IMG/VR virus record: IMGVR_UViG_3300005436_000030
Span: 1 to 28,399 of that record
DNA: 28,399 nucleotides
Source of the DNA: a virus
Strand: one strand, 5' to 3'
The translations under genes were made by a program, and so were the position numbers. Shown here piece after piece: positions 1 to 28,399 of the stretch. Each line of letters starts with the position of its first letter. The stretch's first letter is position 1. The notes below the pieces were generated by a model. It searched no databases. It was not told the origin of the DNA and worked only from the letters and a program-made list of their open reading frames with translations.

Positions 1-275
1 AGTGTAATAGCGCTTCCGGATATATCCAGCAGCTCATTCGTGTCAATGTTCCCTGTTACGAAACTAAGTATATTTCCGGGTTGCGCTACACCTTTTGTTA
101 CCGTTCCTGTTGTTCCGGTCGATCTGCGAGCTGTAGCAACATTATACGGAAGCACGCTGCCGTCCGCAGACGGTACCCACAAACCGACGAGGCCACGAGC
201 GAGGCTATTCTGTGATAGGCCTGTCTGCCATCTGGGCTGAGAATCGAATGAGCTTGGAACCGATATCAGCCCCAT
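1..275 (-). CDS. Partial gene, possible LamG-like tail or appendage protein
   Basis: An open frame starts at the ATG at 275 and runs off the left edge, giving 91 codons without a stop. It begins one base after the TAG of the preceding gene (277-279), so it belongs to the same late operon. The visible part contains LARGLVGLWVPSADGS followed by a PGN-x-LSF stretch, which resembles the start of concanavalin A/LamG-like domains in phage appendage and neck proteins. Only the N-terminal third or less would be present, so the assignment is weak. A function in host-surface binding is inferred from its place after the tailspike. Confidence 0.6.
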   Translation of the reverse strand, partial: MGLISVPSSFDSQPRWQTGLSQNSLARGLVGLWVPSADGSVLPYNVATARRSTGTTGTVTKGVAQPGNILSFVTGNIDTNELLDISGSAIT

Positions 276-276
276 G

Positions 277-633
277 CTAATAGCTTGTGATTTGTTCCAT
301 CATGCACGCCATCGTCGAGCCGTTCGTAGCGCCCCCGATGAATATCGCTCTAACATACATAACGCCTGTTGATACCGGCCATACCCCACTATTTACGCTG
401 CTGGCCGTGATGTCACCAGAAATGTACTGTTTGCGATACCAGTTCGTGTTATCGTCGGATGATTGCAGCTCTATTGTCGGCGCTGTCGTAGGTGCCGATA
501 CGCCATTTGTGATTTTCCAGACAATCTCACCGCCATACCCGGCAGTCAGATTGATACCCGTTCCCGTTACCGTTGCAGCCGCGCCCACAGCCTGGGACGC
601 GAGGATCGTCGTAGATGCTTTAGTCAGTGCCAT
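277..633 (-). CDS. Small phage structural protein (hypothetical)
   Basis: This 118-residue protein is rich in Ala, Thr, Gly and Ser, has no signal peptide or membrane segment, and looks like a beta-rich virion protein. It starts MALTKASTTILAS, with AAGGA about seven bases upstream of the ATG. A central stretch (IELQSSDDNTNWYRK) resembles small beta-sandwich proteins that I associate with phage tail regions. It follows the 124-residue protein by 9 bases and is followed within one base by the left-edge gene, so the three probably form the end of the tail operon. No specific function can be assigned. Confidence 0.75.
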   Translation of the reverse strand: MALTKASTTILASQAVGAAATVTGTGINLTAGYGGEIVWKITNGVSAPTTAPTIELQSSDDNTNWYRKQYISGDITASSVNSGVWPVSTGVMYVRAIFIGGATNGSTMACMMEQITSY

Positions 634-642
634 GGCCTATCC

Positions 643-1017
643 TTAAGTGGGCTGATTCGAGGTATAGGTCAAAGCAGGAAAGTTAACCGTATTCCCGCTT
701 GTCACTGTTTGAGCCGAGGTTTCGGAAGTAACCCATATCACCGTTGCCGATCCATCCGTAAATGCAATGGAGTTGCTGGTACCGGTTGCCGTCGCCGTGC
801 CGCTCTTCGTCGCCGTGGTGAGTATGCGAGGGTTGTTCGCAGTGCCGGACAGCGTATAATCCGTTGATGCCATCGTGATCGTACAGAGCGCATTACCAGT
901 AACTGTCGCGTAACTGTCACCCGCCGTATAAGCACTCAGCAGGATCATGCGGACCGCGTTTGTTTTGATGTAGGTCAGACCGCCATCAAGAGTATTACTA
1001 TTTGCCCACTTTGCCAT
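643..1017 (-). CDS. Conserved phage virion-associated protein, function unknown
   Basis: This 124-residue protein starts MAKWANSNTLDGGLTYIKTN. That N-terminus is characteristic of a common small protein of podoviruses and siphoviruses whose role is not established. The remainder is Thr/Ser/Ala/Gly rich and probably beta structured, ending in TSGNTVNFPALTYTSNQPT. A GGAG ribosome site lies about eight bases before the ATG. It is the first gene after the terminator that follows the tailspike gene, so it needs either read-through or its own promoter. The family resemblance is from memory of typical sequences. The structural role is inferred from context. Confidence 0.8.
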   Translation of the reverse strand: MAKWANSNTLDGGLTYIKTNAVRMILLSAYTAGDSYATVTGNALCTITMASTDYTLSGTANNPRILTTATKSGTATATGTSNSIAFTDGSATVIWVTSETSAQTVTSGNTVNFPALTYTSNQPT

Positions 1018-1037
1018 TTAAGCTCCGTTTATGATCG

Positions 1038-1061
1038 TAAAAAAAGCCGCAGAAGCGGCCT
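1038..1061 (-). terminator. Rho-independent terminator after tailspike gene
   Basis: On the minus strand the RNA would form the stem GCCGC-TTCT-GCGGC (1046-1059) followed directly by seven U residues (1039-1045). It lies 26 bases past the tailspike stop codon and before the ribosome site of the next gene. It should end or attenuate the structural transcript unless RNA polymerase is modified by an antiterminator. Confidence 0.85.
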
Positions 1062-1086
1062 TGGTTGTATGAATTTTCTAAGTTTA

Positions 1087-2571
1087 TTATTTTGCTACCC
1101 ATCCAGTGGCGCCAGAGCCGGACTCCTTTACGTATAAAGTCGTCCCCACTCCACCGCCAGTGTTTGTATAGAGAGAACCAGGAGGTGCCGCGATGACTCC
1201 ATTAGGAGCGCCAGCGCCAGAAAGCCATACTGCGTTCCCGACATAAAGAGCCGGTACGTTTGGCGGAGCATTGAAAACGTGAGCCGCTGCGGAATATGTC
1301 ATAGTGCCCTGCCCCGCCGTTGCTGATCCTCCTGTGGCAAGGATTCGCGTGTCGTAATCGTTGGCAATACCGGATGAGTGGAAATCGATGATCGTAGATT
1401 GAGCAGCATCAGTACGTCCGATTTCCATCTTCCCATCATACCCAACCTGAAAAGATACTTTTCCTGCAACCATTGACCGAAATGCAGTGCCGGATTCTTT
1501 CTCGTAAGAGAAGCCGACAGCGGTCAAATCACGGTCTGAGGAAAGAGCGGGTAATACACGAAAGCCATATTTAGGCCCGCGTGAGGCGAACCCTTCGAAG
1601 TAATCGTTTCGTGCAATAAAAGCCGTGCTGGATTTGTTCGGGCCTAGATTTACCGCGTCGTAGCCCCAAATATAGAAACCGTTCGCGTCGAGAATCTCCG
1701 AAACGTCGCCTTGCCTGTTATCTGTGCCCAACTCGAAACCGACGCCCTGCTTTGTATCGGCCCCTGTCGGCAATACGACGTTGGCGTTGTGCGCCCAAAC
1801 TTTCACAAAGTAGTTGACCTTCACAACGGACCCAGTAGCGGGTGTTTCAGTGACGTTCAATGCTGCGGTGTATTTGTACCATCCCTTTACGTATATGGTT
1901 TTAGACGCTGAGTCCCACGATTGAGCAAAACCTGTAATCGAGTTTGCGTTATCTCCAACAGTCAGCGACGAACCCAATTTGAAATCATCGAAATCCAAGG
2001 CACTCGTGAATGAAACGCTCGTTGGAGTGAACGTCGTTCCGGTCAGCTTCGTGCAGGTCACTCCTGCGTTATCGGCAAATGACGCTACGCTCTGAAGCGG
2101 TCCGTACAGGCTTAATTGGGACTGTGTCGCTATCCCGTATGCTTCTGCGTTGGCATCAAGCAGAGGCTGATTGGCGCGAAACGATGCGGTGCTAGCATCG
2201 CTACCGATACCTACATGCATTGAATTGGTGCGGCTTGCGCGACGCAGCACTCCGTCCAGCATGTAGGAGTTATCGACTATCGCTGCATCTTCGAAATGCC
2301 AAGTTACCCGTCGCTGAGTCTTGACCTTGGAAACAAGCTTATATGTTCCTGCAGGTACTTTTACATCGCAGTTGAGGGGCTTCGGAACATCAACTCCTTT
2401 TCCATCATTCACATTCGAATACGCTGTGGCAGCGAGCGCGGCGGCAGCGAATGCAGGAGTGGAATCAGTAACTCCCGTAGGATCGGCACCATAATAAATA
2501 ACATCTTTCACTACACTTGGAAATGATGATGAGTCAAATGCTACTGAAATTGTTCCAATTACGGATGACAT
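1087..2571 (-). CDS. Tailspike protein with pectate-lyase-like N-terminal region
   Basis: This 494-residue protein is a probable receptor-binding or depolymerising tailspike. Near residues 22-45 it has the segment DVIYYGADPTGVTDSTPAF, the standard opening of pectate-lyase/right-handed beta-helix phage spikes. Near residue 400 it has IDFHSSGIANDYDTRILATG, a segment seen in many podovirus spikes and fibres, and it ends in LYVKESGSGATGWVAK. A GAGGAAT ribosome site precedes the ATG. The catalytic residues of a glycan lyase or hydrolase cannot be picked out by eye, so any enzymatic activity is inferred. It follows the tail fibre gene and is followed by a terminator. Confidence 0.85.
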   Translation of the reverse strand: MSSVIGTISVAFDSSSFPSVVKDVIYYGADPTGVTDSTPAFAAAALAATAYSNVNDGKGVDVPKPLNCDVKVPAGTYKLVSKVKTQRRVTWHFEDAAIVDNSYMLDGVLRRASRTNSMHVGIGSDASTASFRANQPLLDANAEAYGIATQSQLSLYGPLQSVASFADNAGVTCTKLTGTTFTPTSVSFTSALDFDDFKLGSSLTVGDNANSITGFAQSWDSASKTIYVKGWYKYTAALNVTETPATGSVVKVNYFVKVWAHNANVVLPTGADTKQGVGFELGTDNRQGDVSEILDANGFYIWGYDAVNLGPNKSSTAFIARNDYFEGFASRGPKYGFRVLPALSSDRDLTAVGFSYEKESGTAFRSMVAGKVSFQVGYDGKMEIGRTDAAQSTIIDFHSSGIANDYDTRILATGGSATAGQGTMTYSAAAHVFNAPPNVPALYVGNAVWLSGAGAPNGVIAAPPGSLYTNTGGGVGTTLYVKESGSGATGWVAK

Positions 2572-2615
2572 TTAATTCCTCTTTTTTATAACATCTGATT
2601 GATAATATTGCATGG

Positions 2616-3890
2616 TTAGTATCCTATGGCGAACCATGCGCATAAATGAGAGACTGCATCCGAAGTATCAACCGTAACCCCGCTCGTTGTGGGGGCCGCA
2701 AGCGCGTAGAGATTCCCCGTCGAACCAGAGAGGCTGGTCAATTGGAAAGAAGCGCAAAGATTAGCGAACGGGACAGGAAAGACGATTGAAAGACCAGACG
2801 GCCCCGGTATAGTCCCTTGACCCCACTGAATTAAGAGATTGCCGGGAAATTTATAATAGCCGTTCGCGCTCAGCGATAAGACTGATGCAAGACCCGCTGG
2901 AGTGCATCCAACATTAGTTAAGACACCGTTAAGCTGTTCCGCGTTTGTCCCGAACCTGCTTGTACCTGCCAGGGCAGATGTCGCAGCTGGAGATATCCTG
3001 AGAAAATGCAGCTCAAATATAGTCGTAGTTTGCGCACGCACCAGAACGCGGTCCCCGATAGCCGCCGTATAAGTCAACCCCCCGTCCACCAAGAGATTGG
3101 AATTATTTGTGAAGACATGAGCCGCATTGCAGTAAATCTCAGTCCATGCGCCGGCTTGTGGCGCGGCAGGAAAGTTGGTAAATGTTACCGCCGATCCGGT
3201 AAGGGTAATTCTGTTGCTTACCCATATATTCGAAGCGGCAGGATCGGCAGCTACGCTTGAATTGGCAAAGACAAGGGAAGTCCCGGACAGCGTTACCGGA
3301 GTAATCAGCGGCGCGGTTAATGATGTTGGTACTGAGGTATTTTTTGAAGTTAACAGCCCTAATGCAACAGAATTAAGCCCGGAATCGAGCGCTCCGCTAT
3401 CCAGCAACACCGTAACCGTAGTAACAGTTGAGAACACCGAAGCGGTAATAGAGCCATAGACCACACCAGCCGTTACCGTGCATTGCACCCTGCGCCCAAT
3501 CTGAAATGATCCTGTCTGGTCACCTGCAACAGAAAATGAGGTTGCGCTGATGTAAGTCGGCGCTGAACCGAACGTTACCCACTGGCTTACCGAGACATTC
3601 GCGTCATTAATGCCGGAAACGTTATCGATAGTGCGTTGCAATACGCCCAAAGCATCACGTATGGTAAACTTATAAGCTACGCCACCAGTCAGCCATATCG
3701 GACTCGATGGCAGGCCCAAGCTATTCAGAACAATAGGATTAGCCTGGGGAGTGAGTCCGGTATTATCGGTATAAGTCGGGTAAGCGCTGGATGTACCGGC
3801 GAGATAAGTGTAGATTGACCCACCAGACAGCGGCGCGCCGTTGCTGTCCACTTGCTGGTCATTGACGATAGGTGCGAGGAAATATGCCAT
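2616..3890 (-). CDS. Tail fibre protein
   Basis: This 424-residue protein has a two-part fibre layout. Residues 1-100 form a conserved head- or neck-binding region: GGSIYTYLAGTSSAYPTYT, then NSLGLPSSPIWLTGGVAYKF and a following RDALG, all typical of podovirus fibre N-termini. Residues 100-330 are low complexity and Ser/Thr/Val/Ala rich, with probable beta repeats. The C-terminal 80 residues (GYYKFPGNLLIQWGQG, then IVFPVPFANLCASFQLTSLS) match the distal tip domain common to gp53-like tail fibres, which contacts the receptor. The ribosome site is a modest AAGAGA. The gene lies between the last ejection protein and the tailspike, so the virion probably carries two different receptor-binding proteins. 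Confidence 0.88.
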   Translation of the reverse strand: MAYFLAPIVNDQQVDSNGAPLSGGSIYTYLAGTSSAYPTYTDNTGLTPQANPIVLNSLGLPSSPIWLTGGVAYKFTIRDALGVLQRTIDNVSGINDANVSVSQWVTFGSAPTYISATSFSVAGDQTGSFQIGRRVQCTVTAGVVYGSITASVFSTVTTVTVLLDSGALDSGLNSVALGLLTSKNTSVPTSLTAPLITPVTLSGTSLVFANSSVAADPAASNIWVSNRITLTGSAVTFTNFPAAPQAGAWTEIYCNAAHVFTNNSNLLVDGGLTYTAAIGDRVLVRAQTTTIFELHFLRISPAATSALAGTSRFGTNAEQLNGVLTNVGCTPAGLASVLSLSANGYYKFPGNLLIQWGQGTIPGPSGLSIVFPVPFANLCASFQLTSLSGSTGNLYALAAPTTSGVTVDTSDAVSHLCAWFAIGY

Positions 3891-3972
3891 TTAATCTCTT
3901 ATGAATGATGAACAGCAGTTACGCATAGCGTTAATGGCTATGGGGATTGTGCTGATACAAGTTATCTGGGAC

Positions 3973-5589
3973 TTACTTAAGCAGAGACTGCCCAAGCGCA
4001 GTGCCTACGAGTGGGGCAAGTTTTTTGGCACCATGACTAAGCGCATTTGCTCCAGCTGGCCTGCGAGCAAGTAAAGCCGCCATGATCTTTTGGCCTGACT
4101 TGGTATAAGGCAGCGCAGCCGCACCTACCCCTAAGAACATGGGGTTTATGGTTGCAGCGCCACCAAGAGCGCCTGCCGCAAGTCCACGCCCGATCGTTCC
4201 TGAATCAGGGTATTTCGAATTCAGTACATTTACTCCTGCATCAGATAAATCCTGCATGAGAGCGTTGCCTGTGGCTACTTTTCCCTTTCCGACGCTTCTG
4301 TCAGAGCCGCGCACCGCAGCGGCAAGCTGACTCGGAGAAAACCCCTGCGATTGGTCACCTGCCCTGGATCCAGCATTACGCAACCTGACATAATTCGCGT
4401 AATTGGAGTTTGCTTGCGCGAGTTCCTTGGCGTGAGATGGATTGGAACGAGTAAGACCGGCTTTCATGGAAGATAAAGTCTCATTGATCGCAGAGCCGAG
4501 TTCTCTATGATAAGGATCGGCAGAGCTTGAGAAATTCTTGGCTTCATGCGCCAGCTTTGCCTCAACCAGCTTGTAAGTATCGCCAGTCATAACCCTGTTT
4601 GGGTTTATGTCACCCATAAGTGATTCAAACTTCGATAACTCTTTTCCACCCAGACCCTTTGATGCCATTTGCTGAAGATTGTTTATTTCTCCGACAAACT
4701 GAGAGTCAGGCTTGAATACCAGTTTTGGCAGCAAATCATCATATTGTTTACTGACTGCATTCTTTACCGCTTCAATACCTTCACGGCCTACAGGCAGGCT
4801 CTTAGCGTCAACGCCTGTTCCGACTAATGCCCTTGCGTAGGCGGCGCGGTTTAACTCTTCCACGGCTCTTTTACGGCCTCCTGTGATGGCATCCCCGAGC
4901 AACGGAACGGACATCAGTTTGTCTTCCGTGCGCTGAGCCACGCCGCCAAGTATCTGGCCTGGAGTCGGAGTGATTCCTTGCGCCATAAGCGACTTCACTT
5001 CCTTGCTGGTATTGGGAGAGATAATGGAACCGATGGCGCTACCGATTGGGGCCATTGCAGCACCGAATGCCGCGCCGGTCCCGATCTGCCCTAGTTTTTC
5101 ATCAGCAAAGTTCCCCTTGGTGACGGGTTGCGCAGCGCCGACGATGCCGCCCTGTGCCGCCGCGCGCGCAAGATTGGCCGCATCAAATGCACTTTTTCCT
5201 TTCGCAAGTTGCAGCGCTTTCACGGAGGCTAGCGGAAGAGTCGCGGCAATACCGCCAGTTATCCTGGCAAGGTCTATGCCATCCCGGCCAGAGGCGGCCC
5301 GCGCCTGCTGATAGGCTGCCTCATCATCCTGTATTTTCTTGTCGATGCCTTCCGGCAAACCGCCAATCCGGTTGATGGTATTGCGTACCCCTTCCGGCAG
5401 GGCGTGACTCAGCATCTGCGCGCCAGCATCGAGAACATCTCTCGCCCCTTGAACCACTCCACCCAGGGTACTGCCTTGGAAGCCACCATCACCGGCAAGC
5501 TTTAACTCATCGTTTTTAGGAGCGCGTAGGACATAGCCGCCCTCGCTCTTTGTCTCTGACTTGGGAGCGCGCAGGATAAATCCGCTCAT
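3973..5589 (-). CDS. DNA ejection protein in the P22 gp16 position
   Basis: The protein has 538 residues if translation starts at the ATG that overlaps the previous stop in ATGA (MSGFILRAPKSE); five extra codons are open upstream. P22 gp16 is about 609 residues and is ejected to help DNA cross the inner membrane. The sequence shows Ala/Gly-rich, weakly hydrophobic stretches around residues 100-200 and 460-530, which suit membrane insertion, and a charged helical middle part. The N-terminus carries two copies of a G-(F/Y)-(I/V)-LRAPK motif 18 residues apart. Identity to gp16 rests on gene order and composition; I see no catalytic motif. Confidence 0.75.
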   Translation of the reverse strand: MSGFILRAPKSETKSEGGYVLRAPKNDELKLAGDGGFQGSTLGGVVQGARDVLDAGAQMLSHALPEGVRNTINRIGGLPEGIDKKIQDDEAAYQQARAASGRDGIDLARITGGIAATLPLASVKALQLAKGKSAFDAANLARAAAQGGIVGAAQPVTKGNFADEKLGQIGTGAAFGAAMAPIGSAIGSIISPNTSKEVKSLMAQGITPTPGQILGGVAQRTEDKLMSVPLLGDAITGGRKRAVEELNRAAYARALVGTGVDAKSLPVGREGIEAVKNAVSKQYDDLLPKLVFKPDSQFVGEINNLQQMASKGLGGKELSKFESLMGDINPNRVMTGDTYKLVEAKLAHEAKNFSSSADPYHRELGSAINETLSSMKAGLTRSNPSHAKELAQANSNYANYVRLRNAGSRAGDQSQGFSPSQLAAAVRGSDRSVGKGKVATGNALMQDLSDAGVNVLNSKYPDSGTIGRGLAAGALGGAATINPMFLGVGAAALPYTKSGQKIMAALLARRPAGANALSHGAKKLAPLVGTALGQSLLK

Positions 5590-6905
5590 TTGCGACGTAC
5601 CCATTTCGTACCATCGGAAACATAAACCGTGCCATCCGACGCCTCGGCCTCATATCCCTTGTGGGTAGCGGGGTCAGGCATGGATTTCACTCTCGTTTCT
5701 TGGACAGAATTGCCGTCAGGTACTTTGCTGACGCCAGATGACCCAAGGCCATACAGTTCCTCCAGTTTATCCAAAGCGCGCTTGTTGGCGGGATATCCCA
5801 GAGTCGGATCAGTCGCCGTCGAAAGGTAAAGTTTCAATTCCGTATTCGAATCCATCTGCTTGGCGCTCATTCCTGTGGCTTTCATGATCGCCTGCAGGAG
5901 CAGGGGCCGCGTCATGGCTATGGAATCGCGCACCGACTGATTCTGAGTTCCGGCTATCCTTCCCACGGCTTGGCCCAAACCAGAAGCGGATGCCTGGGCC
6001 GCTATGTTCGATAGCACCCCTTGCCCCGGATCAGTAATGCCGCTCCCTTCCTTCAATTGATCGTAATAATCCCGCAACGTGGAAGAGACGCTATTGACGG
6101 TTTCCTTGCCTGTCAGCGCAGTATTCAACTTTTGGTCAGCCGGACCGCCCTTTATGGCTTCTAGGCTACCGTCAGGCAGGAATTTGTATCCTGCTGGCGC
6201 TTTATTGGCACCGCCGCCTTGCGCCATTTGTTCACGAGCGCGAGCATCGGTCATATTCTGACCACGCATCTGAGTTTTATTGCTTGCAATGCTATCCGGG
6301 GACTGAGTCATCGGAGTCGCGCCGGTAACTCTTACTTCACCCGTTACCGAATCTGTCACTCTATCCTGCTGAGCCCCACCAAGATTCAAAGTCGATGTTT
6401 TAGGTAACAATTGTTCGGCAGTCAAGGCATGACCAGCCGCCCATTTCTTGATGAGATCAGGATTGTTGCGGAAGCTGTAAAGCTGCGCCCGATCCTCATC
6501 CATATTCGCGCCGGTAATTTTCTCCAGCCGGTTTAGCTGATCAATGGCATAAGCTTCAGTAGGATTCGCCATCAAGGATGTTGCGGATTGCTTGACTAGA
6601 CCGCCAATTTTCCCCTGAAGGTCAAGTTTCCTCGATTGAGCCTCATCCATTTGCTTCTGGTAGGCGTTCGCTTCATCCAAACGTCCAGAACGCATCAACT
6701 GATCAACCAAGTCCTGCCCTTGAGCGCCACTCGATAGCATCCCCTTGAGCGCTTCCTTGTCGGCTGTCGCTTGCTGATCCTTGGCAAGTTCCCGCTCGTA
6801 TAGCTGCTGTTTCATCTGGCCGAGCTTATGCTCTTGCAGTTTGGCGAAAATATCCTTGAAAGGATCTTCGTTGTTGCCGCTCAGCGGTATGGAGGCGTCG
6901 ATCAT
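5586..6905 (-). CDS. DNA ejection protein in the P22 gp20 position
   Basis: This 439-residue protein is helical and Gln/Ala/Lys rich near its N-terminus, with a likely coiled coil around residues 15-115 (KLQEHKLGQMKQQLYERELA and onward). A Gly/Ser-poor central part follows. The length compares well with P22 gp20 (about 471), an ejected virion protein that forms part of the trans-periplasmic conduit. It starts in an ATGA overlap with the upstream gp7-position gene and ends in an ATGA overlap with the gp16-position gene, so the three are translationally coupled. No enzymatic motif is apparent. The assignment rests on synteny and composition. Confidence 0.75.
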   Translation of the reverse strand: MIDASIPLSGNNEDPFKDIFAKLQEHKLGQMKQQLYERELAKDQQATADKEALKGMLSSGAQGQDLVDQLMRSGRLDEANAYQKQMDEAQSRKLDLQGKIGGLVKQSATSLMANPTEAYAIDQLNRLEKITGANMDEDRAQLYSFRNNPDLIKKWAAGHALTAEQLLPKTSTLNLGGAQQDRVTDSVTGEVRVTGATPMTQSPDSIASNKTQMRGQNMTDARAREQMAQGGGANKAPAGYKFLPDGSLEAIKGGPADQKLNTALTGKETVNSVSSTLRDYYDQLKEGSGITDPGQGVLSNIAAQASASGLGQAVGRIAGTQNQSVRDSIAMTRPLLLQAIMKATGMSAKQMDSNTELKLYLSTATDPTLGYPANKRALDKLEELYGLGSSGVSKVPDGNSVQETRVKSMPDPATHKGYEAEASDGTVYVSDGTKWVRRK

Positions 6906-7726
6906 AAGAATAAGAGAGGTAGCATTTCAGAAGCGCCAGCCCCTCCGCCCATGCCGCCCCCGAAAATAGACCCTAGAGGGGCATATGCAGCGCTAGATAG
7001 TCCTGCGCCTCCGTTTGAGGGTGAACTTGAGCTTGCTGGAGTCCCGGCCCCGAGCATGTTTTGTACGCCAGATCCAAGCATGCCATTTGCCCCCGCGCCC
7101 ATCCCGGCAAGACTCAACCCTGAATTGATCGAGCTACCAATGGCGTTAGCCTGCCCCATGATTCCCGCTGCCTGGGCATTACCCGCACCAATCGTGTTTT
7201 GTCCAAAAGCATTGGAGAAGTTTTGCCGGATGTTCGCCACGTTCCCCGCCGATGCCTGTCCTAATTGCGCCACGCTTGAAAGGAAGTTTTGCACGCGGGA
7301 CTTATCCTGCGCATTACGGTCATAGCCAGCCTGGAAACTTGTTCCTGCGTAGTCCTGCGCGAATCGCTGGCCTTCTTTCAGTGCCGCACCTGACAGGTAA
7401 TTCCCGCCCGATGCTTGTTTGCGGTCGAGCGCCTGCTGCCCCTGCTGCAACTGGAATTGATAGCCAGGTGTACTGGTTAAATCCGCTCCGGTAAACGGCG
7501 TGAGTAATGAGCCGTAGTTGGCGCTGGTTGAGTCACCCGCAGGCAGACCCAGGTAAGTATTTAGTTGGCTCTGCGCCTGTGATCCGCTCTGTAGGTAAGG
7601 GTCATAATTAGCAACGGAAGCCGCCTCTTCTTTCTGAGCTACATTATTAGCCTCGGCAGCTGCTGATTGCTGCGCTTTCGCTGCCTTCTTCGAGCTTCCG
7701 CTGATTGCCGAAAAAAGACTACCCAT
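6902..7726 (-). CDS. DNA ejection protein in the P22 gp7 position
   Basis: This 274-residue protein begins MGSLFSAISGSSKKAAKAQQ and continues with an Ala/Gln-rich helix, a typical start for podovirus DNA transfer proteins. A conserved middle part (TPGYQFQLQQGQQALDRKQA, then GNYLSGAALKEGQRFAQDYA) matches my memory of that family. The last 80 residues are very rich in Gly, Ala and Ser. P22 gp7 is about 229 residues and is ejected with gp16 and gp20. The gene overlaps the previous one in TAATG and the next in ATGA. The family call is fairly secure; the mechanism is taken from P22. Confidence 0.85.
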   Translation of the reverse strand: MGSLFSAISGSSKKAAKAQQSAAAEANNVAQKEEAASVANYDPYLQSGSQAQSQLNTYLGLPAGDSTSANYGSLLTPFTGADLTSTPGYQFQLQQGQQALDRKQASGGNYLSGAALKEGQRFAQDYAGTSFQAGYDRNAQDKSRVQNFLSSVAQLGQASAGNVANIRQNFSNAFGQNTIGAGNAQAAGIMGQANAIGSSINSGLSLAGMGAGANGMLGSGVQNMLGAGTPASSSSPSNGGAGLSSAAYAPLGSIFGGGMGGGAGASEMLPLLFL

Positions 7727-8022
7727 TAAGACCTCCAGTACACATATCTCATTCCCTCTCTGGTTTCTATTGGCCCGAACAGGGAAAAACCCATCGAAAC
7801 CATGAATTTATGGTGTTTCGTATCGCCGTGCGGCTCATTTAGCGCATATACCGGCGTTTTATATAACCTAAACACATAATCCCAATCCTGTTTCAGTCTT
7901 TTCTTGATGTTGTGCGACCACTTTTTAATATCGCAGTGCATCCAGACGCGGCCTTGATACCGCTCGACGTAAACCGTATATTCCGGTTTGTCGATTACCG
8001 ATTCTTTAGACGACAGACTCAT
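7726..8022 (-). CDS. Phage protein in the P22 gp14 position
   Basis: This 98-residue protein has the layout of a small GNAT-like phage family: YTVYVERYQGRVWMHCDIKK near the start, and HKFMVSMGFSLFG followed by RYVYWR at the end. P22 gp14, a head-assembly factor, occupies the same place between the head-closure proteins and gp7. I think this protein is related to that family (DUF2824), but I recall it only by pattern. It is shorter than P22 gp14 (about 172 residues), and no acetyl-CoA-binding loop is obvious, so catalytic activity is doubtful. Start and stop overlap both neighbours by 1-4 bases. Confidence 0.75.
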   Translation of the reverse strand: MSLSSKESVIDKPEYTVYVERYQGRVWMHCDIKKWSHNIKKRLKQDWDYVFRLYKTPVYALNEPHGDTKHHKFMVSMGFSLFGPIETREGMRYVYWRS

Positions 8023-8402
8023 CTCAGTTCATACCACTGGCTCAATGTGCCAGTGCCTGAACTGACAGTGACGTTATAGGTCTCCCCATTGGGAATATCG
8101 GCATAGATGTTCATGTTTATTCCTGCTGAATTCTGGCCGTTGCCGCGTATTACCAGCCCAGACGATAAAGTGATTGCCAGAGCCGCGACCGCCGTGGAAG
8201 TGGCGCGGACATTGATCGCTATCGGACGCCCGGTTCCGTTCGTATAAGTAGTCCCGAGCGCACGACTGGACGCCATGTCCTGCCAAGTCTGCCTTGTGAC
8301 AATAGACTGTATCCGCTGACACCAGTACAGCCAGGACATAGTAATCATGTCGCTGCCAGCAATAGGCATGTTTGAGGGGATGTCAAAATCCGACTTAGCC
8401 AA
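8019..8402 (-). CDS. Hypothetical virion protein between gp10-like and gp14-position genes
   Basis: The frame encodes 127 residues from the TTG at 8402 (MAKSDFDIPSN). Other possible starts are a TTG at 8423 and an ATG at 8369, and none has a strong ribosome site. After a Trp/Met-rich helix (SWLYWCQRIQ) the protein is Ala/Ser/Thr/Gly rich and looks like a small beta domain (VAALAITLSSGLVIRGNG). It occupies the place where P22 carries the gp26 tail needle, but it has neither the length (233) nor the heptad coiled coil of a needle. Function unknown; a virion component is likely from the operon. Confidence 0.65.
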   Translation of the reverse strand: MAKSDFDIPSNMPIAGSDMITMSWLYWCQRIQSIVTRQTWQDMASSRALGTTYTNGTGRPIAINVRATSTAVAALAITLSSGLVIRGNGQNSAGINMNIYADIPNGETYNVTVSSGTGTLSQWYELR

Positions 8403-9804
8403 AGCGCCCCCATGCGGCAACAAATACCGTCTTCACCGGATCCGTAATCCTGAACTTGAATAGCCAGTCACGCGCACGGCCCAACCTTCTGAATACCGCA
8501 CGGCGCTTGTACTCGCCCATCTTTCCGAATGGCATCCATATCTCAGTTCCCCACTGATGCCCCCCATCTTTGGAGACCTGCATCATAATCATGGGGTCAG
8601 CGCCTTGCCCGGAATTGAGCCCAAGGCCCGCTTCCATCTCGATCCACAACTCATCAAAAGACGTCCAGTTCGCGGTCATCTGGTGACGGCTGATGAATTC
8701 CCTCGATATCTGTGTCCCGTTGTCGGTGTAGGTGCCCGTATCAAACCGGTACAGCTTTCCGTTCGAGTAGTCTGAAACATACGGCTTATTGAGGTAATTG
8801 ACCTGTATCTCGCCAATGTGCCGGGTGGTATTCGATCCTACCTTGCTCCATGACATGGAAAGGCCATCGAACAGCCACGACTCATTCCCTGAGGGGAAAT
8901 TGATCTGGTAGAACGGGTGCCCCGATACCATGTATGCAAAAGCCGTCGCATTCGATACGTCAGAATATTGCGAGAAGATGTAATCCAACTCAGGATTCGA
9001 TACCGATGTAGCCGTGTAATTCTTAAGCGCACAGACCTGGACTTGACCCAATCGATTCTTACGCAGGAACATGAGCGAGTCCATGAACTTGCAGAGCGTC
9101 CAAGGTGCAGCCAGCCCCCATTGAATGGCACTCGCACCGATACGAGCAAAGGGGAAATCCAGCGCCCCGGAATCCCCCCAAAACTCCGTTGTCTTCTGGC
9201 CGAACAGGCAAATAATGCCGGTATCCACCATCACCCGGACAAGATTATCCGGATCCGACTCCGCGGTAGCGAAGTCCAGCGCATTCCATAATGTGCCATC
9301 GTACAGCGCCGATATGGCGAACTGCCCTGAGGCGGGTTTGGATACAATGAAATACCCGTTTAGGAATGTGACACTGACTGCCCCAGGCCATCCCGCAGCG
9401 GTAATCTGTACAAAGGCCAGTGTATTAAAGTTGTAGATGTAGCCGTTAGTGCCGTCTACGACGATCAACTGTGTGCCGTTGTCGCACATATCAACCCGGC
9501 CTGATGAAGTCAGCAGGGAGCCCAGGGATAGTTTTGTGCCGTCATTGGAGACGCGCCAGAGCGTGTTACCGTTGACCACGTACATGTAATTATCTTTTTC
9601 CCACAGTCCACGCGTCGGACTTGCACCGAAGTCGATAAACTGTATCGTTCCGGGTGTAGGATAAAGCGTCAATATCCCCTTCTCAGGGTCAACCTGATTC
9701 AGTTCAACGTAAAGATTTAACCGTTTCTGTGCGCTGACATTGGCCGACTTGCCATAATTCCCGATTCCAAATAATGGAACAGGGACAAGGTTGGTAGTCC
9801 CCAT
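8395..9804 (-). CDS. Packaged-DNA stabilisation / head-closure protein, P22 gp10-like
   Basis: This 469-residue protein is nearly the length of P22 gp10 (472), the hub protein that closes the portal channel after packaging. Characteristic family features are visible: VPLFGIGNYGKSANVSAQ and KRLNLYVELN near the N-terminus, a blade-like series of WxxxNDG-type beta repeats, and FFGQKTTEFW-like text (residues LFGQKTTEFWGDSG) in the middle. It begins one base from the stop of the gp4-like gene, as in P22 gene order. Confidence in the family is high. Confidence 0.9.
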   Translation of the reverse strand: MGTTNLVPVPLFGIGNYGKSANVSAQKRLNLYVELNQVDPEKGILTLYPTPGTIQFIDFGASPTRGLWEKDNYMYVVNGNTLWRVSNDGTKLSLGSLLTSSGRVDMCDNGTQLIVVDGTNGYIYNFNTLAFVQITAAGWPGAVSVTFLNGYFIVSKPASGQFAISALYDGTLWNALDFATAESDPDNLVRVMVDTGIICLFGQKTTEFWGDSGALDFPFARIGASAIQWGLAAPWTLCKFMDSLMFLRKNRLGQVQVCALKNYTATSVSNPELDYIFSQYSDVSNATAFAYMVSGHPFYQINFPSGNESWLFDGLSMSWSKVGSNTTRHIGEIQVNYLNKPYVSDYSNGKLYRFDTGTYTDNGTQISREFISRHQMTANWTSFDELWIEMEAGLGLNSGQGADPMIMMQVSKDGGHQWGTEIWMPFGKMGEYKRRAVFRRLGRARDWLFKFRITDPVKTVFVAAWGRFG

Positions 9805-10529
9805 CAGTAGAAGTTATCGCCATTGATGTTGTAGCGCGCACGGCGTGTGGATATTTGCGCTGTTTCCGAGCCGGTGGTCGTCGCCTTGTTGTTGTAGCGT
9901 TTCAGCTTTCCCGCGGAACTGGTTGCCTTGGCGATAACCGAAGCGGATGGCTCAATCCCGAACATGCCCGCGCATGACACGGCCAAGTTGAATACCAGAC
10001 ACTCCTTGTACCCAATAGGCAGCGCTACCGCCGTATTCAGTGCCGAAAATGATGGCAACTGCGTGTAGAACCTGAGGTATACCGTACCGCTCGATGGAGC
10101 CGGGTAAAACCAGAGCGTTCCGAGGGGGAATGATTGTTCATACCAGACCGCCCTTGACCATGAAGAAGCTACCGCTTTATTGCGTATCAAGTCCCATTGC
10201 TGCGCGTCATCCAGTATCTCCATTGGGTAATCGAGCGTACTGCTGCCGCTGATATTGCGCGTGAATGCCGATATCAACTTAAGGGGTCTTGCAATGTTGA
10301 AATTGCCGCCCGTTCCGATTGTGTAGCTGTTCTGGCCTGACACAAAAGGGAAGTTGTACTGAGTCTCTGTGTAGACGTAGAGATGATCGAGTGACCACGA
10401 CTCCAGCATCATGTTCAGCGCGTCAAAAGCGTCCTGCGCGTCTTCATTGGATAGAACGTCGCCCGTACCCAATACCCTCAGTTGTTTGAGGGATGCTTTG
10501 ACGATATCAAGCGCGGTCGTGATTGCCAT
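9804..10529 (-). CDS. Head-to-tail adaptor, P22 gp4-like tail accessory factor
   Basis: This 241-residue protein starts MAITTALDIVKASLKQLRVL and continues ALNMMLESWSLDHLYVYTET, the usual opening of gp4-type adaptors that dock a ring onto the portal. A conserved stretch near residues 60-75 reads PFVSGQNSYTIGTGG. P22 gp4 is 166 residues, so this is a longer version with a C-terminal extension. P22 gp4 also has muramidase activity, but I cannot identify an active site here. It overlaps the preceding 72-residue gene by 23 bases and abuts the gp10-like gene. Family call by pattern and gene order. Confidence 0.88.
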   Translation of the reverse strand: MAITTALDIVKASLKQLRVLGTGDVLSNEDAQDAFDALNMMLESWSLDHLYVYTETQYNFPFVSGQNSYTIGTGGNFNIARPLKLISAFTRNISGSSTLDYPMEILDDAQQWDLIRNKAVASSWSRAVWYEQSFPLGTLWFYPAPSSGTVYLRFYTQLPSFSALNTAVALPIGYKECLVFNLAVSCAGMFGIEPSASVIAKATSSAGKLKRYNNKATTTGSETAQISTRRARYNINGDNFY

Positions 10530-10725
10530 TTTTCTTGGGTAGCGTCAAAGTTTTCTTTTTCTTCAGTGAATCAGGAATATTCCCCCGGTAATGAGCATCT
10601 TTCGGAATGACAAAGCCTTCAGGCAGGTATCCGCGCCAATCCGGACCTAATTCCTTATCCTCTGCCTCACTCACCACGGCAGTAACGCCGGATGTATGGA
10701 AGCGCCACGCCGGATAATCAGTCAT
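10507..10725 (-). CDS. Small hypothetical protein between cpn10-like and gp4-like genes
   Basis: This 72-residue protein (MTDYPAWRFHTSGVTAVVSE) has an acidic middle and a very basic tail (SLKKKKTLTLPKKNG). Its start overlaps the stop of the GroES-like gene by eight bases and its end overlaps the gp4-like start by 23 bases, which supports it being translated as part of the head operon. The motif YPAWRFH-x-G resembles small proteins found beside podovirus head genes. I cannot assign a function. Confidence 0.75.
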   Translation of the reverse strand: MTDYPAWRFHTSGVTAVVSEAEDKELGPDWRGYLPEGFVIPKDAHYRGNIPDSLKKKKTLTLPKKNGNHDRA

Positions 10726-11026
10726 AAGCCTCTTCTGCTCCTACCCACAACGATTTTACCGGCTCATCAGAGATAAACATGACATCATCCTCACGGATTA
10801 TGCGTATTTCATCTCCATTTATGATGGATGGTTTGGCGCACGAATCTGAGTGATAGACGATCTGGCCTATTTCCACGCCTTTGACATCCCCTCCGATTGC
10901 CTTGACCTTGCCGGAGATGGACAGCTTGCCATTCTGCCAACGGGATATCTCGTCAGGCGTCCAGACAACGTCAGAGCGCGTCTCATAGATAGGTTCCAAC
11001 ACAATCCTGTCGAACAGTGGGGTCAA
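10718..11026 (-). CDS. Divergent GroES-like (cpn10) co-chaperonin next to the coat gene
   Basis: Translation most likely starts at the TTG at 11026, five bases after a strong GGAGG site, giving 102 residues (MTPLFDRIVLEP...). The open frame extends upstream only inside the coat gene. The cpn10 pattern is clear: PLFDRIVL at residues 3-10, SGKVKAIGGD in the middle, VEIGQIVYH, and IIREDDVMFISDE near the end, matching the GroES strands in order. The mobile-loop region (residues 14-37) lacks the Gly-Ile-Val-Leu tripeptide of GroES and has VVW instead, so GroEL binding is uncertain. P22-type coat proteins are known GroEL/S substrates, so a role in folding the adjacent coat protein is a reasonable inference. 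Confidence 0.75.
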   Translation of the reverse strand: MTPLFDRIVLEPIYETRSDVVWTPDEISRWQNGKLSISGKVKAIGGDVKGVEIGQIVYHSDSCAKPSIINGDEIRIIREDDVMFISDEPVKSLWVGAEEAYD

Positions 11027-11034
11027 AGATTCCT

Positions 11035-11062
11035 CCAAAAAGGAAGGGGGGCCGAAGCCCCC
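11035..11062 (-). terminator. UUCG-capped hairpin between coat and cpn10-like genes
   Basis: In minus-strand RNA, GGGGGC-UUCG-GCCCCC (11047-11062) forms a perfect six-pair stem with the very stable UUCG loop. It is followed by a mixed pyrimidine run CUUCCUUUUU. It begins eight bases past the coat stop codon. It looks like an intrinsic terminator or attenuator that would lower expression of genes after the coat gene, or a 3' stabiliser of coat mRNA. Confidence 0.75.
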
Positions 11063-11069
11063 TATGAGA

Positions 11070-12335
11070 TTACGTGGTGAGGCGATAAGCCAGCTCAGGA
11101 TAAATCGCCTTGAAGCCGTACAACACGTCGATACGGCACGGTACGTCATCGGTACCAATACGGTACTGTTTAGCCATACGCAGGGAGATCCCCTTGTAGT
11201 TGCTGCGTGCACCCCATGCGCCGAATTGAGCAACATCGATCAGATCGGCAGTCGCCAAGGTGAATGCATCCTTGTGCAACAGCAGATTTTGAGCGTAGGT
11301 ATTGGCCGATGTGCCGGTCAGGAATACCAGAGGCGTGGCGGTCGGAATGTTGTTTGATGCGCTGGTCACGTTCTGGAATGCGCCGCTGAAGATCGGATAC
11401 GGCGCCACGGGAATCGTCGTGGTGCCAGATGCGGCAGAATTCGTAGTGGCACGCACCACGAAGGTTTGCAGCTGTCCGGTTGACAAACGGGTTTGCGGGT
11501 TGACCGAATAAACGCCAGCCAGGGTGAAAACATCGCCTTCGTTGACCACTCCAGTTACGGAAGCAGTCCATCCGCTTGTGACCAAGGGCCATGTACGGGT
11601 AGCGTCCGCGCCAGCCGCACCAATCGCGCCAGTAGGAGCCGTACCAGCTTGAGCGCCGCTTGTGACGGGAGAGCCACCGAGAGCGCCGGGCGTATGACGG
11701 CTGATGTTTTGGTCCATGCTGAACTTCCAGCCGAGACCGGTACCCATCTTGCCCATCTCATACTGCTTGGCGATGTCGGTCGAGGATTGGAACAACCCTT
11801 TCAAGGCATCAACGGTATAGGCTTGAGTCATCGGCTCAATAATGGCAGAGCGTTGCCCGTCCCGGGGCACAGCAAGCAGATCCAGGACCGCGCCACCTTG
11901 CAAGAAAGCGAGAGCAGTTGCGGGAGTCGTACCGGCAGTGCCGCCGAAGTTGGCGACTTGCTTGTACAAGGCGCAACCATTGGAATCCACCTGATTCGCC
12001 AGGGAGGCGCTGTTCGGGCCGATCACGCGCTCACTGAAGTCGTCGATACTCAGTGTCAACTCTTGCGAGGTGAATACCATGTCTACGTGATCTTGATTCG
12101 TCAGCGTGACAGGTACGTAGGTTTCGATGTAGTCCTGCGTTGCCAGGGCGGCGCCGGTCGATACAGTGCTGCGAATGGGGCGCCTGGTATTGACCGTAGC
12201 ACCGATCTTGGCACCGACTACGGCGAAGTCCTTGCTATATTCTCGGTTGATGAACTTGGTCAAAGACAAGTCATTTTCCAACCGACGCTGGGTCTCTTGC
12301 AAGACCATCAACGGGGTAAGGGCATTATTAGACAT
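11070..12335 (-). CDS. Major capsid protein, P22 coat (gp5) family
   Basis: This 421-residue protein is close to P22 coat (430) and has the family's features: an N-terminal helical arm (TPLMVLQETQRRLENDLSLT), then INREYSKDF and a VNTRRPIR motif, and NQDHVDMVFTSQELTLSIDD in the E-loop/P-domain region. A Gly/Ala/Thr-rich insert from about residue 215 to 335 sits where P22 coat carries its extra I-domain. It ends in the conserved C-terminal strand region with IDVLYGFKAIYPELAYRL. It starts three bases after the scaffold stop, in the order scaffold-coat seen in P22. The fold is HK97-like by family knowledge. Confidence 0.93.
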   Translation of the reverse strand: MSNNALTPLMVLQETQRRLENDLSLTKFINREYSKDFAVVGAKIGATVNTRRPIRSTVSTGAALATQDYIETYVPVTLTNQDHVDMVFTSQELTLSIDDFSERVIGPNSASLANQVDSNGCALYKQVANFGGTAGTTPATALAFLQGGAVLDLLAVPRDGQRSAIIEPMTQAYTVDALKGLFQSSTDIAKQYEMGKMGTGLGWKFSMDQNISRHTPGALGGSPVTSGAQAGTAPTGAIGAAGADATRTWPLVTSGWTASVTGVVNEGDVFTLAGVYSVNPQTRLSTGQLQTFVVRATTNSAASGTTTIPVAPYPIFSGAFQNVTSASNNIPTATPLVFLTGTSANTYAQNLLLHKDAFTLATADLIDVAQFGAWGARSNYKGISLRMAKQYRIGTDDVPCRIDVLYGFKAIYPELAYRLTT

Positions 12336-12338
12336 TTA

Positions 12339-13130
12339 TCACTTTCCTTTTAATTGGGCATTGCGGACACGGATGAATTCCTCCATCGACATGCCGTCGC
12401 GTAGCCCGTTTGAATGAACGGTTCGGCCCCCGATGGGTTCCATCGTGTCAGCCTTGGGTTTCTTCGCGGAAAGTCTGTCCTCCAATTTCCCCAGTTCTCG
12501 CAGTTGCGCGCGCGGTCCCATTGCCAGCAGCTTCTCAGCTTCGGCGGGATGCTTGCTCAGGTGGTAGGCCAGCTTATGGCCCATATCGGAGTCGATGATG
12601 CCGTAGTAAAGCTCTGAATTCAGAGGTATAACCCCGTCCTCAATCGCTTCATTCACGACAGCATCAAAGTCAGCGAACTCTTTGCGGCCGTCCGCTACAC
12701 GTTTGTCAGCGATACGGGAAAACTCCTTTTGAGCCTCCGCGTTGCGCTGCTCTTCCGATACCTTTTTCTGCTTGCCTTCGTAGTCTTCAAAACGTGCATT
12801 GACCTTCTGCTCAGCGCGCCAATCGGCACGCGCCTCGATATAGTCCTCATACGCTTCAAAGTCAGATCGCTTGGGTTCCTTATCGGAATTGACTTCCGCA
12901 GGTTTCGCACGAGTACGGAATTCTTCTTCCAGTTTGGATTTAAATTCGGCTTTCTCGCGTTCCGCCTTTCGTTCCAGTCTCCACGCCTTCTTTTGGATGA
13001 TTTCATCCAGTTCAGCCTGCGTGAAAGTCTTTGCAGGAGTTTCCTGCCCGTCTGCTTCGGGAGACGTTACCGTTTCAGTTACGGGCAAAGGTTGCCCCTC
13101 GGTTAAGGCCGATACCATTTCTTCAGACAT
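12339..13130 (-). CDS. Scaffolding protein
   Basis: This 263-residue protein is strongly charged and helical, with Lys/Glu-rich stretches (residues 35-150) that suit an elongated scaffolding protein. It lacks Cys entirely. It ends in a short helix pair with a basic tip (SMEEFIRVRNAQLKGK), comparable to the basic C-terminal hairpin with which P22 scaffold (303 residues) binds coat. It lies between portal and coat, the standard place. It would be present in the procapsid and leave before DNA packaging. The call rests on position and composition rather than a sequence signature. Confidence 0.88.
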   Translation of the reverse strand: MSEEMVSALTEGQPLPVTETVTSPEADGQETPAKTFTQAELDEIIQKKAWRLERKAEREKAEFKSKLEEEFRTRAKPAEVNSDKEPKRSDFEAYEDYIEARADWRAEQKVNARFEDYEGKQKKVSEEQRNAEAQKEFSRIADKRVADGRKEFADFDAVVNEAIEDGVIPLNSELYYGIIDSDMGHKLAYHLSKHPAEAEKLLAMGPRAQLRELGKLEDRLSAKKPKADTMEPIGGRTVHSNGLRDGMSMEEFIRVRNAQLKGK

Positions 13131-13154
13131 CTATTTTCCTTTTGGGGAACCCGA

Positions 13155-15236
13155 TTAGAGCGAATCGGTACGCTGTGTATCTGCTTCAGCCTTTTGGGAC
13201 TGAGCCATAAATAGATCGAGCATTTGCTGCATGCGATTTACCTGATTCTGCAATCCGGCTATTTTTTCGCGGGATTCAGCATTGATCTCTGCCACCTGAA
13301 TAGCCGTAGCACCTTTGATCTTCTCCTGATCCAGGGAGGCGTTCGTAGCGTGTACCTTGGCGTCCGTCTCGGCCTGCTTGGACTGGAGTTCTGCCTGGAG
13401 TTGGTCATTCTGCTGCTGGAGTTGTTGCACCAGAGCGGCACCCTCCTGGACATGCGCCTGGAGTTGTTGCATCTGTGCCTGCACTTCTGGCGGTATTGGG
13501 TTTTCTTCATCCTCTCCATCCGCAGCAGCGGCTTGAGGCGGCAACATGGCCTTGATGCGCTTCGCCATCCTGTCAGCCCCGGGCATATCCTGTGCGCCCA
13601 GGAAGATGTCTCCCAAGAGAGGCACTAAAGCAGGCTGTGACTGGAACAACTGCCCCATCATCTCAGCCATTTCGACGCGTTTGGTTGAGTAGGACGCGCC
13701 TATCGTGGTGACCACGTCATAGCTACCCACGCCGAGGTTGTATATTTTCCTGATCTTGCCGTTCTCGTCCTGCACCTTACGGACTGATTCAGGCTGATTC
13801 GAGTCTAGATAAGCTGAATCCGTCTCACCATCCTCGCCGACGATTCTGGAAACTCTTTTTTCGCTATAGACCTTGGGGATCCACTGCACCAGGACGCGTC
13901 CAAGGTGGCGCATGGCCTTGCCCAGATTGTCAGGATAGTGATACGTTGACACGTCGCCTTCTTTCTGACGTGCCAGGATAGCCTTTCCGCTGGTTTCGTT
14001 GCCCTTCTGCCCGAGAGACGCGGCACCCATGCCGGTAACGTCTTTCATGGCTTGTTGGGATAGCACCAGCCCCTGTATCAGCCCTTGTGAGGCCATAGGA
14101 GGCGGTTCGCGTGTTGGCCGTCCCTGCACGTCTCCGTTGACATCGCGCGAGTTGTATTCTAGGTACGGCATGTTCTCGATGTTAGCCATAGACCAGCGGT
14201 CTTCAAGCCCGTCGAATTGACCAGTTGCGCCGAGATAAGGTGATTTATTCTGAGTCGTTACCGATTCGATGTAAGCACTGAAATTGTAGGAAACCATCCT
14301 AACAGCGTCTCTTGAATCTCTTACCAGCCCCTTGAATACCAGCTTGCCGTCCATCAAGAGCATCTCGCCAGGAACACGGAAGACAGGGATATAACTGATC
14401 GGTAGCTCGATCTCTTTGAGCACCTTATTACCCACGATCTTGCGCCAGACACAGACAGTGCGCTTTTCGTTGCGCGTGTCCATGATCTCGCCGAAGTCCG
14501 ACTGATAGTCGGCTTCTGGGTACTCGCCTGATTGAGTCGAGACAAACACGGACTCACGGTGCTCGATACGCATCCATTCGGCAATCCTGACGTAATCGTC
14601 GTTGACCCACTGATTCCAGTTGTCCGATCCGTCTCCTTCATTCCAGCCGGTTATATCGGACTTTCCATACTCTTCCTCGAACTGCTTCATGGGCATCGAG
14701 TCAACGATAAAGCAGTAGCGCCAGTCCGAGCCAACAGGGCATAAGCCATAAGGATCGCCAAACACCGCAAATGGATTCTGCAACGGCCGGATGTACAGTT
14801 CCCGGTCCGATTGCTCCGGCGAATATCCCTCGATCAGCCGGAAATAGCCATACCCGCAAACAGTCTGGTAAAAGTTAGCCGTCTCGTAGGCGATATCGCT
14901 CATGGACTGCTGCTCGATATGCCGGATGATGCCGTCCAGTACTTCGGCGGTATCGACATCCGCGTTACTGTCTACCGGCCTGATCTTGATCGCGGGTTTA
15001 TTCTGGCGAACGTCATTGGTAATCTGCCGGACACGAGGCGGGAGATCGGAGATAGTCAGGCATGGCCGAGCGCCTTTCGGATCGCCTTCACGCGCTGAGC
15101 GCAGCCTCTGGTCCCATATGCCGATACCTTCATAGATGCGGATATCCTCTTTCGCTTCCCGACGAGCGTCAGCCTCAGCGCTCTCAGACTCCGCGAACTG
15201 CTCGCGGGCGAGCTTCAGGAGGTCGGAGTCAGTCAT
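13155..15236 (-). CDS. Portal protein, P22 gp1-like
   Basis: This 693-residue protein is close to P22 portal (725). The N-terminal wing and stem region has the family pattern: EDIRIYEGIGIWDQRLRSAR, then PCLTISDLPPRVRQITNDVR and IKIRPVD. A QGLVLSQQAMKDVTGMGAAS stretch follows in the middle. The last 110 residues are a long Gln/Ala-rich helix (for example ALVQQLQQQNDQLQAELQSK), the counterpart of the C-terminal coiled-coil barrel of P22 portal. Twelve copies would form the DNA channel at one vertex. Its start overlaps the stop of a 57-residue gene by eight bases. The scaffold gene begins 24 bases downstream. Confidence 0.93.
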   Translation of the reverse strand: MTDSDLLKLAREQFAESESAEADARREAKEDIRIYEGIGIWDQRLRSAREGDPKGARPCLTISDLPPRVRQITNDVRQNKPAIKIRPVDSNADVDTAEVLDGIIRHIEQQSMSDIAYETANFYQTVCGYGYFRLIEGYSPEQSDRELYIRPLQNPFAVFGDPYGLCPVGSDWRYCFIVDSMPMKQFEEEYGKSDITGWNEGDGSDNWNQWVNDDYVRIAEWMRIEHRESVFVSTQSGEYPEADYQSDFGEIMDTRNEKRTVCVWRKIVGNKVLKEIELPISYIPVFRVPGEMLLMDGKLVFKGLVRDSRDAVRMVSYNFSAYIESVTTQNKSPYLGATGQFDGLEDRWSMANIENMPYLEYNSRDVNGDVQGRPTREPPPMASQGLIQGLVLSQQAMKDVTGMGAASLGQKGNETSGKAILARQKEGDVSTYHYPDNLGKAMRHLGRVLVQWIPKVYSEKRVSRIVGEDGETDSAYLDSNQPESVRKVQDENGKIRKIYNLGVGSYDVVTTIGASYSTKRVEMAEMMGQLFQSQPALVPLLGDIFLGAQDMPGADRMAKRIKAMLPPQAAAADGEDEENPIPPEVQAQMQQLQAHVQEGAALVQQLQQQNDQLQAELQSKQAETDAKVHATNASLDQEKIKGATAIQVAEINAESREKIAGLQNQVNRMQQMLDLFMAQSQKAEADTQRTDSL

Positions 15237-15402
15237 GCGTCAACGTGAGGGTGAGAGGAAGATCATAAATCCCATCATTAGGGGCTTCGATTGTCAGGTG
15301 TGAGCCATCGGAGAAAGAAAGACGAAGCACTTTCCCATCGAACATAAATCCGTTAACTGTAAGTCCGCGGATATTGTCCAGAAATGCGTATGGATTAGTC
15401 AT
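15229..15402 (-). CDS. Small hypothetical protein between large terminase and portal
   Basis: A 57-residue frame (MTNPYAFLDNIRGLTVNGFM to TLTLTHD) fills the gap between the 77-residue gene and the portal gene. Its ATG overlaps the preceding stop in ATGA and its stop overlaps the portal start by eight bases, the same coupling used by other genes here. This makes it very likely real despite its size. It contains two short beta-type segments (VLRLSFSDGSHLTIEAP). Function unknown. Confidence 0.75.
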   Translation of the reverse strand: MTNPYAFLDNIRGLTVNGFMFDGKVLRLSFSDGSHLTIEAPNDGIYDLPLTLTLTHD

Positions 15403-15632
15403 TCAGTCATTTCCATCAATGCCTTCTTAGCCAACTCAAATAACCATAAAACCTCCCCACCATCCGCTTTTGTGGAGGCGAAGTACAACTCACCCTTGGA
15501 ATCGAAGCCGACGATTACGCAGCGCTCCAGATTCGCTTGGATAGCGCCATTCAGCACCCTCTCTGCAGGCAGATCAAGGCGAGTTATTACAGGTAGGATA
15601 GAAACCTTCTCAACCAGCCTCACGACATCCAC
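15399..15632 (-). CDS. Small hypothetical protein after large terminase
   Basis: This 77-residue protein (MDVVRLVEKVSILPVITRLD) overlaps the terminase stop by 13 bases and is followed by an ATGA overlap. It has a short beta region (VIVGFDSKGELYFASTKADG) and a C-terminal helix (EVLWLFELAKKALMEM). Small proteins with an ADGG-x-(V)LW-LE-(L)AK-x-AL ending occur at this position in other podoviruses as far as I recall. No function is known. It is likely a minor structural or assembly factor. Confidence 0.75.
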   Translation of the reverse strand: MDVVRLVEKVSILPVITRLDLPAERVLNGAIQANLERCVIVGFDSKGELYFASTKADGGEVLWLFELAKKALMEMTE

Positions 15633-16888
15633 CCGGCAGCGCCTGCCCCGCGGTTGACTGTCCTTATAGGCTTCGGCACGTAAGTATCATTGCGTAACCG
15701 GTCAGCGACCACCCCCAAATAGCGGAATGCATCGGCATCATGTGAGGCTGAATCGTGCAATGGCGCTCCTGGTTCGTTCGTTGTTTGGTTTACAGCGCGC
15801 TTGTAGCGCTTGAGTGAGTTGACTAGACCCTTGGTCTTGTCTTTATCGAAATAGCAGCGCGGGAACATCATTCTGGCGGCCTGGATGCCCTGCTCTACAT
15901 CGAGATTGGGCGTGATCTGAACGGTGCGGCCAAGTGCTTTGGCGATCTCTTCTACCGACTTACCGCTTGCGATACCGTGCGATCTCGCGTCATGCGGCAT
16001 GTAGTCGATGCCCCAGTTGTACTCAAGTGCTTTTAGCTGGCTGATGTAGCTGTCCAATGGCCTGAGACTGTCGCAAATGTGATCAATGACGCGTATTTCA
16101 GATGCCGAGCGCTGAACCATGATGATGCTTGTGGAATCGTTGTAGCCCAGATCCCACACGGTATGAACCTTGAGCATAGGGTCATACGGGACTCTGCATA
16201 GCCTTCCGGCGCGCTGCATTGCGTCGATCTCTTTGGCGTAGATAGCACCTTCTACTGCTGGCCTGCACTTACCTTCCCAGACAGTTTCATAGCCCACAGG
16301 ATCACGCTTGAGCCATGCGACTCGCTCGTCTTCGAGTTCAGCGGGAAACCAGGGGTTGTCCTGCCAGTTCATCTCCACGACAACGGACTTCTCAGGTGGG
16401 TTTAGTACAAACCGCTCATACGTCTCATCCGTGTCCAACTCGGGATTGAAAGTCAGCCATATCTCCGAGCCAGTCTTGCGGATCGTGGGTATCAGTACGT
16501 CCCAGGACTTCTTGGTAACGACCTGGGCCTCTTCAATCCAGACGATGTCGACGGCTTCAAATGATTTGAGGTTGACTACGCCCTGCTGCCTGATTCCGGC
16601 AAGGGTAAAGATGCTGCCATTGATACCGACGATCTTGTTTTCCTGAACTTCAAAGAAGCCTTGCAGCCCCAGAATGCCAATCTGATCACGCAAGAGGCGA
16701 TGCACCGATTCATCGATAGACTTTTGGGTTTCCCGCGCGCAAAGGATTCGCATCGGCTTATGCCACGCCAGGGAGAGCAATGCTCTTGCGACGCCCCATG
16801 ACTTACCAGAGCCGCGACCGCCATGAAGCACTTTGTAACGCATGGGCTGGAACAGAATACCCAACTTTTTAGGTAATTCTGCGTCCAT
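15620..16888 (-). CDS. terL: Terminase large subunit
   Basis: This 422-residue protein is a complete packaging motor/nuclease of the PBSX-like large terminase type. Walker A is GGRGSGKS at residues 23-30, and Walker B with the catalytic Glu is VDIVWIEEA at 113-121. The RNase H-like nuclease domain shows WDLGYND at 245-251, a PHD at 298-300 and HDADAF at 383-388, supplying the metal-binding acidic residues. It packages DNA into the procapsid through the portal with the small subunit encoded just upstream (107 bases between them). All key residues are visible, so the enzyme should be active. Confidence 0.95.
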   Translation of the reverse strand: MDAELPKKLGILFQPMRYKVLHGGRGSGKSWGVARALLSLAWHKPMRILCARETQKSIDESVHRLLRDQIGILGLQGFFEVQENKIVGINGSIFTLAGIRQQGVVNLKSFEAVDIVWIEEAQVVTKKSWDVLIPTIRKTGSEIWLTFNPELDTDETYERFVLNPPEKSVVVEMNWQDNPWFPAELEDERVAWLKRDPVGYETVWEGKCRPAVEGAIYAKEIDAMQRAGRLCRVPYDPMLKVHTVWDLGYNDSTSIIMVQRSASEIRVIDHICDSLRPLDSYISQLKALEYNWGIDYMPHDARSHGIASGKSVEEIAKALGRTVQITPNLDVEQGIQAARMMFPRCYFDKDKTKGLVNSLKRYKRAVNQTTNEPGAPLHDSASHDADAFRYLGVVADRLRNDTYVPKPIRTVNRGAGAAGWMS

Positions 16889-16995
16889 TTCTTCATTTCC
16901 TCGTGAAACTTGTAATGATTTTTCTGAAACTTGGTATAAACCCGTGTTTTTCGAGACCGACTAAGACACAAACAAGAGTAACTTGCAATATTCGA

Positions 16996-17424
16996 CTATT
17001 TGAGGATGATATTGAGCGTGTTATCGAGCTGCAGCCTGCCGTCAATCTTTGTTTCCACGGACGACTTCTCGCCATAAACCTTTGGTTTTAGCTTGGACGC
17101 AACCCACTTACGGGCATCGACACGTAATCTGGAACGCGCTATGGCGTCCTGGTTCGTCCTGGTTACTCCGTTCTCGTCAACAAACGAGTCATTCATTGAT
17201 TCGTCAGCAATATCAATGATTTCGTCTGCCAAAACATCGGCCTGCGTATCGCGCGCGCATGCGTATTGGTCGCTGAATTCTTGGTGCGCTATCAGCCATC
17301 TGAATACTGTCGCCTTATTAGGCATGCGATCATCACGACAAACCGCTCTCAGGCTCTCGCCTTCTGAGATGCGTTCACATATCTCATCTGCAATCTCTAT
17401 GCAGTAAAGGCTTGGTCTAGCCAT
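16996..17424 (-). CDS. terS: Terminase small subunit
   Basis: This 142-residue protein has an N-terminal helix-turn-helix region, EICERISEGESLRAVCRDDR, then MPNKATVFRWL. A long helical oligomerisation part follows (FSDQYACARDTQADVLADEI), then an Arg/Lys-rich stretch ending VDARKWVASKLKPKVYGEKS. The phrase WVASKLKPKVYG is typical of this family. It would bind the packaging site and load the large subunit. The packaging mode is unknown, although P22-like relatives use headful packaging. The 107 bases after it hold no gene. Confidence 0.92.
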   Translation of the reverse strand: MARPSLYCIEIADEICERISEGESLRAVCRDDRMPNKATVFRWLIAHQEFSDQYACARDTQADVLADEIIDIADESMNDSFVDENGVTRTNQDAIARSRLRVDARKWVASKLKPKVYGEKSSVETKIDGRLQLDNTLNIILK

Positions 17425-17428
17425 ACAG

Positions 17429-17680
17429 TTACAGCACGCCCATTACAGACTCTTCAGCCATCAGCAGGACTTCGCCATCATCCACCTGGATTACTTGACC
17501 CATGCGCTTGGCGAATACGACTGTATCTCCAGCCTTGACGTGCTTGACATCTTTACCCACAGCGAGCACCAGGCCTTGATCTGGCTTATCGGTCTCAGGC
17601 AAGACGAGTCCAGATGGGCTGATGTTCTCTGTCTTGGCCTTCCTGATTGTGATCTTGTCTCCGAGCGGCTTTATATTCAT
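17429..17680 (-). CDS. GroES-like co-chaperonin (short)
   Basis: Starting at the ATG at 17680 gives 83 residues, beginning MNIKPLGDKITIRKAK; 15 codons upstream are open but have no better ribosome site. GroES is about 97 residues. The family elements are present: PLGDKITIRKA, a mobile loop containing SGLVLPE (the LVL matches the IVL tripeptide by which GroES docks on GroEL), QGLVLAVGKD, AGDTVVFAKRMG, and VLLMAEESVMGVL. The loop forming the roof of the dome is shortened, as in phage T4 gp31-like variation. It lies between a terminator and the small terminase gene, at the head of the virion operon. It probably works with host GroEL to fold virion proteins. Confidence 0.85.
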   Translation of the reverse strand: MNIKPLGDKITIRKAKTENISPSGLVLPETDKPDQGLVLAVGKDVKHVKAGDTVVFAKRMGQVIQVDDGEVLLMAEESVMGVL

Positions 17681-17723
17681 ATTGATTTGTTGGATAGTAA
17701 ATTGTTGTATAAAAACAATGGGC

Positions 17724-17751
17724 AATAAAAAAGCCGCTGTTTAGGCGGCTT
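17724..17751 (-). terminator. Rho-independent terminator upstream of GroES-like gene
   Basis: On the minus strand, AAGCCGC-(7)-GCGGCTT (17731-17751) forms a seven-pair stem, followed by a U-rich run (UUUUUUAUUG counting the stem end). It lies 18 bases past the stop of the secreted small protein. It separates the candidate late promoter from all virion genes, the position expected for a terminator that a Q-type antiterminator must overcome. Confidence 0.88.
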
Positions 17752-17769
17752 GTTGCTGGTGTTATTCGG

Positions 17770-18072
17770 TTATCTTCGGTATCCCTGCACTTGAGGCTGC
17801 GATAGTTGATATTGACGCATTTGCTCAACCTGCATCTGCATTATCTCATTCTGAAGCTGCTGATTACGGATTTGCTGGCCTCGCTGATAGGCCCCGATCA
17901 AATCGGGATTCTGATTATTCCCCATTAACGGAATCCTCGCATCGATTTGCGCATCCCGGTAGCTCGGCATATCACGGCATACCACTTGCTGCCCGATATA
18001 CTGGCACTGCTGATCTGCTTGAGCGGGAATTGATACTGCGAGTAATGCGATTGCGAGTAATGACGTTTTCAT
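17770..18072 (-). CDS. Small secreted Gln-rich protein
   Basis: From the ATG at 18072, with AAGGAG seven bases upstream, the protein has 100 residues. It begins MKTSLLAIALLAVSIPAQA, a clear Sec signal peptide with cleavage expected after AQA. The mature part starts with a Cys pair (QCQYIGQQVVC), which could form a disulphide in the periplasm. It continues into a Gln/Asn-rich helical tail (IRNQQLQNEIMQMQVEQMRQ). An 11-codon upstream extension is open but lacks a ribosome site. It is the first gene after the candidate late promoter. A role in lysis or the envelope is possible, but nothing in the sequence proves it. Confidence 0.8.
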   Translation of the reverse strand: MKTSLLAIALLAVSIPAQADQQCQYIGQQVVCRDMPSYRDAQIDARIPLMGNNQNPDLIGAYQRGQQIRNQQLQNEIMQMQVEQMRQYQLSQPQVQGYRR

Positions 18073-18121
18073 TTTACGCTCCTTGTTATTGAATTTTGGG
18101 CGCAATATGGCTATTGGTTAC

Positions 18122-18150
18122 AATGTGCCACTTTTGCGTTACTGTGTCAA
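18122..18150 (-). promoter_or_regulatory. Candidate late promoter
   Basis: On the minus strand there is a perfect -35 TTGACA (18145-18150) downstream of the Q-like operon. The -10 region is poor: CACATT at 17 bases or CATTGT at 19 bases. A strong -35 with a weak -10 suits a promoter that depends on an activator or a Q-type factor. The predicted transcript enters the secreted-protein gene and then the terminator at 17731-17751. Confidence 0.4.
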
Positions 18151-18157
18151 GCATTAT

Positions 18158-18358
18158 TTATCTATATTCCCAAGTATAGATACCAAACTTAATGCCGGAG
18201 CCGGGGGTTATTTCAGTTCCCACAAAAATCTCCCTTCTCTCGACAAACTCCAACCATCTACAGTCTGTGTCTGATACCTTTATCACCTTCCATGCAAATA
18301 TAAAATGCCACTCTTTAACATTCCTCTCCTTCTTTTTACAGTTAAATCTCATTACCAT
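18158..18358 (-). CDS. Small hypothetical phage protein
   Basis: This 66-residue protein overlaps the stop of the Q-like gene by seven bases; an ATG at 18352 in a TAATG overlap is an alternative start. The core (HFIFAWKVIKV, then RWLEFVERREIF) fits a common small phage protein pattern of F-A-W-x-P/V-V followed by W-L-E-x-V-x-R-R found in late-early regions. It is basic at the N-terminus. Function unknown. It is the last gene of the early minus-strand operon before the candidate late promoter. Confidence 0.7.
   Translation of the reverse strand: MVMRFNCKKKERNVKEWHFIFAWKVIKVSDTDCRWLEFVERREIFVGTEITPGSGIKFGIYTWEYR
18159..18182. repeat. Perfect 8-base inverted repeat upstream of the candidate late promoter
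   Basis: TATCTATA (18159-18166) and TATAGATA (18175-18182) are perfect inverted copies with an 8-base spacer. The repeat lies at the 3' end of the 66-residue gene and nine bases upstream of the TTGACA box. It could be a protein-binding site or a weak hairpin; its AT content makes a terminator role unlikely. Confidence 0.6.
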
Positions 18359-18714
18359 ATTCCTTTCTTTTCAACTGCCGCTTGAATGAGTTGTCTTGCA
18401 TTGTAAAGCGTTGGCGCATAGAACACTATTTGATACCGGTACTTTGAATCGAGGTACTGATGACAGATCGCCGACCTCTCCTGATCCGGAAGGCCCCTTA
18501 TAATCGCATCTATGGCCTCTGCCAGCCAATGATCGCTACTATGCTCCATGTCCCTCACGGTGCTGTCTCCGTAGCCTGCAAACATGCAGGATCGAACGGG
18601 ATAGCCTCTTGCCGTAGACGTTTCCCGGCGCATCCAGTCTGCCCAGGTCTGGAGAAGAACTTCAAGTCGGCTTAGCGGTTCGGCAATCTCTATTTCCCTG
18701 GCTACGTGCATCAC
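18352..18714 (-). CDS. Putative Q-type late antitermination protein
   Basis: This 120-residue protein has a Trp-containing N-terminal helix (LLQTWADWMRRETSTARGYP), then a sigma-region-4-like helix-turn-helix (IIRGLPDQERSAICHQYLDS). It ends with YNARQLIQAAVEKK, in the same layout as phage 82/antiterm-Q proteins. It is at the end of the early operon, immediately before the candidate late promoter and terminator, which is where Q sits in lambdoid and P22-like phages. It would allow RNA polymerase to read through the terminators in the virion operon. The start may be GTG at 18714 or ATG at 18711. The family call is moderately sure. Confidence 0.7.
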   Translation of the reverse strand: MMHVAREIEIAEPLSRLEVLLQTWADWMRRETSTARGYPVRSCMFAGYGDSTVRDMEHSSDHWLAEAIDAIIRGLPDQERSAICHQYLDSKYRYQIVFYAPTLYNARQLIQAAVEKKGIW

Positions 18715-18983
18715 GCCCTCCCGTACAAAGTTTCAATCGTCTGAGCCAGTAAATTTAGCTCGGTCTCTTTCATTACCTTGAGCATGATCTGCTCACCATG
18801 GATGCCATTACGTGGCCCTTGGTGGCAATCACGGCAAAGAGGTATCGTTACCCAATCCGATGACCTGCGGCCCTGTATACGGCCTTCAAGGATGTGATGA
18901 GCATCAGAAGGTGCGTGAGCGCCACATAAAGCACATGGAAGCGATTTGACGCGGCCTATATGCTCTTTGGCGGCTTTACTCAC
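18711..18983 (-). CDS. Ref-like HNH nuclease
   Basis: This 90-residue protein has a zinc-stabilised HNH layout: CALC at residues 17-20, DAHHILEGR with the catalytic-type His pair at 29-30, and LCRDCHQGPRNGIHG with Cys 50, Cys 53, His 54 and His 62. The ending (EQIMLKVMKETELNLLAQTI) matches phage P1 Ref and related nuclease domains, which enhance RecA-dependent recombination. It starts at GTG in a GTGA overlap with NinB. Its place beside NinB and RusA supports a recombination role. Confidence 0.85.
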   Translation of the reverse strand: MSKAAKEHIGRVKSLPCALCGAHAPSDAHHILEGRIQGRRSSDWVTIPLCRDCHQGPRNGIHGEQIMLKVMKETELNLLAQTIETLYGRA

Positions 18984-19414
18984 GCATACCTCCTATTCAT
19001 CATTTCCTCGTCACCGGCGCGTTTAGGCTCAGTCCACTTGACACCCTTCTCGCTGCCATAAGCCGCCACATACTCGATAAGGCTTGCCATGCGCTTGACT
19101 GACATTTCAGCCGATGATTCTCTGATATTAGTGAACTCACCCTCCAGGCCAGGAACAATGTCAGCACCCAATCCGGTAGCTATGGCATGGCCTGAGATAA
19201 ACAGAACCTTCCATTGATCCTTTGTGAGCCAGCGATTCATGTACTGAAGTTTCCGGGCCACATCACCGCACATCGCATGAAATCGTGCGCTCTGATCTTC
19301 CTTGCGGGTCTTCTGTTTTATCTGACATATAAAATCCAATGGCGCCGACTCTATGCACTTTTTCGCGTAGTCTTTACGGCGGGAGTCGATCAGGAAGATG
19401 GTCTGCTTATTCAT
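18980..19414 (-). CDS. ninB: NinB-like recombination protein
   Basis: This 144-residue protein is about the length of lambda NinB (146). Recognisable family text includes RARFHAM-type (SARFHAMCGDVARKL), then LTKDQWKVLFISGHAIATGL, PGLEGEFTNIRESSAEMSVK, and a C-terminal YGSEKGVKWTEP. Lambda NinB (Orf) binds single-stranded DNA and single-strand-binding protein and helps load the recombination machinery. It overlaps the preceding gene by eight bases and the HNH gene in GTGA. Family call is firm. Confidence 0.92.
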   Translation of the reverse strand: MNKQTIFLIDSRRKDYAKKCIESAPLDFICQIKQKTRKEDQSARFHAMCGDVARKLQYMNRWLTKDQWKVLFISGHAIATGLGADIVPGLEGEFTNIRESSAEMSVKRMASLIEYVAAYGSEKGVKWTEPKRAGDEEMMNRRYA

Positions 19415-19706
19415 CGAGAAACCTTCTCAATTCTTTTATAGCGCCCTCTAACTTTTTATTGGTCGCATAAGATTTTGACGGGAACACCTTTAGCCATTCG
19501 TAGGCATCCTCTGCCGCCGCTTGCAAATTTAACGGATTGCCTTCCTTGTCCCATTCCGGGCCAACCTTTTTGGTGGCGTCAACAAAATGGTTGGCGGTGC
19601 AGACTTGGCATGGCCTCACAGACGCCGAATGAGTCTTACCCATGGTATCCATTACATATCCAGAGTTATCAAGCGTCGATCCGCACCGATTGCAAGTTAT
19701 TTTCAT
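19407..19706 (-). CDS. Zinc-ribbon hypothetical protein
   Basis: This 99-residue protein has paired cysteines CNRC (5-8) and CQVC (33-36), a classic zinc-ribbon spacing, followed by a charged helical C-terminal half (AAAEDAYEWLKVFPSKSYAT, then LEGAIKELRRFLDE). It begins in an ATGA overlap with RusA and overlaps NinB by eight bases. A DNA-handling accessory role is plausible from its neighbours, but the protein is not recognised. Confidence 0.75.
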   Translation of the reverse strand: MKITCNRCGSTLDNSGYVMDTMGKTHSASVRPCQVCTANHFVDATKKVGPEWDKEGNPLNLQAAAEDAYEWLKVFPSKSYATNKKLEGAIKELRRFLDE

Positions 19707-20122
19707 ATCAACTGAGCCCTCACTTCTGCCATCGGTTTCGCTGCGTATCGCTTCGTCACCATCAGGTCCGTTACCTGCTTATCGTCTTTCCATACAATCT
19801 CGTTGCAGGCGTCCATCAGTAGCTTGATGGTGTTGTCCAAGTCCGGCTTGGATGTGGGATAGATGCCTCCATTTAAAGCGCTGCGCTGCTTCTTCTGTGA
19901 CCAACTGGCAGGCGGTGCAAGGTGGATTATGATCACTACCAGAACTGCTCCAACCATCGGCTCTTGACCTTGCATGGCCTGCGAGGCGTAGACCTTCACC
20001 AGATTTTCATAGTTGACTGTCTTCTCTGGAGAATAGGTAGAAACGAAGTTACCGCGTCTAGCGAATCTTGGACGGCCTTTCGCCACCGGTACGCCTGGAA
20101 TCGTGAAAACAACGTCGCTCAC
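19703..20122 (-). CDS. rusA: RusA-type Holliday junction resolvase
   Basis: This 139-residue protein (E. coli RusA is 120) shows the family elements: IPGVPVAKGRPRFARRG near the N-terminus, KPDLDN at residues 92-97, Asp104 in the helix, and VWKDDKQV at 110-117. These supply the conserved acidic metal-binding residues. It would cut four-way junctions during phage recombination or before packaging. The start is GTG overlapping the stop of the upstream 49-residue gene in GTGA. All catalytic acids appear intact. Confidence 0.93.
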   Translation of the reverse strand: MSDVVFTIPGVPVAKGRPRFARRGNFVSTYSPEKTVNYENLVKVYASQAMQGQEPMVGAVLVVIIIHLAPPASWSQKKQRSALNGGIYPTSKPDLDNTIKLLMDACNEIVWKDDKQVTDLMVTKRYAAKPMAEVRAQLI

Positions 20123-20268
20123 TTCTCCCCCTTCGCAGTTATCCGATATTTAGTGCATCTCCATCCCCACAATTCTCCGAGACTGCATTTCATCTCGCCA
20201 TGCACCAATCTTTCATGGATGCAGCCAGAGCAGGTGTTTTTTGTGCGAGGATGGATAAAGTCACTCAT
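20119..20268 (-). CDS. Small four-cysteine protein between methyltransferase and RusA
   Basis: A 49-residue frame (MSDFIHPRTKNTCSGCIHER to TAKGEK) starts in an ATGA overlap with the methyltransferase stop and ends in a GTGA overlap with RusA. Such coupling on both sides argues that it is translated. Cys13 and Cys16 in CSGC, plus Cys28 and Cys38, could form a small zinc knuckle. It also overlaps the last codons of the alternative 260-codon frame. Function unknown. Confidence 0.75.
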   Translation of the reverse strand: MSDFIHPRTKNTCSGCIHERLVHGEMKCSLGELWGWRCTKYRITAKGEK

Positions 20269-21043
20269 ATTCCAGCCCGTTCTGAAAGGAGACGCCATGC
20301 TGTTGCTGCCACCAGCGGAACTTGCCCATTACCGATTGATTTAAGCCTGTCCATCCGCTCGGCCAGATCATCAGCCACTCCGTGAATTCCGCCGATTGGA
20401 GTAGGCCAAATTCGTGTGCTAGTACCCTTGCTAAATACGACCTTCCTCCCCTGGAATCCGCCTTGACCTTTAACATTGAGTCTACTTTCATCCTTGCGCG
20501 TATTCCGTCCGTGGCTTGTGGAGTAGGCCAATATCCACATTCTCTCTCGAATATGGTCTGCACCCACATCTGCCGCTGATAGCACTCCCCATTCTGCATC
20601 GAACCCCATCGAGGCCAGATCTCCAAAGACAACTCCGAGTCCACGAATAGTGAGCATTGGGCTGTTCTCCACGAACACGAATCCGGGTTCCACTTCGCCA
20701 ATAATCCGTGCGAACTCTTTCCATAATCCGCTGCGCTTACCTGTGATTCCGACACCCTTCCCTGCCGCGCTGATGTCCTGGCAAGGAAACCCTCCAGATA
20801 TGACGTCAACAATTCCCTTCCACGGCTTTCCGTCAAAAGATTCAACGTCAGACCAAATTGGGAAAGGCGCGAGAATTCCATCGTTTTGTCGTTGCGCCAG
20901 AACTTGTGCTGCGTAGGCATCACGTTCAACTGCGCAGACTGTTCGCCATCCGAGGAGTTTGCCGCCGAGTATTCCTCCACCGGCACCTGCGAAGAGGGCG
21001 AGTTCACGGAGTCCACCAGTGCTTTGCTGAATAGCCATGTCAT
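20261..21043 (-). CDS. Overprinted frame inside the methyltransferase gene, phage 'WPTP/EWLM' family protein
   Basis: A 260-codon frame lies in the +1 frame relative to the methyltransferase, on the same strand. Its ATG overlaps the helicase stop in ATGA, the commonest start geometry here. The product carries what I recognise as a recurring phage family: SRGRELLTSYLEGFLART (73-90), KWNPDSCSWRTAQCSLF (117-133), EIWPRWGSMQNGECY (141-155), YWPTPQATDG (171-180), EWLMIWPSGWTGL (222-234) and KFRWWQQQHG (241-250). Such proteins are annotated next to phage cytosine methyltransferases, from memory. The sequence shows that the frame is open and family-like. Translation is inferred. The alternative is a by-product of nucleotide conservation in the methyltransferase frame. 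Confidence 0.55.
   Translation of the reverse strand: MTWLFSKALVDSVNSPSSQVPVEEYSAANSSDGEQSAQLNVMPTQHKFWRNDKTMEFSRLSQFGLTLNLLTESRGRELLTSYLEGFLARTSARQGRVSESQVSAADYGKSSHGLLAKWNPDSCSWRTAQCSLFVDSELSLEIWPRWGSMQNGECYQRQMWVQTIFERECGYWPTPQATDGIRARMKVDSMLKVKADSRGGRSYLARVLAHEFGLLQSAEFTEWLMIWPSGWTGLNQSVMGKFRWWQQQHGVSFQNGLEYE
20265..21038 (-). CDS. DNA cytosine-5 methyltransferase
   Basis: From the ATG at 21038, one base after the helicase stop, the protein has 257 residues; nine codons upstream are open. It has the C5-methyltransferase motifs: FAGAGG (16-21) for S-adenosylmethionine, VERD (37-40), GGFPCQDIS with catalytic Cys86, FVENSP with Glu124, HIRER (162-166) and SIGNGQVP (234-241). Motif VI reads ENS rather than ENV. 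The target-recognition segment between motifs VIII and IX is only about 45 residues, so the enzyme is compact. No restriction gene is adjacent, so it is probably an orphan enzyme protecting phage DNA. The recognition sequence cannot be predicted. Almost all of the gene is shared with another open frame. Confidence 0.92.
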   Translation of the reverse strand: MAIQQSTGGLRELALFAGAGGGILGGKLLGWRTVCAVERDAYAAQVLAQRQNDGILAPFPIWSDVESFDGKPWKGIVDVISGGFPCQDISAAGKGVGITGKRSGLWKEFARIIGEVEPGFVFVENSPMLTIRGLGVVFGDLASMGFDAEWGVLSAADVGADHIRERMWILAYSTSHGRNTRKDESRLNVKGQGGFQGRKVVFSKGTSTRIWPTPIGGIHGVADDLAERMDRLKSIGNGQVPLVAATAWRLLSERAGI

Positions 21044-21951
21044 GAGGCAAAACCACGAGGCACATCGTGATAACGTCCAGTTATCCGGTCATATTTCAGC
21101 GTCACCATTCCCGGCCTGCCTATGTGCTTGAACCGGATCTTCTGAATGTGAATGTCCACGTCCTGAGAATCAGGGTATTCCGAATCACGCCAGACGGTGA
21201 GCGCGCAGTCAGCTTTATTCCACCAGTGCTGTGAGCCGCTGATCATGTCAGGACGAGGCACTGGAAGCTTTCCTTCCTCGCGCCGCACCTTCTGTGGATG
21301 CGCTACTATCCAAACGTGAACTTGATTGATCCTGGCCCAATTACGCACCGTTGAAAGGGCCTGTGAGATGTATTCTGTTTCGCTCTGGTTGCTTGAGCGC
21401 CAGTGTTCCAGTTCATTCCACGGATCAATGACGACACCACGTTTTGCATCTGGAAACTTGATCAAGAATTCTTGCGCAGCGTCCAGAACATCCTTTAGGG
21501 AAAAGCTCCCGCTGGTGGTCTCAGTGAAGGCGAAGGATTGATGTAACTCTTCGGTTAACTCCGCTATTTCCGTCTCAGTGATGCGCTCCGTAGGGCCTCT
21601 GCCGAAGGGTTTACCGGAGATTTTCTCCAACATCTTGGTAACGTGAAAATGTACCGGCTGATTCTCGAAACTGAATACGGCTATCTTCCAGTTATTGCGC
21701 GACAGGTTAAGCAGCAATGCATCAATAAACTCTGATTTACCGGATCCGGGCCACCCAGTTACGATGGTCATTTGACCCGGCAATACCGTGTAATATTTGT
21801 CCAGCGAAGCCCATCCCGTCTTATCGCCAGAAGGCATGCCGTTGCGGTACATTTCATAGACTGCATCAGCGTGAGCATAGGGGCTGGTGAGCCGTGGCTT
21901 GCGCTCTATCGCTGCGTCAAGCATTGCTGCCCCTCTGGTAGCGTTAGCCAT
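21040..21951 (-). CDS. DnaB/Twinkle-type replicative helicase ATPase
   Basis: This 303-residue RecA-fold ATPase has Walker A GWPGSGKS (66-73), FSFEN with the catalytic-type Glu96, Walker B VVIDPWN (173-179) and VWIVAHPQK (213-221), the pattern of DnaB-family motif H3 in phage helicases. It lacks an N-terminal primase or DnaB interaction domain; the preceding gene supplies a separate zinc-finger domain. It probably forms a hexamer and unwinds the phage fork. It begins in an eight-base overlap with the CHC2 gene and ends in ATGA with the following frame. A role as a loader or recombinase-like ATPase cannot be excluded. Confidence 0.88.
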   Translation of the reverse strand: MANATRGAAMLDAAIERKPRLTSPYAHADAVYEMYRNGMPSGDKTGWASLDKYYTVLPGQMTIVTGWPGSGKSEFIDALLLNLSRNNWKIAVFSFENQPVHFHVTKMLEKISGKPFGRGPTERITETEIAELTEELHQSFAFTETTSGSFSLKDVLDAAQEFLIKFPDAKRGVVIDPWNELEHWRSSNQSETEYISQALSTVRNWARINQVHVWIVAHPQKVRREEGKLPVPRPDMISGSQHWWNKADCALTVWRDSEYPDSQDVDIHIQKIRFKHIGRPGMVTLKYDRITGRYHDVPRGFAS

Positions 21952-22360
21952 TGACTAAATCCCTCCCCGCCTGGATTCGTCTGGCTGCAATCATCAGCCT
22001 TTGCCAGTCACCCGCCGTGATGTCTTTCTCGTTCGCCATGCGATCAGCCGTCATGGAAACGATACGGGTTTCAGTGGACAGAGCTTCAAGAATGTCAGCC
22101 GCAGGAAAAGGTTTGCGAATCGGTTTCCCATGTTCCATGAGCTTTTCAGGGAACAGCTCCTCGAATGTCATTCCGACTGCATCGAGAATTTCAGAAGGTG
22201 AGCATCCCGCGAAGCAGTGAATCAACACGCGCTGATCCGACTCTTCCTTGACGGACATGCTTGGGCTTCTGTCTTGATGGGCCGGGCAACATGCAAGCCA
22301 GCGACCATTGCCTGTTTTTTTGACTTTAGAAAGTCGAGAGAGAAAGTTTTCGGCGCTCAT
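21944..22360 (-). CDS. CHC2 zinc-finger primase-like protein lacking a catalytic core
   Basis: This 138-residue protein has a CHC2-type zinc finger at its N-terminus: Cys25 and His28 in CPAH, then IHCFAGC with Cys49 and Cys53. The usual helix (SPSEILDAVGMTFEELFPEK) follows. Full primases and Twinkle-type proteins continue into a catalytic TOPRIM core, but no acidic TOPRIM motifs appear here. It overlaps DUF1376 in ATGA and the helicase by eight bases. It could recognise single-stranded DNA for the helicase or a host primase. The zinc-finger call is secure; its role is inferred. Confidence 0.88.
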   Translation of the reverse strand: MSAENFLSRLSKVKKTGNGRWLACCPAHQDRSPSMSVKEESDQRVLIHCFAGCSPSEILDAVGMTFEELFPEKLMEHGKPIRKPFPAADILEALSTETRIVSMTADRMANEKDITAGDWQRLMIAARRIQAGRDLVNG

Positions 22361-23052
22361 GCTGGTACAAACTTACGTTGAGTTTGAATGCCGTGACCGA
22401 TCTTCGCCCAGTCTCCGCTTACAGCTTTCTGAAAGGCGCATTTCCAATCAACATACGTGTATCCACGCGCTTTGCATGTCGTGATAAAAGGCTCTACGTG
22501 AGAATCGATATTGTTGATGCCTTTCTCGCTTGCCCATTTTCTCAAATCATCCGTAACGCAAAATCCAGTGGGGATAGATGTTTTCCTTCCCTCTGTTTTT
22601 TTTGATACGGTCTTTATATTAGTTTCTAAGTTCTTAAGTTCTTGGTTGCCTTTCGTTTGGGTTTCGTTTGGGATACCCACTTGTAACCCAGAAATAACCG
22701 ACTGGGTTTTCTCTGGCGTATCTATTGGCTTTGCGGGTCTTCCTCCCTTTGTCCCATTGGCCTTGTTTTTGCGTTTCATGTCGTGATATGAGTCTATTTC
22801 GAGGTCACAGCGGGTATGGTGATACCCGTCTTCACCCTTGATAAAGAACTCATCGAGTATGGTATTTAAGGCATCGGTATCCGACCCTGAACCCAAACGT
22901 AACCGACGAATAACCCACTGGGTTTCCAGTGGGATAGGAGTCTCATCCAGGTAATACCAGTCGAGTAGTTGACGGTATATTCCATGCTCAAGAGTTGATA
23001 AATGTCCGGTATCTTTGCGGTAATCTGCTATGTTGAATTGGTAATAATGCAC
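22357..23052 (-). CDS. DUF1376 replication-associated protein
   Basis: From the GTG at 23052, with AAAGGA six bases upstream, the protein has 231 residues and opens VHYYQFNIADYRKDTGHLST, then IYRQLLDWYYLDETPIP, the hallmark of DUF1376. An ATG at 23172 (ATGA overlap with the preceding gene) would add 40 residues without family similarity. The N-terminal part is probably a winged-helix domain. The C-terminal part (GFCVTDDLRKWASEKGINNI, then YVDWKCAFQKAV) resembles the tail of phage replication initiators. It lies immediately upstream of the CHC2 and helicase genes, so it probably initiates phage replication. Confidence 0.82.
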   Translation of the reverse strand: MHYYQFNIADYRKDTGHLSTLEHGIYRQLLDWYYLDETPIPLETQWVIRRLRLGSGSDTDALNTILDEFFIKGEDGYHHTRCDLEIDSYHDMKRKNKANGTKGGRPAKPIDTPEKTQSVISGLQVGIPNETQTKGNQELKNLETNIKTVSKKTEGRKTSIPTGFCVTDDLRKWASEKGINNIDSHVEPFITTCKARGYTYVDWKCAFQKAVSGDWAKIGHGIQTQRKFVPA

Positions 23053-23168
23053 AGCCGTTCCTTTGCAAGAATCGGTAGTCAGCCGATGTTCCGATAAAAA
23101 GGGTGAGCGCACGCTGAAGGGCGGAACTTTCCCTCCGTTCGGTGACAAGCCTAGTGCACCCATGATCT

Positions 23169-23285
23169 TCATTTGCTCAATGCCTCCTTCGCCATCCGAC
23201 ACCAGAACAAAATTGCCCTGCGCTTGTTATGTGCCGAGCGGATTCTTTTTGCAGCTCGCATCGCCGGTTTAAATTTCGCGTTCAT
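23169..23285 (-). CDS. Small basic protein
   Basis: From the ATG at 23285, preceded by a good GAGGATTT site, the frame encodes 38 residues (MNAKFKPAMRAAKRIRSAHN and on). It is strongly basic with one Trp and one Cys. A TTG at 23360 would give 63 residues but has no ribosome site. Its stop overlaps the ATG at 23172 (ATGA). It is short but well placed in the early operon. A nucleic-acid-binding role is a guess from its charge. Confidence 0.55.
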   Translation of the reverse strand: MNAKFKPAMRAAKRIRSAHNKRRAILFWCRMAKEALSK

Positions 23286-23369
23286 AAATCCTCGCTGAAT
23301 AAATCCAGGAATCTGACTACTCTCTCGCGCTTCCCGGTGCAGTGTTTTGGAGGCCCACAATGAAACTCT

Positions 23370-23648
23370 TTACTTTTTCCCCATAGCGTCGAGTAAAAGT
23401 GCCACTTGCTCAGCGGTATATAGTTCTTTCGGATGGGCCTGATTAGGGGCTTCGTTGGCTCTATTATTCGCTGGAGGTTTCGCTGATAATTCTTTCACTT
23501 TCTTTTTGTGATCTTTTATGAGCAACCTTACGTACCGCGAAAAAGACCAGTCCCGCTCGTTGCAGCACAGGTCTGCCCAATCGTCCAGTTCCTCGTCCAG
23601 GTATATCTTCCTGGGTATGTCGAAAAGATCGCGGCGGCTACGGGTCAC
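23370..23648 (-). CDS. Ribbon-helix-helix type regulator in the cII position
   Basis: In this 92-residue protein, residues 13-50 (KIYLDEELDDWADLCCNERD, then WSFSRYVRLLIKDHKKK) match the Arc/CopG ribbon-helix-helix pattern: a short strand, a helix, then a turn and a second helix containing SRYVR. A Pro/Asn-rich linker leads to a second small helix (LYTAEQVALLLDAMGKK). It overlaps the Cro-like gene in ATGA. As the second gene of the early operon it holds the place of cII in lambdoid phages, so it may regulate a lysogeny promoter. The DNA-binding fold is a pattern-based inference. Confidence 0.7.
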   Translation of the reverse strand: MTRSRRDLFDIPRKIYLDEELDDWADLCCNERDWSFSRYVRLLIKDHKKKVKELSAKPPANNRANEAPNQAHPKELYTAEQVALLLDAMGKK

Positions 23649-23851
23649 GCAGCTTCCTTTTTGGCGGGGGCGCGATTCACGACGCGGACATATAAATCGT
23701 GAATTCGATTTCCCCTTTCGTATGAGGTCGATTTATGTATGCCATTACGCAATCGGGTGACCGTTGGCTGAGGCAGGCTAAGCTGTTCGCCTATCTGAGC
23801 GTCAGTCATTCCAGAATTTGCTATTTCTTGAAGAAGGATTTGAATGTTCAT
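23645..23851 (-). CDS. Cro-like repressor
   Basis: This 68-residue protein has a helix-turn-helix at residues 15-37 (MTDAQIGEQLSLPQPTVTRL), the typical size and layout of a phage Cro or YdaS-type regulator. It is the first gene of the minus-strand early operon and diverges from the repressor gene. The promoter at 23860-23888 would start transcription at or within two bases of its ATG, so the message is probably leaderless. Its recognition helix shares PQPT with the repressor, consistent with both proteins reading the same operators. Confidence 0.85.
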   Translation of the reverse strand: MNIQILLQEIANSGMTDAQIGEQLSLPQPTVTRLRNGIHKSTSYERGNRIHDLYVRVVNRAPAKKEAA

Positions 23852-23859
23852 GGAAACAA

Positions 23860-23888
23860 ATAATAATACGCAATCGTATCATTGTCAA
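23860..23888 (-). promoter_or_regulatory. Early promoter PR-like, driving the Cro/replication operon
   Basis: On the minus strand a perfect -35 TTGACA (23883-23888) and a -10 TATTAT (23860-23865) are separated by 17 bases. One operator palindrome fills the spacer and another abuts the -35, so repressor binding should block it directly. The predicted start point (about 23851-23853) coincides with the Cro ATG. Confidence 0.85.
23866..23879. promoter_or_regulatory. Operator O1 (ATACG-N4-CGTAT)
   Basis: ATACGCAATCGTAT is a perfect 5+5 palindrome with a 4-base spacer, inside the spacer of the PR-like promoter. It is one of five copies of this pattern, all in the two control regions. Confidence 0.8.
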
Positions 23889-23911
23889 TACGCAAACGTG
23901 TTTGCTAATAA
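23882..23911 (+). promoter_or_regulatory. Repressor promoter PRM-like
   Basis: On the plus strand TTGTCA (23882-23887) and TAATAA (23906-23911) are 18 bases apart. Transcription would start near 23918, about 19 bases before the repressor ATG. The -35 overlaps that of the divergent PR-like promoter, so the two promoters should exclude each other. Operator O3 overlaps the start point. Confidence 0.65.
23888..23901. promoter_or_regulatory. Operator O2 (one mismatch)
   Basis: ATACGCAAACGTGT matches the ATACG-N4-CGTAT palindrome with one mismatch (CGTGT). It shares a base with the PR-like -35 box and is centred 22 bases from O1. Confidence 0.7.
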
Positions 23912-23913
23912 AA

Positions 23914-23927
23914 ATACGGATTCGTAT
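23914..23927. promoter_or_regulatory. Operator O3 (ATACG-N4-CGTAT)
   Basis: ATACGGATTCGTAT is a perfect palindrome covering the predicted start of the repressor transcript, 10 bases before the repressor ATG. Its place suits negative autoregulation of the repressor or blocking by Cro. Confidence 0.8.
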
Positions 23928-23936
23928 ATTATTGAG

Positions 23937-24452
23937 ATGACTGATATGCGAAAAATACTCACCCATTTAATGGCCCAGGCGGGAGACGATGCCTATTCTC
24001 TTGAAACGAAATCAGGGGTTCCTCAGCCGACCACGCAGCGCTTCCTATCCAGGAAACATGGAGATCCGAGGTCAAGCACGGTTAGAAAGTGGGCGGCGGC
24101 CTACAGGGTGACAGAGAGTCAGCTAAGAGGAGATGTGCCTATTGAAGGCGTTACTGTTGACGTGGTTGAAAATGGACAGTCACAAAGGCGTTCTGACGAG
24201 TTGCTATCCAAGGAGCAGAAGCAAATACTTTCCCTGGCAAAAAGTTTCGATGCGGAAGCGCGTAGAGCATGGATAGGCATAGGAAAAACAATCGCGCAAC
24301 TTCGCAACGGTGATAGGCGTCACGAGAATATCGGCCATAACCCTGAGACAATGCTTGATAACAGAACGTATGCTCACGGCCCCGATCTCAGCAATACTTA
24401 TGACAAACCACAACCATCCGAATCATCACAAAAAGGGAGGAAGAGACAATGA
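23937..24452 (+). CDS. Phage repressor (CI-like) without peptidase domain
   Basis: From the ATG at 23937 the protein has 171 residues (MTDMRKILTHLMAQAGDDAY); an upstream extension is open but crosses the operators. Residues 17-40 form a helix-turn-helix (YSLETKSGVPQPTTQRFLSR). The rest is a charged helical part (LSKEQKQILSLAKSFDAEAR) and a polar tail. There is no LexA/S24 Ser-Lys peptidase domain as in lambda CI, so RecA-triggered self-cleavage is not expected. The gene leads a plus-strand operon and overlaps the next start in ATGA. Function follows from its place opposite the Cro-like gene and five matching operators. Confidence 0.8.
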   Translation: MTDMRKILTHLMAQAGDDAYSLETKSGVPQPTTQRFLSRKHGDPRSSTVRKWAAAYRVTESQLRGDVPIEGVTVDVVENGQSQRRSDELLSKEQKQILSLAKSFDAEARRAWIGIGKTIAQLRNGDRRHENIGHNPETMLDNRTYAHGPDLSNTYDKPQPSESSQKGRKRQ

Positions 24453-24703
24453 CAAAGCCTTTTGTTTTTGCTGATGGGCCGGTGTCACATGATACCGTTC
24501 AGACACTTGAGATGCTCACAGCTATGGCAAAACGCGGGGAAGCGACAGGGATTGCTTACACGGTAACCACCGATATTAATAAAACAAAGGGTTATAACGT
24601 AAACGCAACGGGACTCTTGCATGAAAGCCCAGCATTTGCTATTGGAACCGTTGTTATCTTACTTTACCGGTTAGTTATGAGGGCAATCGGAAGAGACAAG
24701 TGA
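24449..24703 (+). CDS. Small conserved phage protein in the lysogeny operon
   Basis: This 84-residue protein starts in an ATGA overlap with the repressor. It follows a pattern I know from many proteobacterial phages and prophages: DTVQTLEMLTAMAKRGEATG, then IAYTV, a VNATGLLHESPAFAIG segment and a C-terminal helix (VVILLYRLVMRAIG). The function of that family is not known to me. The last 22 residues are hydrophobic enough to be a weak membrane anchor, which most relatives lack as I recall. Co-expression with the repressor is expected. Confidence 0.75.
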   Translation: MTKPFVFADGPVSHDTVQTLEMLTAMAKRGEATGIAYTVTTDINKTKGYNVNATGLLHESPAFAIGTVVILLYRLVMRAIGRDK

Positions 24704-24704
24704 T

Positions 24705-25124
24705 ATGAGAGCAATCATTGGAATATTCTTTCTGGTTGTTTGCGGATGGGCTCAGGCAGAATGGATTCAATACGCGGAAACAGAGAACGGCCCAGTCTAT
24801 TATGACCCTAAAAGAATAATGTCCATTTCAGCCGAGAAAGTAAGCGTTTGGAAGAAGTTTCGAATAGATGACAAAGCCTTGGCCGAAGGAATTCTAATAG
24901 ACCCCTCCTTCAAAAACTATGCGTTTACTGTGTCAAAGAATATTCACGATTGTAAGGCACAGCAATCTACTGTCGCGGCGGTCCACTATTATGATAATAG
25001 CGGTAAATCGTTCCTAAGCATTGTGTTCTCGCCTCAAGAGATCGAATTCCATGATGTCATTCCCGGCAGTGTGGGTGCAATGATGACCGAAATAGTCTGC
25101 AAGAAAAAACCCACCCCATCGTGA
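24705..25124 (+). CDS. Secreted surface-adhesin E-like protein
   Basis: This 139-residue protein begins MRAIIGIFFLVVCGWAQA, a Sec signal peptide with cleavage expected after AQA. The mature part follows the surface-adhesin protein E pattern: EWIQYAETENGPVYYDPKRI, VSVWKKF, then a central DC and a C-terminal VC that can pair as a disulphide. Related domains occur in envelope proteins of beta- and gammaproteobacteria. The gene starts two bases after the previous stop in the repressor operon, so it should be made by lysogens and placed in the periplasm or outer surface. Adhesion or superinfection exclusion are both inferences. Confidence 0.75.
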   Translation: MRAIIGIFFLVVCGWAQAEWIQYAETENGPVYYDPKRIMSISAEKVSVWKKFRIDDKALAEGILIDPSFKNYAFTVSKNIHDCKAQQSTVAAVHYYDNSGKSFLSIVFSPQEIEFHDVIPGSVGAMMTEIVCKKKPTPS

Positions 25125-25360
25125 AAGACTCTCTATCCTCCCTGATCAACGTCAAGCTATCCAAGATAGACGCCATCGCGCGCGAGTTGCCCCGCGTCGG
25201 TAAGCGCTCGGAATTGAAGGTGCTGGCTGATGAGATATTGCGGCTTACAGAGACCGTGCGCCGCCAGGCGTATTTGCTGGAAGTTGAGAAAGAGAAGGAA
25301 AAGTACGTGCCTGACCTGGGGCAAATGTTTGGCGGGGTTCGGAACGAGAAGAAGGAATAA
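25121..25360 (+). CDS. Small coiled-coil hypothetical protein
   Basis: This 79-residue protein starts at GTG overlapping the previous stop (GTGA). It is almost entirely helical and charged: IDAIARELPRVGKRSELKVL, then LRLTETVRRQAYLLEVEKEK, consistent with a coiled coil, and a short tail (DLGQMFGGVRNEKKE). No motif is recognised. It sits between the secreted protein and the DUF3800 gene and is likely part of the same transcript. Confidence 0.65.
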   Translation: MKDSLSSLINVKLSKIDAIARELPRVGKRSELKVLADEILRLTETVRRQAYLLEVEKEKEKYVPDLGQMFGGVRNEKKE

Positions 25361-25377
25361 TGTTGAGCAGAGTATAA

Positions 25378-26136
25378 ATGCAAATTCTGTTTGTTGACGA
25401 ATCGGGAACTCCACCACCGATTGAAAGACAAAACGACACGCCTTTATTTGTGCTTGGCGGCATCGTGGTGCCTGAAGACTTTTGGTCTAAGCTTGCGGCG
25501 GATTTGAGGCGATTAAAAGAAGTTTACGAGATTAAAGGTGAGATTAAATGGCGGTATTTTGCACCCGAGAAACAGGAGAGCAAGAAGCACAGTCTCAGCC
25601 ATCTGAATGCAGCCCGTAAGGAAGAGGTACGTACAAAACTCTATCAAATGATAGGTACCTACAAGTCTATACGGCTAATTTGCGTGGCAACGAATGTACC
25701 ATTGGCATACCAATTAAATTACATAGCCGATGCTGACGATCTATACTGGTATTCCTATAAGCAACTCACTGAACGTTTTCAATATTATCTACAAGACCTA
25801 CAGCGTACGGTAGGTCAGCACGTAAATGGAATAATAGTCTGCGATCACCGAGGCCCTAAAGACGATAGTCGGTTAAGAGAGTTGCACCAACAATTGCTTG
25901 ACGGAAACAGATTCAACTATTCCAGTTACTTAAACTTGATCGAGGGTTTGTTCATCGCACCATCTCATTTGAGCGTTGGAATACAACTGGCGGATATGGT
26001 GGCAGGAGCTGTATTTAGACACTATCGGGTTGGCGATGATAGATTCTTTCGCCAAATAGAGGGGTCATTTCGGCAATCATCAGCCGGAAGCATTAATGGC
26101 TATGGCCTAGTAAAGTTTCCAAAGAGCGGCTGGTGA
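25378..26136 (+). CDS. DUF3800 protein, possible nuclease
   Basis: This 252-residue protein has the DUF3800 pattern. It opens QILFVDESG with Asp7-Glu8-Ser9 on the first strand and continues with FVLGGIVVPED. The middle has GIIVCDHRGPKDD (Asp156), and near the end is GIQLADMVAGAVFRHY (Gln203, Asp206). Asp residues on these strands match the predicted RNase H-like active site of the family, so a nuclease activity is plausible but unproven. It is the last gene of the repressor operon, followed by a terminator. DUF3800 genes are common in mobile elements and near defence genes. A role in excluding other phages from the lysogen is an inference. Confidence 0.85.
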   Translation: MQILFVDESGTPPPIERQNDTPLFVLGGIVVPEDFWSKLAADLRRLKEVYEIKGEIKWRYFAPEKQESKKHSLSHLNAARKEEVRTKLYQMIGTYKSIRLICVATNVPLAYQLNYIADADDLYWYSYKQLTERFQYYLQDLQRTVGQHVNGIIVCDHRGPKDDSRLRELHQQLLDGNRFNYSSYLNLIEGLFIAPSHLSVGIQLADMVAGAVFRHYRVGDDRFFRQIEGSFRQSSAGSINGYGLVKFPKSGW

Positions 26137-26233
26137 AAAAAGAGGGGCGCCGTGTCAGAGATTTCTCTCGTGATCCTGCTGTTATCGGCGCAGTCACGGC
26201 GTAGGCCCATAATGTAGCAAAACCCCTTTTTTG
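26136..26233 (+). other. Nested inverted-repeat structure after the DUF3800 gene
   Basis: On plus-strand RNA the arms AAAAGAGGGG (26138-26147) and CCCCTTTTTT (26223-26232) can form a ten-pair outer stem with one G-U pair. CGCCGTG (26148-26154) and CACGGCG (26195-26201) form a perfect inner seven-pair stem stacked on its 5' side. It begins right at the stop codon and ends in a U run. It may be an extended terminator or a small structured RNA. Confidence 0.55.
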
Positions 26234-26249
26234 TCAAGGTAAGCCGTAG

Positions 26250-26258
26250 TTATCCACA
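26250..26258 (+). promoter_or_regulatory. Single perfect DnaA box
   Basis: TTATCCACA is the consensus E. coli-type DnaA box. Only one perfect copy was noticed in this gene-free stretch, and there is no obvious AT-rich unwinding region beside it. A replication origin is therefore not supported on this alone. Confidence 0.4.
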
Positions 26259-26304
26259 GGCTGAGCAGACTACACAGCAGCACCATTTATCAGCACCCTC
26301 CCCC

Positions 26305-26328
26305 ACCCTCACCCGAGGGTATTTTTTT
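26305..26328 (+). terminator. Rho-independent terminator of the lysogeny operon
   Basis: ACCCTC-ACCC-GAGGGT (26305-26320) forms a perfect six-pair stem followed by A and seven T residues. It lies downstream of the DUF3800 gene and 46 bases before the next promoter, so it should insulate the two plus-strand transcripts. Confidence 0.88.
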
Positions 26329-26360
26329 GTCCGTCGCGTAGGCGTATTGTAGCAGAAAAG

Positions 26361-26374
26361 ATACGATTACGTAT
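26361..26374. promoter_or_regulatory. Operator O4 (ATACG-N4-CGTAT)
   Basis: ATACGATTACGTAT is a perfect copy of the operator found at the repressor gene. Its last T is the first base of the -35 box of the PL-like promoter. Confidence 0.8.
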
Positions 26375-26402
26375 TGACAAATAGGATACGTTACCGTATC
26401 AT
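26374..26402 (+). promoter_or_regulatory. PL-like early promoter
   Basis: A perfect -35 TTGACA (26374-26379) and -10 TATCAT (26397-26402) are 17 bases apart. One operator abuts the -35 and another fills the spacer, the same design as the PR-like promoter at 23860-23888. It should be silent in lysogens and active early in infection, reading toward 26922 and the right edge. Confidence 0.85.
26386..26399. promoter_or_regulatory. Operator O5 (ATACG-N4-CGTAT)
   Basis: ATACGTTACCGTAT is a perfect palindrome inside the spacer and -10 of the PL-like promoter, centred 25 bases from O4. Repressor bound here would exclude RNA polymerase. Confidence 0.8.
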
Positions 26403-26921
26403 TCTCCCATGCCGCAAACAAAGCGGATAACCGAACAAATGAAGGTCTAGCCGTAAGTGGTGAGCCCAGGCTAGAGGAAAGAGCAACAAGCCGCCGTCGC
26501 AAGATACGAATTTACCTGAAAAATACCTCTAACTCCTAGGTGCGTCAAACAGGGTGAGCGAGGGCGGCAACAGAGCATAGAGCCGCAATCTTTAACTGCG
26601 GTGGCGCGCGGAGAAAATTAGTGCCGCTGACTTTTGCTGGGGTGGAAAGTAACCCCGGCGACGAATTGAGTTTCATCCTCTGCCAAGATAAGACTTCATC
26701 CCCTTCTGGCTAAGTCCGGGATTGAGGCAGGGGAATACCGAAATGAGTGTGAATGCGTAGGCTGATACGCAAATGTCGTGGGTGGCCTGATAGTGCGTCA
26801 GATATATAAGGCTCGAATGCTAGCTCACCTGCCGGAAAATCAACCCGACCGGGACGCGCAACTTAAACGATATGCCGGAAATCAGTGCCGGCCACACTCA
26901 CCAGTTTTAACAGGAGGAATC
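26403..26921 (+). ncRNA. Long gene-free structured leader or RNA of the PL-like transcript
   Basis: About 510 bases separate the PL-like promoter from the first good ribosome site. No frame of useful length is present; a 13-codon frame starts at 26409, on the predicted start point. The stretch is unusually rich in perfect stems: 446-452 with 469-475 (TCTAGCC), 490-495 with 563-568 (GCCGCC), 583-587 with 597-601, 636-643 with 652-659 (GCTGGGGT, one U-G), 677-684 with 726-733, 754-759 with 766-771 and 874-878 with 888-892 (add 26000 to each). It does not resemble tmRNA or RNase P RNA. An antitermination RNA, a regulatory leader or a separate noncoding RNA are all possible. Confidence 0.5.
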
Positions 26922-27278
26922 ATGCATACGGAAGGGAAGTTAACAATATCCCCTGATCTTAGATGGATCATCGGAGCAGACGGAAACAGGGTGGCATCAA
27001 CTGGTGGGGCTTTAACCAGATCACTCGAACAGAACGAAGCCAACGCCCGCCGACTGGTTGCTTGCTGGAATGCGTGTGATGGGTTGCCACAAGATGCTTT
27101 AGACGGAGGATGGACTGCTTCTGGCCTGAGCAAGTTCGCACACGGGCTGGAAATAAGCCTTGAGAGGATGGCGAAAGAGCGTGACGAACTGGTGAGCGTG
27201 CTGCGTAGTTACAGAGGTTCAGAATGGGGAAGTAAGGCAAATGTTGACGCCATTCTAGCAAAGTACCCGCAATCATGA
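26922..27278 (+). CDS. Hypothetical phage early protein
   Basis: From the ATG at 26922, with AGGAGG six bases upstream, the protein has 118 residues (MHTEGKLTISPDLRWIIGAD). An open extension upstream has no ribosome site. It follows the common phage pattern EANARRLVACWNACDGLP and ends in a helix (MAKERDELVSVLRSYRGSEW). Proteins of this type are widespread in phage early operons and have no known function. It is the first gene of the PL-like operon, and its stop overlaps the next ATG in ATGA. Confidence 0.8.
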   Translation: MHTEGKLTISPDLRWIIGADGNRVASTGGALTRSLEQNEANARRLVACWNACDGLPQDALDGGWTASGLSKFAHGLEISLERMAKERDELVSVLRSYRGSEWGSKANVDAILAKYPQS

Positions 27279-27373
27279 CTCTCATCGAGTGGATAGCAGC
27301 ATGGATATTAGTCTCTGTTCCGCTCGGTATTTTAGTTGGACGTTTTATGTCGATAGGAGACTGTGATGATTGA
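27275..27373 (+). CDS. Tiny membrane protein
   Basis: A 32-codon frame starts in an ATGA overlap and encodes one hydrophobic helix (IAAWILVSVPLGILVGRF) with a short polar tail (MSIGDCDD). Coupling to both neighbours and the clear membrane segment suggest a real gene. Similar single-helix proteins occur in phage early operons. Function unknown. Confidence 0.6.
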   Translation: MTLIEWIAAWILVSVPLGILVGRFMSIGDCDD

Positions 27374-27425
27374 GTTAATTCTATCCGTGATTTTCGTGGC
27401 TGTGTTTATGGTGGAGGATTTATGA
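27366..27425 (+). CDS. Possible 19-residue hydrophobic peptide
   Basis: The frame MIELILSVIFVAVFMVEDL overlaps the preceding stop by eight bases and its stop overlaps the next ATG in ATGA. It is entirely hydrophobic between acidic ends. It may be a real micro-membrane protein or only the coupling sequence that carries the GGAGG site for the next gene. Confidence 0.35.
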   Translation: MIELILSVIFVAVFMVEDL

Positions 27426-27724
27426 GTACCCACTGCCCATATTGTCTTACCGTGAATGAGATTAATCACGATGATGGTTATGGTTACGACGAAGACACGA
27501 AACATAATCAGGAATGCATAAGATGCGAAAAGACATTTATCTTCACCACTCTAATTAGCATCAGTTACAGAATCAAAAAAGCAGACTGCTTGAACGGCGC
27601 GGAACATGATTACAAGGAAACAAAGACATATCCAGCTAGATTCACAAGGTTGAAATGCTCAGTGTGTGATGACGAGAAACCCCTACCGGCAGGACATCCA
27701 TTTCTTTCCGAGGCTACATCATGA
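27422..27724 (+). CDS. Zinc-ribbon hypothetical protein
   Basis: This 100-residue protein has CPYC at residues 5-8 and CIRC at 32-35, the spacing of a zinc ribbon, with a further CSVC near residues 79-82. The middle part (EHDYKETKTYPARFTRLKCS) resembles small phage proteins carrying an H-x-Y motif before a CxxC. A GGAGG site lies about six bases before the ATG. It overlaps the next gene in ATGA. It probably binds nucleic acid or protein through zinc; function unknown. Confidence 0.78.
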   Translation: MSTHCPYCLTVNEINHDDGYGYDEDTKHNQECIRCEKTFIFTTLISISYRIKKADCLNGAEHDYKETKTYPARFTRLKCSVCDDEKPLPAGHPFLSEATS

Positions 27725-27963
27725 CAGCCAGAGACAACTGGAGCCGCCTATGGACAGAGCATAGGCCTGTTCCTGAGCCAATGACTGATACAGAGATACT
27801 GGACTGGCTGAATGAGTGGTGCGATGGGTATGAGTACACGTACCCGACCACGACACAAAGAGCAGTTTTTACTCTGAACTGCGTGGACATGAAAGTAAAG
27901 GGCGCTTCGTTACGTGAAGCGGTTGAGATAGCGGCTGTGAAATGGAAAGAGGTGAATACATGA
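27721..27963 (+). CDS. Hypothetical early protein
   Basis: This 80-residue protein (MTARDNWSRLWTEHRPVPEP) is mostly helical, with TDTEILDWLNEWCDGYEYTY and a C-terminal helix ASLREAVEIAAVKWKEVNT. It overlaps both neighbours in ATGA. Small proteins with a T-x-x-E-xx-LDWL pattern and a C-terminal 'R-EA-(I/V)..A' helix recur in phage early operons. Function not known. Confidence 0.75.
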   Translation: MTARDNWSRLWTEHRPVPEPMTDTEILDWLNEWCDGYEYTYPTTTQRAVFTLNCVDMKVKGASLREAVEIAAVKWKEVNT

Positions 27964-28292
27964 AACCGTTTGACCTGGAAGCTGCGAAGAGGGGTGAGCA
28001 GGTTTGTTATCCAAGTGGATCACCTGTGCATTTTATCGGGGTTTCGAGCACTGAACATCCAGTCGTAGAAGATTCACAGGGTTTTTTTACAGTTTGCTCT
28101 CAAAACCAACTCAGGATGGCCCCGAAAAAGGTAACGGTGCGGTACCGGGTTGGGGCATGGAAAGACAAAGGTGGAATCGTCCATCCTTTAATAGTCGAGG
28201 ATGTAGATGCTCAGGATGGGGCTGAAATAGGTAGTCAATTCCTGTACTGGATTTCCGGATGGCAGACAGCCGAAATACAAGGGGGTGAGTGA
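27960..28292 (+). CDS. Hypothetical phage protein
   Basis: From the ATG at 27960 (ATGA overlap) the protein has 110 residues. It starts MKPFDLEAAKRGEQVCYPSG, an opening shared by many small phage proteins of unknown role (FDLEAAKRGEPV-x-(T/Y)-RDG). A second part, VTVRYRVGAWKDKGGIVHPL, looks like a beta domain. A start six codons upstream lacks the usual coupling. It is in the PL-like operon. Confidence 0.78.
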   Translation: MKPFDLEAAKRGEQVCYPSGSPVHFIGVSSTEHPVVEDSQGFFTVCSQNQLRMAPKKVTVRYRVGAWKDKGGIVHPLIVEDVDAQDGAEIGSQFLYWISGWQTAEIQGGE

Positions 28293-28293
28293 T

Positions 28294-28399
28294 ATGAAAA
28301 CGCATTACCGCAAAGCGTTTGACTCTCCATATCTCTCCAGCGCCGACATTGTAGAGCCGACCGTTTTAACCGTTTCGCATGTCGCGCTTGAGGTAGACC
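28294..28399 (+). CDS. Partial gene, conserved phage protein of the early recombination region
   Basis: The frame starts at an ATG one base after the previous stop, with GGGGGTG upstream, and runs off the right edge after 35 codons. The text MKTHYRKAFDSPYLSSADIV, then EPTVLTVSHVALEVD, matches the start of a conserved phage protein that I recall being encoded beside single-strand-binding or recombination genes. Only the N-terminus is visible. A DNA-metabolism role is inferred. Confidence 0.75.
   Translation, partial: MKTHYRKAFDSPYLSSADIVEPTVLTVSHVALEVD

Follow-up and report, generated by a model that had tools for sequence, protein, structure and literature searches.

Two overlapping same-strand frames at a phage locus as the probable two chains of one C5-cytosine DNA methyltransferase

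Two overlapping frames on the minus strand of a viral DNA stretch of 28,399 nucleotides (hereafter the window) very probably encode two chains of a single C5-cytosine DNA methyltransferase, which would be translated side by side and assemble into a working enzyme. Judged from sequence comparison, the locus is best read as an overprinted two-chain methyltransferase of the M.EcoHK31I type, in a variant in which the second chain (beta, or 'EWLM' chain) covers nearly all of the first (alpha), and beta is best read as the motif IX/recognition part of the same enzyme that is absent from alpha. The principle has a precedent; the features that set this case apart are its near-total overlap, tandem starts and beta N-terminal region, along with the breadth of occurrence across phages and prophages. 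The genes and the start region of the locus are as follows.

20265 to 21038, minus strand: alpha, catalytic chain of the C5-cytosine methyltransferase (257 aa when started at the ATG at 21038; 266 aa from 21065)
20261 to 21043, minus strand: second chain, beta ('EWLM'), with 260 aa read in the +1 frame of alpha; proposed recognition-domain/motif IX subunit (kept beyond the shuffle null in 134 loci; PHROG 1008)
21036 to 21043, minus strand: tandem start region ATGACATG, with the beta ATG and then the alpha ATG 5 nt on
21040 to 21951, minus strand: DnaB-like helicase, upstream, whose stop codon touches both starts (PHROG 239/19)
19703 to 20122, minus strand: RusA-like resolvase, downstream (PHROG 140, E 3.2e-47)

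The ORF coordinates bear out the arrangement described in an earlier note made from the letters alone, namely two minus-strand frames of 266 codons (20265–21065) and 260 codons (20261–21043) that have about 780 bases in common at an offset of one base, beta being the +1 frame relative to alpha. The starts also lie where that note had placed them, five bases apart at 21043 and 21038: the beta ATG (21043–21041) overlaps the helicase stop TGA (21042–21040) as ATGA, and the alpha ATG (21038–21036) lies one base past that stop, with a longer alternative start for alpha at 21065. This position of both starts on the helicase stop suggests termination-reinitiation. The tandem arrangement is kept among homologues, in which the alpha start mostly lies 4 nt ahead of the beta ATG, often after a purine-rich Shine-Dalgarno-like stretch. 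The gene surroundings are of phage type (terminase, portal, DnaB-like helicase, primosomal protein and RusA), and no restriction gene was recognised adjoining the locus.

The second frame is a real gene under selection and no by-product of the first. When the alpha protein was held constant and its synonymous codons were shuffled in 134 distinct homologous loci, 754 stops were expected in the +1 frame and 183 were observed, and as the latter include the end stops, internal stops are fewer still. The +2 frame of the same loci, used as a control, showed no depletion (2232 stops observed versus 1842 expected). Relative to expectation, +1 stops stand at 0.32 in alpha versus 1.00 in flanking control ORFs (n = 500), and for the window alone synonymous shuffles contain 5.5 +1 stops on average, with zero stops in 0.015% of shuffles. 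The +1 product was closer to the window's beta than any shuffle in 133 of the 134 loci. Frequent interruption of the second frame by stops, named in the earlier note as the mark of a by-product, was not found among homologues: beta is open across at least 90% of the hit in 129 of 134 loci, and an interrupted beta beside an intact alpha occurs in L026, L067, L085 and L090. The suppression of synonymous sites that the note had proposed to look for in the methyltransferase frame is present, with four-fold site differences of 0.110 in alpha versus 0.285 in flanking genes at 85–90% protein identity and 0.255 versus 0.481 at 75–80%, a roughly two-fold effect that is a strong trend and no exact estimate because the control bins are small and matched by protein identity, not pair by pair. 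Excess constraint on beta peaks at alpha codons 49–78 and 229–243, and in the latter stretch the identity of beta (0.62) exceeds that of alpha (0.52).

The contrary view, that the EWLM frame is an untranslated by-product of conserved alpha codons and base composition, draws on the fact that some beta motifs shadow alpha motifs (GMxxNG of beta shadows GYDAxW of alpha) and that in several relatives the beta HMM still gives shuffled alphas 60–80 bits, so that part of the similarity among betas is indeed a by-product of alpha. Observed scores are higher than these, however, and the depletion of +1 stops, the similarity beyond all shuffles and the suppressed four-fold sites all speak against it. 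So does the beta start codon, since the Asn codon holding the beta AUG is AAT in 110 and AAC in 1 of 111 loci, versus 441 AAT and 530 AAC elsewhere, as well as the conservation of EWLM beyond the end of alpha in two loci (L238 and L244, discussed below). On the evidence of the shuffles, the control ORFs and the four-fold sites we reject this view, which we consider highly improbable.

Homologues of the two proteins share DNA with a fixed offset, which was a further point raised in the earlier note. A tblastn search with beta returned 46 phage records and 5 plasmids at 29–45% identity, annotated, where annotated at all, as methyltransferases or hypothetical proteins. Of 173 forward-oriented loci (some of them duplicates), 172 have a +1 offset between the best hits of the two proteins, the lone exception (L004) being split by a frameshift, and beta lies in the +1 frame of alpha in all 80 loci found via beta in bacterial and archaeal genomes, which upholds the idea that the EWLM family sits within this methyltransferase lineage. 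No separate, non-overlapping EWLM gene was found among these 80 loci, all of which were recovered through one beta motif pattern. Motif X in alpha combined with EWLM in the +1 frame was seen in 252 loci. Among the Enterobacteriaceae, 28 of 392 genomes gave a match, many of these being divergent methyltransferases whose open +1 frame terminates in LNPxxxxWLMGxPxEW. As to annotation, the beta frame is given as the CDS and alpha is unannotated in Stenotrophomonas phage SOVA965 and Vibrio phage 1.236.O (L171 1884–2384; L168 1986–2684), and several other records present the reverse case, with alpha annotated and beta not. In L250 and L255, both frames shift together part-way, as from a single indel or an assembly error.

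Alpha was said at first to carry all the main C5-methyltransferase motifs, and this did not hold. It matches PF00145 with an E value of 3.6e-30 over profile positions 4–168 of 324 only, and motifs I, IV (PCQ), VI (as ENSP), VIII (RxR) and X are present, but motif IX and the recognition domain are missing: the Pfam match ends at profile position 168, residues 189–238 are predicted to be disordered and conservation of alpha is lowest in that same region (0.24–0.28). AlphaFold models the large domain and the motif X helices (234–247, 249–264) with confidence, and Foldseek matches the model to M.HhaI/M.HaeIII with an E value of about 2e-12. Motif VI reads ENSP, not the usual ENV, in most of this subfamily (window 20658–20669, minus strand, residues 133–136). 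The sites of alpha and beta referred to here and below are the following.

20778 to 20786, minus strand: catalytic PCQ (motif IV) of alpha, invariant in 46 aligned alphas
20352 to 20501, minus strand: alpha residues 189–238, the expected place of the recognition domain and motif IX, predicted disordered (pLDDT about 40)
20316 to 20333, minus strand: motif X core GNGQVP of alpha, from the alignment and the AlphaFold helices
20342 to 20392, minus strand: beta residues 218–234 including EWLMIWPSGWTGL, a motif IX-like element with the largest excess conservation of beta; alpha reads GVADDLAERMDRL
20585 to 20617, minus strand: WPRWGSMQNG element of beta, overlapping the alpha region ahead of motif VIII (P144, W146, G147 and G152 nearly invariant)

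Beta contains every element first picked out in it (WPRWGSM, YWPTP, EWLMIWPSGWTGL and KFRWWQQQHG), and the reading GVADDLAERMDRL that had been given for alpha ahead of motif X comes from the same DNA as EWLMIWPSGWTGL in beta. Neither Pfam nor NCBIfam holds a model of beta, and its matches to their methylase models are weak. PHROG 1008, called DNA methyltransferase, matches residues 56–185 of beta at profile positions 18–148 (E 4.7e-23), and at positions 131–323 it also matches the TRD-IX-X part of a monomeric enzyme, that of Mycobacteriophage Saroj. AlphaFold of beta alone was poor (pLDDT 56), Foldseek with this model gave no PDB fold match and a beta profile search of PDB sequences returned nothing. 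The EWLM element is motif IX-like in position and by profile; the IX sequence in its canonical form is confined to the E. coli/L272 homologues. When PDB was searched with a profile of the monomeric enzymes, the matches stopped short of the motif IX region, and our equation of EWLM with motif IX therefore draws on its position, on the L272 and L374 homologues and on the weak model matches. Separately, the N-terminal MTWLFSKAL of beta (window 20985–21043, minus strand) is coded upstream of the conserved N-terminus of alpha, where alpha is not conserved, and by eye the DNA there resembles an imperfectly repeated copy of the stretch that encodes ELALFAGAGGG.

The position of the element is seen most directly in monomeric enzymes. 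The enzyme of Mycobacteriophage Saroj has 463 aa and contains EWMMGWPAGWVT, in frame, between its motifs VIII and X, and the element is likewise in frame between VIII and X in many actinophage relatives. These Saroj-type C5 methyltransferases (PHROG 116/363/1008) have the same catalytic part, with EWMMGWPAGW between VIII and X, but differ in that they are one chain in one frame. In an hhalign comparison, beta aligned to the monomeric actinophage set with 97.4% probability over 21 columns, and the EWLMGWPxGW element of beta corresponds to the motif IX position in these enzymes.

Motif X, which lies in alpha in the window and the 252 loci, has its place in beta in L238, L244 and some actinophages only. 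More specifically, in Paraburkholderia L238 and Spirochaetia L244 alpha stops after motif VIII and beta has EWLM followed by motif X; in these two lineages motif X has passed out of alpha and into beta. In Mycobacteriophage YungJamal, gp7 and gp6 (locus 639–1229, 1021–1584) each carry the annotation DNA methylase; their overlap is about 200 nt, and motif X is in gp6. L238, L244 and gp6 resemble M.AquI, a split enzyme whose second chain comprises the distal variable region and motif IX (PMC3404938). The window differs from M.AquI, which is known here by description, in having motif X in alpha and not in the small chain.

The joining of the two frames in one ORF (Saroj), or their division across a frameshift (Mycobacterium phage Seabastian), could also be taken to mean that a programmed +1 frameshift in alpha yields an alpha-beta fusion with no independent beta start. 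Beta has, however, its own conserved AUG beside that of alpha, often after a Shine-Dalgarno-like stretch, its open frame and its conservation begin at residue one, and motif X stays in alpha in the window family; we thus regard such a fusion as very improbable and two separately started chains as the better account. In Seabastian the methyltransferase is split by the frameshift into gp75/gp76 (L004 2805–3564), and the N-terminal half of beta shares a frame with the C-terminal half of alpha. Three actinophage monomers (L176 1932–3320, L298 and L310) give beta HMM scores of 56–63 bits in the +1 frame versus a shuffle mean of 16–19, although their recognition part is in frame, and this +1 signal is possibly a trace of a dual-coding ancestor.

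M.EcoHK31I recognises YGGCCR, and we take its two chains to be of 309 and 176 aa and its small gene to be located in another frame of the large one. From a match in the Enterobacteriaceae (L272), 81 E. coli genomes were reached at 80–90% DNA identity. In one of them, AR_0017, alpha is 309 aa long and convergent with a gene annotated as a NotI-family restriction endonuclease, and the +1 frame holds an ORF that opens with ATG, encodes exactly 176 aa and finishes in RRMLPSEYERLQGFPENWTLIDSEQ, which by eye is motif IX in canonical form. E. coli L374 has an alpha of 309 aa, a beta of 176 aa in the +1 frame with RRMLPSEYERLQGFPENWT and a neighbour annotated as a NotI-family REase, and it fits M.EcoHK31I by these sizes and this neighbour, not by a sequence match. 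The L272 beta, orthologous to that of L374, has weak matches to TIGR00675 (dcm) at positions 200–302 (E 0.0028) and to PF00145 at positions 246–298 (E 0.027), and the stretches matched are the part left out of alpha's match. The beta of the window is akin to these E. coli loci: the window-family beta profile scores E. coli/L272-type loci above all 100 shuffles each, and L374 and L373 resemble the window pair both in this score and in having beta in the +1 frame of alpha.

M.EcoHK31I is made up of two chains, of which the larger bears motifs I–VIII and X and the smaller motif IX (PMC3404938), and the window pair is alike in having an alpha with I–VIII and X but without IX. The pairing, which the earlier note knew from no description, thus has a precedent, and the matching E. 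coli loci share the +1 overlap; the phage pairing itself was not found described in the open-licence literature, which is no proof of absence. The two arrangements differ in that the E. coli beta is internal and 176 aa long, while the phage beta of 260 aa starts beside alpha, overlaps it almost totally and has an extra N-terminal region, and in that a NotI-family gene adjoins the E. coli loci and no restriction gene was recognised beside the phage locus. Since the published account places the predicted recognition domain of M.EcoHK31I in the large subunit (PMC3404938), a recognition part in beta is something we can only infer. Another case of a second protein in a different frame of a phage methylase gene is the ShiLan domain, which hides an out-of-frame HNH endonuclease (PMC11855218), but this is a mobile insertion encoding a nuclease and differs in origin and function.

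The earlier note had suggested that the second protein might regulate, guide or protect the enzyme, and it might accordingly be asked whether both frames are translated with beta as a separate accessory protein (a regulator, inhibitor, anti-restriction factor or chaperone) outside the catalytic complex. Accessory functions are common in phages, and beta has a conserved N-terminal region of ~110 residues to which nothing corresponds in the 176-aa beta of E. coli or in known structures. Against this, alpha itself lacks both motif IX and a recognition domain, the EWLM element is in frame in the monomers and motif X moves between alpha and beta, and we consider an accessory role unlikely. Beta is better read as the missing motif IX/recognition part. 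We posit that alpha would carry out AdoMet binding and catalysis (motifs I–VIII and X) and that beta would contribute motif IX together with, as we infer, much of the part that recognises DNA. Both chains would come from one mRNA, with beta read one base over from a start a few bases away, and either of the two adjacent AUGs may be used by ribosomes that initiate there or that reinitiate after terminating at the end of the helicase gene. Alpha and beta translated in this way would form a complex that is the working enzyme, and the phage's own DNA would presumably be modified by it.

Long same-strand overlaps in which both frames are conserved across phyla are rare in prokaryotes, and an arrangement described for one E. 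coli enzyme appears common in phages, where standard annotation retains only one of the two proteins. If our reading holds, the search for the specificity of many phage methyltransferases has been directed at the wrong protein, attempts to express the annotated gene in recoded form would fail, and the family would offer a tractable test of two frames sharing one stretch of DNA. A broader proposal, which we offer tentatively and hold to be somewhat doubtful as a whole, is that whole-length dual coding of a split DNA methyltransferase may be an ancient, self-preserving architecture in phages and prophages of many phyla, in which overprinting locks the catalytic and recognition chains together and annotation drops one of them, the monomeric and M.AquI-like enzymes would be frameshift derivatives, and the N-terminal ~110 residues of beta would add a further, undescribed function.

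A minor observation concerns the downstream end of the locus, where a small Cys-rich ORF (MSDFIHPRTKNTCSGCIHERL..., window 20119–20268, minus strand) starts, by eye, in an ATGA overlap with the alpha stop; as it also spans the beta stop, three reading frames meet there.
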